Below, piece by piece: positions 1 to 64,000 of a stretch of 64,000 nucleotides of DNA. Source of the stretch: an uncultured Saprospiraceae bacterium (lineage in GTDB: Bacteria > Bacteroidota > Bacteroidia > Chitinophagales > Saprospiraceae); the NCBI GenBank assembly GCA_938015595.1, contig CALLPI010000013.1, forward strand, positions 1 through 64,000, read 5' to 3'. The notes under the pieces were generated by a model, which saw only the letters and a list, made by a program, of their open reading frames with translations, searched no databases and had not been told where the DNA came from. Every line of letters starts with the position of its first letter. Position 1 is the stretch's first letter. Made by a program: the position numbers and the translations under genes.

Positions 1-573
1 CTCCATGGAAAAAAGCAGCTCTTCTATCCATTTGGCGTACCAGCACCAGCCAAAATTTATGTAGGTCGTCGTATTTGTCGAAAAACGAGTAGCTCACACT
101 GTCAAAAACTAAGGGCGTGCAACTTTTTGCGCCGCTGGGACGGGCCAATCAGACCCTCGAAATAAGAAGATTACGACGCAGATAGTGCGCGTATCAGATA
201 AAAAGAAAGCAGCTTTCCGTCAGGAAAAGCGAAAGTATTGAGCATGATAGGAAAGGAATGGCGAGAGGCAATCGGAGATAAACCCATGAAAGATGTTTTC
301 CTTATGGCTGCAAATATAAGGGCGCTCGCGCTAGTGTAGCAACACTTAGCACAGATTTTTTTTTCTGCCGCGGATGGAGACTGTAGAATTGAACCCACAG
401 GCAAGTAATTTAGTAAGTAGATAAGCAGCCGTAAAATGCTCTAGCCGATGCAAAATTAAAAGCAAAAGTCAATATAAGTATACCCTGTTTGGGGTATTTT
501 TAACATTTTTAATTCGGAATGCGCCTGACAAGATGGAACACAGGGCACAAATTTGGTTAACAGCAGCCTTTGG
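1..573. other. Gene-free left edge, possible gene remnant
   Basis: No convincing gene. A plus-strand frame is open from the window edge to a TAA near 164, and a minus-strand frame is open from about 150 to the edge. Neither has a recognisable family motif, so this may be the end of a neighbouring gene or a remnant. A 77-codon minus-strand frame at 171-404 has no ribosome-binding context or family resemblance and is not called. The only structured element seen is the hairpin at 480-501. Confidence 0.4.
480..501 (+). terminator. Small intrinsic terminator-like hairpin
   Basis: ATACCC (480-485) and GGGTAT (492-497) form a perfect 6-bp stem around a 6-nt loop, followed by a T tract to 501 on the plus strand. 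It does not suit the minus-strand kinase gene at 574, so it would end a plus-strand transcript entering from the left. The stem is short, so this is tentative. Confidence 0.4.
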
Positions 574-1962
574 CTAGTCTCTTGATATCATCAAAATGCC
601 TTTCTCTGCGTTGATGCTGGCTTTCTGGAGCAGATCCACTACATTGCTTGCACCAAACTTGCGCATGATATTCTTTCGGTGTACGCTGACCGTTTGGGGG
701 CTAATGAAGAGTTTTTGGGCAATCTTGACATTGGTCAGGCCAAGCGCTATCAATCGAAGAACCTCCAGCTCCCGACGGGTAAGGCGTTCTATACCTGGAT
801 GGAGCAGCGGAAGTCTTTCTCCTGCTCTGGCCCCTGCCAACAGAGTGCGTATCAGCGAATAAGCGGCATACTCAAGGTTTTGAGCTGTAGCTTTCAGGGC
901 GTCGGCCAGCACACTAGGGCCTGATTGTATGGAAAAGGCAGCCGTAAGCCCGATGGTTTCCATGTCTGCAGCGCGTAGGTGGAGGTCGCCACACAGGGCA
1001 AATAGCGGCACTCCCATAGTCTTGGCCTGTAGGGCCATGCCGTGTATGAGCTTGCCATAGGATGTCTGGATATCCAGGCGGCCTTCGCCGGTAATGACAA
1101 TGTCAGCTTGTTGAAGCGCCTCCCTAAACCGGACAGCCTCCAACACGGCCTCTGCACCAGGCTTGAGGTGGCCGCGCAAGAAAGCAAGGCATCCGCCACC
1201 CATGCCACCTGCTGCGCCAGCACCAGGAATGTATTGAACGTCTGTATTAAAATATTCCTGAAGCAACACAGCAAAATGCCGCGTAGCCGCTTCTAGCCTG
1301 GCAACAGCACTCGCATCAGCGCCTTTCTGCCGAGCAAAGACCTGGGCAGCGCCTACCTCGCCAACCAAAGGGTTTCGGACATCCGTCCAGATTTCTACCG
1401 CAATCTTAAGTGGATCGAAGACCAGCGCTGAGGCATCTATGCTGGCCACAGTGTCGAGGTTGCCACCAGTAGGACTTACTGGCTGGCCGGCGTGATCCAG
1501 AAAAACAACCCCCAGCGCCTCGGCCATCCCTGCGCCGCAGTCGTGTGTAGCGCTCCCTCCCAGGCACAGTACGATGCGCTGTACCCCCTTGTGCACAGCA
1601 TCCAGTATCAATTCGCCTGTGCCGTACGTGGAGGTGCGGAGCGGATTGCGTTCCTCTGGGGTAAGCCACTGTAGACCGGAAGCCGCTGCCACTTCAATAA
1701 AGGCTGTCTTACCATCGGCAGACAAACCATAGCTTGCTTCTATTTCCCGAAACAAAGGATCATGAACTTTGACCACCACCATGCTGCCACCACTATGAGT
1801 AGTAAGTACTTCGGCCGTGCCTTCACCTCCATCTCCTAACGGCAGTATGGTGGTATGTATCTCAGGTGATGCAGCAGCTACCCCACGCTCAATGGCCGAG
1901 CATACTTCTTTTGCCGAAAGCGCATCTTTGAAAGAATCACAAGCAATGAGGACGCGAAGCAT
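574..1962 (-). CDS. Glycerate kinase fused to a LuxR-type HTH domain
   Basis: 462 residues. Residues 1 to about 378 are a complete glycerate kinase of the GlxK/GarK family, which phosphorylates D-glycerate using ATP. Visible landmarks are DSFKDALSA (9-17), GDGGEGTAEVL (43-53), the glycine-rich GGSATHDCGAGM (135-146), GAGAAGGMGGG (247-257) and GEGRLD (292-297). Family members normally end near residue 380. Here an alanine-rich linker leads to a GerE/LuxR helix-turn-helix at about 391-450 (LTRRELEVLRLIALGLTN, then SPQTVSVHRKNI). The reading frame is continuous, with no internal start obvious before the HTH. It is divergent from the GMC oxidase gene, 73 bp away. A metabolite-responsive regulator or moonlighting enzyme is an inference; the two domains are seen directly. 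Confidence 0.9.
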   Translation of the reverse strand: MLRVLIACDSFKDALSAKEVCSAIERGVAAASPEIHTTILPLGDGGEGTAEVLTTHSGGSMVVVKVHDPLFREIEASYGLSADGKTAFIEVAAASGLQWLTPEERNPLRTSTYGTGELILDAVHKGVQRIVLCLGGSATHDCGAGMAEALGVVFLDHAGQPVSPTGGNLDTVASIDASALVFDPLKIAVEIWTDVRNPLVGEVGAAQVFARQKGADASAVARLEAATRHFAVLLQEYFNTDVQYIPGAGAAGGMGGGCLAFLRGHLKPGAEAVLEAVRFREALQQADIVITGEGRLDIQTSYGKLIHGMALQAKTMGVPLFALCGDLHLRAADMETIGLTAAFSIQSGPSVLADALKATAQNLEYAAYSLIRTLLAGARAGERLPLLHPGIERLTRRELEVLRLIALGLTNVKIAQKLFISPQTVSVHRKNIMRKFGASNVVDLLQKASINAEKGILMISRD

Positions 1963-2035
1963 TCACAGAACTGTTTTTGGGAATAAAAAAGATCTACAGC
2001 TGCCGTAAAAAAACTCGAAACAAACCACAAATGAC

Positions 2036-3658
2036 GTGAAAAAATTAAATTTACCGACACAAAAATGCTTTTCTGACGTGAAGATAGAAATATTTGACTA
2101 CATCATCATAGGTTCTGGCTTTGGAGGAAGCGTGTCGGCTATGCGACTTGCAGAAAAAGGCTACAAGGTGCTGATATTGGAAAAAGGCAAGCGCTTTGAG
2201 GCAAAGGACTTCCCAAAAAGCAACTGGCAATTGGGTAAGTACCTGTGGGCGCCTCTGATTCGTTGCTTCGGCATTCAGCAGTTGACCTTCTTCAAAGAAG
2301 TTTTTGTACTGAGCGGCGTAGGTGTAGGCGGCGGAAGCCTGGTCTACGCCAATACCCTATTGACCCCACCAGACACCTTCTTTACTAATCCGGTATGGGC
2401 AAAATTCAAGGACTGGAAAAGCACGTTGACACCTTATTATGATATAGCTAAAAAAATGCTGGGCGCTACCCCCGCCAAACATCACTACGAAGACGACAGG
2501 CTACTGGCTGAAGTAGCCCAGGAAATGGGTAGAGGGCATACATACTCCGGCGTGGACGTAGGCGTGTACTACGGAGACCCCAATACACAGACAGACCCAT
2601 ACTTTGACGGCAAAGGCCCGCTGCGAAAAGGCTGCGTGGAGTGTGCCGGCTGCATGGTGGGGTGCCGGCATGGTGCCAAAAACACCTTGGATAAAAACTA
2701 TCTTTGGTTTGCAGAACAATACGGTGCAAAGCTGATACCCGAAACGCTGGTCACGCAAGTGAGCTACGAAGAGCACACAGGGCTGTACACGGTGCAGGGG
2801 CGAAGCAGTACTGCTTGGTTTGGTGGCAAGACTTCCAGGTACCAAGCCAAGGGCGTGGTGTTCAGCGCAGGCGTACTGGGTACTATGCGCCTACTACTGG
2901 AGCAAAAGCACCGCCTGGGCACATTGCCTCGCTTGTCGGATAGGTTGGGCGAAAACCTGCGCACCAATTCAGAATCTCTGTGTGGCGTGGTCAATGCAGA
3001 CCGAAAACTCAACTACGGGCTAGCCATTAGTTCGGGGTTTTATCCCGACGAACACACACATGTGGAGTTGGTCAAATTCCCAGACAAGTCGGGCGCCATG
3101 TTGCGGTTGGGTTCATTAGCCGTGGACGGCTCAAACCCTTCTGTCAGATGGCTCAAATGGATAGGCACACTGATACTACACCCTTGGAAAGCACTCAAGA
3201 TGCTATGGGCTAACAACCTGCCGCGCTACAGCGTGGTGCTGCTGGTGATGCAAACCCTCGACAACTCTATGCGTATGGTGTGGAAGCGGGGGCTGTGGGG
3301 CGGCAAGATAGCCCTGGACAACCGCGCGAAGGGATACCAAAAAGTGCCCGCCTACATTCCTTCCGGGCAGGAGGTAATGCACCGCTATGCCCGAAAGGTA
3401 AACGGCACTGCCATGAACTCCATCATGGAACTGACCATGAATATGTCTTCTACGGCGCACATCATCGGGGGGTGCCCAATGGGCGCTACTGCGGAGGAGG
3501 GCGTGGTCAACGACCGTTTCGAAGTATTCGGATATCCCAATATGTACATACTGGACGGCTCCATTGTACCAGCCAACTTAGGGGTGAACCCCAGCCTGAC
3601 CATTACGGCGCTTAGCGAGTACGCCATGGCGCAGATTCCGGCCAACCCCCCCACATGA
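2036..3658 (+). CDS. GMC-family FAD oxidoreductase (cholesterol oxidase-like)
   Basis: 540 residues from a GTG start; a second in-frame GTG near 2078 is a possible alternative because the FAD-binding fold begins right after it (DYIIIGSGFGG, residues 21-31). The C-terminal GMC region is recognisable (HIIGGCPMGA, then NPSLTITALSEYA), where the catalytic His/Asn region lies. Between them, Cys200, Cys203, Cys206 and Cys210 form a CxxCxxCxxxC cluster, found in the ChoD-like branch of the family and resembling a 4Fe-4S ligand set. It probably oxidises a sterol, alcohol or similar hydrophobic substrate; the substrate cannot be told from sequence. No signal peptide is seen. The gene ends 1 nt before the convergent muramidase gene. 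Confidence 0.85.
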   Translation: MKKLNLPTQKCFSDVKIEIFDYIIIGSGFGGSVSAMRLAEKGYKVLILEKGKRFEAKDFPKSNWQLGKYLWAPLIRCFGIQQLTFFKEVFVLSGVGVGGGSLVYANTLLTPPDTFFTNPVWAKFKDWKSTLTPYYDIAKKMLGATPAKHHYEDDRLLAEVAQEMGRGHTYSGVDVGVYYGDPNTQTDPYFDGKGPLRKGCVECAGCMVGCRHGAKNTLDKNYLWFAEQYGAKLIPETLVTQVSYEEHTGLYTVQGRSSTAWFGGKTSRYQAKGVVFSAGVLGTMRLLLEQKHRLGTLPRLSDRLGENLRTNSESLCGVVNADRKLNYGLAISSGFYPDEHTHVELVKFPDKSGAMLRLGSLAVDGSNPSVRWLKWIGTLILHPWKALKMLWANNLPRYSVVLLVMQTLDNSMRMVWKRGLWGGKIALDNRAKGYQKVPAYIPSGQEVMHRYARKVNGTAMNSIMELTMNMSSTAHIIGGCPMGATAEEGVVNDRFEVFGYPNMYILDGSIVPANLGVNPSLTITALSEYAMAQIPANPPT

Positions 3659-3659
3659 G

Positions 3660-4484
3660 TCAGCGATCGTACTGATACAACTTCAGTTCGTTGATCAGGC
3701 CGATCAGCTTTTGGGCATAGCGAGGGTCGGTGGCATAGCCAGCCTCCTGCAGACCCTCCGCCCAGGCTTCATACTCAGTCGCTTTGTGCCGAAACAAAAA
3801 CCGGTAACGCTCGCCCTTGAGCAGGGCGCTGTGCGCTCTAAAACTCTCCTCCGGAGTTTTGAATTTGCGGAAGAAGTCCTTGTGCGAATCGTCCGTGTAG
3901 TTGGTGCAGTGCCCTCGCTTGCAGGTTCTGGAAAAGCACTTGATGCCAAAGTGGTTGTTGTTTTGCACAGCAAGGCGACTTTCGCCGGCATCACTCTCTA
4001 GCAAACCCTGCGCCAGGGTGATGCTGGCCGGTATGCCATGTTTCTTCATTTCTGCTACGGCATAGTCGGCATATTGCCTGACATAAGCCTGCATCTTGCG
4101 GCGCTTCTCTGCCTTCTGTGCCTCGGTAAGACCGCTAGCATCAAAGAGCAGATTAGAAAATGTATTGGCCAAGTTTTCATCCTCGGCATCTTTCCTGGAG
4201 GATTTTTTATTCTTCCTTCGAGGCTCCTTCCGGGAAGCCTTTACTGGCTTGGTCTCCCTGCTGGAATGTTCTCGGCTGGCCCCTTGAAATTCTGCATCCG
4301 CAGCCGCTACAGCCTCAGAAAATTCCAATGACAGGCTGATGTCTCTGAACGTGAAGGTATAAACAACCATACAAACCACCGTAGCTTTCACCCAAAAACC
4401 GCGAGACCGTGGATCGAAGTACTGAGATGCCTGGGTAAACAGCCGGCCAAGCGCATCCGGAGAGTAAGGAACTGGCTTATTCAT
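3660..4484 (-). CDS. GH73 glucosaminidase-domain peptidoglycan hydrolase
   Basis: 274 residues. An uncleaved membrane segment lies near residues 30-50 (VKATVVCMVVYTF), followed by a Lys/Arg-rich, charged linker. The C-terminal 150 residues are a mannosyl-glycoprotein endo-beta-N-acetylglucosaminidase-like (GH73, FlgJ-type) domain: SITLAQGLLESDAGESRLA, NNNHFGIKC, then a Tyr-rich AGYATDPRYAQKLI. It should cleave glycan strands of peptidoglycan while anchored in the inner membrane. The glutamate in LLESDAG is the likely catalytic acid by family comparison. The start has no nearby rival ATG. It stands alone, convergent with the GMC oxidase. Confidence 0.88.
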   Translation of the reverse strand: MNKPVPYSPDALGRLFTQASQYFDPRSRGFWVKATVVCMVVYTFTFRDISLSLEFSEAVAAADAEFQGASREHSSRETKPVKASRKEPRRKNKKSSRKDAEDENLANTFSNLLFDASGLTEAQKAEKRRKMQAYVRQYADYAVAEMKKHGIPASITLAQGLLESDAGESRLAVQNNNHFGIKCFSRTCKRGHCTNYTDDSHKDFFRKFKTPEESFRAHSALLKGERYRFLFRHKATEYEAWAEGLQEAGYATDPRYAQKLIGLINELKLYQYDR

Positions 4485-4616
4485 TTTAATATATTCTGTT
4501 AAAAATGAAATGCAAAAATAAACAAATTGTGTTTTAAAAACAAGCCCAGCTTACAATTTTTCTCAAAAAAAGTCATTCATAGAACGTGGCGCATTTTTAG
4601 AATGCCAGAATGCTAC

Positions 4617-4624
4617 TACATTTG
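4617..4624 (+). promoter_or_regulatory. Bacteroidota -7 promoter element for the OmpH gene
   Basis: TACATTTG matches TAnnTTTG. Transcription would begin about 4631, which excludes the upstream in-frame ATG at 4610 and supports the start at 4655. No clear -33 box is seen, only a T-run around 4593. Confidence 0.6.
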
Positions 4625-4654
4625 CATCTTGATCTTATCAACCAACCTACCTAC

Positions 4655-5170
4655 ATGACTTTGAGAAAAATAATCGGCGTAATGTGCCTGCTTGTGCTGA
4701 GCTACACAGCGGGCCATGCCCAAAAATACGGCCACCTGAACCTGGGTAACGCCGTAGCCATGATGCCCGAAACCAAAACCGCCGACGCTGAGCTGGCTGC
4801 ATACCAAACCCAACTTGTAGCTAAGGGTGAGGCCATGGCCAAGAAGTTTCAGGAAAACTACGAAAAATTTGTAAAGGACTCACAGTCCGGCACATTCCCG
4901 CCCGTACAACTACGCACCCGCCAGGAAGAACTCCAAAAGGAACGCGACGCCTTGGTGGACTACCAGGACGAAGTGGAAGAACTGGTACAGAAAAAGCGCG
5001 AAGAACTACTCAAGCCCATTTTCGACAAAGTGGTGGCCGCAGTCAAGGACATTGCCAAAGAAAACGGCTACCTGCTCGTCTTTGACTCCAGCGTGTTCAA
5101 CACCTTGCTGTTTGCCGAAGATAAGGACGACCTCATGCCGCTGCTGAAGGCCAAGTTGGGTATCAAATAA
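4655..5170 (+). CDS. OmpH/Skp-family periplasmic chaperone
   Basis: 171 residues. The ATG at 4655 gives a clean signal peptide (TLRKIIGVMCLLVLS to GHA, then QKYGHLNL). The mature protein starts with the short beta strand typical of Skp/OmpH (YGHLNLGNAVAMMPE), continues into a long charged coiled coil (roughly residues 40-130: many K/E/Q, with KERDALVDYQDEVEELVQKK) and returns to a beta strand (GYLLVFDSS). Skp-type trimers hold unfolded outer-membrane proteins in the periplasm. An ATG 45 nt upstream lies before the predicted transcription start and was not used. The glucan phosphorylase gene follows 75 bp later and may be cotranscribed. Confidence 0.88.
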   Translation: MTLRKIIGVMCLLVLSYTAGHAQKYGHLNLGNAVAMMPETKTADAELAAYQTQLVAKGEAMAKKFQENYEKFVKDSQSGTFPPVQLRTRQEELQKERDALVDYQDEVEELVQKKREELLKPIFDKVVAAVKDIAKENGYLLVFDSSVFNTLLFAEDKDDLMPLLKAKLGIK

Positions 5171-5245
5171 AGCCTCGGCCCACTCCGCTTGAATCCAGGT
5201 AATTTGCCAATGCAAACCTGAATCCACACCGAAAGTACTCAAGAT

Positions 5246-6877
5246 ATGGTAGCCAAAACGTCTCATCTTCCCAAAGTAGCCTACTTCTGTATGGAATACG
5301 GCCTCGACAATAGGTTCAAGGCCTACGCCGGCGGGCTGGGTATCCTGGCCGGCGACTACCTCAAAGGCGCCAAAGACTACGACTTCCCCATAGTGGGCAT
5401 TGGTATCAAGTGGAAGCAAGGCTATACTGACCAGATGATCTCGCCCGAAGGCCAACCCTATGACACTTACCACAACTACCGCTACGACTTCCTAGAGGAC
5501 ACCGGCGTGACGGTCAGCGTGGACATCCGGCGTAGAACCGTCAAATGTAAGGTGTGGAAACTGGATTGCTTTGGCAACGCACCGCTCTACCTGCTGGATA
5601 CCGACCTGCCAGAAAATGGCGAAGACCCCTGGATCACGGGGCAATTGTATGGGTGGTTTGGCGAGGAGCGCATAGCGCAAGAAATGGTACTGGGCGTGGG
5701 CGGAGTCAGGGCTTTGCGTGCGCTTGGCATAGAGGTGGATGTCTATCACTTCAATGAGGGACATGCGCTGTTCGCCGGGCTTGAGCTGATACGCGAAAAA
5801 CGCGAGCAAGGCATGGCGTTTGAAGCCGCCTGGGAAGCCTCCCGCCGACAGATTGTTTTCACTACGCATACCCCTGTAATTCAAGGCAATGAGTCGCACC
5901 CCATCGACCGCCTCATGTACATGGGTGCCAACCTAGGCATGACTGTCACGCAACTCAAAAAACTGGGCGGCTCGCCCTTCAACATGACGGTGGGCGCACT
6001 CCGCCTATCGCGCAAATCCAACGCCGTGGCGCAACTGCATGCCAAGACGGCCAACAAGATGTGGAAACACGTAAAAGGGCGCTCTGAAATTATAGGTATT
6101 ACCAACGCCATACACCTGCCCACCTGGGTGGACAGCACCATGATAGAGGCAGCCGAAAAGAATGGAGACCTTTGGGCTGCCCATACAAAAAACAAGCGCG
6201 ATCTGGTTGCATTTGTCAAAGCACGTACAGGCATAGAACTAAATGTCGAAAACCTCATCATCGGCTTTTCGCGACGAGCTGTGCCATACAAACGCAGTGA
6301 CCTCATCTTCAGCAAACCAGAACTGATAGACCCACTACTCAAGGAGCGCAAGGTACAAATCATCTTCTCCGGCCGTGCACACCCCCTCGACGACACTGGC
6401 AAGGCCATTGCCGCCAACCTGGTAGCCATGTCCAAAAAATACCCCGGCGCTGTAGTGTTTTTGGAAAATTATGGCATGGATATCGGCGCGGCTCTTACGC
6501 GCGGCTCCGACGTGTGGCTCAACAACCCGCGCCGGCCCAAAGAAGCGAGCGGCACCAGTGGCATGAAGGCGGCTATGAACGGCGTACTCAACCTCAGTAT
6601 TCTGGACGGCTGGTGGCCAGAAGCTTGCCAACACGGTGTGAACGGCTGGCAATTTGGCGACGGTTTTGAAAGCGATAACGAAACAGAACTGGACGCCCAC
6701 GACCGCAATGCGCTGTATCAAGTACTGCTACAGGAAGTGGTGCCTACCTACTACAACAACCGCTCTAAATGGGTAGACATGATGCGCCAAAGCATCCTCT
6801 CCACAAAAGACTACTTCAGCGTAAAGCGCATGTTGGAGGAATACTACGAGCTGCTTTACTGCGAGGAGGAGGCATAA
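5246..6877 (+). CDS. glgP: Short-type alpha-glucan (glycogen) phosphorylase
   Basis: 543 residues, the compact bacterial/archaeal form of GT35 phosphorylase, shorter than the roughly 800-residue E. coli GlgP/MalP. It releases glucose 1-phosphate from alpha-1,4-glucans with phosphate. The pyridoxal-phosphate motif EASGTSGMKAAMNG is intact, its Lys being the Schiff-base residue. Other landmarks are YAGGLGILAGD near residue 28, HFNEGHALF, FTTHTPV, and RRAVPYKRSDL. The start ATG precedes KVAYFCMEYG, the usual N-terminal strand. No glycogen synthase or branching enzyme lies nearby. TAATTTG near 5190 is a weak promoter candidate. Confidence 0.93.
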   Translation: MVAKTSHLPKVAYFCMEYGLDNRFKAYAGGLGILAGDYLKGAKDYDFPIVGIGIKWKQGYTDQMISPEGQPYDTYHNYRYDFLEDTGVTVSVDIRRRTVKCKVWKLDCFGNAPLYLLDTDLPENGEDPWITGQLYGWFGEERIAQEMVLGVGGVRALRALGIEVDVYHFNEGHALFAGLELIREKREQGMAFEAAWEASRRQIVFTTHTPVIQGNESHPIDRLMYMGANLGMTVTQLKKLGGSPFNMTVGALRLSRKSNAVAQLHAKTANKMWKHVKGRSEIIGITNAIHLPTWVDSTMIEAAEKNGDLWAAHTKNKRDLVAFVKARTGIELNVENLIIGFSRRAVPYKRSDLIFSKPELIDPLLKERKVQIIFSGRAHPLDDTGKAIAANLVAMSKKYPGAVVFLENYGMDIGAALTRGSDVWLNNPRRPKEASGTSGMKAAMNGVLNLSILDGWWPEACQHGVNGWQFGDGFESDNETELDAHDRNALYQVLLQEVVPTYYNNRSKWVDMMRQSILSTKDYFSVKRMLEEYYELLYCEEEA

Positions 6878-6901
6878 CAGCCACAAAATAACAAAAACCT
6901 A

Positions 6902-7279
6902 TCAGAACGGCAAGTCATCGCCAAATTCTGCACCGGGAGGCTCATCAGCAGCGGCGGGAAAACCCGTCTGAGGTGGTGCCACATAGTTGGGCTGAGCCGT
7001 AGGCGCCGCAGCCTCTGCCTTTTCAACACGCCAGGCATTCAGATTAGTGAAGTACTTGCCTTGCCATTCGCGGCCGCGCAAATCAAAGCTGACCTTGACC
7101 CAATCTCCTTCATTGTAGGGGTCTATTAAGCCACAGCGCTCCTGGGTGAGTTGAAACTTGACATATTCAGGGTAGCGCCCTTCAGTGACCTCAATGACAA
7201 ATTCCCTGGCCTGAAAGGTGCCTGTTTTGTTTTCAATCTCATACTTCTTGATGAGTTTGCCGGCTACTTCAAAAGACAT
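6902..7279 (-). CDS. DUF3127 OB-fold protein with an SSB-like C-terminal tip
   Basis: 125 residues from the ATG at 7279 (SFEVAGKLIKKYE). The first about 90 residues match the DUF3127 family of Bacteroidota, a single-stranded-DNA-binding-like OB fold (FVIEVTEGRYPEYVKFQLTQ, GDWVKVSFDLRGREW, NLNAWRVEKA). A Pro/Ala-rich linker follows and the protein ends GAEFGDDLPF, almost the acidic-aromatic tip (DDDIPF) through which SSB recruits repair and replication proteins. A DNA-binding role is inferred from this. An upstream in-frame ATG at 7306 would add nine residues unlike the family. It is convergent with the glucan phosphorylase gene. Confidence 0.85.
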   Translation of the reverse strand: MSFEVAGKLIKKYEIENKTGTFQAREFVIEVTEGRYPEYVKFQLTQERCGLIDPYNEGDWVKVSFDLRGREWQGKYFTNLNAWRVEKAEAAAPTAQPNYVAPPQTGFPAAADEPPGAEFGDDLPF

Positions 7280-7375
7280 GATCGGAGGTTTTGGTTCAAA
7301 CTCCAAAGGTAAGCGCCGCCGACTGTTCTACCAACAAATCAGCGCAAACTTTTTGTACAAAGCCGCAACTCCGGC

Positions 7376-8002
7376 TTAGCCCTGCACATAGATCACTTTC
7401 TTCTCCTCGAAGAAAGACTCCCTGAAGAAGTCGGTGATGTGCCAGGTCTCTGTGTATTCGTGAGGCGACAGAGCACTCGTTTCCTCGGCAAGGTTTCCGC
7501 CCTTGAGCGCGATGAGGCCGTTGGGCATGGCATGGCGGTGCTTTCTCTTAAGCAAAGGCCGGCTCCAGAGCAGCAGTTTATCCAGCGAAGCCACCCCACG
7601 CGAGACGACAAAATCAAAGCGTTCACGCAAGGTTTCAGCGCGTGCATGACGGGTAGAGACGTTGGCCAGTTGCAAATCAGCAACAACGGCATCCACCACC
7701 TTTATTTTTTTGCCGATACTGTCGGCTAGTATGAATTGTGTTTCGGGGAAATAAATAGCCAAGGGTATGCCGGGGAAGCCCCCCCCAGCACCGAGATCCA
7801 ATACCGCAGCCTCTGGCAAAAATCTGAATACCTTAGCAATAGCCAGCGCATGAAGTACATGATGCTCATAGAAGGCGTCCATGTCCTTTCGGGAAATAAC
7901 GTTGATCTTGTCGTTCCACTCTCGGTACAGAGGCAGTAAACGAGCGAAACGCTCGCGCTGGAAATCACTCAGTTCTGGAAAATATTTGAGTACAATATCC
8001 AT
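7376..8002 (-). CDS. rsmG: 16S rRNA (guanine-527-N7) methyltransferase
   Basis: 208 residues, the normal length for RsmG/GidB. The S-adenosylmethionine motif VLDLGAGGGFPGIPLAI is intact near residues 68-84, and WNDKINVISRKD and FDFVVSRGVASL are family signatures. It methylates G527 of 16S rRNA in the small ribosomal subunit. The ATG at 8002 shares one nucleotide with the TGA of the upstream pseudouridine synthase gene (TGATG), so translation is probably coupled. It is the last gene of the DUF4834-RluA-RsmG operon. Confidence 0.95.
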   Translation of the reverse strand: MDIVLKYFPELSDFQRERFARLLPLYREWNDKINVISRKDMDAFYEHHVLHALAIAKVFRFLPEAAVLDLGAGGGFPGIPLAIYFPETQFILADSIGKKIKVVDAVVADLQLANVSTRHARAETLRERFDFVVSRGVASLDKLLLWSRPLLKRKHRHAMPNGLIALKGGNLAEETSALSPHEYTETWHITDFFRESFFEEKKVIYVQG

Positions 8003-8685
8003 CAAAATAAGGGCTTAAAAGTATTCCAGAGAGGGTCTTCCGGCGGGGAGGCCGTGATTTCAACCAGCTCCAGACTCACTGGATGCAGGAAAGCCAGTTT
8101 CCAGGCATGCAGATGAATACTGCCGCCAGGGTTACTGCGCCGAAAGCCATACTTGTCGTCGCCTTTGATAGGGCAGCCAATTGCGCCAAGTTGGGCGCGT
8201 ATCTGATGATGCCTGCCAGTGTGAAGTTGAATTTCCCAGAGGTGATAGCGTTCACTACTGCCCAGTATCCGATAGTGTAGAATGGCCTCCTGAGCATTAG
8301 GCTGGTCTTTATCTGCTGCAAGGCTTCGATTGCGACGGCCATCTTTGCGCAGGTAGTGCATCAGCGTACCCACTTTTTCAGAGGGCAACTGTGCCGTAAT
8401 GGCCAGATAAGTCTTTTGCACCTGCCGCTGACGAAACTGCTCCTGCAATGCTGAGAGCGCACGGGTGTTTTTAGCAAAGAGTACAACGCCGCTGACGGGG
8501 CGGTCAATGCGATGTACCAAGTGCAAACGACAGTGGCAGTACATTTCTGCCAACTCCAGCAAAGACTTGTCGCCGGTTTTGTCAGGCTGCACCGGGCACA
8601 TGGCGGGCTTATGGAAAGCGATGAATTGGTTATTTTTGTACAGCACGTGGTCGCCAATGCGAAAATTGCCAGGAGTTTCCGTCAT
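8002..8685 (-). CDS. RluA-family RNA pseudouridine synthase
   Basis: 227 residues with the RluA catalytic motif HRIDRPVSGVVLFAK near residue 57, whose Asp is the nucleophile that isomerises uridine, and the family strand HTGRHHQIRAQLGAIGCPIKGD. There is no N-terminal S4 domain, as in RluA/RluC short forms such as TruC. The target may be rRNA or tRNA and cannot be fixed from sequence. It is the middle gene of a tight operon: 3 nt after the small DUF4834-like gene and 1 nt overlapping rsmG. Confidence 0.92.
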   Translation of the reverse strand: MTETPGNFRIGDHVLYKNNQFIAFHKPAMCPVQPDKTGDKSLLELAEMYCHCRLHLVHRIDRPVSGVVLFAKNTRALSALQEQFRQRQVQKTYLAITAQLPSEKVGTLMHYLRKDGRRNRSLAADKDQPNAQEAILHYRILGSSERYHLWEIQLHTGRHHQIRAQLGAIGCPIKGDDKYGFRRSNPGGSIHLHAWKLAFLHPVSLELVEITASPPEDPLWNTFKPLF

Positions 8686-8688
8686 ACC

Positions 8689-8868
8689 TCAGTCCACTTC
8701 TTCGTAGTCAATGTACTCACCTTCGCTCTTGGGCTGCCGGTAAGAAGGAGCAGGCGGGGGGGCTGATCGAAAGCGGTCGTGCGGCGGGAAACTGCGCATA
8801 GGCGCTCTGCGCACGAAGAACATGCGGTATGCCAAGTACAGGAATGCCAGCGTGAATAAAAATTTCAT
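8689..8868 (-). CDS. Small DUF4834-like membrane protein
   Basis: 59 residues. A single N-terminal transmembrane helix (KFLFTLAFLYLAYRMFF) is followed by a basic patch, a proline-rich stretch (APPPAPSYRQP) and a conserved acidic end (EYIDYEEVD). This architecture matches the DUF4834 family of Bacteroidota, whose function is unknown. Support for it being real: ATG start, spacing of 3 nt to the pseudouridine synthase gene, and the family-typical tail. It leads the RluA-RsmG operon. Confidence 0.8.
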   Translation of the reverse strand: MKFLFTLAFLYLAYRMFFVRRAPMRSFPPHDRFRSAPPPAPSYRQPKSEGEYIDYEEVD

Positions 8869-9007
8869 GTGACAAAGATAGATATTTTCTCATTTGGCCC
8901 GCAACGGAAAATGTAGGACATTCCGGGGCAAACCATTCCACATTGCAATTTCCGGTTGTCAACCAATGCCACCGAGCAATTGTTTTTGAAGCCAATAAAC
9001 TTTGAGC

Positions 9008-9976
9008 ATGACCAGCTTTCGCACCATACTTGAAGTTCCGCCCTCTGACGTCTCCATTAGTCACCACAATCGGCTCCTGGCCATTGGTTCTTGTTTTGCT
9101 GAACACATCGGGGCGCGGCTTCAGGCATTGCAATTTGACCTTCAGCTCAACCCATTTGGCATTTTGTACAATCCGTACTCCATAGCTTATTCAATAGAGC
9201 GCTTGCGCGCAGGCACCCCCTATCAGGCGGAAGACCTCTTCTTTCACAACGACCTTTGGCACAGCTTTGACCATCATGGCAAATTTAACCACCCCAATAG
9301 TGCGCAGGCGCTAGAAGGCATTAACCAGGCGCTTGCACAGAGCACTGCTGCCTTGCAAGTCGCTGACCGCATTTTGCTCACTTTGGGCACAGCCACGATA
9401 CATCTGCTGCGCGAAAACGGGCGCATTGTGGCCAACTGCCACAAAGTACCTGCTACCTACTTTGAGCGCCGCAGGATGGAGGTAGTAGAAATAGCCGACT
9501 GCATCTCGCAAGCGTGCGAAGCCTTGGCCAAAAGTAAACCAGAGTTGCGCATCATCCTCACCGTCAGCCCAGTACGACACCTGCGCGATGGCTTCATTGA
9601 AAACCAGCGCAGCAAGGCCACCCTACTGCTGGCTGTAGAAGAACTACTGCGCCGGCACACATACATGCGCTACTTCCCTGCCTATGAAATCCTAATGGAT
9701 GACCTGCGCGACTATCGATTCTACGATACCGACATGACGCATCCTTCTGCCACAGCTATTGACTACATCTGGGAGCAGTTTGCAGGAGCCTTCTTTAAGG
9801 AGGATACCCGAGCGCTGGTAGCAGCCATCCAAAAAATCAATACCGCTCTGGCACACAGGCCTTTTCATCACAACACTCCCGCGCATCAAGCTTTTTTGAA
9901 AAAGCTACGCGCCGATATGGCCACGCTACAAATGCAACATCCATTCCTGAAATGGGACGACGACGCAGAAGGCTAA
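9008..9976 (+). CDS. GSCFA-domain protein
   Basis: 322 residues from ATG 9008; a TTG two codons earlier is less likely. The name-giving motif is present as AIGSCFAEHIG near residue 28, together with NPFGILYNPYSIA, LTLGTATIHL, TVSPVRHLRDG and a late DMTHPSATAIDYIWE. The GSCFA family is related to SGNH/GDSL hydrolases: the Ser of GSCF, a Gly/Asn block and the late D..H pair fit a catalytic set. The substrate is not known. There is no signal peptide, so it is probably cytoplasmic. Its last 4 nt overlap the convergent kdsA gene. Confidence 0.9.
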   Translation: MTSFRTILEVPPSDVSISHHNRLLAIGSCFAEHIGARLQALQFDLQLNPFGILYNPYSIAYSIERLRAGTPYQAEDLFFHNDLWHSFDHHGKFNHPNSAQALEGINQALAQSTAALQVADRILLTLGTATIHLLRENGRIVANCHKVPATYFERRRMEVVEIADCISQACEALAKSKPELRIILTVSPVRHLRDGFIENQRSKATLLLAVEELLRRHTYMRYFPAYEILMDDLRDYRFYDTDMTHPSATAIDYIWEQFAGAFFKEDTRALVAAIQKINTALAHRPFHHNTPAHQAFLKKLRADMATLQMQHPFLKWDDDAEG

Positions 9977-10794
9977 AAACTCATCACCGCCTGGCGGATG
10001 CGCAATAACCGCTGCAGCAGGTCTTCCATGCGATCCAGGGGCAGCATGTTGGCGCCGTCTGATTTAGCCTCAGCAGGATTGGGGTGCGTTTCGATGAACA
10101 GGCCATCTGCACCCACAGCTACGCCCGCGCGGGCTATGGTTTCAATGAGCGCTGGCTGCCCCCCTGTGACACCGCTGCTCTGGTTGGGCTGCTGTAAAGA
10201 GTGGGTGCAATCGAGCACCACTGGCACGCCAAAGGCCTGCATGGCAGGAATACCACGGAAATCTACCACCAAGTCCTGATAGCCAAAGGTGACGCCGCGC
10301 TCAATGAGCACAACGCGGGGGTTACCCGACTGAGTCACCTTGTCCACAGCAAAACGCATGGCCTCTGGGCTAAGAAACTGGCCTTTCTTGACACTGACTA
10401 CCTTGCCGGTCTGAGCAGCAGCCACCAATAGGCTGGTTTGGCGGCAGAGGAATGCCGGTATCTGCAGCATGTCCACGTACTCAGCGGCTATAGCGGCTTC
10501 CGCGTCGGTGTGGATATCAGTGGTGACGGGAACGCCAAAACTCCGGCCTACTTTTTGCAGGATGTGCAGGGCTTTTTCGTCGCCGATGCCAGTGAAGGAA
10601 TCTAGGCGCGAACGGTTGGCTTTGCGATAAGAACTTTTGAAAATGAAGGGAATGCGCAGTCGGTCAGCCAGTGCTGTTAAGTGTTCGGCGGTACGCATGA
10701 CCAGTTGCTCGCCTTCTACGGCGCATGGACCTGCAATGAGGAAGAAATTGCCGGCATCAGTATGGCGGAGTTGTGGAACGGAGGGAATTGCCAT
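9973..10794 (-). CDS. kdsA: 3-deoxy-8-phosphooctulonate synthase
   Basis: 273 residues from ATG 10794 (AIPSVPQLRHTDAG); an upstream ATG adds nine atypical residues. It condenses phosphoenolpyruvate with arabinose 5-phosphate to make KDO-8-phosphate for LPS core/lipid A. Family motifs: LIAGPCAVEGE, FIFKSSYRKANRSRLDSFTG, VTTDIHTDAEA, ADGLFIETHPNPAEAKSDGA. The length is normal. It shows that the organism makes KDO-containing LPS. TACTTTG near 10840 on the minus strand is a near-consensus -7 element. Confidence 0.96.
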   Translation of the reverse strand: MAIPSVPQLRHTDAGNFFLIAGPCAVEGEQLVMRTAEHLTALADRLRIPFIFKSSYRKANRSRLDSFTGIGDEKALHILQKVGRSFGVPVTTDIHTDAEAAIAAEYVDMLQIPAFLCRQTSLLVAAAQTGKVVSVKKGQFLSPEAMRFAVDKVTQSGNPRVVLIERGVTFGYQDLVVDFRGIPAMQAFGVPVVLDCTHSLQQPNQSSGVTGGQPALIETIARAGVAVGADGLFIETHPNPAEAKSDGANMLPLDRMEDLLQRLLRIRQAVMSF

Positions 10795-10848
10795 GAGAAA
10801 AATTAGGGAGTTATAGCCCAAGCACTTACCTGCAGAAACTACAAAGTA

Positions 10849-11280
10849 TCAGAACCAATTCCCATTCAGCCCTGCGCGGAAAGGCCAGGGAATAGCGACC
10901 AGTATCAAAAGCAAGCCGGCGAGATAAAACCAGAAAATGCGCTGGCTACCAGCAGCTTCAGCCTGGCGCTTGGCGCGAACATACCCCACAGTGACGAGCA
11001 CTACAGCCAGCAACATCATGGAAATGTGCTCTACGGTATAAAACCTAAGCAAGGTATCCTTCATGACGCCGCTCTCAAAGCGCACATACGGACTAATAAA
11101 GTACAAAATTAGCCCCAACAATAGCTGCAAATGTACCGCCGACATGGCGTACAAAGGCACTTTGCCGGCGCTGCGTTTGCTTTGCCAGGCCTGAAATGCA
11201 GCGCCTATAGCCCACAGTAGCAGTGCCAGCACCACCCAGCGAAGCCCAGAATGGGCGCGATCGAGTATATGGTAAAACAT
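10849..11280 (-). CDS. Conserved four-helix integral membrane protein
   Basis: 143 residues from ATG 11280; the frame extends upstream, but those residues are Cys-rich and unlike a membrane protein start. Four hydrophobic helices are seen at roughly 10-28 (HSGLRWVVLALLLWAIG), 44-65 (HLQLLLGLILYFI), 78-98 (HISMMLLAVVLVTVGY) and 112-130 (FWFYLAGLLLILVAI). Histidines at helix ends recall cytochrome b561-like proteins, and relatives in Bacteroidota are often labelled that way, but heme binding is not shown. It is next to kdsA in the same orientation, 54 bp upstream. Confidence 0.75.
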   Translation of the reverse strand: MFYHILDRAHSGLRWVVLALLLWAIGAAFQAWQSKRSAGKVPLYAMSAVHLQLLLGLILYFISPYVRFESGVMKDTLLRFYTVEHISMMLLAVVLVTVGYVRAKRQAEAAGSQRIFWFYLAGLLLILVAIPWPFRAGLNGNWF

Positions 11281-11504
11281 AGCGATATTTTTTCTACAAA
11301 TTTGCCGAACGCAAGGGCACAAGCCATTGTTCATTGCACAAAAGTCGGAAATTTGCTTTACTTTATGCAAGAATCCGCCTTTTTGCTTTTGATTTCAGAC
11401 ATTTTCCATAGATTTGTTGGCTCCGAAATACGCCTGCGCACAAAGTGTGTTCCGGGTATCAGCATCAGCAAATATTCCTGGCTCATCATAAAAACCATTG
11501 CATT

Positions 11505-13178
11505 ATGGCAGACGAAAGACCATGGCTCAAGTTGTATCCCAAAGGCGTGCCCGCCAATGTGGACGTAGATGCCTATCCTACCCTAACCGCTATGCTAGAC
11601 GAAACCTTTGCCAAGTACCGCGGCAAGGTGGCTTTTTCCTGTATGGGCAAAAGCCTGACTTTTGACGAAATAGACCGCCTGTCCACTCGATTCGGAGCAT
11701 ACCTGCATTCGCGCGGCTTACAGCCCGGCGACCGTATCGCTCTCATGATGCCCAACCTCCTGCAATATCCCATAGCCTTGTTTGGTGCCTTGCGGGCAGG
11801 TCTGGTGATCGTAAATACCAACCCGCTTTACACTCCCCGCGAAATGCTGCACCAGTTTAATGACTCTGGGGCCAAGGCGATTGTAATCGCAGAAAACTTT
11901 GCCTCCAACCTGGAAAAAATCCTGGGGCAAACTCAAATCAAAACCATCATTCTGGCCAGCATAGGCGAGATGCTAGGGTTCCCTAAAGGCTTGATTGTCA
12001 ACTTCGTGGTGCGGTCAATCAAGAAGATGGTGCCCAAGTACAACCTGCCCAACACCGTGACGTTCACACAGGCCCTGGCTGGTGGGCACCGGTTCAGCCT
12101 GCCCCAATTTGAAGGAAAGCCGGAAGATGTCATTCTCCTGCAATATACTGGCGGCACCACAGGTGTATCAAAAGGTGCCATGCTCACTAACCGCAACCTG
12201 GTAGCCAACATGGTGCAAATGCGCGCTTGGATGCAACCCTTCCTCAGAGAAGGCGAGGAGGTTGCCTTGTGTCCGCTGCCATTGTACCACATCTTTGCCT
12301 TTTCGGTCAACTGCCTGGCCCTCATGGCTCAAGGCGCAGAAAACGTGCTTATCACTAACGCGCGCGACATACCTGGCCTGGTCAAAACGCTCAAAGAACG
12401 CCCTGTGTCGCTCATCTCCGGAGTCAATACCTTGTTCAATGCCTTGCTGAACCATCCGGACTTTGCCTCCTGCGATTTCAGCCGCCTCAGAATCACAGTA
12501 GGCGGCGGCATGGCCGTACAAAAACCCGTGGCCGAGCGCTGGCAACAAGTGACAGGCTGCTTCCTCAGCGAAGGCTATGGCATGACGGAGGCCTCGCCAG
12601 TGATCACGGCTAACCCCTTTGATGGTAGCGGCCGACTTGGTACCATAGGCCTGCCCTTCCCCTCTACCGATGTACGTATTGTGAACGAAACAGGTAGCCC
12701 GCTTGGCCCTGGAGAGGTTGGCGAAATTCAATGCAAAGGGCCCCAGGTAATGAAGGGCTACTACAACCGCCCTGAAGCCACTGCCGACACCATTCGCGAC
12801 GGCTGGCTCTGTACTGGCGATATCGGCCTGATGGAACCCGACGGCTACTTCCGCATCGTAGACCGCAAGAAGGATATGATTCTAGTATCTGGTTTCAATG
12901 TATATCCCAATGAGATCGAGGAAGTCGTTATAGCACACCCCAAAGTACTGGAAGCCGCTGCCGTGGGCATCCCCGACGAAAAATCCGGCGAGGCAGTCAA
13001 ACTGTTTGTCGTCAAGAAGGATGCCTCGCTCAAAGAAGACGAACTTATTGAATATTGCCGCCAAAATCTGACTGGCTACAAAGTGCCTAAATCCGTGGAG
13101 TTCCGCACAGAACTACCCAAAACCAACGTGGGCAAAATACTGCGCCGGGAGCTGAGAGAGGAGGTCATGAAAAAGTGA
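11505..13178 (+). CDS. Long-chain acyl-CoA synthetase (AMP-forming)
   Basis: 557 residues from ATG 11505 (ADERPWLKLYPKG); 60 nt of open frame upstream lack conservation. It activates fatty acids with ATP and CoA, as FadD does. The adenylate-forming motifs are all present: the P-loop YTGGTTGVSKGAMLTN near residue 210, GYGMTEASP, DGWLCTGDIG, the hinge DRKKDMILVSGFNVYPNEIEE, and the terminal PKTNVGKILRREL with the catalytic Lys. No beta-oxidation genes adjoin it. A 7-bp inverted repeat follows at 13196-13226. Confidence 0.93.
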   Translation: MADERPWLKLYPKGVPANVDVDAYPTLTAMLDETFAKYRGKVAFSCMGKSLTFDEIDRLSTRFGAYLHSRGLQPGDRIALMMPNLLQYPIALFGALRAGLVIVNTNPLYTPREMLHQFNDSGAKAIVIAENFASNLEKILGQTQIKTIILASIGEMLGFPKGLIVNFVVRSIKKMVPKYNLPNTVTFTQALAGGHRFSLPQFEGKPEDVILLQYTGGTTGVSKGAMLTNRNLVANMVQMRAWMQPFLREGEEVALCPLPLYHIFAFSVNCLALMAQGAENVLITNARDIPGLVKTLKERPVSLISGVNTLFNALLNHPDFASCDFSRLRITVGGGMAVQKPVAERWQQVTGCFLSEGYGMTEASPVITANPFDGSGRLGTIGLPFPSTDVRIVNETGSPLGPGEVGEIQCKGPQVMKGYYNRPEATADTIRDGWLCTGDIGLMEPDGYFRIVDRKKDMILVSGFNVYPNEIEEVVIAHPKVLEAAAVGIPDEKSGEAVKLFVVKKDASLKEDELIEYCRQNLTGYKVPKSVEFRTELPKTNVGKILRRELREEVMKK

Positions 13179-13598
13179 TAAGAGGCAAAGCTAATATCAG
13201 GCATTGCAGCACTTTCATAGCCTGATTTCCCAATTCTTGAGAAAATCGCAGGCTTGCTACAACCTGATGTCAACCTCTTAGGCAAACCTAGCCTTGGCAG
13301 TATGTCATGGCGCTCCACATTGAGCAATCGCCCCCTGGAGTAGCAGCACACCGACGTCGTGATGTTTGGGATGCCCTACCACCTTGTAGCCCAAGTGGCA
13401 TACGTTTTTTGAACTGAAGAGCTTGGGAAAAGAAGAAAGAATATCTCCTGAAGCAGAGGGTAGAAGCAGTCGCACTGGTGTCTGGAACATATCCGTGCTG
13501 GGCCAGCATAGTGGTGCCGCGGCATTTGTGGAGGTGGTGATAGGCTACGAGATTGGGCTGGTAGAAGAAATGACTGCTTAACAGCCCCCTTCTCCGGC
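13179..13598. other. Intergenic region with one inverted repeat
   Basis: 420 bp between convergent genes. ATCAGGC (13196-13202) and GCCTGAT (13220-13226) form a perfect 7-bp inverted repeat with a 17-nt loop; there is no real T tract, so it is at most a weak terminator of the acyl-CoA synthetase gene. Minus-strand frames in the rest have no family resemblance and are not called. Confidence 0.45.
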
Positions 13599-15638
13599 TC
13601 AATTTCCTGGCCCTGCGCTTGAAAGCCGCTCATCCATCTTGACAATACGCACCTCGGTGCGGCGGTTCTGCTTGTGTTCGGCCTCGCTACAAGGGACGCC
13701 GTCTTTGCAGCCATTGAGCAGACGGGTTTCCCCATAGCCTATGGTACGTATGCGGCTGGGGTCAATGCCGCGCTGTACCAGGAAGTCCTTGGCAGCTTCG
13801 GCACGCTTGATGGATAGTTGAAGGTTGTAGTCTGCAGTGCCGCGGCTGTCAGTGTGCGAAGCCAGCTCAATTTGTAAGCTAGGAAACAGTTGCATCATGC
13901 GCAGTAGGGCATCCAACTCGCGGGCTTCACCAGTGCGTATAGCCGACTTGCCGAAGTCGTAGTAAATGTTTTGCATCACAATGACTGTGCCTTCGCGCAG
14001 CGGCTCCCGTATAGCAGCTTCCGAGGCTGGGGTCATGTGCACAGTCAAAGCTGCAGCATCACCAGCTTGTATTTGAGCAGCCGTGAGGCGGTAAGGCTCT
14101 GTGCTGAAGCCTTCTTTCTCGAAGTAGATGGTATAGTCGCTGGTGGGGTCGAAGCAATAGTCAAACTTGCCATCAAGAGTAGTACGGGCGTATTCTTCTT
14201 GCTTGCTGCGCTCATGCACAATGCGCAACAACACATTAGGAATACGGGTGTCGTAATTTTGGCTGAGGATATTGCCTCCCAAATGCACGCAACTTTCAGG
14301 CTCCAGCACTACTTCTACGGGCTTAAGTTGCCGCCCTACATTACTTTTAGCCAGCACCATGATCTCCTGCGAGGTGTGCCCTTCGGCGTGCACAGAAAGG
14401 ATATAGTCTTTGCCAGGCGGAATCATCACCTGCGCTTCGCCATCGCGGTTGGTGTAGGCTACAGGATGGCCGAGTTCGCTTTCGGGTTTGCGCACCAGGC
14501 GCAAGGCCATTTCAGCACTGCCGCTTTGCAGCGGTACCATTTCTACATTGTACAAAGCTGAACTAACGGGCAGGCCATCGCTGGCGCGCTCAAACAAGCG
14601 CAAGGCGGCGCGAGGTAGGCGCTTGCTCTGCATACCATCAAACACCGTAACGAGCAGTGGTATATCGGCAGGCTGCGCCACGCCTTTGATACCTCGCGGC
14701 GCCCGAAAACCATACAAGTCGTCTTTGCCCAGGCCGCCTGGTCGGTTGGAGGTAAAAAAACCTGCCTTGCCTTCGGGGTCAAGCACAAACCCAAAGTCAT
14801 CAAATCGGGAATTAAATGGCTCGCCTAAGGGGGTCACAGCGCTCCAGGTGCGAGTGCTAAGATCCACAAAGAAAATATCGAGCTGCCCCATTCCTTTGTG
14901 CCCGTCGGAAGAGAAAAAGAGCGTACCAGTTTCGTGGATAAAGGGGAACACCTCGTTGCCGGGGGTATTGATTTCTGGCCCCAGGTTCACCATGTCCGAC
15001 CAGGTGTTACCGCGGCGCTCTACCACGTAGAGGTCGAAGCCTCCATAGCCGCCGGGCTTGTCGGAGGCAAAGAAAATGCGATTGCCGTCAGGGCTGAGCG
15101 CCGGATGCATGCAAGAGAACTGGTCACTGTTGAAGGGCAACTCTGTGACGCCAACCCAATCGTAATCACCGCGTTTAGCTTCATATATCTTCAGCCCCAC
15201 GCGCCCTTGGGCGTCGGCGCGGGTGATACCATCGCGAAGGTTATTGCGCGTCAAGAAAATACGGTCGCCTTCGCGGTTGAACGCCACTGGCCCCTCGTGC
15301 AGGCGAGAGTTGAGTTCCAAAGAAAAGCTGACCGGCTTAGCGGGAGTTTTGTTCGGCCCCAACTCGGCATAGAACAGTTCAAAAAACGTTTCGCCGATGT
15401 TGCGATCCACTGGACCGCTCTTGCGCCGCGACGACACATACACAATGCCATGCTGATAATAGACTGGCGAGAACTCCACCGCGGGAGAGTTGAGTGGCCG
15501 TAAATTGTAGTATTCGATGTCATTTTGCACAGCCACCTGGAGGATAGGGGCTTGTGCCGTAGGCTTTGACTTGGGCTTGCGCTGCGCAAAACCGCACAGG
15601 GGCAGCGCTGCCAGGGCGAGTAGCAGGTAGAGGCGCAT
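13599..15638 (-). CDS. OmpA-family protein with PD40 repeats, T9SS-associated type
   Basis: 679 residues from ATG 15638 (RLYLLLALAALPLCGFAQ signal peptide); an ATG two codons earlier is equally possible. After the signal come WD40-like PD40 repeats (HPALSPDGNRIFFASDKPGG, then FPFIHETGTLFFSSDGHKG, then FGFVLDPEGKAGFFTSNRPG), a carboxypeptidase-regulatory-like beta domain (about 450-550) and a C-terminal OmpA peptidoglycan-binding domain (YYDFGKSAIR, ELASHTDSRGTADYN, NRRTEVRIV). This is the architecture of outer-membrane proteins encoded beside PorP/SprF. It probably anchors the complex to peptidoglycan. It is the third gene of the adhesin-PorP-OmpA cassette. Confidence 0.9.
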   Translation of the reverse strand: MRLYLLLALAALPLCGFAQRKPKSKPTAQAPILQVAVQNDIEYYNLRPLNSPAVEFSPVYYQHGIVYVSSRRKSGPVDRNIGETFFELFYAELGPNKTPAKPVSFSLELNSRLHEGPVAFNREGDRIFLTRNNLRDGITRADAQGRVGLKIYEAKRGDYDWVGVTELPFNSDQFSCMHPALSPDGNRIFFASDKPGGYGGFDLYVVERRGNTWSDMVNLGPEINTPGNEVFPFIHETGTLFFSSDGHKGMGQLDIFFVDLSTRTWSAVTPLGEPFNSRFDDFGFVLDPEGKAGFFTSNRPGGLGKDDLYGFRAPRGIKGVAQPADIPLLVTVFDGMQSKRLPRAALRLFERASDGLPVSSALYNVEMVPLQSGSAEMALRLVRKPESELGHPVAYTNRDGEAQVMIPPGKDYILSVHAEGHTSQEIMVLAKSNVGRQLKPVEVVLEPESCVHLGGNILSQNYDTRIPNVLLRIVHERSKQEEYARTTLDGKFDYCFDPTSDYTIYFEKEGFSTEPYRLTAAQIQAGDAAALTVHMTPASEAAIREPLREGTVIVMQNIYYDFGKSAIRTGEARELDALLRMMQLFPSLQIELASHTDSRGTADYNLQLSIKRAEAAKDFLVQRGIDPSRIRTIGYGETRLLNGCKDGVPCSEAEHKQNRRTEVRIVKMDERLSSAGPGN

Positions 15639-15845
15639 ATACATATACGTTTTGCGAGGCGATGTCAAAAGAAGCGAAAGGCAAAAAGCGAAAGTTGAGT
15701 GCAGCTAGCTGAGAAAATCTTGGGCACGGATGCCCCCCCCTCGACGCTTAGTTCCTTGCGCCTATACTACACTCCATTGCCACTTTTTCAAAATTTCGTC
15801 CTTTTTGATACAGAGCCTCTATGTTTGCACTACGGTATAAACACT

Positions 15846-16805
15846 CTAAAAGAAGCGTGGGTTGACATAGCCCTTGCCCGTAGAACGACCACCTACCGAA
15901 TAGCGCAGGGCCACCTCCACAGTACCATTACTAAAGTGGCGCAACTCAGTGAGCGTGGCATCGTAGGCCATGCCGAGGAGGATATGGTCGGTGATCTGCG
16001 CAGCCAACAACAGCGAAATCGCCTCGCCTGCATTGTTGTTCTTAGCGCCACCTATGCGATAAGACAACCCGGCAGTGTACTTTTCCACAAATACCAGATT
16101 GAAATTCACATCTCCGTCAAAGGGAGTAGCTGGCACGTACTTGAGCAGCATTTGGGGCTGAAACTCTACATTCTCGCCCAGTGGCAACAACAAGCCGCCC
16201 ATGAAGTAGTAGTGTCGGCGTTCGCGATTAATGAGGTTTTGCTCGTCGGCCAGGTTAATGTTGTTTTGCAGCAGGCGTGGGGCCGATAAGCCCAGATAGT
16301 AGCGCTCCGTGCTATAGTATGCCCCAAAGCCGAAGTTAGGCACATACTTGCTCTGCATAGCACCGGGCACAGCATTGTCAATATCAATGGGCTGCGTACC
16401 TTCCAGGTCAGTGTAGTTGACGCGCAGCAAGCGTACCGACCCCTGTAAACCCATGCCTAGTGTACCTCTGCCTAGCGGAATGCGATAGGCATAAACCCCC
16501 TCAGCAGTGTAGTACGAAGTGACGCCGATAGTTTGGCGCAGTACACTGGCACCTACGCCGATGCGGTCGTTAAGCAATGGCATGTTGAACGTGAGAAGTT
16601 GCGTTTGTGGAGCACCTTCAAAGCCCATCCACTGGCTGCGCACCAGTGCCGAAATGGCTATACCGTCCTGGCTACCTGCATAGCCTGGGTTGAAGCCCAG
16701 CTTGTAAAACATGAATTGAGTGTACTGCTCTTCTTGTTGAGCAAGCAGATATAGCGGAAGCGCCCATATTATGAGAAAGGGGAAGGGTATTCGGTTCGTT
16801 TTCAT
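15846..16805 (-). CDS. PorP/SprF-family type IX secretion outer-membrane protein
   Basis: 319 residues. A signal peptide (FPFLIIWALPLYLLAQ) precedes the family N-terminus QEEQYTQFMFYKLGFNPGYAG, then beta-barrel strands with repeated GxGxxY patterns (RIGVGASVLRQTIG, FGFGAYYSTERYYLG, YTAGLSYRIGG). PorP/SprF proteins work with the type IX secretion system; in Flavobacterium, SprF is needed to export the SprB adhesin encoded next to it. Here the gene starts 34 nt after the giant adhesin gene, so it is probably that adhesin's dedicated partner. The last strand ends in VNPRFF. Confidence 0.93.
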   Translation of the reverse strand: MKTNRIPFPFLIIWALPLYLLAQQEEQYTQFMFYKLGFNPGYAGSQDGIAISALVRSQWMGFEGAPQTQLLTFNMPLLNDRIGVGASVLRQTIGVTSYYTAEGVYAYRIPLGRGTLGMGLQGSVRLLRVNYTDLEGTQPIDIDNAVPGAMQSKYVPNFGFGAYYSTERYYLGLSAPRLLQNNINLADEQNLINRERRHYYFMGGLLLPLGENVEFQPQMLLKYVPATPFDGDVNFNLVFVEKYTAGLSYRIGGAKNNNAGEAISLLLAAQITDHILLGMAYDATLTELRHFSNGTVEVALRYSVGGRSTGKGYVNPRFF

Positions 16806-16839
16806 GTATGTTCTTTTTCAGCTTGAATCAAATCAGTTT

Positions 16840-19800
16840 TCAGCGAAGGATCATCAGGAATCCGCGGCGCGGCACAGAGCCATCGCCGTAGTTTATAACA
16901 TAGAAATAAGTACCCGGCGGCAAATCCTGGCCGTTGTAGGTGCCTTCCCAGTTGTTTCGGTAGGGGATGGAAGAGCGGAACACCTCATCGCCCCAGCGGT
17001 TGAACACCAGCACCTGACTGTTTGGATAGGTATTAAGGTCAAAGAGGCACGGGATGACCAGCGCATCGTTAATCTTGTCGCCATTGGGTGTAATTACCGA
17101 AGGTACGGCGCAGCGGTCGCCGGTGCTTACTCTTATGATTACATTGGACACAGAGCACTCGCAGCCGTCGCTACAGATTTCATAAAACAGCCGATCTTCG
17201 CCAAAGAAGTTGATGTCAGGTGTATACAAGATGACGGAGTCGCCCAGTACTCTAGCTGAACCAGATTGCGGAGGGCTGATCACGCGCAGGGTATTAGGCC
17301 CGGAAGGCAGATAGTCATTGACCAGTACGTCCAGCAGTGTAGGCTCACCAAATACTATGGCGAACGTATCTCGCTCTGCTACGGGGTTGGGCGTGTACTC
17401 TACGAAGACGGTATCAATAGAAGCGCCACCGCACAGGGCGCTGTCTATGGTCCAAATCAGCATGTTGCGGCCAGGTTTGAGCTCGGTCACAGTAGCATTG
17501 GGATCCATTCGGTTACTAAAAACTAATGTAGTATCAGGTGACGACCAAGTGCCTGAACTACCTGCTCCCGGCGACTGTGCCCTGAGCACGGCAAACTGCT
17601 CGTCGTTGCAGGCGCGAAAGTCAGGCCCTGCGCTGGGCTGCACATCGGACACCGTCACAAATACAGAATCAGCACGCGAACCGCATATGCCGGTCAAAGT
17701 CCAGACAAACAGGTAGAGGTTGCCCGAAGCCAGGCCAATAACTTCAGAAGCAGGATTGACTGGCTCGGCGATTTGCACGCCAAGCTGTGCTTGTACGCTA
17801 GGTTGCGACCATTGCCCAACATCCAGCAGCGTTGGTGCAGCGTACAACTGGAACGGCGTGCCAGGGCAAATAATGGTGTCATTGCCAGCACGAGCCATTT
17901 CTATTTCGCGCACTGTAATCACGACACTGTCTGATGCGTAGTTGACACAAGCACCGTTACTCAGCGTCCATTGGAAGGTGTAGCTGTTGCCCATTTGCAG
18001 GCCAGTGACCTGGCTGCGCGCCTGGGCAGGCGATACAATTACTTCGCCACCACTACCGCCCTGTATCAGAGACCATAAGCCTGCTCCGCGCGGCGGGGCT
18101 GCAGCATTTAGGAAAATATCGCCGTTGGGGCACACAGTGGTATCCACACCAGCAAAAGCAGGCTGGGCAGGGATGGTATTGAATGTAACCAATACTGATT
18201 CAGACAGAGCCGACGTGCATCCATCTTTGCGGGCGCGCACAAAAAACTGGAAGGTCCCTTCTCCGTAAGGCGCAAAGTTGTTGAAGGTAAACGTAGTACC
18301 CGCCGACACGCCGATTTGCACATTATTTTGGTCAAACCAGTCGTAGGCAGCACCAGGCGTAGCCGAGGCCGGTGTCACAGCAAATACAACCTGCGCACCT
18401 ACTCGGCTGATGCACACCGGCGCAATGGGCTGAACTATGACTGGCCGCACTGGACGTGTGCGCACCAGTACGTTTACTGTGTCTGGGCGCGACATGCAGC
18501 CGTTGAGCGTAGCCACTACCACATACTGCCCGGTATGAAGGATAGAGTCTGCATTAGGGATGGTTGGGTTGTTCAACGAGGAAGAAAAGCCATTGCTCAG
18601 CCCCGTCCATTGGTATGTAGCACCAGGAATGAAGGTTGAGTTCAGAAGAATGGTTTGCCCTTCGCATACAGGGCTGTTGCTGCTGCCTGCAATTGAAGGT
18701 ACCGGACTGATGACCACATTTATTTGCCCCGATATGCTGGAGGTACAGCCATCTACCTCCACAAATACGGCATACGGACCACTGTCAGAAAGCGTAACGG
18801 CCGGAATAACTAACGAAGGTGTACTGCTGGGAATCAGGCCAGCAGGGGTTTGCCAATAATACGTGACTACATTGCCGCTGTAGGCTGTAGTACTAAGCGT
18901 AAGCGGTTGGCCGGCACATATTGCTCCGGCATTACCGGAGGTAATCATCGGAATGGCTGGCGTAGCGGGTGCGCTGCTTAGATTCACAAAAGTAGTAGCT
19001 GGCAACGACGGGCAACCCTGGGCATTGCTCACTACTAATTGGTACAAGCCGTTGCACGAAATAGTAGCGCCAGGTATGGTAGCATCACTGCCTGAGGGCA
19101 TCACACTGCAAGGCCCGCTCCAGGTGTAAGTGTACGTCCCGTTGTCTGGCGGGCTTACTGTAGCGCTTAAAAGCACATCGGTAGGGCCGCCAATGCAGTT
19201 GGGGGCACTATTGCTCACCCCGATGATAGTAGGACGATCAATTACTTCTATCGAAATTGAACCTGAAGCAGAGCAGCCCTCCGCCGTAGTGACCGTCACA
19301 GTATAAATACCGGCCCGATTAGGCGTTATGGGCGCTACGACAGGAGTGCGTTGCCCAGAACTGAAGCCCGCCGGGCCATTCCATATATATTGCGCATTGA
19401 CCAATACTGGCGATGCAATCAACTGCAGCGCCTGTCCTTCGCATACTAATGTAGACACCGCCTCGGCTGTAACCTGCGGAATGGGGTTGACAACCACTTG
19501 CAATGGCGCCGAAATGTCAGAGTTACAGCCAAATTGCGTCACAAATACTCGCCACGGTCCTGCCACTGTAGCGTTGACGTTCTGCAGAAGCAGTACGTTG
19601 GCCGTAGTCACAATAGGCGGGCCACCACTGGGTGGCAGCCAATGATACAGACTGGCCGGCGTGCTGGCGGTCAGCAGGACGTTGCCACCCTCGCAAGCCG
19701 AGCCGCTGCTGCCCAACAGAGGCGTGGCTGGTTTGGGCAGTACAGTGACTACCGTGGTATCCGGTGCAGAGGTACAGCCATTTTGCGTTACGCGAAGGGT

Positions 19801-22800
19801 ATAAATACCGCCCGTACCTGGCCCCGCAGAGTTGGTCACCAGCGGCGATTGGTTGGACGACATAAAGTTGGGGCCAGCCCATTGGTAGGTCATTCCCAAT
19901 CCAGTGACGTTGGTAGCCAATTGCAGCGGTTGCCCCTGGCATATCGTCACCTGAGGCTGATTGACCACCGCTACCGGCACGGCAAAAATACTGACCGTAA
20001 CCGGTACAGAGGGCACAGTGACACAAGGCCCAGACTCCAGTATCAGGTAAAACGTGCGCTGACCTACTGCATGAGGCCCTGGCAAAATCAGCTGCGGGCT
20101 ATTGGTAGCCGCCAGCAACACACCGGAAGGAGGTAAGCCCTCGTACCAACGGTAAACAGCATTAGGGCTGGACACCGTAACCCCAGATGTAAGCACAATA
20201 TCATTATTGGCACAAATGCTAACGTTGGTTTGCAGCACTGGCACCAGGGGCAGGTTCTCAATGACTACTTCTACTGAGCCGGAAGCTGTGCACCCGGTAA
20301 TGCCAGTGATAGTCACGGCGTAAGAACCTGCTCGCTCAGGACTGATGTTGGGAATAACCGGATTCTCCTGGTTGGAAGTAAATCCGCCCGGACCCGACCA
20401 TTGGTAAGTGTAAATGATGCCACCTTGAGCAACTGGCGGATTGGCAAAGAGGAACAGTGTATCGCCGCCGCAGATACCGGAGTTGGCCGAAGGCTGTGGA
20501 CGCTCCATCTCCACGCGCACTAATGTAGAGCAGGAGGCCGTATTGCCCGACAGGTCGGTCACGGTCAAGGTCATAGGGAAGGTATTGCCTGCTTGCTGAC
20601 AACTGAACATGGCCGGCGAAAGCACTCGATTGGCAATACCACAGTTATCGCTGCTGCCGGCCTCTATTAAGGCGGGGTCAATGACCTGATCGCTCACGCC
20701 GGAGGGGTTCACAAACACCGTTGTGGGCTGGCATAGCGCTACTGGGGCCTGAGTATCTTGCACAATAATCAGATAGGAACAAGTATCAGGGTTGCCTGCG
20801 CGGTCTTGCACGATGTAAAACACCTGAGTTTCGCCTACGCTGAACTCGTGCTCTACTGACTGAGGCGGCGCGGGGAAATTGGCCAGTGGCAACGCCGTAG
20901 CACCTTGTGCAAAATAGCGCACATCTTCCAGAGCATTGTACTCCAGCGCTGCAAATACGTAGCTTACGCCGTCGTTATCGCCGTCAAATTCCACTGCGCT
21001 GGGGTCGCAGGGGTTGATGCCGTCGCCGGGCATGCCAGGAGGTACGAGGATGGGGTTGGGTTCGATGCGAATGTCAATTGAGCCATCGGCTGCCCAGGCG
21101 TTGAAGGTCGCTTTAGGAATAGTAAACTGTACGATGGAGGCATCGCTACAATCAGCAAAGCCCACTGTGGTAGCGCCTATCAAAGTATTGTTTTCGCCCC
21201 TGATGCGCAAGAAGGCGCCATTGGTATTAAAATCGCCTCGCGCCACAATGCGCAGTACGGCGTCGTCAGTAGCATTGGCCGCTACGCCAGTGAAGGTATA
21301 GGTTTTGGGCTGGGCTAGGTATTCGTTGAGGTTAGGGTCGTATTCAAAAGCGAGGAAAGCAGCGTTGGTGGTCACAGGTTGATTCTGGAAGTACACCCGC
21401 CCCACAGCACAGTTGTCTGTGGCATTTACTGGAAATGGCAGCGCCACAGTAGCTGTGCAAGTGCCTAGAACAGCTGGCACAATGATGTCGGCAGGACAAG
21501 GCAGATCAGGCGCCTCCTGGTCTTGTACTTCTACTATCTGTTGACAGGAACTTTCGTTGCCGGCACAGTCCGTGGCATAGTAAGTGATGAAATGCCCCCC
21601 CTGCCCCAGGGTGAGTGCAATGGGGTTGGGCAGGTTAATGGGCTGCCTGGGGCCGTCGTCCACGCTGTATTCATATTGTAGACCCGTGAGGTTGCGAATG
21701 GCGTAGTTGAGCGTAGCACGCGCGAAGCTACCTGGCGGGCAAATAGCATTCACTGCAAAGGCGCCCGACTGGTTAGAAGGAATGTTAGGGACAAGACGAA
21801 TATGCACCACGCCGTCGGCAGCCCAGTCTTCCAACTGCGTCGGAGAGAGGGTAAAGGTGGCAGTAGAGTTGCTACATTGCACAGGTGCTTGCCCCGTGCG
21901 GCCTAGCGAGTCGCCGTTTTCGCCATACACTATGAAGTACTCTGTAGCCCCTTCTGCATCAGCGTTGAACAACTGCACCGTAAGGGTGGCCGGACCCGCA
22001 GCGCTGATGGGTTGCGGCAGTACTAAGGGTATGTTGAGTTCTACCGGATTTACAGGCGTGATGCCTTCCAGCCCGGGGGCGGCGTTGGTGGTGATAGGCT
22101 GCTGGTCGAACACCGAGCCGCTGATCACGCCAAAGCCACAATCATCGCTGATGCGCGGAGGGAGCAAGGTGATATTGGCTTCGCAGTGGCCAGGGTCAGT
22201 TGGAAAAACCAGATAGGGGTTGCACTCCAGGAAAACCGGCGCCTCAATATCAATGACGCGAAACACCGCACTTGTGGTATCCCGATTGCCACACTCATCG
22301 CTGACGATAAACCACACCTCTTGCTCAAGCACGATGCTATCAGGTGCAGGACAAACAGGCGCAGGCAAGGAAGCTGGGTCATTTGTACCTGCGTTGACCG
22401 CTACCCACACGAGGTCGTTGACGAAAGTACAGTTGTCGATGGCGGAGGCACCGCCGCGATTGGCAACCCACTGGCTGAAAGCAGCTTGATAGTCGTCGGC
22501 TATGGAGCAAAGCACTTCGCGGTTGCTGGCTTCCGTCTGCACTACGGGTGGGGTTTGATCCATTACCTGTATAATTTGCAACTGCGTAGCCACATTACCA
22601 CAGCTATCGCGCACCTGCCAGTTGCGGCGTATAGTATAGCTGTACACACAGGAGCCAGGAACCACCACATCCACTGGCAACACGAAAAAACCTGATACCT
22701 GGCAGTTGTCGGCAATGTTGGTAGGCTCGCCAGTGAATGCCGGCGCGAAGTCTTGATCACAACTAATAGTTAGATCTGCCGGTACAGTGAAAGTGGGCGC

Positions 22801-23940
22801 GGTGGTATCGCGCACGGTGATAATCTGAAACTTCACTGTGGAGTTGTTGCACACATCGCGCGCAAGCCACTGGCGCTGTATAGTATAGCTGCCAGAGCAA
22901 ATGCCGGGTATGCGGGTATCGGTAAAACTAGTCGTCACAAACGGTGTGGAGCAGTTATCAGTCACGTTAGAGATATTCCCTGTGAGGCTAAGGTCGAGAG
23001 GGTTTTGATTGCACAATAACTGCAGGTCGGCGGGTCGGTCAAAGTTGGGCGCATTTAGATCGAGTACGCGGATGGTTTGCGAGGCCACTGTCGAATTGCC
23101 GCAGGCGTCGGTGGCGCGCCAGGTACGGATAACCTGATACTGGTAGTGCCCACACACGGAGGGGTCCACCGCGCGATTATTGACCTCGGTAAGCACAATG
23201 TCCACACTACCGGGGCAGTTATCGGTAGCGGTTACGAGGGGCGGCGGAGGCAGTGGCTGGCCGCAGTCCACAGTATCAGTAGGTGGTATGCCTACGAGGA
23301 TGGGGGGCACAGTATCACGGGCGGTGAGGCGTGCCTGCCAGGTCAGAGTGTTGTTGCAAGCATCGCTAGCGGTAAACGTAACCACCAGCGTGCCGCATCC
23401 GGGCGGTCGCATGGGCGGGGCGTCATCGTTGATATGGAGCCCGTTGCCGATGCTGCTGCAATTATCGCGGGTATTACTCACAAAAGCCAAACGTGTACTG
23501 GACACCCAGGTATTGTAGTCAATGGCTTCGCAAGGCAAGGTATCGTTTATCGTGGCAGCCGTGGTGAACGGCGGGTCGGTATCGGGCAAAATGATGATGA
23601 CTTGGATAAACCTGGTTGTATCGCCATCAGAATCCACTGCTGTCCAGGTGCGGAGTATCTGACCACCAGTGCAGCCATTGATAGAGTCCGCAACGGGCGT
23701 ATCTACTGGCGAAATCAATACAGGGAAATTAGGCGCGCCTTCGTCGTCGTCAGCCTCCAGTTTTTGCCCCACTGGGATGCTGTCCCGGCAAGGTACAACG
23801 ATGGTGTCAGGCGGTGTATTGAGGAAGAAGGGCGGGTTGTTGACGGCGTAGCGCGGTGCGTGGCCAGCGTATGCATGAAGGGAAGCAAAAAATAACACGC
23901 AAAAGGCGGAAAGGAAAACAGCGGTAGATTTGTTTGTCAT
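16840..23940 (-). CDS. Giant SprB-like adhesin with HYR/Ig repeats and type B T9SS sorting domain
   Basis: 2366 residues from ATG 23940 with a signal peptide (STAVFLSAFCVLFFASLHAYA). Residues to about 560 are HYR-like units of about 85-90 residues repeating the theme TWxAxDxCGN...QxIxVxDxxAPxF with conserved cysteines. Two further HYR units near 570-800 and 830-1090 carry a long inserted module. From about 1150 to 1900 come some nine Ig/PKD-like units (YQWSGPGGFTSNQ, YIWNGPAGFSSGQ, YQWTGLSNGFSSS). Three units opening AGxDxxxC (near 1930-2190) follow, then a cadherin-like domain and the type B gliding-motility C-terminal domain (SVITPNGDKINDALVIP, LVFNRWGDEVF, LPPGTYFYVI). It should be exported by T9SS to the surface, for adhesion or gliding. 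PorP/SprF and OmpA genes follow. Confidence 0.93.
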   Translation of the reverse strand: MTNKSTAVFLSAFCVLFFASLHAYAGHAPRYAVNNPPFFLNTPPDTIVVPCRDSIPVGQKLEADDDEGAPNFPVLISPVDTPVADSINGCTGGQILRTWTAVDSDGDTTRFIQVIIILPDTDPPFTTAATINDTLPCEAIDYNTWVSSTRLAFVSNTRDNCSSIGNGLHINDDAPPMRPPGCGTLVVTFTASDACNNTLTWQARLTARDTVPPILVGIPPTDTVDCGQPLPPPPLVTATDNCPGSVDIVLTEVNNRAVDPSVCGHYQYQVIRTWRATDACGNSTVASQTIRVLDLNAPNFDRPADLQLLCNQNPLDLSLTGNISNVTDNCSTPFVTTSFTDTRIPGICSGSYTIQRQWLARDVCNNSTVKFQIITVRDTTAPTFTVPADLTISCDQDFAPAFTGEPTNIADNCQVSGFFVLPVDVVVPGSCVYSYTIRRNWQVRDSCGNVATQLQIIQVMDQTPPVVQTEASNREVLCSIADDYQAAFSQWVANRGGASAIDNCTFVNDLVWVAVNAGTNDPASLPAPVCPAPDSIVLEQEVWFIVSDECGNRDTTSAVFRVIDIEAPVFLECNPYLVFPTDPGHCEANITLLPPRISDDCGFGVISGSVFDQQPITTNAAPGLEGITPVNPVELNIPLVLPQPISAAGPATLTVQLFNADAEGATEYFIVYGENGDSLGRTGQAPVQCSNSTATFTLSPTQLEDWAADGVVHIRLVPNIPSNQSGAFAVNAICPPGSFARATLNYAIRNLTGLQYEYSVDDGPRQPINLPNPIALTLGQGGHFITYYATDCAGNESSCQQIVEVQDQEAPDLPCPADIIVPAVLGTCTATVALPFPVNATDNCAVGRVYFQNQPVTTNAAFLAFEYDPNLNEYLAQPKTYTFTGVAANATDDAVLRIVARGDFNTNGAFLRIRGENNTLIGATTVGFADCSDASIVQFTIPKATFNAWAADGSIDIRIEPNPILVPPGMPGDGINPCDPSAVEFDGDNDGVSYVFAALEYNALEDVRYFAQGATALPLANFPAPPQSVEHEFSVGETQVFYIVQDRAGNPDTCSYLIIVQDTQAPVALCQPTTVFVNPSGVSDQVIDPALIEAGSSDNCGIANRVLSPAMFSCQQAGNTFPMTLTVTDLSGNTASCSTLVRVEMERPQPSANSGICGGDTLFLFANPPVAQGGIIYTYQWSGPGGFTSNQENPVIPNISPERAGSYAVTITGITGCTASGSVEVVIENLPLVPVLQTNVSICANNDIVLTSGVTVSSPNAVYRWYEGLPPSGVLLAATNSPQLILPGPHAVGQRTFYLILESGPCVTVPSVPVTVSIFAVPVAVVNQPQVTICQGQPLQLATNVTGLGMTYQWAGPNFMSSNQSPLVTNSAGPGTGGIYTLRVTQNGCTSAPDTTVVTVLPKPATPLLGSSGSACEGGNVLLTASTPASLYHWLPPSGGPPIVTTANVLLLQNVNATVAGPWRVFVTQFGCNSDISAPLQVVVNPIPQVTAEAVSTLVCEGQALQLIASPVLVNAQYIWNGPAGFSSGQRTPVVAPITPNRAGIYTVTVTTAEGCSASGSISIEVIDRPTIIGVSNSAPNCIGGPTDVLLSATVSPPDNGTYTYTWSGPCSVMPSGSDATIPGATISCNGLYQLVVSNAQGCPSLPATTFVNLSSAPATPAIPMITSGNAGAICAGQPLTLSTTAYSGNVVTYYWQTPAGLIPSSTPSLVIPAVTLSDSGPYAVFVEVDGCTSSISGQINVVISPVPSIAGSSNSPVCEGQTILLNSTFIPGATYQWTGLSNGFSSSLNNPTIPNADSILHTGQYVVVATLNGCMSRPDTVNVLVRTRPVRPVIVQPIAPVCISRVGAQVVFAVTPASATPGAAYDWFDQNNVQIGVSAGTTFTFNNFAPYGEGTFQFFVRARKDGCTSALSESVLVTFNTIPAQPAFAGVDTTVCPNGDIFLNAAAPPRGAGLWSLIQGGSGGEVIVSPAQARSQVTGLQMGNSYTFQWTLSNGACVNYASDSVVITVREIEMARAGNDTIICPGTPFQLYAAPTLLDVGQWSQPSVQAQLGVQIAEPVNPASEVIGLASGNLYLFVWTLTGICGSRADSVFVTVSDVQPSAGPDFRACNDEQFAVLRAQSPGAGSSGTWSSPDTTLVFSNRMDPNATVTELKPGRNMLIWTIDSALCGGASIDTVFVEYTPNPVAERDTFAIVFGEPTLLDVLVNDYLPSGPNTLRVISPPQSGSARVLGDSVILYTPDINFFGEDRLFYEICSDGCECSVSNVIIRVSTGDRCAVPSVITPNGDKINDALVIPCLFDLNTYPNSQVLVFNRWGDEVFRSSIPYRNNWEGTYNGQDLPPGTYFYVINYGDGSVPRRGFLMILR

Positions 23941-24193
23941 TGTGGCTGCTTTTTGACTCATAGTATAGTTTATGGGACGAAGAGGGTATGCCTAGCAATG
24001 GAAGTATATGCAGTGCACAGCAAAGATCGGCATTGCGTTCGAGGGATACAAGCGGGAGCAAAAACTTTGGAGAATCAAGCCGTTGTGTGGCTTGGTAGAT
24101 GGTGCGACGCTCATGGGAAAATCGGTTTTGGGTAAAAAACGCCGCAAGTTACACAAAAAAGGTCAATTTGTCAAGCGCCAGCTTCAAACTCCC

Positions 24194-24397
24194 TTACTCT
24201 TTCTCTGTCTTGGAAGCATTGTCCGCTTCGTCCTTAGGCTTATGCAGTTTCTTATCTTGTACATGCTCATTGAGAAAGGCGTTGAGCTGATCAATCTCAA
24301 TGGTAGTCTCAATCTGACCAAAAGAATTGAGCCGGATACTGAAGTCTTCTAGGCCTTTGTGTGCTTTGGCCTTTTCAATTTTGGATTGCTTTGCCAT
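24194..24397 (-). CDS. Small conserved Bacteroidota protein of unknown function
   Basis: 67 residues from ATG 24397 (AKQSKIEKAKAHKGLEDF); an ATG one codon upstream is equally usable. The conserved-looking core is SIRLNSFGQIETTIEIDQLN followed by AFLNEHVQDKKL and a charged tail. I recall proteins of this pattern in many Bacteroidota, none with known function. No membrane segment or metal motif is seen. It lies 38 nt after gltX in the same direction and is probably cotranscribed. Confidence 0.7.
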   Translation of the reverse strand: MAKQSKIEKAKAHKGLEDFSIRLNSFGQIETTIEIDQLNAFLNEHVQDKKLHKPKDEADNASKTEKE

Positions 24398-24435
24398 CAT
24401 GTAAAAGTATAAACACATAGATGATACGCCACCGA

Positions 24436-25974
24436 TTAGGCACTGGCAAAAGTATCAAAAATTTCCCAAGCATTGCGCAAACGGGCCAAAGAATTGGCGC
24501 AACCCAATACCTGCATCATCTTGAACACATCTGGCCCTTGCATGGTACCAGCCAGGGCAATGCGCAGCAAAGGGAATACCTCGCCAGGCTTGAGGCTGTG
24601 CTGTTGCATGAACTGCTCGGCGGCGGCTTTCAGTGCGGTAGCATCTTCCGCCCAGTACATTTCGAGGTGAGTAGTAAGCTGCTGCAACCCTTCCTTGAGG
24701 GTAGCATTCCAGCGCTTCTGTACATTAGGTTGGTCATACGTCTGCACGCCGGTGAAGAAGTACGCTCCTTTCTCCCAGAATTCGGGCAGCAAGGCCACGC
24801 GCTCCTTCATCAGCTCACAAAAGGCGGTCAGTTGTGCCTGCTCAGGCTGAAACCCGTGCTCAACGATAATGGGCCGCACCCATTCGGCCAGGCTTGCGCC
24901 GTCGGCGGCATGGAGGTACTGCTGGTTAAACCAACGAGCTTTGTCAAAATCGAAGCGTGCCCCCGACTTGCTAACTTGCTCCAACGAAAAGGCGGCGATG
25001 AGTTCCTCCAGGCTGAAGATTTCCTGCTCAGAGCCAGGGTTCCAGCCCAGAAAAGCCAAAAAATTGAGCATGGCCTGCGGCAGGAAGCCAAACTCGCGGA
25101 AGCCCTTGAAAGACTCCTCAGGCGTGGATCCATGCCATGCAATAGGAAACACGGGAATGCCCAGGCGCAGGCCATCGCGCTTGCTGAGCTTACCCTTGCC
25201 ATCGGGTTTGAGGATGAGGGGCAAGTGAGCAAAAGCCGGCATATCGTCCTCCCAGCCTAGTGCGCGGTATAGCAATACGTGGTGAGCAGTGCTGGGCAGC
25301 CATTCTTCACCGCGCACCACATGAGTAATGCGCATGAGATGGTCATCCACTACGTTGGCCAGGTGGTAGGTGGGCATGCCGTCACTTTTGAGGAGAATCT
25401 TGTCGTCGAGTTCATCGCTGCAAAACATTACCTTGCCACGCACCGCATCCTGCACGCAGATGTCTTGGCCAGGATTTACCTTAAGCCGAATGACATAAGG
25501 CTCACCAGCATCCAGGCGACGCCGGGTCTCTTCCTCGCCCAGCGTTAGGCTATTGGACAGTTGTTGACGGCTCAGGGCATCGTATTTAAAGGCGTGGTTG
25601 CCTTGGGCCTTTGCCTGCTCGCGTGCTTGCTCCAGCGCCTGTGGCGTGTCAAAGGCGTAGTAAGCCGCCCCGGATTCTATCATTTGCAAGGCGTGCTGTC
25701 GGTAGATGTCTTTGCGCTCCGACTGACGGTAGGGGCCATATTCGCCACCAAACCCTGGCCCTTCGTCGGGCAAGATACCAGCCCAGCGCAGCGACTCGAT
25801 GATGTATTCCTCGGCACCAGGCACAAACCGACCCTGGTCGGTGTCTTCAATGCGCAGGATGAATGTGCCGCTCATCTGACGGGCAATGAGATAATTATAC
25901 AGTGCTGTACGAATGCCGCCGATGTGCAGGGCACCTGTAGGGCTAGGGGCAAATCTGACTCGAACCTGGCTCAT
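24436..25974 (-). CDS. gltX: Glutamyl-tRNA synthetase
   Basis: 512 residues, the standard length, from ATG 25974 (SQVRVRFAPSPTG). The frame is open for 96 further codons upstream, but that part is Phe/Lys-rich, AT-rich and lies beyond the predicted promoter, so it is excluded. Class I signatures: the HIGH-like PSPTGALHIGGIRTALYNYL and the KMSKS-like GKLSKRDGLRLG. It charges tRNA-Glu. Whether it also misacylates tRNA-Gln cannot be told from this window. The small conserved gene follows it. Confidence 0.96.
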   Translation of the reverse strand: MSQVRVRFAPSPTGALHIGGIRTALYNYLIARQMSGTFILRIEDTDQGRFVPGAEEYIIESLRWAGILPDEGPGFGGEYGPYRQSERKDIYRQHALQMIESGAAYYAFDTPQALEQAREQAKAQGNHAFKYDALSRQQLSNSLTLGEEETRRRLDAGEPYVIRLKVNPGQDICVQDAVRGKVMFCSDELDDKILLKSDGMPTYHLANVVDDHLMRITHVVRGEEWLPSTAHHVLLYRALGWEDDMPAFAHLPLILKPDGKGKLSKRDGLRLGIPVFPIAWHGSTPEESFKGFREFGFLPQAMLNFLAFLGWNPGSEQEIFSLEELIAAFSLEQVSKSGARFDFDKARWFNQQYLHAADGASLAEWVRPIIVEHGFQPEQAQLTAFCELMKERVALLPEFWEKGAYFFTGVQTYDQPNVQKRWNATLKEGLQQLTTHLEMYWAEDATALKAAAEQFMQQHSLKPGEVFPLLRIALAGTMQGPDVFKMMQVLGCANSLARLRNAWEIFDTFASA

Positions 25975-26378
25975 GTAATCGCGATTAGTGTAAACAGGAA
26001 AGTGCGAAATGAACTTTTTTGAGCAAAAATTGATTATTTTTTTGAAAAAATTGCTTAAGCCACGCAGCGTATTTTTGCTGTAAAGCGTTAAAGTATAGGC
26101 AAAAGCGAGTTTCCTGACCACTTTCGCTCCCGTACTCCGGATTGCAAAGTTAAGGAATGTACACTTTGACTTGCCAAGTTTCGTGCACAGCACCTGTAAA
26201 TCACGCACAAATTTGGCAATGCCCAGTAGAATTGCAACGATCGCGGTAAAATATTGCGCCACATAATAACAACGAAGCCATTTTCGTCATTCAAATGGTG
26301 CAGACGCGGTCGAGCGGTCCAGTGCTCATGGATGTGCGTCTGTCTCTTTTTACCCATGAACTTTAAAATGAAATAACT
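25975..26378. other. Divergent intergenic region between gltX and the deacetylase gene
   Basis: 404 bp, AT-rich near gltX. Apart from the minus-strand promoter element at 26145-26152, I see no hairpin terminator, RNA gene or credible small protein. The leader of gltX would be about 160 nt. Confidence 0.45.
26145..26152 (-). promoter_or_regulatory. Candidate -7 promoter element for gltX
   Basis: The minus strand reads TAACTTTG, matching TAnnTTTG. CAAG at 26175-26178 (CTTG on the minus strand) is a poor -33 candidate. A start here gives a leader of roughly 160 nt before gltX. Confidence 0.4.
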
Positions 26379-27032
26379 ATGTATTTGGTAAAAACCCCTC
26401 AATTTATCCAGAAGCACTTCCCCAATTTCACCTGGAAAGTGCCGAGCCGAGACCCCGTTATATACCTTACTTTCGACGACGGGCCTGTACCAGAGGTAAC
26501 GCCATGGGTGCTCGATCAACTGGCGCAGCACAACGCCAAAGCCACCTTCTTTTGCGTAGGCAACAACGTGCGCAAATACCCGGAAGTGTTTCAGGAAGTA
26601 TTGGAGGGCGGCCACACCATAGGCAACCACACCTACTCGCACCTCAATGCCTGGAACACGGAAAATCTGGACTACTTCCACGACGTGCGCCGCTGCGCCA
26701 CGCTGACGGATGCCGGCTTGTTTCGCCCGCCCTACGGCAAACTCAAACCCAAGCAAGCACAGTTTTTACAACGCCACTATCACATCGTGATGTGGGACGT
26801 ACTCAGCGGAGACTTTGACCAGCAAATCACCCCTGAGCAATGCCTGCAAAATGTGGTACGTAATGCCGGTCCTGGTTCTATTGTAGTGTTCCACGACAGC
26901 ATCAAGGCCAGCGAACGCATGCGCTATGCCCTGCCGCGCGTACTGGAGCACTTCTCTCAACTGGGCTATCGCTTCCAAAACCTGGCTCACCTAGAGACGC
27001 CGGCGCTGCACTTACTGCGCCAAACTGCCTGA
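26379..27032 (+). CDS. NodB-type polysaccharide deacetylase
   Basis: 217 residues. The NodB motifs are intact: TFDDGP near residue 31 (catalytic base and metal Asp), GNHTYSH near 87 (two metal-binding His), RPPYGKL and VMWDVLSGDF, and a late VVFHDS with the catalytic His. CE4 enzymes remove N-acetyl groups from peptidoglycan or other amino-sugar polymers. No signal peptide is apparent, unusual for an enzyme acting on peptidoglycan; it may work on a cytoplasmic or lipid-linked substrate. An intrinsic terminator follows at 27069-27103. Confidence 0.92.
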   Translation: MYLVKTPQFIQKHFPNFTWKVPSRDPVIYLTFDDGPVPEVTPWVLDQLAQHNAKATFFCVGNNVRKYPEVFQEVLEGGHTIGNHTYSHLNAWNTENLDYFHDVRRCATLTDAGLFRPPYGKLKPKQAQFLQRHYHIVMWDVLSGDFDQQITPEQCLQNVVRNAGPGSIVVFHDSIKASERMRYALPRVLEHFSQLGYRFQNLAHLETPALHLLRQTA

Positions 27033-27068
27033 TTGCCACTGCAATGTTTTGACATAGGTTTGAATGAC

Positions 27069-27103
27069 GAGGCCTCCCATTGCATGGGGGCTTCGCTTTT
27101 TTT
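27069..27103 (+). terminator. Intrinsic terminator of the deacetylase gene
   Basis: GAGGCCTCCCA pairs with TGGGGGCTTC around a 5-nt loop with one bulge, followed by a run of seven T. The T-run overlaps the stop codon of convergent dapD. Confidence 0.75.
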
Positions 27104-27920
27104 ACACCGCCACATTGTATTCGCGCAGGGCTTCATTGAGCGACACCTTCTTGTCAGTGCTCTCCTGGCGTTGGCCAATGATAAGCGCGCAAGGCACCTG
27201 GTACGAACCAGCGGGAAAAGTTTTGGTGTAAGCTCCAGGGATGACTACCGACCTGGCCGGTACTAGCCCGCGATAGACCACCGGCTCACTGCCGCTCACA
27301 TCAATAATGCGGGTGCTCTGGGTGATGACTACATTTGCGCCCAGCACGGCCTCTCGCTCAACACGCACGCCCTCTACCACAATGCAGCGCGAGCCAATAA
27401 AGCAATCATCCTCTATGATAGTGGGTGCAGCCTGGGGGGGTTCCAACACCCCCCCAATACCTACACCTCCACTAAGGTGCACATTGCGGCCAATTTGCGC
27501 GCAGGAGCCTACGGTAGCCCAGGTGTCTACCATGGTACCCCCGCCTACGTACGCACCAATATTGACATAAGATGGCATCAATATAGCGCCAGTTTCAACG
27601 AAAGCACCATAGCGCGCCACTGCCGGTGGCACTACGCGCACGCCCAATGCAGCATAACCGCGCTTGAGCGGTATTTTGTCGTGATATTCATAAGGTCCTA
27701 CTTCGAATGTCTCCATTTGCCGGAGTGGAAAATACAGCACCACGGCCTTTTTCACCCATTCATTTACCTTCCAGCCGCCGATGCCGTCCGGTTCGGCTAC
27801 GCGCAGGCGGCCTTGGTCTAAGTGTTCCATTACAGTTTGCACAGCGGTGGCTACCTCCGGCTCGGCCAGGAGGCTGCGGTTGTCCCACGCGGTTTCTATG
27901 AGAGATTGTAGAGACGACAT
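27102..27920 (-). CDS. dapD: Tetrahydrodipicolinate N-succinyltransferase
   Basis: 272 residues from ATG 27920 (SSLQSLIETAWDNR); the ATG seven codons earlier overlaps the promoter and was not used. It succinylates tetrahydrodipicolinate with succinyl-CoA on the route to diaminopimelate and lysine. The left-handed beta-helix of hexapeptide repeats is visible in the centre (MPSYVNIGAYVGGGTMVDTW, VHLSGGVGIGGVLEP, IEDDCFIGSRCIVVEGV). The length matches the E. coli enzyme (274). It uses the succinylase variant of the DAP pathway. A good promoter precedes it. Confidence 0.96.
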   Translation of the reverse strand: MSSLQSLIETAWDNRSLLAEPEVATAVQTVMEHLDQGRLRVAEPDGIGGWKVNEWVKKAVVLYFPLRQMETFEVGPYEYHDKIPLKRGYAALGVRVVPPAVARYGAFVETGAILMPSYVNIGAYVGGGTMVDTWATVGSCAQIGRNVHLSGGVGIGGVLEPPQAAPTIIEDDCFIGSRCIVVEGVRVEREAVLGANVVITQSTRIIDVSGSEPVVYRGLVPARSVVIPGAYTKTFPAGSYQVPCALIIGQRQESTDKKVSLNEALREYNVAV

Positions 27921-27938
27921 TGAATAAATTTTTTGAGG

Positions 27939-27968
27939 CAAACATACTCAACCGCGCACGCTTGCAAA
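27939..27968 (-). promoter_or_regulatory. Bacteroidota promoter for dapD
   Basis: On the minus strand TTTG (27965-27968) and TATGTTTG (27939-27946) are separated by 18 bp, a full match to the TTTG / TAnnTTTG consensus. Transcription would start near 27932. Confidence 0.7.
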
Positions 27969-27994
27969 CGGTTTTATACGAAATCCGCTAATCC

Positions 27995-28315
27995 ATGCGC
28001 CATACTTTATTACTCTGCCTGCTGGCACTGACGCTAACCCAGTGTAAGCGCTACACACCTATTGCCGACATCAACCAAAACCCCGAAAAGTACCAAGTAG
28101 GCGGGGCAGCCACAATAAAAGGCGTGGTTACCTCCAAAATAGACATTCTGGGTATGTCCACCTTCACAGTGGAAGATGAAAGCGGCAAAATCCGCGTATT
28201 GTCTAATCGCCGATACCAGAAGGGCGAAGAAGTGGTTATCAAGGGGCACGTGGAGAACATCCTAAGCGATGGCCAAAGGAGCATGCATGTCTTCAAGGAA
28301 GACCACGACTTCTGA
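27995..28315 (+). CDS. Small OB-fold lipoprotein
   Basis: 106 residues. A short lipoprotein signal (LLLCLLALTLTQC) ends at Cys17, so it should be lipidated. The rest is one small beta barrel: ATIKGVVTSKIDILGMSTFTV, then GKIRVLSNRRYQKGEEVVIKG and HVENIL, resembling the bacterial OB fold of stress or nucleic-acid-binding proteins. The ligand is unknown. It sits alone, divergent from dapD (74 bp) and convergent with the ABC exporter gene. Confidence 0.75.
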   Translation: MRHTLLLCLLALTLTQCKRYTPIADINQNPEKYQVGGAATIKGVVTSKIDILGMSTFTVEDESGKIRVLSNRRYQKGEEVVIKGHVENILSDGQRSMHVFKEDHDF

Positions 28316-28381
28316 CAAAAAGATGGCTGCCCAGGACGGGAGCACTACTCATCACTGGACAGACTGAACACCGGCGCGGCC

Positions 28382-30190
28382 TTATACATACCCCCTGGCT
28401 TGGAGGCGAAACAGCTCAGCGTACTTGCCATTGTGCGCCAGCAACTCATCGTGGCTACCCAACTCCAGCAATCGGCCATTTTCAAGGAAGAGAATACGGT
28501 CGGCCATGCGCACGGTAGAAAACCGATGAGAAATAAGCACAGCCGTACGCCCTTTGATGAGTTGAGCAAAGCGCTGAAACACCTCGTACTCAGCACGCGC
28601 GTCCAGGGCAGCAGTGGGTTCGTCTAATATCAGCAACTGGGCGTCACGCATATAAGCCCTCGCCAGAGCAATTTTTTGCCACTGCCCGCCAGAGAGTTCT
28701 GTGCCACCATCGAAGCGCTTGCCCAGCTTTTGGGCGTATTTTTCGGGTAGTTTCTCCACCAAATCGTGTGCAAGGCTCTTTCGGGCAGCCTGTTCAATGG
28801 TCGGCATATTATTTAGGTCATCTATACGGCCTATGGCAATATTTTCTGATACCGTGAGGTAAAAGCGCACATAGTCCTGAAAGATGATACTGATGTGGTG
28901 GCGCAGATCTTCGGGGTCGTACTCGCGCATATCTATGCCATCAATGAGGATGCGGCCTTCAGTAGGTTCGTACAAGCGTGCTAGCAATTTGACCAGGGTA
29001 GTTTTGCCAGCGCCGTTTTCGCCTACCAGGGCCAGTTTTTCGCCTGCTTGCAACTGAAACGACAAGCCCCTGAGCGTCCATTGTGCACTACCCGGATATT
29101 GAAACCCTACATTTTCAAAGGTAAAGCCCTCACGCAGCGGCTGCGGAAAAGGACGCGCGCCGGAGTTGGCTTTGATGCGAGGCTGTATATCGAAAAAATC
29201 GAAGAGGTCTTGCAGGTACAAGGCATCCTCAGCTATATAGGAAAACCGGCTCAGGATACTCTCCAGAGCGTCGTGCATGCGCTTGAAGGAGCCAGTCAGA
29301 AACGCAAGTGTACCAATGCTGATAAGCCCTCCAACGGCTTGCAATAGGATGAAGCCATATGCACCATAGTACGAGGCAGTACTCAACGCCGCTAGCAGCC
29401 CGCCCCAACCAGCTCGACGCAGCGCCAGCCGCCTATGCTTGAGGTAATAGCGCTGTGCCAGTGCGGCAAAGCGATCAGCAATGAACCCAGCCAGCCCAAA
29501 TACCTTCACCTCCTTGGCCGTATGATCACTGGCACCGATGTAGCGCAGATAGTCTAGTTCGCGGCGTTCCGGCGTCCAGCTTCGAGCCAGGGAATAACTC
29601 TGCCGGTCGAAGTAAGATTCTCCCAAGAAAGAAGGAATGACTGCCACCACTAAAATAAGCAAAAGCCAAGGATTAAACACAACTAAACCTGCACCTAATG
29701 ACAATAAAGTAACCAAGTCCTGTACTTGCAACAACACTGTGGACATGAGGACATTGCGCCCCACCGTCTGACGGCGCGCGCGCTCCAACTTATCGTAAAA
29801 AGCAGCGTCTTCAAACTGGTACAAGTCCAGTGTAGCGGCATGGCGAATGAGGCGCTCAGAGGTACGGTTAGAGAAGAGATCACCCAGCAGGCCGTCTAGC
29901 AACCCAATGCCGCGCGCCAGCACATCCGACAAGACCACTAGGGCAAACTCTGCCCCCACCAAGCTCCATAAACGATTCAATGGTGGCGCCTGCGTGCCCT
30001 GTAAGCGCAGTACTTCATCAATAATCAGCTTGCCCACATACAAACTGAGCACCGGAATAACGGAACGCAGTAAGCGCAGCAACACATTGCCCAACGCCAT
30101 ACCGGGATGCGTGCGCCACACCATGCTAAAAAAAGGAGGTAAATACCTGAGCGCGCTAAATTGCTTGCGCCAGTTGACCGATTCTTTCAT
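28382..30190 (-). CDS. ABC exporter, fused membrane and ATPase domains
   Basis: 602 residues from ATG 30190 (KESVNWRKQFSALRYL). The frame is open for 69 codons upstream, but these contain a Cys/Lys-rich stretch unlike an exporter N-terminus. The membrane domain occupies about 1-330 with six predicted helices. The ATPase domain has a full motif set: Walker A GENGAGKTTLVKLL, Q-loop IIFQDYVRF, signature LSGGQWQKIALARA, Walker B LLILDEPTAALD and H-loop VLISHRFSTV. It is a half-transporter that should work as a homodimer. The substrate is unknown; no partner gene adjoins it. Confidence 0.92.
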   Translation of the reverse strand: MKESVNWRKQFSALRYLPPFFSMVWRTHPGMALGNVLLRLLRSVIPVLSLYVGKLIIDEVLRLQGTQAPPLNRLWSLVGAEFALVVLSDVLARGIGLLDGLLGDLFSNRTSERLIRHAATLDLYQFEDAAFYDKLERARRQTVGRNVLMSTVLLQVQDLVTLLSLGAGLVVFNPWLLLILVVAVIPSFLGESYFDRQSYSLARSWTPERRELDYLRYIGASDHTAKEVKVFGLAGFIADRFAALAQRYYLKHRRLALRRAGWGGLLAALSTASYYGAYGFILLQAVGGLISIGTLAFLTGSFKRMHDALESILSRFSYIAEDALYLQDLFDFFDIQPRIKANSGARPFPQPLREGFTFENVGFQYPGSAQWTLRGLSFQLQAGEKLALVGENGAGKTTLVKLLARLYEPTEGRILIDGIDMREYDPEDLRHHISIIFQDYVRFYLTVSENIAIGRIDDLNNMPTIEQAARKSLAHDLVEKLPEKYAQKLGKRFDGGTELSGGQWQKIALARAYMRDAQLLILDEPTAALDARAEYEVFQRFAQLIKGRTAVLISHRFSTVRMADRILFLENGRLLELGSHDELLAHNGKYAELFRLQARGYV

Positions 30191-30676
30191 GCGCTGTGCA
30201 CCTGCTGTATATGCCAGGGGCCAATACAAACAGTTTGGCTTGGCGTTGGGTTGGTCTGCTACCGCACTGCAAAGTAATTTTTTCTTCCTGTTGTGACCTT
30301 TTTCAGTGTGCATCGTCTCATGGTACGAACACTGTGAACAAGCCGGGCGAACAAGGCCGAAAAGCCGAAGTCGTACTCCCATGAATATATATACCAAATT
30401 GTTTTGCTAACTCGGAAAACAAACTAGCACCCACCCTGCAAAGGGATGCTATGAGGGGAGTCACAGCTGGGCGACACCAGCCCAAAAGAAGTATTAAGTA
30501 AGGGGAATGGTTGTCGGCTGCCGCCTTGGAGGTGGCAGCTCGGCAACTTTTTTGGCATTGTGCGCAATACGTTGCAACTTTACAGCCTGATGCGTACGGC
30601 GCGCGCCCAGCACCCCAAAAGCAAGGCGGCTGCCGTGTCTATTATTCGTGCCAGACTGTTGTAACTGCCAAGCATT
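30191..30676. other. Intergenic region with an orphan terminator
   Basis: 486 bp between divergent genes. It contains the strong plus-strand hairpin and T-run at 30510-30553 and no credible protein-coding frame. No clear TAnnTTTG element was found on either strand. Confidence 0.5.
30510..30553 (+). terminator. Strong intrinsic terminator or attenuator
   Basis: A stem of about 17 bp with one bulged A (30510-30526 with 30530-30547, 3-nt loop TGG) is followed directly by six T. There is no annotated plus-strand gene for 2.2 kb upstream, and the HEAT-cyclophilin gene starts 123 bp downstream, so it may end a short RNA or act as a leader attenuator. Confidence 0.75.
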
Positions 30677-32698
30677 ATGAAAAAACAACTATCACTGTAC
30701 CTGCCCGTCTGCTTTGCGTGTGCGTTGTGGCTGGCTTTTGCCTGCAAGCCCTACGAAAAAGACCTGCTCACCGACGTCAGCATTGACTTCGACAACCCAG
30801 AAATACGCAGCATATTTGACCAGCAAAACCGGCAGGATAAAGACAGCCTAGTCCTTTGGTTTGCCCACGAAAATCCGGCTTATCGCTACGCGGCTGCTCA
30901 GGCATTTGCCTCTGTTAAAGACAGCCTGTACATAGCGCAACTCACGCCCCTGCTGCAAGACCCCGTGGACGCAGTGCGCGCCATGACAGCCTACGCCATA
31001 GGGCAATGCGGCGCTGCTGCCGGCGAAGCACCCCTAATTGCCGCTTTTGTACAAACCGATACCGCCGGCGAATATGCCAAAAGCAACCGCGCCATACTGG
31101 AAGCAATAGGTCGATGCGGCTCGCTGAAGACCCTCCGCCTCATGGCCACCGTCAGCACTTACTTGCCCACAGATACTGCCCTCCTAGAAGGCCAAGCCAG
31201 AGGGATCTATCGCTTTGCGCTGCGCAACATCACCTGTGCAGAGGGTACTACTCGCATGACTGACCTGGCTGCGCACAACACCTACCCAGCTAGTGTGCGG
31301 CTCGTAGCAGCCAACTACCTGGCGCGCGCCGCTGACATCCGCTTGGATAGCCTGGCCTCGCTACCGCTTATCGAGCAATTTCGGCAGGAAGCAGACCCCT
31401 ATATCCGCATGGCACTGGCTCTGGCGCTCGCCAAAGCTCCTAACCTCGCCGCCCAAAAAGCCTTGCTAGACCAACTTGCCGTAGAAACTGACTACCGCGT
31501 CAAGTGTAACATCCTGCGTACACTCAGCAGCTTCGACTACGCCGCAGTACAATCGGCTGTAATAGCCGCACTGAAAGACCCTAACCCACACGTAGCTTAT
31601 CAGGCAGCTGCATTTTTTGTACAAAATGGCATTCCGCAAGACGCTACCTTCTACTGGCGCACTGCCAAAGACTCTATACACTGGAATGCACAACTCCGAC
31701 TCTATGCCGCCGCTCTGCGCCATCTGCCAGCCTACCAAATTGAAACTCGCAACATCATCAACTGGGAGTTGCGCAAGCGATTCATTGAAGGTGCAAGCCC
31801 CTACCAAAAAGCAGCCGCACTCAAGGCTTTGGCCGAGTATCCGCAAAACTACCGCTTCATTCAGCGCGAGAGCTATCTCTCGCCCGATGCTGCAGTACGC
31901 ACCGCAGGGGTAGAATCGCTAGCTGCCATCGCACAGCGCCCCGACTTCAACAAACTTTTTGGCGAAAATGCCCGGCGTACTTCAATAGAACTTGCCTTGT
32001 ACTTCAAGCAGGCCATTCAAAGCGGCGATATCGGCATGGCAGCCGTAGCCGCTAGTGCCCTTCGCATACCGGAACGCAACTTTAAAACCGCTCTGGGCGA
32101 CACCCTGCAATTCCTAGACGAAGCCCTGGCCAAACTCTCTCTGCCCAAAGACATCGAAACCTGGCAAGAACTGCAAAAAACCATTGCTTTCTTGCAAGGT
32201 AAACCAGTACAAGCACCACCGACCTACGACACCCCGCCGCCCATAGCCTGGAACATACTGGAAAAGTTTGAGATAGAACCCACCGCCATCATCCGCACCA
32301 CTAAAGGCGTCATTCGCATCAAATTGTTGCCTTCGGTAGCGCCGGGTACAGTGGCCAATTTCATTCGCCTGGCCCGCGATAAGTTTTACGATGGCAAATA
32401 CTTCCACCGCGTAGTACCCAACTTCGTCATCCAAGGCGGATGCCCGCGCGGCGACGGATACGGCGCACTTGATTATGCCATCCGCTCGGAGTTGCCGCCG
32501 CTGTCCTGGGAACAGGAAGGACTGGTGGGAATGGCCTCCGCAGGTAACCACACCGAATGCACGCAGTTTTTCATCACGCATTCGCCTGCGCTCCACCTGG
32601 ATGGCAACTACACTATCTTTGCCCGCATCATTGACGGCATGGATGTCGTACACCAGATTCAGCCAGGTAGCAAGATTGAGAGTGTGGTTATCCAGTAA
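30677..32698 (+). CDS. Lipoprotein with HEAT-like repeats fused to a cyclophilin-type peptidyl-prolyl isomerase
   Basis: 673 residues. A lipoprotein signal (LPVCFACALWLAFAC) puts the lipidated Cys at about residue 23. Residues 50 to about 500 are alpha-helical HEAT/PBS-like repeats (AYRYAAAQAFASVKDS, DAVRAMTAYAIGQCG, PHVAYQAAAFFVQNG). The C-terminal 145 residues are a cyclophilin: IIRTTKGVIRIKLLP, GTVANFIRLARDKFYDG, YFHRVVPNFVIQGG, GLVGMASAG, TQFFITHSPALHLDGNYTIF. The active-site pieces FHR and QFF are present. It probably folds or scaffolds envelope proteins from a membrane-anchored position. Its last 11 nt overlap the convergent epimerase gene. Confidence 0.9.
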   Translation: MKKQLSLYLPVCFACALWLAFACKPYEKDLLTDVSIDFDNPEIRSIFDQQNRQDKDSLVLWFAHENPAYRYAAAQAFASVKDSLYIAQLTPLLQDPVDAVRAMTAYAIGQCGAAAGEAPLIAAFVQTDTAGEYAKSNRAILEAIGRCGSLKTLRLMATVSTYLPTDTALLEGQARGIYRFALRNITCAEGTTRMTDLAAHNTYPASVRLVAANYLARAADIRLDSLASLPLIEQFRQEADPYIRMALALALAKAPNLAAQKALLDQLAVETDYRVKCNILRTLSSFDYAAVQSAVIAALKDPNPHVAYQAAAFFVQNGIPQDATFYWRTAKDSIHWNAQLRLYAAALRHLPAYQIETRNIINWELRKRFIEGASPYQKAAALKALAEYPQNYRFIQRESYLSPDAAVRTAGVESLAAIAQRPDFNKLFGENARRTSIELALYFKQAIQSGDIGMAAVAASALRIPERNFKTALGDTLQFLDEALAKLSLPKDIETWQELQKTIAFLQGKPVQAPPTYDTPPPIAWNILEKFEIEPTAIIRTTKGVIRIKLLPSVAPGTVANFIRLARDKFYDGKYFHRVVPNFVIQGGCPRGDGYGALDYAIRSELPPLSWEQEGLVGMASAGNHTECTQFFITHSPALHLDGNYTIFARIIDGMDVVHQIQPGSKIESVVIQ

Positions 32699-33746
32699 TT
32701 TCCACTTCGCTTGACAACTCGAATACGTCGGCAGGCAGCCCCTGGGCAGTAGCCTTCAGGAAAATACGCCCTGCCTCGGCAATGGTCTGGGCAATGGGGA
32801 TATAGGTCCAATCAAGCGCCTTGATAAGTTTGCTGTTGTCAAAGCAAATCTGCTGGGAAGCATGAAATATGGCGTCTTGTGTAATTTCTCGAGGCTTACC
32901 GGCCAGTAAAGACCAAAGTGCATCTGCATAGCGCGCAGCTTGCATCTTCCAGCGCGGCGATGGATAAAAGGCGCGAGGCACTCCCAGGCTTTGGGCTATC
33001 CACTCCATAACCTCCTGGAAGCTACGATTCTCCCCCGATACAATAAAGCGCTCATTGCTGAGGGGGCTTTCCATGAGGCGAATGAGGATGCGCGCCGCGT
33101 CTCGCACGTCCACAAAGCCGTTCTGCCCCGGAGGGCATATCGAAAATCCTCGCTTTACCAGAGGGAACATTCTGAGCGACCCCTCACTCCAGCGACCTGC
33201 GCCTAGGATGACTGCAGGCAGAGCCACGCATACTTGCAGCCCCTCGGCAGCACCGCGCCACACTTCCAATTCTGCCGAGTGTTTGCTCAGCGCGTAGTGA
33301 GAGAGTGCCTTGCTCCACTCCCAGGGCGTGTGTTCATCAGCAGCAAAGCCTTCTTTAGGAATACCTATAGCTGCTACAGAGCCAGCATACACTAGTTTTT
33401 CCACCCCGCAAACCAAGGCTTCATTGACCAGATTAGCTGTGCCTTCTACATTGATACGACGCAGCGCGTCTTTGTCCGAAGGCAAATAAGACACTAGCGC
33501 AGCACAGTGATACACCTGCTTTACGCCATCGAGAGCTTCCTGCAGGCTGAAGGCGTCCAGCAAGTCGCCTTCTACCCACTGTATCTGGTCGGCTACATCA
33601 GGCAGTAAATCCAGGCGGCTATGAGGGCGCCTGAGCGCCCGTACTTGCGTGTAGCCCTGCCGAAGGAGATACCGCAACAGATAAGAGCCAAGAAACCCCG
33701 TACCACCGGTAACCAATACAGGGATGGATTTGTTGGTGTAAGGCAT
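32688..33746 (-). CDS. NAD(P)-dependent epimerase/dehydratase (extended SDR)
   Basis: 352 residues from ATG 33746, which shares one base with the TGA of anmK; a GTG one codon earlier is a less likely start. The N-terminal nucleotide-binding motif is VTGGTGFLGSYLLRYLL, with YHCAALVSY and the catalytic-type YALSKHSAELEV (YxxxK). The overall pattern resembles dihydroflavonol-reductase-like and sugar epimerase members; the substrate is not determinable. It is the last gene of the EF-G-like/anmK/epimerase operon. Confidence 0.88.
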   Translation of the reverse strand: MPYTNKSIPVLVTGGTGFLGSYLLRYLLRQGYTQVRALRRPHSRLDLLPDVADQIQWVEGDLLDAFSLQEALDGVKQVYHCAALVSYLPSDKDALRRINVEGTANLVNEALVCGVEKLVYAGSVAAIGIPKEGFAADEHTPWEWSKALSHYALSKHSAELEVWRGAAEGLQVCVALPAVILGAGRWSEGSLRMFPLVKRGFSICPPGQNGFVDVRDAARILIRLMESPLSNERFIVSGENRSFQEVMEWIAQSLGVPRAFYPSPRWKMQAARYADALWSLLAGKPREITQDAIFHASQQICFDNSKLIKALDWTYIPIAQTIAEAGRIFLKATAQGLPADVFELSSEVEITG

Positions 33747-34867
33747 CACAGCAAAGGTTTACTCCACCCAGCATACATTGCTCCGCCGATGGCGTCTTGC
33801 CGCGCACCAGTGACGCTGGATAGACAGTTGGGCCGACCCTCTGCGCGTAGCACGCCCATGAGCGCCATCAGAATGGCTTCTTTCATAGACACGATGGCGT
33901 GGTCAGGTATATGTAACGACACAGGCGCTATCTGGTTGCAAGCTACAAGAATAAGGTGGTTTAAAAAAGCGTTGAACGCGCCGCCACCAGTAGCCAGGGC
34001 GCTGTAAGTGGGGAGTTGCCAGTTTTCTGCCGTTCTTATCCGGTCGAAAGCCAAGGCAATCTGTCCAGCTATGTGTGCGCATACAGTGTGTAGGCGGTCC
34101 TCCACCGGCGCTGGCCAGCCCAGGCAGAGGTCGGTTTGATAGTGTTGCACCCAATCGTTGCCCAAAGATTTGGGTGGAGGCTGCTGAAAGTAAGGCAGGC
34201 TGTCCAGGGTGTCTTTCAGTTCTGGGATGAGCTTGCCAGAGGCGGCCAGGCGACCGCCATCATCGTAGGGCAAGCCAAGCGTCAGCGCCAGCGCGTTGAG
34301 GATCTGATTGGCACCTCCTACGTCAAAGGCGATGTAGCGCTCGCCAATGCGGCAGGTCATATTGGCAATGCCGCCAAGGTTGAGCATGAAGTCGTACTGG
34401 CTAAACAGCAGGCGGTCAGCCAGTGGTGCCAAGGGCGCACCTTGCCCCTTCAGGGCCAGGTCTGTAGTGCGAAAATCGCACACAGTAGCAATACCAGTAG
34501 TGGCTGCTATGGCCGCACCATCTCCGATTTGGGTGGTAAAGCCTTGCTCCGGGAAGTGAAAAATGGTGTGCCCGTGCGAAGCAATGAGGTCGGGTGGCCA
34601 CTGCGGATGCTGCTGCAAAAACGCCTCCACGGCCTCGCCCATCCAATGCCCCAGCTCGGCGTGAGCTTGAGCCAACTCGCGGGCAGAGGCTTGGGGCAAT
34701 GCGCGCAGGCGCTCCTGCCAATGCTCTGGATAAGGCACAGTTTGCCAAGCCAGCAGCGCCCAATCCTGCACTGCGCCATCTTGCAACTCGAAGCGGCAGG
34801 TAGCTATGTCTAGCCCGTCTAAAGAGGAGCCAGACATAAGTCCTATTGCTGTGTAGGTGGCTGACAT
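33746..34867 (-). CDS. anmK: Anhydro-N-acetylmuramic acid kinase
   Basis: 373 residues, normal for AnmK. It phosphorylates and opens 1,6-anhydro-MurNAc in peptidoglycan recycling. Motifs: IGLMSGSSLDGLDIA at the N-terminus (phosphate loop), ASHGHTIFHFP, IGDGAAIAATTG, VCDFRTTDLALKGQGAPL, LNLGGIANMT, FDVGGANQILN and LATGGGAFNAFL. It starts 4 nt after the EF-G-like gene stop and shares one nucleotide with the epimerase gene start, so the three are surely cotranscribed. No murQ or amidase is nearby. Confidence 0.95.
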   Translation of the reverse strand: MSATYTAIGLMSGSSLDGLDIATCRFELQDGAVQDWALLAWQTVPYPEHWQERLRALPQASARELAQAHAELGHWMGEAVEAFLQQHPQWPPDLIASHGHTIFHFPEQGFTTQIGDGAAIAATTGIATVCDFRTTDLALKGQGAPLAPLADRLLFSQYDFMLNLGGIANMTCRIGERYIAFDVGGANQILNALALTLGLPYDDGGRLAASGKLIPELKDTLDSLPYFQQPPPKSLGNDWVQHYQTDLCLGWPAPVEDRLHTVCAHIAGQIALAFDRIRTAENWQLPTYSALATGGGAFNAFLNHLILVACNQIAPVSLHIPDHAIVSMKEAILMALMGVLRAEGRPNCLSSVTGARQDAIGGAMYAGWSKPLL

Positions 34868-34871
34868 GTTT

Positions 34872-37001
34872 TCAGGCTTCAGCCTCTACTTCAGCCTTGT
34901 GGGCTTCAATGAGTTTCTGCTGCAAGTCGCCAGGCACCTGGGCGTATTCCGCAAACCGACGGGTAAACTTGGCCTTGCCCTGAGTCAGGGAGCGTAGCGC
35001 CGAGGAGTACAGGTACATTTCTGAGAGGGGCACGCGAGCCAGAATTTTTTGGTAGTGGCCGTCGGAATCCATACCCATGATGATGGCGCGTCGGGTTTGG
35101 AGGTCGCCCATGATATCGCCCATGACCTCATCGGAGCACAGGATTTCTACATCATAAATTGGCTCGAGTATTTGTGGCCCTGCCTCGGCAAACGCCTGGC
35201 GAAAGGCCTGGATAGAGGCAGTCATGAAGGCCATATCGTTAGAGTCCACGGGGTGCATTTTGCCATCGTATATGCTCACGCGGATGTCCTGGCAGGAAGA
35301 GCCAGTGAGAGGGCCTTCCTCCATTTTCTGCATGATGCCCTTCTTGATAGCGTTGGAGAAGCGCGCATCAATGGTGCCGCCCACAATACACCACTGGTAC
35401 ACCAACTTGCCACCCCAGGGCAGTTCGTCCACTTCTACGTTTTTCACTGTGAGATCGGCTGGGGCGGGCATACCTTCATAGTAGGGCTCGAGGCGCATGT
35501 GCACTTCAGCAAACTGCCCGGCGCCACCAGTTTGCTTTTTGTGGCGGTACATGGTGTTGGCCGTGCGGGTGATGGTTTCGCGGTAGGGAATGCGAGGCCT
35601 TACAAATTCCATAGACACGCCATAGGCCATCTCAATGCGGTGCTTGATGAGGTCGAGGTGGAGTTGCCCCTGGCCGTAGAGAAGGGTTTGCTTAAGGGCT
35701 TTAGACTGCTCTACTACCAGGGTGGGGTCTTCTTCTGCAATGGTATGCAGGGCTTTCATCAGCTTTTCCATGTCGTTTTTGTTGGGCTGATGCACGCCTA
35801 CGTCAATGCGGGGTGCTGGGAAGTGAATGGGGTCAATTTTACGATCCACGCCCTTGACGTTAAGGGTGTCGTTGGTGTGGGTATTTTTGAGTTTCACCGT
35901 CACGCCAATGTCGCCGGCGTATAAGGCGTTGATGCCTTCGCGGTCTTTACCGTTTGCTAAATAGATCTGGCTGAAACGCTCGGCGCTGCGATTGTTGGCG
36001 TTGAGGAGTTCGTCGCCAGTGTGCAGTACACCAGAATAAACTTTGAAGTAAGACAAATTGCCCACGCGCGGCTCAGATACAGTTTTGAATACAAATACCG
36101 TAGTGCTGTCTTTGCTGTTGCATTCCAAGGTGCCGCCGCCTTCCAACTCGGCAGCGGGGCGCTCGGCAGGCGAAGGGCAAACATCGTTGATAAAGCCCAT
36201 GACGCGGCCGCTGCCCATGTCTTGCAAAGCAGAACAACAGAACACAGGGAAGATTTGCTGATGAGCAATGGCAATGCGCAGCCCCTGGGTGAGTTCTTCC
36301 TCGGAGAGCGTACCCTGCTCAAAGAAGCGCTCCATAAGACCTTCGTCATTTTCGGCGGCGGCTTCCACAAGGGCATTGTGCATGGCCAGGGCGCGGTCTT
36401 TTTCGGATGCAGGGATTTCCTGCTTTTCGGGTTTACCGCCACCTTCGGGGAATACGTACATGACCATGCGCAAGGCGTCCACAATTTTGTTGAAACCCAC
36501 GCCTGGATTGAGCGGGTATTGTACCGGAATGACGTGGTTGCCAAAGCGCCTGCGGGCTTGCTCCAGGGTGGTGTCAAAGTCGGCTTTTTCGTGATCGAGG
36601 TGATTAATGACGAAGAGTGCCGGGGTTTTGAATTTTTCAATGTATTCCCATATCAGTTCTGTACCTACCTCTACGCCACTGCGTGCATTGAGCACTACCA
36701 CGCCGGTGTCAGCTACTTTGAGCGACGAGACAATCTCGCCCACGAAGTCGTCAAGACCCGGCGTATCAATGATGTTAATTTTGGAATCTTTCCAGTTGAC
36801 GTGCATCAGGGTACTGAATATAGAGTTGCCGCGCTCGTGCTCCAGATCAGTGTAGTCAGATACTGTGTTCTGGTCTTCCACTTTGCCGCGGCGGGAGATG
36901 GCTTTTCCTTCGTACAACATGGCTTCGGCAAGAGTGGTCTTACCGGAGCCAGAGTGCCCAAGTAGTACGACGTTTCTGATGTTTCTGGTATCGAAGTTCA
37001 T
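34872..37001 (-). CDS. EF-G-like translational GTPase (EF-G II type)
   Basis: 709 residues with the five-domain EF-G layout. The GTPase motifs are divergent from canonical EF-G: G1 is GHSGSGKTT instead of GHVDHGKTT, G2 RGNSIFST, G3 DTPGLDDF with Leu where canonical EF-G has the catalytic His, and G4 NHLD where NKxD is usual. The C-terminal domains IV-V are recognisable (TGGAGQFAEVHMRLEP, EPIYDVEILCSDEVMGDIMG, RRAIIMGMDSDGHYQKILARVPL). Such features mark the EF-G II/EF-G-like branch, whose ribosomal role is not settled; it is not the housekeeping fusA. It heads the anmK/epimerase operon. Confidence 0.92.
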   Translation of the reverse strand: MNFDTRNIRNVVLLGHSGSGKTTLAEAMLYEGKAISRRGKVEDQNTVSDYTDLEHERGNSIFSTLMHVNWKDSKINIIDTPGLDDFVGEIVSSLKVADTGVVVLNARSGVEVGTELIWEYIEKFKTPALFVINHLDHEKADFDTTLEQARRRFGNHVIPVQYPLNPGVGFNKIVDALRMVMYVFPEGGGKPEKQEIPASEKDRALAMHNALVEAAAENDEGLMERFFEQGTLSEEELTQGLRIAIAHQQIFPVFCCSALQDMGSGRVMGFINDVCPSPAERPAAELEGGGTLECNSKDSTTVFVFKTVSEPRVGNLSYFKVYSGVLHTGDELLNANNRSAERFSQIYLANGKDREGINALYAGDIGVTVKLKNTHTNDTLNVKGVDRKIDPIHFPAPRIDVGVHQPNKNDMEKLMKALHTIAEEDPTLVVEQSKALKQTLLYGQGQLHLDLIKHRIEMAYGVSMEFVRPRIPYRETITRTANTMYRHKKQTGGAGQFAEVHMRLEPYYEGMPAPADLTVKNVEVDELPWGGKLVYQWCIVGGTIDARFSNAIKKGIMQKMEEGPLTGSSCQDIRVSIYDGKMHPVDSNDMAFMTASIQAFRQAFAEAGPQILEPIYDVEILCSDEVMGDIMGDLQTRRAIIMGMDSDGHYQKILARVPLSEMYLYSSALRSLTQGKAKFTRRFAEYAQVPGDLQQKLIEAHKAEVEAEA

Positions 37002-37132
37002 ACAGTACGGTTTTGTTTGGTGTAAGAGATAGAAACAAGTCGCTCAGGGGCAATTTGGGATACCCCTTGAAAACGGCCTGAAAATACAGCCCCCTGCCGG
37101 AAATACAAATATTCTGCAAATTATTTTTCGCA

Positions 37133-37897
37133 TTACAGCGCACCAGCCATCAATCCGCCATCTATGACGAGGTTTTGGCCAGTAATAAAGGAGGCTTTGT
37201 CCATAGCCAGAAAGGCGATTGCAGCGGCTACTTCTGCTGGCTCTGCAATGCGCCCCAGGGGTGTACGGCGCAAAATGGCCTCGAGGCGTTCGGGCTGTTG
37301 CAATACAGGAGCAGCCAGCGGTGTACGGGTGTACCAGGGCGATACGGCGTTGACGCGGATGCCTTCAGGCGCCCACTCTACGGCCAGGCTTCGGGTAAAC
37401 TGCAACTCAGCAGCTTTGCTCATAGCGTAAGGCGCGCCCGAGCGTACGTCCACTAAGGCTGCCACTGAAGATACGTTCACTACTGATGCTCCACGCCCTT
37501 GGCGCAGTAACGGGAACAGCAGCCGAGTGAGCCAAACCGCACTAAACAGATTAGTTTCCAGCACGTTGCGGATTTCAGCCTCTGCATATTCTACAAAAGG
37601 TTTGCGCAGATTCATGCCCGCGTTATTGACCAGAATGTCCAGGCGTTGCCAACGCTCCTGAAGCATATTTAAAATACGCTCGCAGTCTTCGGAGCGAGTT
37701 ATATCGGCAGGTATGCCAATAGCTTTGAAGCCTTCAGCCTGCCATTGCGCAACGGCGGCCTCTACGTCGGCTTCGCTTCGAGCCACGATGCAAACCTCTG
37801 CACTGAGTTCGAGCATGGCCTGCGCAACAGCTCGCCCAATGCCTTTGGTACCGCCAGTAATGAGGGCACGCTTGCCGGCTAGTGTCCATTGAGCCAT
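37133..37897 (-). CDS. Short-chain dehydrogenase/reductase
   Basis: 254 residues, classical SDR. The cofactor motif is LITGGTKGIGRAVAQAM (TGxxxGIG) at about 13-29, with NNAG at about 90 and catalytic S...YAMSK (VNVSSVAALVDVRSGAPYAM then SK) near 142-160. The C-terminus FITGQNLVIDGG is typical. Its N-terminal style resembles tropinone reductase-like and 3-oxoacyl-ACP reductase members; substrate unknown. It starts 12 nt after the alanine dehydrogenase stop, so the two probably form an operon. Confidence 0.9.
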   Translation of the reverse strand: MAQWTLAGKRALITGGTKGIGRAVAQAMLELSAEVCIVARSEADVEAAVAQWQAEGFKAIGIPADITRSEDCERILNMLQERWQRLDILVNNAGMNLRKPFVEYAEAEIRNVLETNLFSAVWLTRLLFPLLRQGRGASVVNVSSVAALVDVRSGAPYAMSKAAELQFTRSLAVEWAPEGIRVNAVSPWYTRTPLAAPVLQQPERLEAILRRTPLGRIAEPAEVAAAIAFLAMDKASFITGQNLVIDGGLMAGAL

Positions 37898-37909
37898 AGC
37901 ACCGGCACA

Positions 37910-39022
37910 TTACAGGACTTCCTCCGCTGGGGTGTAGGGCAGGTGGAAAGCATCGGCCACGCCTTGATAAACAACCTTGCCATGCACCACATTCAGCCCC
38001 AGCTTGAGGGCATTGTTGTCTTTGCAAGCTTGGCGCCAGCCTTTCTCGGCCAGTTCAATGGCGTAGGGCAAGGTGGCGTTGGTCAGCGCAATGGTGGAGG
38101 TGTAAGGCACAGCGCCCGGCATGTTGGCTACACAGTAGTGTACCACGTCGTCAATGATATAGATGGGGTTGGCATGAGTAGTGGGGCGGCTGGTTTCAAA
38201 AGCACCACCCTGGTCAATGGCTACATCCACCATGACGGTGCCGGGGCGCATGTCCTTGAGCATGTCGCGGGTAATGAGCTTGGGCGCTTTGGCTCCAGGG
38301 ATGAGGATGGCACCAATGATGAGGTCGTGGTCGCGGATGAGCCGACGTATATTGTACTCATTGGAGTACATCGTCACTACATTAGCGGGCATTACATCGG
38401 CCAGGTAGCGCATGCGCGGCAGGCTTACGTCCAGGATGGTGACTTGTGCACCCAGGCCGGCAGCCATCTTGGCTGCTTGCGTACCCACAATGCCCCCACC
38501 CAGTACCAATACTTTGCCAGGGGCCACGCCAGGTACGCCGCCGAGCAGCACGCCGCGGCCTTTCTGAGGCTTTTCCAGGTACTTAGCGCCCTCCTGTATG
38601 GCCATTCGGCCAGCCACTTCCGACATGGGGATGAGCAGGGGCAGCGAGCGGTCGGGTAATTCCACCGTCTCGTAGGCCAGACACACGGCGCCACTGTCTA
38701 TCATAGCTTTGGTGAGTGGCTCGTAGGAGGCAAAGTGAAAATAAGTAAATACCAAATGCTCGGGGCGGATGAGGCTATATTCCTGCTGGATGGGCTCCTT
38801 CACTTTGATGATCATTTCCGCCTGAGCAAATACTTCTTCTGCAGTGGGCAATATGGAGGCGCCAGCCTGTAAGTATTCCTCGTCTTTGAAACCGCTCTGC
38901 AAGCCGGCCTGGGTTTGCACCAGCACAGTATGACCGCGCTTGGCCAGTTCGCGCGTACCCGCTGGGGTGAGTGCTACGCGGTTTTCGTTGTCTTTAATCT
39001 CTTTGGGAACGCCAATAATCAT
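37910..39022 (-). CDS. ald: Alanine dehydrogenase
   Basis: 370 residues, the family length. It interconverts L-alanine and pyruvate plus ammonia with NAD. Signatures: [20 protein letters not shown] at the start, the NAD fold [21 protein letters not shown] near 170, the substrate-binding region [10 protein letters not shown] (96 onwards, with the catalytic His) and [13 protein letters not shown]. The C-terminal [19 protein letters not shown] is typical. The promoter at 39064-39071 fits. It is divergent from the GbsR-type regulator, which may control it. Confidence 0.96.
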
Positions 39023-39063
39023 AATGGTATGTTATTTTGGTCAGGAAAACAGTTTCAATTCGG

Positions 39064-39071
39064 CAAAAATA
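39064..39071 (-). promoter_or_regulatory. -7 promoter element for ald
   Basis: The minus strand reads TATTTTTG, matching TAnnTTTG, 42 bp upstream of the ald ATG. A -33 box at proper spacing is not clear. Confidence 0.5.
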
Positions 39072-39171
39072 GACTTTTCCAACAATCGCGCGACTCCCGC
39101 CCCTGAAAAAGCTAAATGACCGTGCCTTGCAACCGAATGCACCCTCAGGCGTTTACTTGCAAAACAAAAGC

Positions 39172-39672
39172 ATGACCATACAGGAAGGGCGCGAGCGATT
39201 CATTCAATCCTGGGGTGCGCTAGGCACCAGTTGGGGTATCAACCGCACCATGGCGCAAATACACGCACTACTGCTGGTTTCGCCTAAGGCCCTATGCGCC
39301 GACGAAATCATGGAAGCCCTGCAAATATCGCGTGGTAACGCCAATATGAACCTACGCGCTCTCATGGACTGGGGGCTGGTGTACAAAGAACTCAAAACCG
39401 GCGAGCGGCGGGAGTTTTTCGCAGCTGAAAAAGATATGTGGCAGGTGGTGCGCAACATCATCCTCAACCGCAAAAAAAAGGAGCTGGAACCCACCCTCAA
39501 GGTATTGGACGAGCTCTCCAGCGTAGAGGGCAACGATCCTGAAACCCAGGAATTCACTCGTATTATCAAAGACATCAAGCTGTTTTCCAACAAAGCCGAC
39601 TCATTGCTCGACTCTCTGACCAAGGCCGATCCCAACTGGCTCATGGGTTCGTTTATCAAAATGATCAAGTAA
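39172..39672 (+). CDS. GbsR/MarR-type transcriptional regulator
   Basis: 166 residues from ATG 39172 (TIQEGRERFIQSWGALG); the upstream ATG adds 15 residues absent from the family pattern. The winged helix-turn-helix is visible as RTMAQIHALLLVSPKALCA, EIMEALQISRGNANMNLRAL and MDWGLVYKELKTGERREFFA. It belongs to the GbsR branch of the MarR superfamily, common in Bacteroidota. The C-terminal helices should mediate dimerisation. It is divergent from ald (150 bp), a plausible but unproven target. Confidence 0.88.
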   Translation: MTIQEGRERFIQSWGALGTSWGINRTMAQIHALLLVSPKALCADEIMEALQISRGNANMNLRALMDWGLVYKELKTGERREFFAAEKDMWQVVRNIILNRKKKELEPTLKVLDELSSVEGNDPETQEFTRIIKDIKLFSNKADSLLDSLTKADPNWLMGSFIKMIK

Positions 39673-39680
39673 GTACGTCC

Positions 39681-41552
39681 CTACAGTGCCTGCTCCCCTA
39701 CTGTCTGCCCCTTGAGCGATTGAGCCACGTGAGCATCTAGCGCACGATGTGCCAGCGGCGCGGAATAAGCATTGAGCGCCTCCAGCGCCTGGTGAATGAG
39801 ATCTTTATCGGCGCCTTCGGCGGCCGTACGCAGAGCATTGGCCAAGGAGGCCAGCCTATCCTTTTCTTCGGCGCTAAGCCAGCTGGCATTTTGTTTTACA
39901 AATCGCTCTACCGACAGCAATACGGTATGCGCTTCGTTGCGGGCTTCCAGCAGGGCGCGGGCAGCCATGTCTTCCTGGGCATGCTGTACTGATTCGATGA
40001 GCATGCGAGCCATCTCCTCCTCTGAAATGCCGTACTGGGAGCGCATCTCCACTTCTTGCTCCACGCCAGATCGGAGTTCTTTGGCTTTGACGCGCAAGAT
40101 GCCATCGGCATCGAGGATGAAGTGGATTTCGATTTGCGGCAGGCCGGCGGGCATAGGCGGTATCCCACGCAAGATGAACTCGCCCAACTTGCGGTTGTGC
40201 TGTACCAGGTCGCGCTCACCTTGGTACACCGCCACTTTGAGGTTGCGCTGGCCGTCCGCCGAAGTGGTATATCGGCGACCAACCCTGGCGGGCACTTTGG
40301 AGTTGCGCGGCAGAATGATATCCATCAGACCGCCAAGTGTTTCGATGCCTAGCGACAGGGGCGTGACGTCAATGAGGAGCATGTCGCGCTGATTACCAGC
40401 TAGGATATCAGCCTGAATGGCAGCACCTAGAGCTACTACTTCGTCAGGGTTGAGCTTGTCGAAAAGCGGGCGACCGAAAAATTCAGCCACGGCTTGCTTT
40501 ACCAAAGGCGTACGGGTAGCGCCGCCCACCATGACTACGCGCTGAATATCGGTGGGTGTGAGGCCAGCGTCGCGTAGGGCATTTTTACAGGCTTCGATAG
40601 TGCGCTTAACCAATGGATAGATAAGGTCTTCAAATTGGGTACGAGAGATGCGGAGCGGAACCCCGCGCAATACGCCACTGAAATCTTCGGCCTGGCTGAG
40701 CTGCTTCTTTGCGGTCTCGGCCAGCAAGCGCAGTTCTTGCCCCAGGTTGCGGTCCTGTGCCAGTTGTTGCTGCCAGTCGGGATGTTGTTGTAGCCAGTGG
40801 TCTATGATAGCTCGGTCAAAGTCATCGCCACCTAGGAAGGTATCTCCATTAGTGGAGAGCACTTCAAAAACGCCGTCGTGAATGTGCAGGATGGAGATAT
40901 CGAAAGTGCCGCCACCCAGGTCATACACTGCGATAGTTTGGTTGTCATCAGGTTGCAGGCCGATGCCATACGCCAGACTGGCGGCAGTGGGTTCGTTTAC
41001 AATACGCAATACTTCCAGCCCGGCTAGTTTGCCCGCATCGCGAGTCGCTTGGCGCTGGGCGTCGTTGAAGTAGGCAGGCACAGTAATGACGGCCTTGCTC
41101 ACGGGCTGGCCTAGGGCAGTCTCAATGCGGGCTTTGAGGGTTTTAAGTATTTCAGCCGACAGTTCTATCGGTGTGTAAAACCGGTCGTTTACCCTGATTT
41201 TAACCAGGCGCTCGGCGTCCTCATCTATGATTTGGTAGCCAAAGTAATGCTCAAAGGCTTTCACATCGCGGTACGACTTGCCCATGAGGCGCTTCACAGA
41301 GTAAATAGTATGCGCGGGGTCGGACACCAGTTTTTCTTTGGCCTCCTCTCCTACCAGGACGCTACCGTCCGGTCGAAAGTGAATGACGGAGGGCGCTAGT
41401 GCGCTTTTGCCCTGGGGGTCTTTGACGGCTACAGGTGCGCCATCTTTAATGTAAGCTACCAAGCTATTGGTAGTGCCGAGGTCTATACCGATGATGAGTT
41501 CTTTTGACTTGACGACTTCTCCCGACTTTAGGTCTATGGCAATGCTAGGCAT
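39681..41552 (-). CDS. hscA: Hsp70 chaperone of the HscA type
   Basis: 623 residues from ATG 41552. The frame is open for 53 codons upstream but those residues are basic and unrelated to Hsp70. The N-terminus, a short leader then [18 protein letters not shown], is as in Bacteroidota HscA proteins. ATPase motifs [14 protein letters not shown] and [17 protein letters not shown] are intact, and the substrate domain opens with [14 protein letters not shown]. HscA helps transfer Fe-S clusters from IscU; the length is nearer HscA (616) than DnaK (about 640), and there is no Gly-rich acidic DnaK tail. No isc genes are next to it. Confidence 0.85.
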
Positions 41553-41699
41553 GAATGATGCGAGTTGTGCGAAAGATGCAAGGATAACGTTGGAGCAGTA
41601 GGTATGGTTTGAAAATCTTTTGCGGTTGTTGAAAAAGCTCCTTCGCGCCCAACCTTTTACTGCCAACAACACGTATTTCGGCACATACTTGCATAGCAT

Positions 41700-42170
41700 G
41701 AAGCTGCCCAATGCAATCCATTACTCTGGGCGGGGGCATATTATTGGCAACTACCAGGGCCTGCGAACCAACCCTACCGATGACCGTTTCCTTAGCACCT
41801 TACGTTTGCTGCTGCCCTGTGGGGCTGGAAAATATAGCCTTTGCATTCTGTCTGCATGACGTGCGCCAACACGGGGACTTCCTCGATCAACTTCTCGACC
41901 TAGTGCATGGCTTCATCATTCTGGACTTGCACAATGTGTACTGCCAGGCCATGAATTTTGATGTGCCAGCAGATGAGCTACTGGCGTGCTACCCGCTGCT
42001 AGAGGATGCGATCCTCTATGTATGAACAACAAACCACCCTAACCCGAATCCTGGAAAACATCCCAAGCGCAGCTGAAGCCCGCCGGCAACTCATGTCTTC
42101 TGCCCTGCGCAACAGATCCTGGCGCATAGAGCAATGGTCTGTTACATGCTGGAAACAGCCATGCGCATAG
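41700..42170 (+). pseudogene. Decayed DUF692/MNIO-family gene
   Basis: The frame 41711-42025 encodes LGGGILLATT near its start and, later, VGLENIAFAFCLHD, DFLDQLLDLVHGF and IILDLHNVYCQAMNFD. These match the DUF692 (multinuclear non-heme iron oxidase) pattern in which an ENI/ENV block precedes a LLDxHNxYxxxxN block. A full protein would be about 280 residues; here more than 100 residues between the N-terminal motif and the ENI block are missing and the frame stops just after the second block. A short frame at 42018-42170 (50 codons) overlaps the end. No intact copy is visible in the window. Confidence 0.45.
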
Positions 42171-42485
42171 CCCAAAAATGGAAGTAAAACCGCTGAACAG
42201 GCTATACACTGACTCGCTTGTAGCTGCCTAGTATCAAGAGCCTTTGCTGGCGCGAGCTACTCGATGAGGGTTCTGGCGCACAACTCTGTTTGTGTATTGA
42301 CACGAGCGCACATGCGCACAACCGGATCATGCCGGAGCTAAGGTGTCGAATTATACTACTCGACTCCTTATCTCAGACCGACTCAGTTTTTCTTTCTTCG
42401 AAGTCTCGCTGTCCTTCGAACTATTGCAACCTTGCCGCAAGAAATGCGTTTCCATACGTTATTGTTTCTGACATCTGCACGCCGC
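42171..42485. other. Intergenic region, no clear feature
   Basis: 315 bp after the DUF692 remnant. One frame is open across the last part but has no family pattern; it may be more of the decayed locus. No terminator or promoter with consensus elements is seen. Confidence 0.3.
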
Positions 42486-43400
42486 ATGAATGCACCATCC
42501 AAATCAGCGCTCCGCCCCTCTCACGCTCAAGCTATTGGCTGGACAGGCTTCCTCATCCTGGGCATACTGGGGTTTACTTGGGGCAGTTCTTTTATTCTCA
42601 TCAAAAAAACACTGCAGGTATTTGACCCGGTGCAGGTGGCCTGCCTGCGACTGAGCATCACCGCCATAGCACTAGCGCCAGTAGCGTGGCGTCGTAAGGC
42701 TATCGTGCAATGGGTGCGCTGGCCGTACTACCTGGCCGTGGGTTTATTAGGTACGGCCGTACCGGCTTTTCTTTTTGCCTTTGCGCAGCAGAAGGTGAGT
42801 AGCTCAGTGGCGGGTATGCTCAATACACTTACGCCGTTGTTTACGCTGGTACTGGGCATTGTATTTTTTCGAGCCAAGGTCATTTGGGCCAAAGTACTGG
42901 GCGTAAGCATCGGTTTGGCAGGAGCTGCGGTACTGATCTTGCTGGGGCAGCAGGGGGCCTTATCCGGCAATATTTGGCATAGCCTGCTCATTGTGTTGGC
43001 CACAGTGTGCTACGGCGCCAACCTGAATGTGGTGGCCTCTTGTTTTCCCAGAGAGGATACTCTCACGCTCAGCGCAGTATCTTATACTATGGTAGGATTG
43101 CCGGCCCTGGCAATGCTGGGTTTTGGTACAGACTTTGTCCAGCACTTATATGCCGATACGCACAGTGCCTTGGCAGGACTGGGTTATGCAAGCATCCTGT
43201 CGATGGGCGGTACGGTCATCGCTTCTGTTTTGTTTTTCAAATTAGTGCAGCAAACCAGCGCTGTGTTTTCCTCCATGGTGGCCTACCTCATGCCTGTAGT
43301 GGCACTGGGCTGGGGTTTGCTAGATGGCGAAACGCTGACGGTATTTCACCTACTGGGTATAGCGCTGATTATGACGGGCGTATATCTGAGCCGACGCTAA
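42486..43400 (+). CDS. EamA-family (DMT superfamily) transporter
   Basis: 304 residues from ATG 42486; an ATG at 42444 in the same frame is an alternative that adds 14 residues. Ten hydrophobic helices in two similar halves are apparent, beginning GFLILGILGFTWGSSFILIKK and, in the second half, SLLIVLATVCYGANLNVVAS. The first-half motif GFTWGSSFILIK and the end of the second half (YLMPVVALGWGLLDGETLT) are typical of EamA permeases, which export or import small metabolites. The substrate is unknown. Its 3' end overlaps the convergent carbonic anhydrase-like gene by 32 nt. Confidence 0.88.
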   Translation: MNAPSKSALRPSHAQAIGWTGFLILGILGFTWGSSFILIKKTLQVFDPVQVACLRLSITAIALAPVAWRRKAIVQWVRWPYYLAVGLLGTAVPAFLFAFAQQKVSSSVAGMLNTLTPLFTLVLGIVFFRAKVIWAKVLGVSIGLAGAAVLILLGQQGALSGNIWHSLLIVLATVCYGANLNVVASCFPREDTLTLSAVSYTMVGLPALAMLGFGTDFVQHLYADTHSALAGLGYASILSMGGTVIASVLFFKLVQQTSAVFSSMVAYLMPVVALGWGLLDGETLTVFHLLGIALIMTGVYLSRR

Positions 43401-43929
43401 GTAAAATATCCTCCGACTCTTTAAACCAGCCTGCATACATGATGTATGCGTTAGCAATGCGTTCAATGCTGTCCTTAAACTGCTCCGGGCTAATGGCCTT
43501 TACCTTTTTGGCCGGCACGCCAGCATAGATGTACCCTGCTTCCAGGTGGCTATTCTCCAGTACCACCGCACCGGCAGCAATCAACACATTAGATTCTACC
43601 ACGGCGTGGTCCATTACGATGGCGCCCATGCCCACCAATACGTTGTCGTGCAGGGTGCAACCGTGCACAATAGCCCTGTGGCCTATGGAGACATTGTTGC
43701 CGATAGTAGTGGCAGCCCGCAGATACGTGCCGTGAATGACGGCGCCATCCTGGATATTGACCTTGTGCCCGATGCGAATACTGTTGACATCGCCGCGCAC
43801 CACAGCCTGAAACCACACGCTGCACTGGTCGCCCATGACGACGTCGCCGATGAGCGTGGCGTTCTCGGCAAAGTAACAACCCGACCCAAATAGCGGGGTA
43901 AATCCCCGGACTGCCTTAATCAGAGCCAT
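43369..43929 (-). CDS. Gamma-carbonic anhydrase-like hexapeptide protein
   Basis: 186 residues from ATG 43929 (ALIKAVRGFTPLFGSG); 14 upstream codons are Phe/Lys-rich and excluded. A left-handed beta helix of hexapeptide repeats runs through residues 15-135 (NATLIGDVVMGDQCSVWF, VRGDVNSIRIGHKVNIQDG). His residues in GAVIHGT and SIGHRAIVHGC sit where gamma-class carbonic anhydrases and YrdA/PaaY proteins bind zinc. Activity is not proven by sequence, since many relatives lack it. The C-terminal helix (SPEQFKDSIERIANAYIMY) is typical. It is divergent from the esterase gene, 52 bp apart. Confidence 0.9.
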   Translation of the reverse strand: MALIKAVRGFTPLFGSGCYFAENATLIGDVVMGDQCSVWFQAVVRGDVNSIRIGHKVNIQDGAVIHGTYLRAATTIGNNVSIGHRAIVHGCTLHDNVLVGMGAIVMDHAVVESNVLIAAGAVVLENSHLEAGYIYAGVPAKKVKAISPEQFKDSIERIANAYIMYAGWFKESEDILLSVGSDIRPS

Positions 43930-43981
43930 GATATGAAAAGTTTTTTCAAAAAACCTTTTACTTTGCGCCAAAATTAACCTT

Positions 43982-44713
43982 ATGAACCGAGAAATTCACT
44001 CCTGGTACAGCCCGAATTTGAACAAAAATATGGAATTGGTGATGTACGGCCACTACGGTTTTGCGCTATTGCTACTGCCTACGGCCGCTGCCGATTACCT
44101 CGAATATGAACGCTTTTTGATGATTGATGTGCTCAAGCCATACATTGAATCCGGCAAGGTGAAGGTCTTCTCCATCAACAGCATCAACTCCGAAAGCTGG
44201 CTCAACCCCCGTATGCACCCCCGCCACAAGAGCATCCGGCACGTACAGTTCAATGAATATGTGTACAAAGAGGTTGTGCCTTTCATCAAGCACAAAACCA
44301 GTATGGAGACACCCATTATCCTCTCCGGCGCTTCGCTGGGTGCGCTCCATGCCGCCAACTTATTCTTCCGCCGCCCCGACCTCATTGACGGCGTAATAGC
44401 CATGAGCGGCAACTACGACCTGAGTACCTATACCGGAGGCTATCACGACCAGGACGTGTACTTCAATTCGCCCATGCAGTACTTGCCCAACCTTCACGAC
44501 GAATACTGGCTGGGCCACATCCGCAAGAGCCGCCACATCCACATCATGACCGGCTCAGGTGCCTGGGAAACCCCCGAGGCTACTATCAACTTCTCGCGGG
44601 TGCTGGACGCCAAGGGTATTCCGCACGAGTTGGATGTGTGGGGGCCAGACATGCCGCATGACTGGCCTACTTGGCGAATGATGCTGCCGTATTATGTGGC
44701 CACGCGATTTTAG
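43982..44713 (+). CDS. Alpha/beta-hydrolase, esterase-like
   Basis: 243 residues. The nucleophile elbow is GASLGA (LSGASLGALHAANLFF) with the catalytic Ser; a late ELDVWGPDMPHDWPTWR holds the likely catalytic Asp/His. The sequence resembles putative esterases of the S-formylglutathione hydrolase/antigen 85 kind. No signal peptide, so cytoplasmic. It has orthologue-like neighbours in Bacteroidota, but I cannot name its substrate. Its last 4 nt overlap the end of convergent moxR. A near-consensus TTACTTTG lies at about 43959-43966, just upstream. Confidence 0.85.
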   Translation: MNREIHSWYSPNLNKNMELVMYGHYGFALLLLPTAAADYLEYERFLMIDVLKPYIESGKVKVFSINSINSESWLNPRMHPRHKSIRHVQFNEYVYKEVVPFIKHKTSMETPIILSGASLGALHAANLFFRRPDLIDGVIAMSGNYDLSTYTGGYHDQDVYFNSPMQYLPNLHDEYWLGHIRKSRHIHIMTGSGAWETPEATINFSRVLDAKGIPHELDVWGPDMPHDWPTWRMMLPYYVATRF

Positions 44714-45705
44714 GGTACAGGAATCGCCTGCAAAATATCCCGCACGATTTCATCTGAAGTAATGCGATCGGCCTGCGCCTCGTAGCTTAGGCCAATGCGG
44801 TGGCGTAGTACTTCGGTGCATAGCGCCCGTACGTCTTCCGGCAGCACATAAGCTCGATGCCGTAAAAAAGCCATGGCTCTGGCTGCTATGCCAAGATATA
44901 CGCTTGCCCGAGGCGAGGCACCATATGTCAGAAAAGGACGTAACCTGGCTAGCCCGTGCGATTCAGGGCGCCGAGTGGCCGCTACTAATTGAAGGATATA
45001 AGTCTCAATTTTTTCATCCATATATATTTGACGTACCAGGTCGCGGGCGTACAGGATTTCTTCGGGCTGGGCTACCGGCTGCGGGCTGGCAAGCGCTGCA
45101 CCACTCGTGTTGCGCCGAATGACTTCGCGCTCTTCCTCCATAGTAGGATAGTCCATATGCACCTTGAGCATGAAGCGGTCCATCTGAGCTTCCGGCAGCG
45201 GATAGGCGCCTTCCTGGTCCACAGGGTTCTGGGTAGCTAACACCAGAAAGGGTTCTTGCAAAGTAAAGGTCTCGGTGCCTATGGTCACCTGCCGTTCCTG
45301 CATAGCTTCCAACAAAGCGCTTTGCACCTTGGCCGGAGCGCGATTAATTTCATCTGCCAACACAAAATGTGCAAAAACAGGACCTTGGTGCACATGAAAC
45401 TCCTGCGTGCTGGGGTTGTAAACCATAGTACCCACTACATCGGCTGGCAGAAGATCAGGAGTAAACTGTATGCGACTAAACCGCGCATCAATCGTACGCG
45501 CTAATGTTTTGACCAACAGAGTTTTGGCCAGCCCTGGCATTCCCTCCAACAATACGTGCCCTTGCGCCAGCAAGCACACCAGCAAGCGATCCACTACGGC
45601 CTCCTGCCCCACTATGATTCTGCCTGTCTCGCGGCGTATATTATCCAACAAAATACTCTGCGCTTGTATGCGCGTTTCCAGCGCCGCGATATCTTCAGTT
45701 TTCAT
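44710..45705 (-). CDS. MoxR-family AAA+ ATPase
   Basis: 331 residues, the MoxR length. Walker A is EGMPGLAKTLLVKTLA, Walker B FVLADEINRAPAKVQSAL with ALLEAMQERQVT, sensor 1 LATQNPVDQEGAYPLPEAQM and the arginine finger DRFMLK. MoxR proteins are chaperone-like ATPases that usually act on a VWA/DUF58 partner encoded beside them. Here no DUF58 or VWA gene lies on either side, so the partner is elsewhere. A promoter element at 45811-45818 gives a leader of about 100 nt. Confidence 0.93.
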   Translation of the reverse strand: MKTEDIAALETRIQAQSILLDNIRRETGRIIVGQEAVVDRLLVCLLAQGHVLLEGMPGLAKTLLVKTLARTIDARFSRIQFTPDLLPADVVGTMVYNPSTQEFHVHQGPVFAHFVLADEINRAPAKVQSALLEAMQERQVTIGTETFTLQEPFLVLATQNPVDQEGAYPLPEAQMDRFMLKVHMDYPTMEEEREVIRRNTSGAALASPQPVAQPEEILYARDLVRQIYMDEKIETYILQLVAATRRPESHGLARLRPFLTYGASPRASVYLGIAARAMAFLRHRAYVLPEDVRALCTEVLRHRIGLSYEAQADRITSDEIVRDILQAIPVP

Positions 45706-45810
45706 TTAATTATTGTTAAAAATTCAGTTCAAAAACAAATCGCTCGTTACCAGCAATCTAAAAAATCATACCTACTCGCCTCTTTGTCGCCGGAGGCTTG
45801 CGTATCAAGG

Positions 45811-45818
45811 CAAAGCTA
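45811..45818 (-). promoter_or_regulatory. -7 promoter element for moxR
   Basis: The minus strand reads TAGCTTTG (TAnnTTTG), 105 bp upstream of the moxR ATG. It has no obvious -33 box and lies close to the S24 repressor's direct repeats. Confidence 0.4.
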
Positions 45819-45836
45819 AAAAAAATGATAAAATTT

Positions 45837-45863
45837 TTTGTTTTAATAAATTATTTGTTTTAA
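45837..45863. promoter_or_regulatory. Direct repeat upstream of the S24 repressor gene
   Basis: TTTGTTTTAA occurs twice, at 45837-45846 and 45854-45863, 17 bp apart, in an AT-rich region. The downstream TAACTTGC is a possible -7 element. A repressor operator is plausible because the next gene encodes a DNA-binding S24 protein. Confidence 0.4.
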
Positions 45864-45903
45864 CTTGCGCCCGTTTTCAAGGCTAATGTAAAACAATAGC
45901 GTT

Positions 45904-46638
45904 ATGATTAGAGAAGATCGTCGGCAGTTAAATGAAAGATTCATCCAGGCGTTCCAGATGCTGGAGGAGCGTGGCGTCATCGTCAAGAATGACCGAAGCG
46001 GCAAAGGCATTGGCGATTTTGCCAAAAAAGTGCTAGGCAAGCGCTCCTATGGCCACATTATCCGGGCGTATCTCAACCCCGACGACAAACGCTGTATTGA
46101 CTACTCCCAGGCGCGGATAGTATGCCGGGAGTACGGCATTAACGAGTCCTGGCTTATTGACGGCATCGGCTCTCCTTTCGGCTTTGACCTACCAGCTAAC
46201 CACATGGAGGCTTCCGATATTGCCTATCGGCCCAACATCCTGTTTACCACTGCAGAAGCCTTCGCCGGCACTTCAGTGGACGCAGGCGGCTTTGCCCCCG
46301 AAGACTACGAGTACTACCACATCCCCGGCGTATCTGGCAATGGGCTAGTATCTTTTGCCATCAAAGGCAACTCTATGGAACCAGTCATCTCTAATGGCGA
46401 CATTGTCATCTGCCGCGAAATCTCCGGCCTCCACGAGATCAAGGACAACAAGATATACGCCGTCAAAAACAATGGCCAACTCTGGGTAAAATACGTACAA
46501 CGCCTAACCGACAGCCGAGGCCGCGTCAATCGCCTTAAGCTCATCTCTGCCAATCATCTGGAATACGAGCCATTCATCGAAGAGGTCAACGAACATACGC
46601 GCCTGTACCAGGTTATTCGCCGCGTAAGCGAAGTCTAA
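45904..46638 (+). CDS. CI/LexA-like repressor with an S24 peptidase domain
   Basis: 244 residues. The N-terminal 90 residues are predicted helical with a helix-turn-helix-like stretch (GIGDFAKKVLGKRSYGHIIR and DYSQARIVCREYGINESWL). The C-terminal half is an S24 (LexA/UmuD/CI) domain: FAIKGNSMEPVISNGDIVIC holds the nucleophile Ser157 and YAVKNNGQLWVKYV the Lys188 of the Ser/Lys dyad. An Ala-Gly pair (AG at 121-122, or 127-128) precedes the domain, as at cleavage sites of CI-type repressors. It may be cleaved in a RecA-dependent response or just sense it. No phage genes lie around it. It ends before the terminator at 46799-46834. Confidence 0.85.
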   Translation: MIREDRRQLNERFIQAFQMLEERGVIVKNDRSGKGIGDFAKKVLGKRSYGHIIRAYLNPDDKRCIDYSQARIVCREYGINESWLIDGIGSPFGFDLPANHMEASDIAYRPNILFTTAEAFAGTSVDAGGFAPEDYEYYHIPGVSGNGLVSFAIKGNSMEPVISNGDIVICREISGLHEIKDNKIYAVKNNGQLWVKYVQRLTDSRGRVNRLKLISANHLEYEPFIEEVNEHTRLYQVIRRVSEV

Positions 46639-46798
46639 GGCTGGGAGTCTGCCCTAAAAACGAAATAACCTAACTTACTGATTTTTTATCCCGGTACGCC
46701 AACTACTTGCCCAGCAAGCACAAGAGCCGCAGTGTTTTTACTGAGGTGGGCAGGGGTTTGTCTAAAGAATTTAACCTGCTGTTTTTGATTTTTTTCCT

Positions 46799-46834
46799 CC
46801 CCCTGGGCGCTCCACGCCTTTGGGGGCTTTTTTT
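46799..46834 (+). terminator. Intrinsic terminator of the S24 repressor gene
   Basis: CCCCC (46799-46803) and GGCG (46806-46809) pair with CGCC (46815-46818) and GGGGG (46822-46826), then seven T (46828-46834). It serves the plus strand. A 61-codon frame over it is not a gene. Confidence 0.75.
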
Positions 46835-46924
46835 CCGATGGCTCAAAACCAACAGAGCACTTAGACAAACGTGTTGCCCAAGCGCTCTGTGAAAAAATGT
46901 GTAGAAAAGTGCCGAGAACCGCTA

Positions 46925-47977
46925 TCAGAAATTCGGGCAGTAAAGGCCGCGTTTTTCTGGGCCGCAAATCTTGTAGATCATAGCAAACTCAAAGCCACCT
47001 TGCCCGTTGCTGGCCGCTCTGAGCGGGGAGACGTTGATGTCGTAGCTAAAGCCAATGCTGAAGTTATTCATGTCAAAGCGGGAAGAAAGAATGGCCGCAT
47101 CGTTGAGTACGCCACTTTCAATCTTATTGGATACGCGCGTCCACAAGCCCACCTGAAAGGCCTGAGTATCGAAGCGGTTTTTGGCTAGGATAAACTTGAG
47201 GGCAGTGCCGGCATTCACCTGGAAAGAAGGGCCTTGGCTCATTACGATGACGCCCGGCACAATGCCGAAGCGATCGCTGAGCTGAAACTCGCCACCGCCA
47301 TGCACTGTAAAGCGGCTATAGAGCAAGTCGGGGGTATTACCGGTAAAGGAAACATTGGCGCGGTTAAGGTGGTGGAAGGCTGCGCCAAGGTAGAGGTTGT
47401 TATCGCGGTCGAATACGGCAAACCACATAAGGCCAGCAGCCAGATCAGCGAAGATGAAGTTGTCACGATTGAACCCGCCCTCGAGAGTAGGCAGGTTAGG
47501 ATCATAGCCGCCACGGCCATCGTGCTGGGTGCCCCAGCGCAAGTTGATGAAGTCAATGCTGCGCTGTGCAAATCCGGCTTCGGCGCCAGCCACCAAGTAA
47601 GATGCGCTGGTACGGCTGCCACTCATGCGTTTGCTGTACGAGCCGGAGATTTTACCCGTAAGGGTAGAGAAGCGGGATTCGCCAGCGCGATCGCCCCAGA
47701 AGGTACCCCCTACGCCAAAATAGTCATAGCGGCCTACGGCTATGCGCTGGTCATAAGAAACAGAGTATGTATTGAAGGCATTGGAGCGCAAAATGGAAGC
47801 CCATTGATTGCGGTAGTTGGCGGCCAATCGAATGTTGCAGTTCATCACCCCCGTCATGGCCGGATTGAGGTTGAGGGGCGACATGTAAAACTGCGAAAAG
47901 TGAATGTCCTGTGCTGTAAGGGTTTGTATTCCCATTGCCAGCATCAGCACCACAAATGTCAATCGGATGAATTTCAT
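46925..47977 (-). CDS. PorP/SprF-family outer-membrane protein (second copy)
   Basis: 350 residues with a signal peptide (IRLTFVVLMLAMGIQTLTAQ) and the family opening DIHFSQFYMSPLNLNPAMTG, more canonical than the copy at 15.8 kb. Repeated aromatic beta strands (FGVGGTFWGDRAGESRF, YLVAGAEAGFAQRS, FSIGFSYDINVSPL) fit an outer-membrane barrel. The end is FEFAMIYKICGPEKRG. No adhesin or OmpA gene is next to it; it could belong to the core secretion apparatus or to a distant substrate. A near-consensus TATCTTTA lies at about 47994-48001 on the minus strand. Confidence 0.93.
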   Translation of the reverse strand: MKFIRLTFVVLMLAMGIQTLTAQDIHFSQFYMSPLNLNPAMTGVMNCNIRLAANYRNQWASILRSNAFNTYSVSYDQRIAVGRYDYFGVGGTFWGDRAGESRFSTLTGKISGSYSKRMSGSRTSASYLVAGAEAGFAQRSIDFINLRWGTQHDGRGGYDPNLPTLEGGFNRDNFIFADLAAGLMWFAVFDRDNNLYLGAAFHHLNRANVSFTGNTPDLLYSRFTVHGGGEFQLSDRFGIVPGVIVMSQGPSFQVNAGTALKFILAKNRFDTQAFQVGLWTRVSNKIESGVLNDAAILSSRFDMNNFSIGFSYDINVSPLRAASNGQGGFEFAMIYKICGPEKRGLYCPNF

Positions 47978-48161
47978 AGACTACTACGTATTTGTAAAGA
48001 TAGCCGGAATATGCGCAGCTCTTAGATTTTTCGAATAGGCCACAATATTAGGGTTTTGTTTGCAATTGCGCTGCAAACCAAGTGTTAAAAATTGAGCGAG
48101 GGTAGAAGTTGCCGTTAGAGATGCCGTACTTTAGGAAGAACGCTGCCTGCGAGGAAATATT

Positions 48162-48476
48162 TTATCGCAGACGCACCGCAGTGCCATAGGCCAGAATTTC
48201 TGCCGAGCCGGTCATCACCATGGAGGTAGAGAAGCGCACATTGATAATGGCATCAGCGCCCAGGCGATTGGCATCAGCAATCATACGGTCAATGGCCTGC
48301 TCGCGGGCTTCGGCCATGAGGCGGGTATACTCTTGGATCTCACCGCCTACAATGGTTTTCAGCCCGGCCACAAAGTCGTGGCCTACATGACGAGCGCGCA
48401 CAGTGCTGCCGCGCACAATGTCGAGTACTTCTACGATTTCGCGGCCGGGGATGGTTTCGGTGTTGGTTATCAACAT
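48162..48476 (-). CDS. YbjQ/UPF0145-family protein
   Basis: 104 residues, the family length. The pattern LITNTETIPGREIVEVLDIVRGSTVRA, GGEIQEYTRLMAEAREQAI and GADAIINVRFSTSM matches the YbjQ (UPF0145, heavy-metal-binding-domain) family, whose pentameric members have been suggested to bind metals; function is unproven. It starts 3 nt after the DPP IV stop and is surely cotranscribed with it. Confidence 0.93.
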   Translation of the reverse strand: MLITNTETIPGREIVEVLDIVRGSTVRARHVGHDFVAGLKTIVGGEIQEYTRLMAEAREQAIDRMIADANRLGADAIINVRFSTSMVMTGSAEILAYGTAVRLR

Positions 48477-48479
48477 GGC

Positions 48480-50657
48480 TTAAAGATTTTGCTTGAGAAA
48501 ATCTGTTATTTTAGAGAAAAGATGCAAGCGGGTGTTACCGCCAAAGATGCCGTGGTCGCGGTTGGGGTAAAACACAGATTCAAATGGCTTGTTGGCATCC
48601 ACCAGCGCGCGTACCATTTCGGCGGCGTTTTGGAAGTGCACGTTGTCGTCAGTCATACCATGCACCAGCAGGTACTTGCCGCGCAGGCGGTCAGCGAAGT
48701 TTACAGGCGAATTATCTTCGTAGCCCTTGGGGTTTTCCTTGTCGGTACGCATGAAGCGCTCGGTGTAGGCGGTGTCGTACCACTTCCAATTGGTGACGGG
48801 CGCCACAGCAATGGCTGCTTTGAACACATCAGCCCCTTTGAGAATGCATAGCGAGGCCATGTAGCCGCCGTAGCTCCAGCCGAAGATGCCGATGCGGGCA
48901 GGGTCCACATAGGGCAGAGAGGCCAGGTATCGAGCGGCTTCAATTTGGTCCATAGTCTCGTACTTACCCAGTTGGAGGTAGGTCATTTTTTTGAACTCCT
49001 GCCCCCTGGCACCGGTGCCGCGGTTGTCTACACAGGCCACGATGTAGCCCTGCTGCGCTAGCATCTGAAACCACCAGTAGTTGGCGCCCTTCCATGCGTC
49101 GTTGACTTGCTGGCTACCCGGCCCGCCATACACATACATGAGCACAGGGTAACGAGTGCCTTCGCTCATCTGGCGGGGCTTGATCATCCAGCCGTTGAGG
49201 ATGACGTTCTCGCTGGTTTGAAACTGGAAAAACGATGCCTCGCTCACACCATAATCTTGCTGTTTCTTGCGCAAGGCGGCATTATCTTCGACGGGGCGCA
49301 CCAGCTTGCCGTCTTGGTCAAACACTGCATAGGAAGGTGGAGTATTGATGGAAGAATGCGTGGCCACAAAATACTGGAAGGTACTGCTGAACTGTGCGCT
49401 GTTGGTACCGCCTTGAGTTGCCAGGCGTTTTTCGGCCTTGCCTTCCAGGCTAGTGGCATAGACCTCACGCTCCATAGGGTTGCGTTTAGCTGCCTGATAA
49501 TAGACCCACTGGTTGGCTTCGTCTACGCCGTACAACTGAGTGACCTCCCACTCGCCTTTGGTGATTTGCTGCAACTCATTGCCGCTCATGTCATATAGAT
49601 AAAGGTGTCGCCAGCCGTCTTTTTCGCTGCTCCACAGAAAACGGCGGCCATCGGCAAAGAAGTGCAGATCGTCCAGGAGGTTTTCATCTATGTAGTACGG
49701 ATTCTGTTCGCGCAGGAGGGTAGAGACTTTACCGCTGCGCGCGTCGGCCAGAAAGAGGTGCAGGTCATTCTGGTGGCGGTTCAGGTGGGTAATGCACAAC
49801 TGGCTGGGCGTAGCCGTCCACTGGATGCGCGGCGTGTAGGAATCGGCCTCTACACCTAAAACAATGGGTTTGTTCTTACGGCTTTTTACATCGTGAATGA
49901 ATACCTGTACGAGAGCATTGGCCTCGCCTACCTTAGGGTATTTGAAGGTCTGGTGCTCTGGATAAGCTTGGTTTGTGTAGAAGGTCATAGTAAATTCCTT
50001 GACTTGGCTCTCGTCAAAGCGCAGGAAGGCGAGATAGCGCCCATCAGGCGACCACTCATAGGCTCGCGTGAGGGCAAACTCCTCTTCATACACCCAGTCG
50101 CTGGCTCCGTTGATGATGGCATTGGAGCGGCCGTCTTTGGTAGCCTGGATGGTTTTGCCCTTCACTAGTTCCTGATAGTACAGATTGTTACCATATACAA
50201 AGGCCACTGCTGTGCCTTGGGGGTTGAACTGCGGGTACATAACGGCCTTAAGACCAAATACGGGGGTCATCTGACGGCTGGCACGGTCATAGACAAATAC
50301 TTTGGAGCGGCTGCTGTAGCGATAAATGCTCTGCATCTCCGACAGGATGAGTATCTTGTGCTCATCGGCACTAAAACTGTATCCATCTACCCTCCCATTG
50401 AACCCCGGCACGCTGTTCATAGCGGCAGCGTCAAAGATGGTTTCTACCAGATGGCCTGTAGTCAAGTCATAGCGATTGACCTTGCCCTGCTCCAGGCGGG
50501 CGTAATGGCGGCCGTCTTTGAGAAATTGAAACCCAGGCAACCCGCGCGCCGAAAAAGTGCCGCGCTGCCAAATGTCTTCCAGCGTAATGGGCTGCTGAGC
50601 AAAGGCAACGATGGGCAAAAGCAGAGCCATACTGCAGTACACGAAAAGGCGAAGCAT
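48480..50657 (-). CDS. Dipeptidyl peptidase IV (S9B prolyl oligopeptidase family)
   Basis: 725 residues with a signal peptide (YCSMALLLPIVAFAQ). The N-terminal half is an 8-bladed beta propeller (DPP IV N-terminal region) containing the double-Glu motif DWVYEEEF, which binds the peptide amino terminus. The C-terminal alpha/beta-hydrolase holds GWSYGGYMA with Ser595, HGMTDDNVHFQN with the catalytic Asp and NRDHGIFGG with the catalytic His. It removes Xaa-Pro dipeptides in the periplasm. The upstream -7-like element TACCTTCG lies at 50682-50689. The YbjQ gene follows. Confidence 0.95.
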   Translation of the reverse strand: MLRLFVYCSMALLLPIVAFAQQPITLEDIWQRGTFSARGLPGFQFLKDGRHYARLEQGKVNRYDLTTGHLVETIFDAAAMNSVPGFNGRVDGYSFSADEHKILILSEMQSIYRYSSRSKVFVYDRASRQMTPVFGLKAVMYPQFNPQGTAVAFVYGNNLYYQELVKGKTIQATKDGRSNAIINGASDWVYEEEFALTRAYEWSPDGRYLAFLRFDESQVKEFTMTFYTNQAYPEHQTFKYPKVGEANALVQVFIHDVKSRKNKPIVLGVEADSYTPRIQWTATPSQLCITHLNRHQNDLHLFLADARSGKVSTLLREQNPYYIDENLLDDLHFFADGRRFLWSSEKDGWRHLYLYDMSGNELQQITKGEWEVTQLYGVDEANQWVYYQAAKRNPMEREVYATSLEGKAEKRLATQGGTNSAQFSSTFQYFVATHSSINTPPSYAVFDQDGKLVRPVEDNAALRKKQQDYGVSEASFFQFQTSENVILNGWMIKPRQMSEGTRYPVLMYVYGGPGSQQVNDAWKGANYWWFQMLAQQGYIVACVDNRGTGARGQEFKKMTYLQLGKYETMDQIEAARYLASLPYVDPARIGIFGWSYGGYMASLCILKGADVFKAAIAVAPVTNWKWYDTAYTERFMRTDKENPKGYEDNSPVNFADRLRGKYLLVHGMTDDNVHFQNAAEMVRALVDANKPFESVFYPNRDHGIFGGNTRLHLFSKITDFLKQNL

Positions 50658-50681
50658 GATGATACATGTTTTTTGAAAAGG

Positions 50682-50689
50682 CGAAGGTA
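50682..50689 (-). promoter_or_regulatory. Candidate -7 element for the DPP IV gene
   Basis: The minus strand reads TACCTTCG, one base from TAnnTTTG, 24 bp upstream of the ATG. Confidence 0.4.
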
Positions 50690-50732
50690 GGGATTTCTTT
50701 TAGACGCCAAAACTACCTGCGGCCGGTTCTAT

Positions 50733-50930
50733 GCAAAGGAGGCAGAGGCTGCGCTGCCAACTACCAGGATACCAATTTTTGCAAAGGCCGCCGACTTGCA
50801 GCTCGCAGCTTGTGGCTTGCCACTCTCACACCAATTCCCGCAAAGGAGGCAAAGGCAGTTTTAGTGCTCGTTTTTAGTTCGTGACTTACAGTCCATGGCT
50901 CGCAGCTCCATGGCCGCTGCACAATTTTAT
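50733..50930. repeat. Dispersed intergenic repeat (copy 1)
   Basis: GCAAAGGAGGCAGAGGC (50733-50749) and GCAAAGGAGGCAAAGGC (50840-50856) are near-identical; a third partial copy GCAAAGGCCGCC lies at 50781-50792. Both the second and third copies are preceded by ACCAAT. Between and after them, CTTGCAGCTCGCAGCTTG (near 50795) is echoed by CTCGCAGCTCC near 50902. An inverted relative lies at 58543-58585. No protein-coding frame is supported. Confidence 0.55.
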
Positions 50931-51014
50931 AGCAAAAGCTTACACCTTTAGTGAACTCATTTAGTTTTTTATAGTTTTATTATTAAAAATAAATAGTAAT
51001 ACTTTCAAAAAACA

Positions 51015-51022
51015 TATATTTG
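51015..51022 (+). promoter_or_regulatory. -7 promoter element for the ECF sigma gene
   Basis: TATATTTG matches TAnnTTTG, 31 bp upstream of the ATG, in a very AT-rich stretch. No -33 box is clear. Confidence 0.55.
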
Positions 51023-51053
51023 CACATTACTTCACTTAAATATACACCACACC

Positions 51054-51587
51054 ATGTCGCACTTTGAGTTCACGCACCACTTTAGCCGCTTTGAGAGCAT
51101 CTTGCGTGCTTTTGCTGTACGGCTCACACAAGACGAAACGGAGGCTCAGGATCTGATGCAGGAAACTGCCTACAAAGCCTTCAAATACCGGAGTTTGTAC
51201 CAGCCCAAGACCAACCTGCGCGCCTGGCTAATGACCATAATGCGCAACACATTTATCAATCAGTACCGTCAACGCAAGCGCCGCCATACCATCCAGCACC
51301 GCACAGAGAGCGACGTGTTGCTCAACTCCAGCGCCAACGCTGTAAATAATACTGCCCCCGGCGCCATTACATTTGATGAACTATACGCTATTGTGGAGCA
51401 ACTCGAAGACTGGGTGCGCATTCCTTTCCTGATGCACTATCAGGGTTTCAAATACGAGGAGATTGCCGAGCAACTGAGCATACCGCTGGGCACGGTGAAA
51501 AGCCGCATATACTTTGCGCGCAAGAAGTTGCAGGGAGCGGTAAGCCAACTGTATAAAGAAAATGAAATTGCCGACCTACTAAATTAA
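51054..51587 (+). CDS. ECF-family RNA polymerase sigma factor
   Basis: 177 residues. Region 2 is visible as ESILRAFAVRLTQDETEAQD and LMQETAYKAFKY with NLRAWLMTIMRNTFINQYRQ; region 4 as LPFLMHYQGFKYEEIAEQL in style (here IPFLMHYQGFKYEEIAEQ), then GTVKSRIYFARKKL. Sigma-70 family, group 4. No anti-sigma factor gene follows; instead a TetR regulator comes 55 bp later, then the SPFH/ABC/HlyD genes, so it may control them. Such orphan ECF factors are common in Bacteroidota. Confidence 0.92.
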   Translation: MSHFEFTHHFSRFESILRAFAVRLTQDETEAQDLMQETAYKAFKYRSLYQPKTNLRAWLMTIMRNTFINQYRQRKRRHTIQHRTESDVLLNSSANAVNNTAPGAITFDELYAIVEQLEDWVRIPFLMHYQGFKYEEIAEQLSIPLGTVKSRIYFARKKLQGAVSQLYKENEIADLLN

Positions 51588-51642
51588 TCCAGTTGATGTG
51601 GATATGGGTACCACCTGCTGAGATCATACAAAATACGGAGCT

Positions 51643-52473
51643 ATGGAGTCCTTTTCAATTGAGTTGCAGATCAATCCGAAGCTATATTTGCGCAACCCTC
51701 AAAGGAGTGACGTAGGGCGTCGCATACTCAAGCACAGCATCTTACTCATTGACGAAATTGGCCTGGAGCGCTTCACCTTCAAAAAGCTGGCACAGAAAAT
51801 AGACTCTACCGAGGCGGGCATCTACAGATATTTTGCCAACAAGCAGATGCTGCTACTATATCTTGCCAACTGGTATTGGGAGTGGATGAAAGTGCACATC
51901 AACCTCTCGGTACATAATATTGATCATCCTGTGGAACGCCTGCGCAGGGCTATTGCTGCGGTAGTCAACACTGCCAAACGAAATACCAACGTAGAATTTA
52001 TTGACGAGGACATACTGCATCGCATTGTCGTAGTGGAAGGCACCAAGGTTTATCATCACAAAAGCGTAGATGAGCAAAACAAGGAAGGCTACTTTGCAGC
52101 CTACAAAACCTTATGCACCCTCCTGGCCGACATTATATTGGCGGTAAATCCTAACTTTCCCTGGCCGCGCGCATTGGCTACCAATATTTTGGAAATGGCC
52201 AGCAACCATGTGTACTTTGCCCTACATCTACCACGCCTTACCGATGTAAAAGCAGGACCGGATACCTTGGAGCAGGTCACCCGACTTATAGAGGCTTTTA
52301 CGCTCAGCTTGCTCAATGTTCTTACTTCCGAAAACCGTGTTGAAGTAAACGGAGACGCCCCGACAGAACCGTTACTACCGCGCAATGGCCAACCCTATTC
52401 CTCTGCCGCCCGAATCAACGGCAACGACCAGACACACACCTTGTCGCCCTTTGACGAATATCTTCATCTGTAA
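51643..52473 (+). CDS. TetR-family transcriptional regulator
   Basis: 276 residues, longer than usual for TetR. The N-terminal HTH is at about 25-72: GRRILKHSILLIDEIGLERF, TFKKLAQKIDSTEAGIYRYF and ANKQMLLLYLANWYW. The ligand-binding core follows, then a polar tail of about 45 residues. It lies 22 bp before the SPFH lipoprotein gene in the same direction and likely regulates it and the ABC/HlyD genes. The ligand is unknown. Confidence 0.9.
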   Translation: MESFSIELQINPKLYLRNPQRSDVGRRILKHSILLIDEIGLERFTFKKLAQKIDSTEAGIYRYFANKQMLLLYLANWYWEWMKVHINLSVHNIDHPVERLRRAIAAVVNTAKRNTNVEFIDEDILHRIVVVEGTKVYHHKSVDEQNKEGYFAAYKTLCTLLADIILAVNPNFPWPRALATNILEMASNHVYFALHLPRLTDVKAGPDTLEQVTRLIEAFTLSLLNVLTSENRVEVNGDAPTEPLLPRNGQPYSSAARINGNDQTHTLSPFDEYLHL

Positions 52474-52495
52474 ATCTAGTAAAACCACTACTCTT

Positions 52496-53350
52496 ATGAA
52501 AACAATATCTTTTCGAATTGGGCTCCTGGCCATTCTGGCTATTTTGATCCTGCCATCATGTATTGTGGTACGCCAGGGAGAAGTGGGCGTAAAGCGCACG
52601 CTGGGTCGGTATAAGGATCAACCCTACACTGAGGGATTAAAAGTATTCAACCCTTTCATCAGTACCTTTGTGCGCGTACCCACACAAACCATAAACCTGG
52701 AAGTAGCGCTCAACTTACCTTCGCGTGAGGGGCTGACTATCCAGTCGGAGGTATCTATTCTGTACAGCGTGATTCCGCGCAAAGCACCTGACCTGCTGCG
52801 CAATGTAGGCCGCGAGTACGAGCGCAGCATCATTCTGCCAGTATTCCGCTCTGCCGTAGCCGACGTGACCGCCCGTTTTGATGCCAAAGACATGCACACT
52901 GGCGAGCGCGGCACCATAGAAATGGCTATCCGAGACCAAATGGCTAAGCTGCTGGTAGATCGCGGCATTGTAATAGAGGCCGTGCTGCTTAAGAGCATCG
53001 TGCTACCAAGGAGCCTGTCAAGGGCTATTGAAGAAAAACTAGAAGCCGAGCAAGCTGCCCAGCGCATGGAGTTCGTACTACAGGAAGCCCGACGCGAAGC
53101 CGAGCGCAAGCGCATCGAAGCCGAGGGCGTACGCGATGCCCAAAATATCATTGCTGAAGGCCTCAGCCCTATCCTTGTACAATACCGTTCTATCGAGGCC
53201 TTCCTGGAGTTGGCCAAGTCCCAAAATGCCAAAGTTATCATTACTGATGGCAAAGCACCTGTGATGATGAACGTGGATGCCGATACCACACCCTCCGTAC
53301 CGGCCATACGAAATACCGGTACTTCTAGTAGTATGTCAAGAAGCAACTAA
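52496..53350 (+). CDS. SPFH (prohibitin/stomatin-like) lipoprotein
   Basis: 284 residues from ATG 52496; the frame extends 37 codons upstream inside the TetR gene, with no signal there. It begins with a lipoprotein signal (IGLLAILAILILPSC), then an SPFH domain: QGEVGVKRTLGRYKDQPYT, EGLTIQSEVSILYSVIP, RSAVADVTARFDAKDMHT, IVIEAVLLKSIVLP. The C-terminal helix is rich in charged residues (EEKLEAEQAAQRMEFVLQEA), as in proteins that form membrane rings. Being lipidated suggests it assembles on the periplasmic side or at the outer membrane. It lies between TetR and the ABC gene. Confidence 0.88.
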   Translation: MKTISFRIGLLAILAILILPSCIVVRQGEVGVKRTLGRYKDQPYTEGLKVFNPFISTFVRVPTQTINLEVALNLPSREGLTIQSEVSILYSVIPRKAPDLLRNVGREYERSIILPVFRSAVADVTARFDAKDMHTGERGTIEMAIRDQMAKLLVDRGIVIEAVLLKSIVLPRSLSRAIEEKLEAEQAAQRMEFVLQEARREAERKRIEAEGVRDAQNIIAEGLSPILVQYRSIEAFLELAKSQNAKVIITDGKAPVMMNVDADTTPSVPAIRNTGTSSSMSRSN

Positions 53351-53442
53351 GGCGAAGGGTAATTGTTTTGAGGTGGATTGCAATCTACATAGATTTGCAA
53401 TCCACTTTTTTATGCCTCATCCTCACACAAACACCACACGCA

Positions 53443-55191
53443 ATGGCCGATACTCCGGGATTCAGCTCTATAAAGCGATTTTTCAAACTGCTACAGCTTG
53501 ATCGCAAAGATATAGGCTACATTTACATATATGCTGCCTTTGAAGGCCTGATTGCACTTAGCTTACCACTGGGGATACAGGCGATTATTGGCCTAATTGC
53601 CGGGGGTGCAATATCTGCTTCACTCATCTTATTGGTGGCAGCAGTGACTATGGCGACCGCTATGTCGGGTATTCTGCGCATCATGCAGATTACGGTCATG
53701 GAGAACATTCAGCGTCGCATCTATACGCGTTCGGCCTTCGACATTGCCTACCGCATTCCGCGTTTCCGCGTTGAGCTGCTCTCGCGCCACTATGCGCCTG
53801 AGTTGATGAATCGCTTCTTTGACACCTTAACCTTGCAAAAAGGTATTCCTAAAATCATCATTGACCTCTCCACTGCGGGCATCCAGATTTTTTTCGGGCT
53901 GATCCTCATCTCTTTTTATCACCCATTTTTTGCTTATTTTGGCGTAGGCTTACTGGTGTTTCTCACTGTGATTTTCCGATTCACGGGGCCACCAGGGCTA
54001 GCCACCAACCTCTTGGTATCCAAGTACAAATACGAGACGGCCTACTGGCTAGAGGAAGTGGCGCGCTCTATGACCACCTTCAAACTAGCTGGTGAAACGG
54101 ATTACCCTCTCAAAAAGACGAACTACTACGTCAGCAAATACTTAGACTGCCGCAAGACTCACTTCGGCATCCTGCTGTACCAGTACGGCTCATTCGTATT
54201 GCTCAAGTCGGTAATTACGGCAGCGTTCCTGCTGTTGGGGGCTTACCTGGTCATACAGAACCAAATCAACATTGGCCAGTTTGTGGCTGCCGAGATCGTA
54301 GTACTGCTCACCATTAGCTCTGTGGACAAGATGATCCTAAGCATAGAAACCATCTACGACGTACTTACCGGCCTGGAGAAACTGGGCTTTGTGACCGATC
54401 TGCCCATTGAGGACGATAGCGGTATCCGCTTTGACGAAATTGACAAGGGCGTCGGGTTGAGCGTGAAGATTCAAGACCTCAACTTCACCTACGAAGGCAG
54501 CGCCAAGCCTGCGCTGCGCAACATCAACCTGGAAATTGCCTCTGGCGAGCGCGTGTGTATCGCAGGCTACAACGGCGCAGGCAAGTCCACTCTGGTACAG
54601 ATCATCTCCGGGTTGTACAGCAACTTTGGCGGTATCGTCGCTTACAACGGATTCCCTTTCAAAAACCTGAACATGGTCAGCTTGCGTGAACACATCGGCG
54701 ATTATTGCACTCAGGAAGACATCTTCCGAGGTACTATCCTAGAGAACATCACCATCGGCCACAAAGACGTTACCATAGAAGATGCGCTTTGGGCAGCCGA
54801 AAAAATGCACCTGCATGCTTACGTAAGCCAACTGCCTGAGGGCTACAACACCCTACTAAATTCAGAAGGGACCAACATTGCACAAGGCGCTCGCACCAAG
54901 ATCATCCTGGCCAGAGCCATAGCTACCAAGCCCAAGTTGTTGGCTATGGAAAGTTTTTTGCGCGGCCTGGACCAAAATGATCGCGCGGAAATTGCCGAGT
55001 TTCTGACCGACCGCGCCAACCCCTGGACTTTCGTCGCTGTTTCCAATGATCCGGTGTTAGCTGCCCGATGCGACAAGGTGGTCATCCTCAAAGAAGGCGT
55101 CATGGTAGCGCAGGGCACATTTGACGAAATTTCACAAACTGAACATTTTGAAAAAGTATTCAAGGTATCTGAACTCGACTTGCTGACCTGA
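53443..55191 (+). CDS. ABC exporter-like protein with degenerate ATPase motifs
   Basis: 582 residues from ATG 53443 (ADTPGFSSIKRFF). Residues 1 to about 330 hold the six-helix ABC exporter membrane domain. Walker A (GYNGAGKST, 375-383, Lys381) and the Q-loop (YCTQEDIF) are intact. However, the signature is IAQGARTKIILARAI (480-484) instead of LSGGQ, Walker B reads LLAMES with Met502 where the Mg-binding Asp should be, although Glu503 remains, and the H-loop His is Asn535 (VSND). No C39 peptidase domain is present. It probably works with the HlyD-type protein that follows; either ATP hydrolysis is impaired or a non-canonical mechanism applies. Confidence 0.88.
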   Translation: MADTPGFSSIKRFFKLLQLDRKDIGYIYIYAAFEGLIALSLPLGIQAIIGLIAGGAISASLILLVAAVTMATAMSGILRIMQITVMENIQRRIYTRSAFDIAYRIPRFRVELLSRHYAPELMNRFFDTLTLQKGIPKIIIDLSTAGIQIFFGLILISFYHPFFAYFGVGLLVFLTVIFRFTGPPGLATNLLVSKYKYETAYWLEEVARSMTTFKLAGETDYPLKKTNYYVSKYLDCRKTHFGILLYQYGSFVLLKSVITAAFLLLGAYLVIQNQINIGQFVAAEIVVLLTISSVDKMILSIETIYDVLTGLEKLGFVTDLPIEDDSGIRFDEIDKGVGLSVKIQDLNFTYEGSAKPALRNINLEIASGERVCIAGYNGAGKSTLVQIISGLYSNFGGIVAYNGFPFKNLNMVSLREHIGDYCTQEDIFRGTILENITIGHKDVTIEDALWAAEKMHLHAYVSQLPEGYNTLLNSEGTNIAQGARTKIILARAIATKPKLLAMESFLRGLDQNDRAEIAEFLTDRANPWTFVAVSNDPVLAARCDKVVILKEGVMVAQGTFDEISQTEHFEKVFKVSELDLLT

Positions 55192-55228
55192 ATCGTTTCA
55201 AAATCCGATTCCTCAAAGCCATAGCCTT

Positions 55229-56608
55229 ATGCTGAATATATCTGAAAACTCCATCATTGGCAAAATTGATACCCGAAAGTACAGCGCTTTCAGCCGGATG
55301 GACCTGGCCAAAAGCCACGCTTTGTTTACTCGATGGTTAGCGCTGGCGCTGGTATTGTTCATCCTATTCCTGATGCTGCCCTGGACGCAAAACATCCAGG
55401 CACGCGGGCAGGTTACAACGCTAAAACCTGAACAGCGCCCACAGTTCATCCCCTCGGCCATAGCTGGGCGTATCGAAAAATGGTACGTACAGGAAGGCCA
55501 ACTGGTGCGTAAAGGCGATACTATTGTATGGATTTCTGAAATCAAGGCAGAGTACTTCGACCCCTTACTTGTGGAGCGCACCGAGAAACAGGTAATAGCC
55601 AAAGAAGGTTCTATGCGCGCCTACGCCAACAAAGCCGAAGCACTGGACAACCAAATTGCCGCCATGCGCAACGAATTGGAGTTCAAACAGCGACAACTGC
55701 GCAATAAAATAGACCAGGCGCGCTTCAAAATTGCCGCCGACAGCGCCGACCTCACCCAGGCCATCATCCAAGACTCCGTGGCCCGCATCCAGTACCGACG
55801 CACTCAAGCACTCTTTGAGCAGGGCCTTGAGCCACGCACCAAAGTAGAAGACCGCCGCGTAAAACTCCAGGAAACCGAAGCCAAAGTGGTGGCAGCTCGC
55901 AACAAGCTCGATGCCAGCCGTAACGACCTGAGCATTGCCCAACTGGAGCTCAGTACCGTGCAATACGAGTACAATCAGAAAATAGCCAAAGCAGAATCAG
56001 AGCGCTTTGCCACCCTATCTTCACTGTACGACACCGAGGCCGGCGTCAATAAACTACGCATCGAATCAGCCAACTATCGGCAACGCAGCACCTTCTACTA
56101 TATTCTGGCGCCCCAGGATTGCTACATCACCAAAGCTATTACGCCCGGCATAGGCGAAACTGTAAAAGAAGGCGACCCCATTGTAAGTATTGTGCCTGCT
56201 GACTATCAGCTGGCTGTAGAACTCTATATCAACCCCATGGACTTGCCGCTCATCCACTTTGGCCAGGATGTCAGGTTCATCTTCGATGGCTGGCCAGCTT
56301 TTATCTTTAGTGGCTGGCCAGGGCAGTCATTCGGCACCTATAGTGGCCAGGTAGTGGCTATTGACAATATGATCAGCGACAACGGCAAGTACCGCATCCT
56401 CATCACACCAGGGCCAAACGACAAGCCCTGGCCTAAGGAACTGCGCCCCGGCTCTGGTGCAAAAGGCATCGCGTTGCTCAATAACGTACAACTCTGGTAC
56501 GAACTCTGGAGAAAGCTCAATGGATTCCCGCCAGATTTTTATACGCCCAAAAAAGACAAAGAAGAGGACAAGCTCAAACGAAAAGCGCCGGCCAAGTCGT
56601 TGAAGTAA
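55229..56608 (+). CDS. HlyD-type membrane fusion protein
   Basis: 459 residues. One N-terminal membrane helix (WLALALVLFILFLMLPW, about 36-52) is followed by a beta-barrel/lipoyl half motif (IPSAIAGRIEKWYVQEGQLV RKGD split across the domain, about 75-97), a long coiled coil (about 110-290, many Q/K/R/E) and the second lipoyl half (ITKAITPGIGETVKEGDPIV). It spans the periplasm and should link the ABC protein to an outer-membrane channel. No TolC-like gene follows. It starts 37 bp after the ABC gene in the same operon. Confidence 0.93.
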   Translation: MLNISENSIIGKIDTRKYSAFSRMDLAKSHALFTRWLALALVLFILFLMLPWTQNIQARGQVTTLKPEQRPQFIPSAIAGRIEKWYVQEGQLVRKGDTIVWISEIKAEYFDPLLVERTEKQVIAKEGSMRAYANKAEALDNQIAAMRNELEFKQRQLRNKIDQARFKIAADSADLTQAIIQDSVARIQYRRTQALFEQGLEPRTKVEDRRVKLQETEAKVVAARNKLDASRNDLSIAQLELSTVQYEYNQKIAKAESERFATLSSLYDTEAGVNKLRIESANYRQRSTFYYILAPQDCYITKAITPGIGETVKEGDPIVSIVPADYQLAVELYINPMDLPLIHFGQDVRFIFDGWPAFIFSGWPGQSFGTYSGQVVAIDNMISDNGKYRILITPGPNDKPWPKELRPGSGAKGIALLNNVQLWYELWRKLNGFPPDFYTPKKDKEEDKLKRKAPAKSLK

Positions 56609-56679
56609 CGACTATCGCAGGACGTTTTATCCACTCATACAGCTGTTTAAGCCAAAAATAAAAAATAATTGCATCCGCC

Positions 56680-57714
56680 ATGAAATATATACTTTTGACT
56701 GCTATTGCAGCACTAAGTTTTGGCCTACTCAGTTGCCACACCAAATCATCCACGCCACACATGAACGATACTTCCACTCAACGACCTGCCTATGCCTTGG
56801 TCATTCATGGCGGGGCCGGCACGATTCGCCGCGAAAACATGCCCCCAGACAAAGAAGCCGAGTATATGGCTGCACTCAACCAAGCGTTGGACATCGGCGA
56901 GCAATTGCTGCAAAATGGCGCTCCGGCTACAGATGTAGTAGAAGCCGTGGTAGTGTTTTTGGAAGATACGCCTTTGTTCAATGCCGGCAAAGGCTCAGTA
57001 TTCACCAACGATGGGCGCAACGAGTTGGACGCCTCCTTCATGAACGGCGCCACCCGCGAAGCCGGCGCAGTAGCTGGCGTGACTGTGGTGAAAAACCCCA
57101 TACGCCTGGCGCGCGCCATCATGGATAAGTCACCCCATGTAATGCTGGCTGGCAGGGGTGCTGAGTTGTTTGCCATAGAACAAGGCTTGGACACTGTACC
57201 GCCAGATTACTTCTACACCCAGGAGCGCTGGGAAAGCCTACAACGCGCCAAAGAGAGAGAAAACAAAAGCTCTGGTGCAAACTTCCCACCGACAGATTCC
57301 AAATTTGGCACAGTGGGCTGCGTAGCTTTAGATAAAAATGGTCATCTGGCGGCTGGCACTTCTACTGGTGGTATGACCAACAAACGCCACGGCCGCATCG
57401 GCGACGCGCCTATCATCGGTGCCGGCTGCTACGCCGACGATGCTTCCTGCGGCGTCTCAGCTACTGGTCATGGCGAGTACTTCATTCGCTATACCGTAGC
57501 CAAAGACATTGCCGCATTAGTAGAATACAAGGGACTTTCGCTGGCAGAAGCCGCTGACCTGGTCATTCATCAAAAGCTCAAAGCTGCCGGCGGTGAGGGT
57601 GGCGTCATTGCCATAGACAAACACGGCCGCATTGCTATGCCTTTCAACTCTGATGGTATGTACCGCGGCTATGCCAAGCCGGGAGAGCGAGCCGTAGCCA
57701 TTTATCGTAAGTAG
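56680..57714 (+). CDS. Isoaspartyl peptidase/L-asparaginase, Ntn-hydrolase type, exported
   Basis: 344 residues. A lipoprotein-like signal (LLTAIAALSFGLLSC) ends in Cys19, so it is probably lipidated; the related E. coli IaaA is cytoplasmic. The enzyme core runs ALVIHGGAGTIRRENMPP through LNQALDIGEQLL and FNAGKGSVFTNDGRNELDAS. Autocleavage should occur before Thr in SKFGTVGCVALD, exposing the catalytic Thr, and TSTGGMTNKRHGRIGDAPIIG is the substrate-binding loop. It hydrolyses isoaspartyl dipeptides or asparagine. The Sua5-like gene follows 36 bp later. Confidence 0.92.
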   Translation: MKYILLTAIAALSFGLLSCHTKSSTPHMNDTSTQRPAYALVIHGGAGTIRRENMPPDKEAEYMAALNQALDIGEQLLQNGAPATDVVEAVVVFLEDTPLFNAGKGSVFTNDGRNELDASFMNGATREAGAVAGVTVVKNPIRLARAIMDKSPHVMLAGRGAELFAIEQGLDTVPPDYFYTQERWESLQRAKERENKSSGANFPPTDSKFGTVGCVALDKNGHLAAGTSTGGMTNKRHGRIGDAPIIGAGCYADDASCGVSATGHGEYFIRYTVAKDIAALVEYKGLSLAEAADLVIHQKLKAAGGEGGVIAIDKHGRIAMPFNSDGMYRGYAKPGERAVAIYRK

Positions 57715-57750
57715 CTTGTAAGCATCATAACCTTTCAATAGCTATTCATC

Positions 57751-58368
57751 ATGCTGCTTCACATCCACCCACAAAATCCGGATATGCGCAAAATTGCCAA
57801 AGCGGCTGACATCTTGCGCGAAGGAGGCGTAATCATCTACCCCACCGATACGGTGTATGCTGTGGGCTGTGACATCGCCTCCAAAACAGCAGTAGAACGC
57901 GTGTGCCAACTGCGAAAGTTGGATCCTGGCAGGGCCATGCTTACTATGATGTGCCGCGACATCAGCCAGGTGGCCGAATATGCCGCCCAGATTGACACCC
58001 CTGTATTCAAACTACTGCGGCGCAACCTACCCGGCCCCTTCACCTTCATCTTGCCCGCTGGTAGCAAAACGCCCAGGTTGTTCATCAACAAAAAGAAATC
58101 CATCGGCATACGCATTCCGGCCAACCCCATTGTGCAAGCGCTGCTCGAAGCTCTGGGGCGGCCCATGCTCACCTCCTCCCTTAAAACCGACGACGATGAC
58201 GGCCCTGTCTATTACAGCGACCCCGAGGCGCTCTACAAAACCTTTGGGCAGTGGGTAAATGCCGTCATTGCAGGCGGCGAAGGCGGCCAAGAGCCCTCTA
58301 CCCTGGTGGACTGTACCGGCCCAGAGCCGGAAATCCTTCGGCAAGGACTGGGCGAACTCATCCTTTAA
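57751..58368 (+). CDS. Sua5/YciO/YrdC-family protein
   Basis: 205 residues, YciO-like length without the C-terminal Sua5 domain. The YrdC fold is seen in GGVIIYPTDTVYAVGCDI (threonine/ATP pocket), RKLDPGRAMLTMMC, LPGPFTFILPA and IGIRIPANP. YrdC/Sua5 proteins make threonylcarbamoyl-AMP for the t6A modification of tRNA; YciO relatives may do otherwise. The motif KLDPGRAM differs from the KRP/KxR motif of true TsaC, which leaves the role open. It is downstream of the asparaginase-family gene on the same strand. Confidence 0.88.
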   Translation: MLLHIHPQNPDMRKIAKAADILREGGVIIYPTDTVYAVGCDIASKTAVERVCQLRKLDPGRAMLTMMCRDISQVAEYAAQIDTPVFKLLRRNLPGPFTFILPAGSKTPRLFINKKKSIGIRIPANPIVQALLEALGRPMLTSSLKTDDDDGPVYYSDPEALYKTFGQWVNAVIAGGEGGQEPSTLVDCTGPEPEILRQGLGELIL

Positions 58369-58542
58369 ACGCAGCATAGCGCAATTCAGGGCGTTTATCA
58401 TGGGCAAAGGAATGGCGCTACCTAACTCCAGTACTCGTAACTACTTCTTCAGTGGAAAGCTGCACCCATTTTGCTGGACAGTCAATCATCGGTAGGGCGG
58501 TCTTCACAGCCTTTGTTCTGTATGATAGAACCAGCGCGAGAA

Positions 58543-58585
58543 CGGCAAGCTGCCAGCTGGCAGCCTTTGCACCCCTCTTTGCCAC
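58543..58585. repeat. Dispersed intergenic repeat (copy 2, inverted) with a palindrome
   Basis: It contains the perfect 16-bp palindrome GCTGCCAGCTGGCAGC at 58549-58564, then GCCTTTGCACCCCTCTTTGCC. The reverse complement of 50733-50860 has CAAGCTGCGAGCTG followed by GCCTTTGC and CCTCCTTTGC in the same order, so the two sites look like relatives in opposite orientation. It lies between two convergent gene ends. Confidence 0.5.
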
Positions 58586-58596
58586 TCTACTCTTAG

Positions 58597-61500
58597 CTAC
58601 CGAAGCGCCAGCACGAGCAGCGCAGAATTATTGCCCGCCAGCACGAGCAAGGAAGGCCTTGCGTTAGTTGCGGGCAAGAATGCAGCGTCGCGGTGCTGCC
58701 CGTCCAGGCAGTCTAGCTCGGATGGCACATAGCGAAATCCGCCTCTCTCGTCGCCAACTAACAGCCGTGCTGCCGCTGCGCTCATGCGTCCAATGGCTGG
58801 CTGTGTCTCGTAATAGTTGCCGGCGCTCACTGCATCTTGTATCCCATCTCCGTTAAAGTCGGCTAAGGCAAAGGCGTAAATGGGTGCTAACTGCGCTTCC
58901 AAAGGTAGGAGCATTGCTTCGTATCGGCCATCCGCTTGAGCTACGAACAGCGTAGAGGCCAGGGTGAATACCTGCATCTGCTTTGCTTTTCGCCTGATTT
59001 TGATTGGGAATATCTTGTCCAGACCAGCTTCAGCAAAACTCTGGTAGTCGGTGTAGCGCTTTTTTAGCCCCACCATTTGCCGGGCTAGTTCGTCTCGCCC
59101 AAAGTAGGTGTAGCACTTGCCATTGCGGAAGTAAGTCATCACGGGGTCGGTACTGCCATTGCCGTCAAAATCGGCTACGAGCAGGGATATCGGCTCAGTA
59201 ACAGAGGGCTGGAACTCGCTGTTCAGCCCCCAGTTGCCCGCCAGTATATCGCTGCGGCCGTCTGCGTTGACGTCGGTCAGCACCAGAGTATTCCACCAGC
59301 CGTGTGACTGAGGCAGTTCTCGGCGAGCGGCTTTCCCATTTTCAAAGGTATACAAGGCTACTGGCATCCAATGGCCAGCTATGATTAAGGTGCGTTGAGG
59401 TGCATCCCAGACAGCAGCCGTCACCATACCTGGCATTACCAAATCAGGTGCCGCATTCGCCGTTACATCTTCAAAACGCCCTGCCCCGGCATTGCGCAAC
59501 AGGTAGCTGCGCGGCGCCAGACCGTACTGGTTGGGCATAGAATATCCCCCGACAAAGAGGTCGGGGCGGCCGTCAGTATCAAAATCAAGTACTACCGCAC
59601 AAGCGCCACTGCTGTGAATGGCCGGCAGGGCGTCGCTGGGTGCTTTACCCAGCGCACCCTTGCCATCATTGAGATATAGTCGGTCTTGAAACGTATGGCC
59701 AGCAGGCATAGACCAATCCTCCCCACCACCGCTGACCACGTAAAGGTCAAGGTCGCCGTCAGCATCGGCATCAAACCACACCGCCGCAACATCTTCATAG
59801 AGCGAATCCTGCTCTAACGCAGGGCAGGGCATCGGTTCGAAGAAACCGTTGGCGCCCTGGCGGTACAATGCGCTGGCCTGCCCGTGTGCACCGCCGACAA
59901 AAAGGTCATCCCTGCCATCGCCATCTATGTCGCCTATTGCGAGGCGCGGACCGAGTGTACTGGTCATGAAGGGAATGAGCTTTTCGCGGTCAAAGTCGGA
60001 GGGTTCATTCTCCTGGTGCACGAAGTCCAACCCCCAGGCATTGGCATTGGGCTCCTTCCAAGTGGCCGATTTGTGGCTGGTCTTCCAGTCTGGCACAGGT
60101 AATAGCCAGGCATCGCGTTGACGCAATACTAGGCGCTGGTTGGCTTGCAATTGGCGCAATACTTGCACGCGTCGGTCAGGCCATATTACCAGCACGGAAT
60201 CAACCTGCGAAGCCTGGCCCAAGCCAAAATGCAAGCCCGGTGCCACCGACGACTGAAACCCTCTGGAGGCATAGTGTTCTTGCATCTGCACTTGCTGTGC
60301 GGCAGCCACCCACACTTGGGCGCCTATGCCATGGGTATTGGCCCCTTCACCTTCGAGTTTGAAGTCGAGATAGCGGTTGGGGGTTTGCTCCGAAGTTCGA
60401 TTGCGGTAAACAGAGGCTGGCGCGTCAAGATTGTTTACTACCAGATCTAGGTCACCGTCGTTATCCAGGTCGGCCCAGGCTGCACCATTGGAGTAGCCTT
60501 TGCGGTTCAGCCCCCAGGCCGCCGATACATCTTGAAAGGTAAGGTCGGCCTGGTTTCGGAACGCAAAGTTAGGCACGGCACCGTCGGGCATGCGGCGCGC
60601 CATCTCCAGGTCAGTAGCGTTGCGCTGTACTTGTTCGTTAGAGATGAAGTTGAGGTAGTCCAGGTCATTGAGCCGGCGGCGTATGCCGTTGGAGATGAAA
60701 AGATCTTTCCAGCCGTCGTTGTCCATATCGAAGCAAAGCACCGACCAACTCCAATCCGTGGCCGCTATGCCCGCCAGTTGGCCTATTTCAGAAAAGCGCG
60801 CTGTAGTGGGAGTGCACAGGCCAGAGTGAAGCTGGAGCATGTTGCGTGGAAACTGAAAATGGTATCCGTAGCTGAGTTTGAACAAATAAATATTGTAGGG
60901 GTCGGTACCGGCGGAGCGCTTGAGGACAGTTTCCTCGGCGGGCTTCATGTCGAGTGTAAAGACGTCAGGCAGACCGTCGTTGTTGTAGTCGGCTATGTCG
61001 CAGCCCATAGAGAAGTTGCTGGTGTGCTGCATGGACTGCTGTATGGCCTCGGTGAAAGTACCGTCGCCGTTGTTATAGTAGAGGTAATCATTCTCGTGGA
61101 AGTCATTGGCTACGTAGATGTCAGGGCGGCCATCTAGGTTGAGATCGCTGATGGCTACGCCCAGCCCATAGCCGATGCGGCTGCCGAAGATACCCGCCTG
61201 CTCGCTGACATCATTGAATCGCCCTCCGTCATTGCGGTATAGGCGATCGCCAGCCAGGGGCTCGCGCCGTTGTCGTATGGTAGCGGAGCCATAATTTTCG
61301 GCGGCATGCACCGAGTGGTTGAGCAGATAAAGGTCGAGGTCGCCATCGGCATCGTAGTCAAAAAAAGCAGCATGAGTAGAGAAGCCTTTGAAGTCGAGGC
61401 CGTACTCAGCGGCGCGTTCGGCGAAGGTGCCATTACCTAGGTTGATGAACAATTGGTTGCGCCCTACGATACTTTTGTAGCTACCCACTTGACACACGTA

Positions 61501-61911
61501 GATGTCCAACCAGCCATCGCCGTTGACGTCCGCCATGCTCACGCCGGTTTTCCAACTACCCGTACCAGCCACACCTGCCTGTTCGGTTGCGTCCTCAAAC
61601 CGGAAATTGCCGCGATTGAGGTAGAGTTTGTTAGGGCCTTGGTTGGCACTAAAGTACAGGTCGGGCAAGCCATCGTTATTCACATCGCCGGCAGCTACGC
61701 CTCCGCCGTTGTAGAAATACAGGTATTGGATGATGTTGAAGGCCTCGGTTTCTTGTAGGGTGTTGGAGAAAGCCACCCCAGTCTGCTGCGGAGTCAGCTC
61801 TTCGAAAAGCGTACTGGTAGGGGGCTGTTTTGCCCGCTGGCAAGCCAAAGCAACCCAAAGCACAGCGGCCAGCCCACACCATTTCAGTACATGCCACATA
61901 AACTGCCTCAC
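58597..61911 (-). CDS. FG-GAP/VCBS-repeat lipoprotein with an ASPIC/UnbV domain
   Basis: 1104 residues. A lipoprotein signal (WCGLAAVLWVALAC) ends at about residue 24. Multiple calcium-binding FG-GAP/VCBS repeats follow, with the DxDxDGxxD pattern: GDVNNDGLPDLYFS, ADVNGDGWLDIYVC, DYDADGDLDLYLLN, DMDNDGWKDLFISN and others. These predict a beta propeller. An ASPIC/UnbV domain lies near 520-600 (GIGAQVWVAAAQQVQMQEH, SVLVIWPDRRVQVLRQL). A second set of repeats fills the C-terminal half. Such proteins are thought to be surface or periplasmic, with no defined substrate. A promoter element precedes it. Confidence 0.93.
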   Translation of the reverse strand: MRQFMWHVLKWCGLAAVLWVALACQRAKQPPTSTLFEELTPQQTGVAFSNTLQETEAFNIIQYLYFYNGGGVAAGDVNNDGLPDLYFSANQGPNKLYLNRGNFRFEDATEQAGVAGTGSWKTGVSMADVNGDGWLDIYVCQVGSYKSIVGRNQLFINLGNGTFAERAAEYGLDFKGFSTHAAFFDYDADGDLDLYLLNHSVHAAENYGSATIRQRREPLAGDRLYRNDGGRFNDVSEQAGIFGSRIGYGLGVAISDLNLDGRPDIYVANDFHENDYLYYNNGDGTFTEAIQQSMQHTSNFSMGCDIADYNNDGLPDVFTLDMKPAEETVLKRSAGTDPYNIYLFKLSYGYHFQFPRNMLQLHSGLCTPTTARFSEIGQLAGIAATDWSWSVLCFDMDNDGWKDLFISNGIRRRLNDLDYLNFISNEQVQRNATDLEMARRMPDGAVPNFAFRNQADLTFQDVSAAWGLNRKGYSNGAAWADLDNDGDLDLVVNNLDAPASVYRNRTSEQTPNRYLDFKLEGEGANTHGIGAQVWVAAAQQVQMQEHYASRGFQSSVAPGLHFGLGQASQVDSVLVIWPDRRVQVLRQLQANQRLVLRQRDAWLLPVPDWKTSHKSATWKEPNANAWGLDFVHQENEPSDFDREKLIPFMTSTLGPRLAIGDIDGDGRDDLFVGGAHGQASALYRQGANGFFEPMPCPALEQDSLYEDVAAVWFDADADGDLDLYVVSGGGEDWSMPAGHTFQDRLYLNDGKGALGKAPSDALPAIHSSGACAVVLDFDTDGRPDLFVGGYSMPNQYGLAPRSYLLRNAGAGRFEDVTANAAPDLVMPGMVTAAVWDAPQRTLIIAGHWMPVALYTFENGKAARRELPQSHGWWNTLVLTDVNADGRSDILAGNWGLNSEFQPSVTEPISLLVADFDGNGSTDPVMTYFRNGKCYTYFGRDELARQMVGLKKRYTDYQSFAEAGLDKIFPIKIRRKAKQMQVFTLASTLFVAQADGRYEAMLLPLEAQLAPIYAFALADFNGDGIQDAVSAGNYYETQPAIGRMSAAAARLLVGDERGGFRYVPSELDCLDGQHRDAAFLPATNARPSLLVLAGNNSALLVLALR

Positions 61912-62438
61912 TTAATGGATTTCACATGTTGTGCACAAATGTACGCCAAGCGACGCAAATACGCTACAAAGACCTCATCACGGTACAAGAAAACAGGCAC
62001 TGATTTCTGCAATGCACTGAAAATTCCGATCTCAGAATGAAAACTCGTTTGCATTATCCCATGCTGCACGTTTCTTCAAGGCCTCCCTTCACCTGCTGCT
62101 CGCCTGCATTTTCCGGCACACCTGAGCTGACGTTTCTGCTAGCCGGAGCAGAGGTTGGCGATGGTGTTGTCATTAGTACCCGGTATGTTGAGGATGAGCA
62201 CAACGACAACATTGCGTATGCCCTTTTCAACGCCTTTCTTAAATCCTGCCATAGATCAGGAGGTACTCCGGCTAAGTTTTGCACAGCCAAGCCTCGGCAC
62301 CATGATAAAATAGTCCTGAAATAACGGGGGCATACTGCAGACTAGGCTGGCACGCCTTCTGCAGAAGTCGGTTTACGCCTTCTTTGTTGTGCAATTCGCT
62401 TTTAGCAAGATTTTATCTTTAGAATCAAAACCTTTTCC
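61912..62438. other. Intergenic region with a possible gene remnant
   Basis: The frame 62037-62324 on the plus strand encodes 95 residues; its middle (LAGAEVGDGVVISTRYVEDE, then YALFNAFLKS) faintly resembles the end of a CHAT-domain protease, but no start or catalytic motif is credible. The rest has only the minus-strand promoter of the ASPIC/UnbV gene (61936-61943). Confidence 0.25.
61936..61943 (-). promoter_or_regulatory. -7 promoter element for the ASPIC/UnbV lipoprotein gene
   Basis: The minus strand reads TACATTTG (TAnnTTTG), 24 bp upstream of the ATG. Confidence 0.5.
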
Positions 62439-62446
62439 TACCTTTG
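62439..62446 (+). promoter_or_regulatory. -7 promoter element for the SRP RNA gene
   Basis: TACCTTTG matches TAnnTTTG; a start 7 nt downstream coincides with the first base of the SRP RNA stem at 62453. The -33 box is not clear. Confidence 0.65.
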
Positions 62447-62452
62447 CTCTTC

Positions 62453-62547
62453 GGCGAGCGGCACACGACCAGCTCCCTCCAAACCCCCCCAGGGCGGAAA
62501 CGCAGCAAGGGTAGGCAGGTTGTAGCGGTGCGATGTGCTTGCTCGCC
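62453..62547 (+). ncRNA. ffs: Small signal recognition particle RNA (4.5S type)
   Basis: About 95 nt. The domain IV signature is present as AGGGCGGAAACGCAGCAAGG (near 62491-62510), containing the conserved GGAA and AGCA that bind Ffh. The 5' end GGCGAGC (62453-62459) pairs with GCTCGCC (62541-62547), and GCACA (62461-62465) with TGTGC (62534-62538), closing the helix. A T8 tract at 62551-62558 ends it. It has its own promoter. The RNA guides membrane-protein targeting with Ffh and FtsY. Confidence 0.85.
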
Positions 62548-62558
62548 CCATTTTTTTT
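62548..62558 (+). terminator. T-tract terminator of the SRP RNA
   Basis: The closing helix of the SRP RNA is followed by CCCA and eight T, so the RNA's own terminal stem probably acts as the terminator hairpin. Confidence 0.6.
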
Positions 62559-62589
62559 CGCCTATGGCCAGCGATTCGGATATTATTCC

Positions 62590-62597
62590 TATCTTTG
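62590..62597 (+). promoter_or_regulatory. -7 promoter element for the transaldolase gene
   Basis: TATCTTTG (TAnnTTTG) lies 20 bp upstream of the ATG. This position excludes the upstream in-frame start inside the SRP RNA gene. Confidence 0.6.
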
Positions 62598-62616
62598 CAT
62601 TAAATTACGCTTCGCC

Positions 62617-63279
62617 ATGCAGTTTTTCATAGATACGGCCAGCATTGACCAAATCAAGGAAGCGCGCGACCTGGGCATACTGGATGGCGTTACGACTAAC
62701 CCCTCCCTCATGGCTAAAGAGGGTATTACCGGCGAAGCCAACGTTTTGAAACACTACGAAAAAATCTGCCAACTGGTGGACGGAGATGTCAGCGCTGAGG
62801 TTATTGCTACTGACTTCGACGGCATGGTGGCCGAGGGCAAGCGCTTGTCGCTCATCGCACCTAATATTGTGGTAAAAGTGCCCATGATCAAAGAAGGTGT
62901 CAAGGCTTTGAGCTACTTCCGCGACAACGGCATTCGCACCAACTGTACCCTCGTGTTTTCTGCCGGGCAAGCCATACTCGCGGCCAAAGCCGGCGCCACC
63001 TACGTATCGCCTTTTATCGGTAGAATTGACGACATTAGCTGGGATGGTATGGATCTGATTCGACAGATTTCTGAAATTTACGCCACTCAAGGCTATGACA
63101 CCAGTATCCTAGCGGCTTCTATTCGCAATGCTAAACATATTGTGGATGCTGCACTCGCTGGCGCCAACGTGGTAACTTGCCCACTGGCGGCCATCCTGGG
63201 CTTGCTCAAACACCCTCTGACGGACATTGGCCTGGAGCAGTTCCTGGCCGACCACCGCAAGGCTGCATCTGCCACTTAG
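62617..63279 (+). CDS. tal: Transaldolase (short, TalC/FSA-like)
   Basis: 220 residues from ATG 62617 ([15 protein letters not shown]); the longer open frame reaches back into the SRP RNA and is excluded. It is of the compact class that includes E. coli FSA and the small transaldolases. Motifs: [17 protein letters not shown] near residue 22, [18 protein letters not shown] with the Schiff-base Lys, [29 protein letters not shown]. It transfers dihydroxyacetone units in the pentose-phosphate route or has fructose-6-phosphate aldolase activity; sequence alone does not separate these. A terminator follows at 63339-63369. Confidence 0.93.
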
Positions 63280-63338
63280 GCTGATATCTTTTGACAAACG
63301 CATTCATTAGCAGAGGCTTTCTACATATACCAATTGTG

Positions 63339-63369
63339 CGAGGGGTCATTTTTTGGCCCCTCGTTTTTT
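63339..63369 (+). terminator. Intrinsic terminator of the transaldolase gene
   Basis: CGAGGGG (63339-63345) and CCCCTCG (63357-63363) form a perfect 7-bp stem followed by six T. Confidence 0.85.
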
Positions 63370-63420
63370 ATTATCACAAGCAAAATCACCTTACTTGGCA
63401 AGCAATACATAAAAATAAAC

Positions 63421-63452
63421 TTGCAAGTGCAGGACATTTGTAGCTATCTTTG
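63421..63452 (+). promoter_or_regulatory. Promoter of the unassigned transcription unit
   Basis: TTG (63421-63423) and TATCTTTG (63445-63452) are 21 bp apart, close to the TTTG / TAnnTTTG arrangement. A transcript would begin near 63459. Confidence 0.55.
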
Positions 63453-63458
63453 CAAAGC

Positions 63459-63758
63459 TGCATACCAAATCCGGCACTCGCCCGCTTTTCGAAGTTAATC
63501 TCGCGCTTGGCCCCCCCCACAGCGCACCATGCCCGAGCAAGCAAAACTCAGCCTCTCTGAGGCGCGTCACTCTTGATTAAGGCAGGTGCTTTTTCAAAAA
63601 AAAGAGGCGAAACAGGAATCAAACTATGTGACATAGTTTCTTTCATATTGGCGATTGGATTGTATGTTTTTTGCCCAAAGACCGCTTCCATGCGCAAGTG
63701 TAAATCGGTTTTTGGGATGGCCTCTCTCTCGATAGTTCGGGAGGGGGGCTTTTTTTTT
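63459..63758 (+). ncRNA. Candidate noncoding RNA of about 300 nt
   Basis: A promoter (63421-63452) and a strong terminator (63718-63758) bracket about 300 nt without a convincing protein. A 15-codon frame starts at ATG 63529; a longer frame from a TTG at 63573 runs through the terminator to 63881 and has no family resemblance. A perfect 8-bp hairpin AAACTATG/CATAGTTT lies at 63621-63639. It does not match RNase P, tmRNA or SRP signatures that I can recognise; 6S RNA was not excluded. A regulatory leader or a small RNA are the alternatives. Confidence 0.4.
63718..63758 (+). terminator. Intrinsic terminator of the candidate ncRNA
   Basis: Positions 63720-63730 (GCCTCTCTCTC) pair with 63739-63749 (GGGAGGGGGGC) in an 11-bp stem with three G-U pairs, then nine T at 63750-63758. 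Confidence 0.75.
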
Positions 63759-64000
63759 GGCACGATTTTTTCACTCAATCGTACAGGGCATATACAAGCG
63801 CCCAACTTGAGAAAAGGACTATTAGGCTACGCTATGGGAAGTACTGCCAGGGCTGGTTTTATACGGGGCTTGGATGCATGAAGAAGTCAAGGTGGGCAGT
63901 GTTTCATAAAGAGTGACGGATACCCACCGGATCAGGCGGGATCGCTATGCGGTTCCGCCTTTTTGTTACAGCGAAGTAGCATCCGTCTGGTAGGGTACAC
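63759..64000. other. Right edge with a second terminator-like hairpin
   Basis: No gene is supported. AGGCGG (63934-63939) and CCGCCT (63955-63960), with inner CGC/GCG, form a hairpin followed by four to five T (63960-63964) on the plus strand. It could terminate a second short transcript or any read-through of the first one. Confidence 0.45.

Follow-up and report, generated by a model that had tools for sequence, protein, structure and literature searches.

The window, which is the whole 64,000-nt stretch of DNA analysed here, is part of contig C13 in a 3.77-Mb genome and contains a gene coding for a degenerate ABC exporter half, recognised as such by Pfam, an AlphaFold2 model, and fold matches. 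The exporter and its neighboring genes are arranged as follows.

51643..52473, + strand: TetR-type regulator, upstream of the exporter (domain match)
52496..53350, + strand: SPFH/band-7 protein, between the TetR-type gene and the exporter (start codon inferred)
53443..55191, + strand: degenerate ABC exporter half, 582 aa, ATG at 53443; the transmembrane domain (TMD) comprises residues ~1-325 and the pseudo-nucleotide-binding domain (pseudo-NBD) residues ~335-582
55229..56608, + strand: periplasmic adaptor of the HlyD type that partners the exporter (domain match and homologues in relatives)

An ECF-type sigma factor gene is also found upstream, and the adaptor gene starts 37 nt past the exporter. 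Pfam detects ABC_membrane at residues 26-283 of the exporter (45.3 bits, cut-off 28) and ABC_tran at residues 358-501 (72.4 bits, cut-off 25). Its nearest named relative, 80% identical, comes from a Saprospiraceae MAG (L021), in which the HlyD gene is followed by a gene matching Pfam OEP (TolC-type channel domain). The TolC orthologue of the window's genome is 70% identical to that of L021 and is located on another contig (G000:C5:148484-149896, L286; also L294:4976-6502), adjoining a gene for a 1064-aa AcrB-type pump, and thus one channel may serve two pumps.

This arrangement is common among the relatives that possess an NBD. A HlyD homologue was detected by tblastn directly downstream in 154 of the 156 relatives with room for it, L107 and L146 being those in which it is missing. 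Among the first 140 members collected, a TolC cluster is present downstream in 80 of the 86 with room, and a TetR cluster is located no more than 1.2 kb upstream, on either strand, in 59 of 133. The TetR neighbors give a weak hint of a small-molecule substrate. The SPFH/band-7 gene is situated between the TetR-type gene and the exporter in the window and in both relatives from the same genus, and among 150 examined loci, 10 contain its cluster (counting duplicates of one genome).

The positions of the nucleotide-binding motifs were read from an alignment that included seven canonical exporters encoded by the same genome, a reference set that is not textbook throughout: in one of the seven the catalytic Glu is replaced by Asp, and three are without the first Gly of the signature.

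54565..54588, + strand: Walker A, residues 375-382, GYNGAGKS, intact
54877..54891, + strand: signature position, residues 479-483, I-A-Q-G-A for L-S-G-G-Q
54937..54954, + strand: Walker B position, residues 499-504, L-L-A-M-E-S, with Glu503 for Asp and Ser504 for the catalytic Glu
55045..55047, + strand: H-loop position, Asn535 for His (alignment with the canonical exporters)

The initial annotation had described an intact Walker A, a broken LSGGQ motif, and an H-loop His replaced by Asn535, all of which are confirmed by the alignment. In the signature, Ser and Gln are both replaced by Ala and the first Gly by Gln, while the second Gly is kept; the change of the first Gly is weak evidence because three canonical exporters also lack it. 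The inference that a homodimer would be without two functional signature motifs follows from these losses. Loss of the Walker B Asp had also been claimed and holds, but its placement at Met502 was one residue early: in the ungapped alignment to the D-loop Asp510, Met502 is the last hydrophobic position and Glu503 aligns to the Asp. In addition, Thr423 occupies the place of the Q-loop Gln. A decaying copy had been expected to reveal itself by close homologues with canonical motifs; instead, the proteins of two other species of the genus, which are also 582 aa long and have the identical start Met, carry the altered motifs and match the window exporter at the eight positions compared, save for Ile in place of Ala483 in one of them. 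Since these residues are shared by the genus relatives, the altered motifs can be attributed neither to chance nor to sequencing error.

Signs of purifying selection were observed in both domains. By the Nei-Gojobori method, eight pairs give a dN/dS of 0.018-0.144 for the NBD; for the TMD the ratio is 0.009-0.048 in those pairs with a finite dS, although the ratios of the window's own pairs are rough because dS is saturated (infinite in one). As a control, two of the seven canonical exporters were compared across the same three genomes, and their NBD identity (0.80-0.84) exceeds that of the TMD (0.69-0.83) in all six comparisons. For the degenerate exporter in these genomes, by contrast, it is the TMD (0.84-0.92) that is more conserved than the NBD (0.74-0.77), in three of three comparisons. 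Purifying selection together with this reversed ranking implies that the pseudo-NBD is still under selection, with its priority reversed relative to canonical exporters.

The altered exporter is widespread. At E <= 1e-60, matches to the window protein occur in 111 of the 150 genomes from its taxonomic family (its own included) and in 97 of the 395 from its phylum. We collected 244 distinct family ORFs besides the window's, six of which were incomplete and were dropped (L161_4, L160_3, L159_3, L280_0, L201_1, and L161_7), leaving 158 NBD-bearing and 80 NBD-less ORFs; with the window exporter added, there are 159 NBD-bearing proteins. The great majority of these (148/159) are degenerate, and the other 11 are near-canonical. 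None of the 148 degenerate proteins keeps the signature Ser and Gly, and none keeps the Asp-Glu-His set of Walker B and H-loop (Asp-Glu alone persists in four). The Asp-Glu pair is replaced by Glu-Asp in 55, Glu-Asn in 19, and Glu-Glu in 16 of the 148, and by Glu-Ser in the window. Walker A has its Gly, Gly, Lys, and Ser/Thr intact in 123 of the 148, and its Lys is present in 149 of all 159 NBD-bearing proteins and absent in 10. The near-canonical relatives retain Asp-Glu-His in 8 of 11 and the signature Ser and Gly in 3 of 11. A consensus ATP site is described as being built from Walker A, Walker B, and the H-loop of one half and the signature of the other (PMC7756269); considering that neither set survives in any degenerate protein, no partner could complete one canonical ATP site. 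A dedicated subclass, one of the options raised at the outset, is therefore supported by the loss of catalytic motifs common to these 148 proteins. An N-terminal extension of about 130-245 aa was observed in 8 of the 11 near-canonical relatives and, among the degenerate ones, in 14 of 147 (L165, L145, and L141 are examples of relatives that have it), and Pfam scans of the extension in three relatives gave no match.

Some relatives are without the domain altogether. Six matches in the phylum stop at some point within residues 322-342 of the window protein, and 80 distinct complete NBD-less ORFs of 329-385 aa were identified in three other families (f3, f9, and f10) of the same class; their share of the collection is not a frequency, as three of the searches used an NBD-less query and took loci from the best 30 matches each. 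Every one of the 80 is followed by a same-strand HlyD homologue, which starts to match 2-149 nt after the final codon, and a TolC cluster follows in all six that were examined with 4-kb flanks. We also considered a split gene, with the NBD encoded as a separate downstream ORF, and rejected it: NBD homology was found downstream of none of the 80 (1.4-1.5 kb examined for 75 and at least 3 kb for five). These ORFs are under constraint as well, with dN/dS of 0.027-0.139 in 10 close pairs, and they retain the TMD signature of the family, together with the linker after TM6 through which the NBD was formerly attached (Lys313 and Asp319 present in all 80). Of 12 TMD regions compared, a single one, the tip of coupling helix 2, shows weaker conservation where the NBD is missing (entropy of 2.48 bits in the NBD-less set versus 2.11 bits in the window's branch, represented by its 136 NBD-bearing proteins); the NBD-less set is the less diverse one, so generally lower entropy in it means little and the reversed region alone is informative. 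Relaxation of this tip is expected because there is no NBD left to touch. The coupling-helix regions themselves are gap-free in the 80 relatives (1% gaps at the helix 2 tip).

In three of the NBD-less proteins Pfam reports ABC_membrane and nothing else (E 0.01); the Pfam family of SbmA/BacA has no match in these three or in the window protein, and a TMD-only phmmer search against PDB sequences returned nothing at E 0.01. Some genomes possess two NBD-less paralogues or both NBD-less and NBD-bearing copies (L281 and L282 in G808; G742 and G710, the last two judged by open-frame length).

The order of events was examined by phylogenetic analysis of the TMD. A 71-row IQ-TREE phylogeny included 20 of the 80 NBD-less proteins, 28 of the 136 in the window's branch, and all of the 12 other degenerate and 11 near-canonical proteins. 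The near-canonical proteins stand outside the degenerate ones (100/100), and the NBD-less sample forms one clade (100/100), which has a degenerate NBD-bearing protein as its sister (97/89) and shares a branch with 12 degenerate NBD-bearing rows (96/84). In a FastTree analysis of 246 rows, all 80 NBD-less proteins again fall into one clade (support 1.0), with an immediate sister supported at only 0.47. The single clade implies a single loss of the motor within the sampled proteins. An AU test of the opposite arrangement, in which one branch keeps every degenerate NBD-bearing row to the same side, does not reject it (p=0.0763), although it scores 24.4 log units lower. Nesting of the NBD-less clade within the degenerate class, i.e., erosion before loss, is thus favoured by these phylogenies but not proven.

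Structure prediction agrees with an exporter fold. The AlphaFold2 model of the window exporter (11 alignment rows; mean pLDDT 65) is of good quality for the NBD and of poor quality for the TMD; the NBD fold is predicted with block pLDDT of 60-92, and the model contains a helix at 277-318. The best Foldseek matches are ABC exporters, including TM287/288, PCAT1, PrtD, and HlyB, and the pseudo-NBD superimposes on the ComA NBD with a Z score of 28.3 and an rmsd of 1.9 A over 237 residues. Based on the quality of the NBD model and the match to ComA, the pseudo-NBD is predicted to keep its fold. SbmA does not appear among the best 50 fold-match rows, which is uninformative either way. The window protein thus has the six-helix TMD and NBD fold of an ABC exporter of the type IV/type I secretion class, the TMD being modelled with low confidence.

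Several acidic residues in the TMD are conserved throughout the family, and two of them are located as follows.

53701..53703, + strand: Glu87, cytoplasmic end of TM2, conserved acidic position
54292..54294, + strand: Glu284, predicted TM6, candidate ion-coupling residue

Residue 284 is acidic in all 80 NBD-less, 148 degenerate, and 11 near-canonical proteins, and in none of the seven canonical exporters. Residue 87 is Glu in every NBD-less (80/80) and degenerate (148/148) protein, Asp or Glu in the 11 near-canonical ones, and acidic in none of the seven canonical exporters, and residue 141 is acidic in 238 of 239 family members and one of the seven. On the basis of this conservation, the acids at 284, 87, and 141 are candidates for ion coupling. 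They did not arise with NBD loss, since the near-canonical relatives already have them; they may have predisposed the TMD to a switch of power source, or may have another role.

ABC transporters are textbook ATP-driven pumps. Here, the NBD is worn out and has vanished in dozens of relatives while the rest of the pump was kept, suggesting a conversion to another power source. We lean slightly towards the reading that this is a TolC-type tripartite exporter that no longer hydrolyses ATP, in which the TMD is driven by an ion gradient and the pseudo-NBD serves as a nucleotide-binding gate or scaffold. The pump would consist of the inner-membrane ABC exporter, the HlyD adaptor, and the TolC channel; an ion gradient, rather than ATP hydrolysis, would drive the exporter TMD, and the pseudo-NBD with its retained Walker A would be a gate that binds nucleotide or a scaffold that stabilises the dimer, not a motor. 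By analogy with SbmA, or with MsbA and LmrA when reduced to their TMDs, an ion gradient is probably the energy source. Several observations stand against this reading. The conserved acids already occur in the near-canonical relatives; Walker A is intact in most degenerate members, which suggests that nucleotide binding still matters; Glu-Asp might keep weak hydrolysis in the 55 members that have it; the coupling-helix regions of the NBD-less relatives are undeleted, unlike those of SbmA; and the AU test does not reject a placement of the NBD-less clade outside the degenerate class.

A rather unlikely alternative is an exporter gated by ATP that is bound but not hydrolysed. Walker A would bind ATP or ADP, dimerisation or release of the pseudo-NBD would open or shut the path, and the substrate would enter the HlyD/TolC conduit by moving down its gradient. 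The frequent retention of Walker A, the predicted NBD fold, and the low dN/dS of the NBD are all in line with such a gate. However, the signature Ser and Gly, which close the ATP sandwich, are lost in all 148 degenerate proteins, the Walker A Lys is itself absent in 10 of 159, and the NBD-less relatives manage without nucleotide.

It is improbable that ATP power is supplied in trans, by pairing with a canonical ABC half or by a free ATPase encoded elsewhere, even though canonical exporters are present elsewhere in the window's genome (seven examined) and the NBD-less genomes have many other ABC proteins. No partner restores a consensus site with a protein lacking both the signature and Asp-Glu-His. 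Around 140 members, often with 1.5 kb examined on each side, another ABC-ATPase ORF was detected near only two, on the opposite strand in both cases, and one further ABC ORF is a fragment of the member's own gene. Moreover, the matches listed for six NBD-less genomes comprise ordinary ABC proteins at low identity and include no second member of the family. The pairing with another ABC half that the initial annotation had entertained is weakened by these results. A heterodimer with an operon partner, in particular, was rejected, as no same-strand ABC-ATPase ORF other than that fragment lies within the flanks examined.

Residual or unorthodox ATP hydrolysis by a homodimer, via substitutes such as Glu503, appears decidedly improbable. 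Walker A is kept and the Glu-Asp, Glu-Asn, and Glu-Glu pairs are common, as such activity would have it, but the signature has gone along with the catalytic base and the H-loop, the NBD changes more quickly than the TMD (the reverse of what the two canonical exporters of the same genomes show), and 80 relatives have no NBD at all. Finally, a decaying pseudogene or an artefact of the window's genome, at which the simultaneous loss of several motifs could hint, is to be given almost no credence and is ruled out by the intact ORF, purifying selection, the same residues in the two other species of the genus, and the wide occurrence of the gene in the taxonomic family.

The ion-driven exporter proposed here can be set beside several known systems. 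The type I secretion and peptidase-type exporters HlyB, PCAT1, and PrtD hydrolyse ATP with intact motifs. This class, which is among the closest folds and profile matches of the window exporter, shares with it the TMD-NBD half, the adjoining HlyD, and a TolC-type partner, whereas the window's family lacks the signature, the Walker B/catalytic pair, and the H-loop, and some of its relatives lack the NBD. In TM287/288, TmrAB, TAP, and Pdr5, which have one degenerate site, the same motifs decay (PMC7756269), but one consensus site is kept, whereas neither site can be consensus in the window's family. The TMD of MsbA alone performs proton-coupled export, and that of LmrA is reported to do likewise (PMC4979069); these isolated ABC TMDs without an NBD are engineered truncations exporting in the laboratory, in contrast to the natural truncated forms of the window's family.

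SbmA, a well-described natural example of a proton-driven ABC-type TMD, is proposed to derive from a full-length ABC transporter; what its authors propose is a separation of the TMD from the NBD, through split YddA-like genes, rather than a motor dying in place (PMC13316013). SbmA/BacA (SLiPT) resembles the NBD-less relatives in having an ABC-type TMD that works without an NBD and conserved acidic residues, but, according to the features given for it, it is an importer, has an extra TM0, and has lost the coupling helices (PMC13316013). The window's family differs in its exporter operon with HlyD/TolC and in its living relatives with a dead NBD. The absence of an NBD that characterises SLiPTs is seen only in the 80 NBD-less relatives, as the window protein has the NBD fold, and, with respect to the SbmA glutamate ladder for proton coupling, conserved acids were located in the family by its own alignment. 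Thus, the family is a real, conserved subclass, an ABC exporter by fold and operon, probably SbmA-like in its working, and a strict member of neither group. A search of the open-licence PMC literature with few terms found no description of a Bacteroidetes type I exporter with a degenerate or missing NBD. It is a serious possibility, falling a little short of probable, that this is a second, independent conversion of an ABC exporter to secondary-active, ion-gradient transport, inside a TolC-type machine, with three stages still alive in Bacteroidota: a near-canonical motor, a dead motor kept as a gate, and a deleted motor. Because near-canonical, dead, and absent motors all share one operon setting, the re-powering of an ABC TMD becomes directly testable.

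Relatives also occur on plasmids. A degenerate relative of 724 aa on a Persicobacter plasmid is followed by HlyD and then a TolC-type gene, and the same gene order is found for a degenerate relative on an Aureibacter plasmid, whose annotation reads 'ABC transporter ATP-binding protein'; a gene annotated in this way should not be assumed to be ATP-driven. On sphingomonad plasmids (Novosphingobium, Sphingobium, and related), TMD relatives were observed with 29-35% identity over 59-66% of the NBD-less query, some of which are annotated as 'ABC transporter transmembrane domain-containing protein'.
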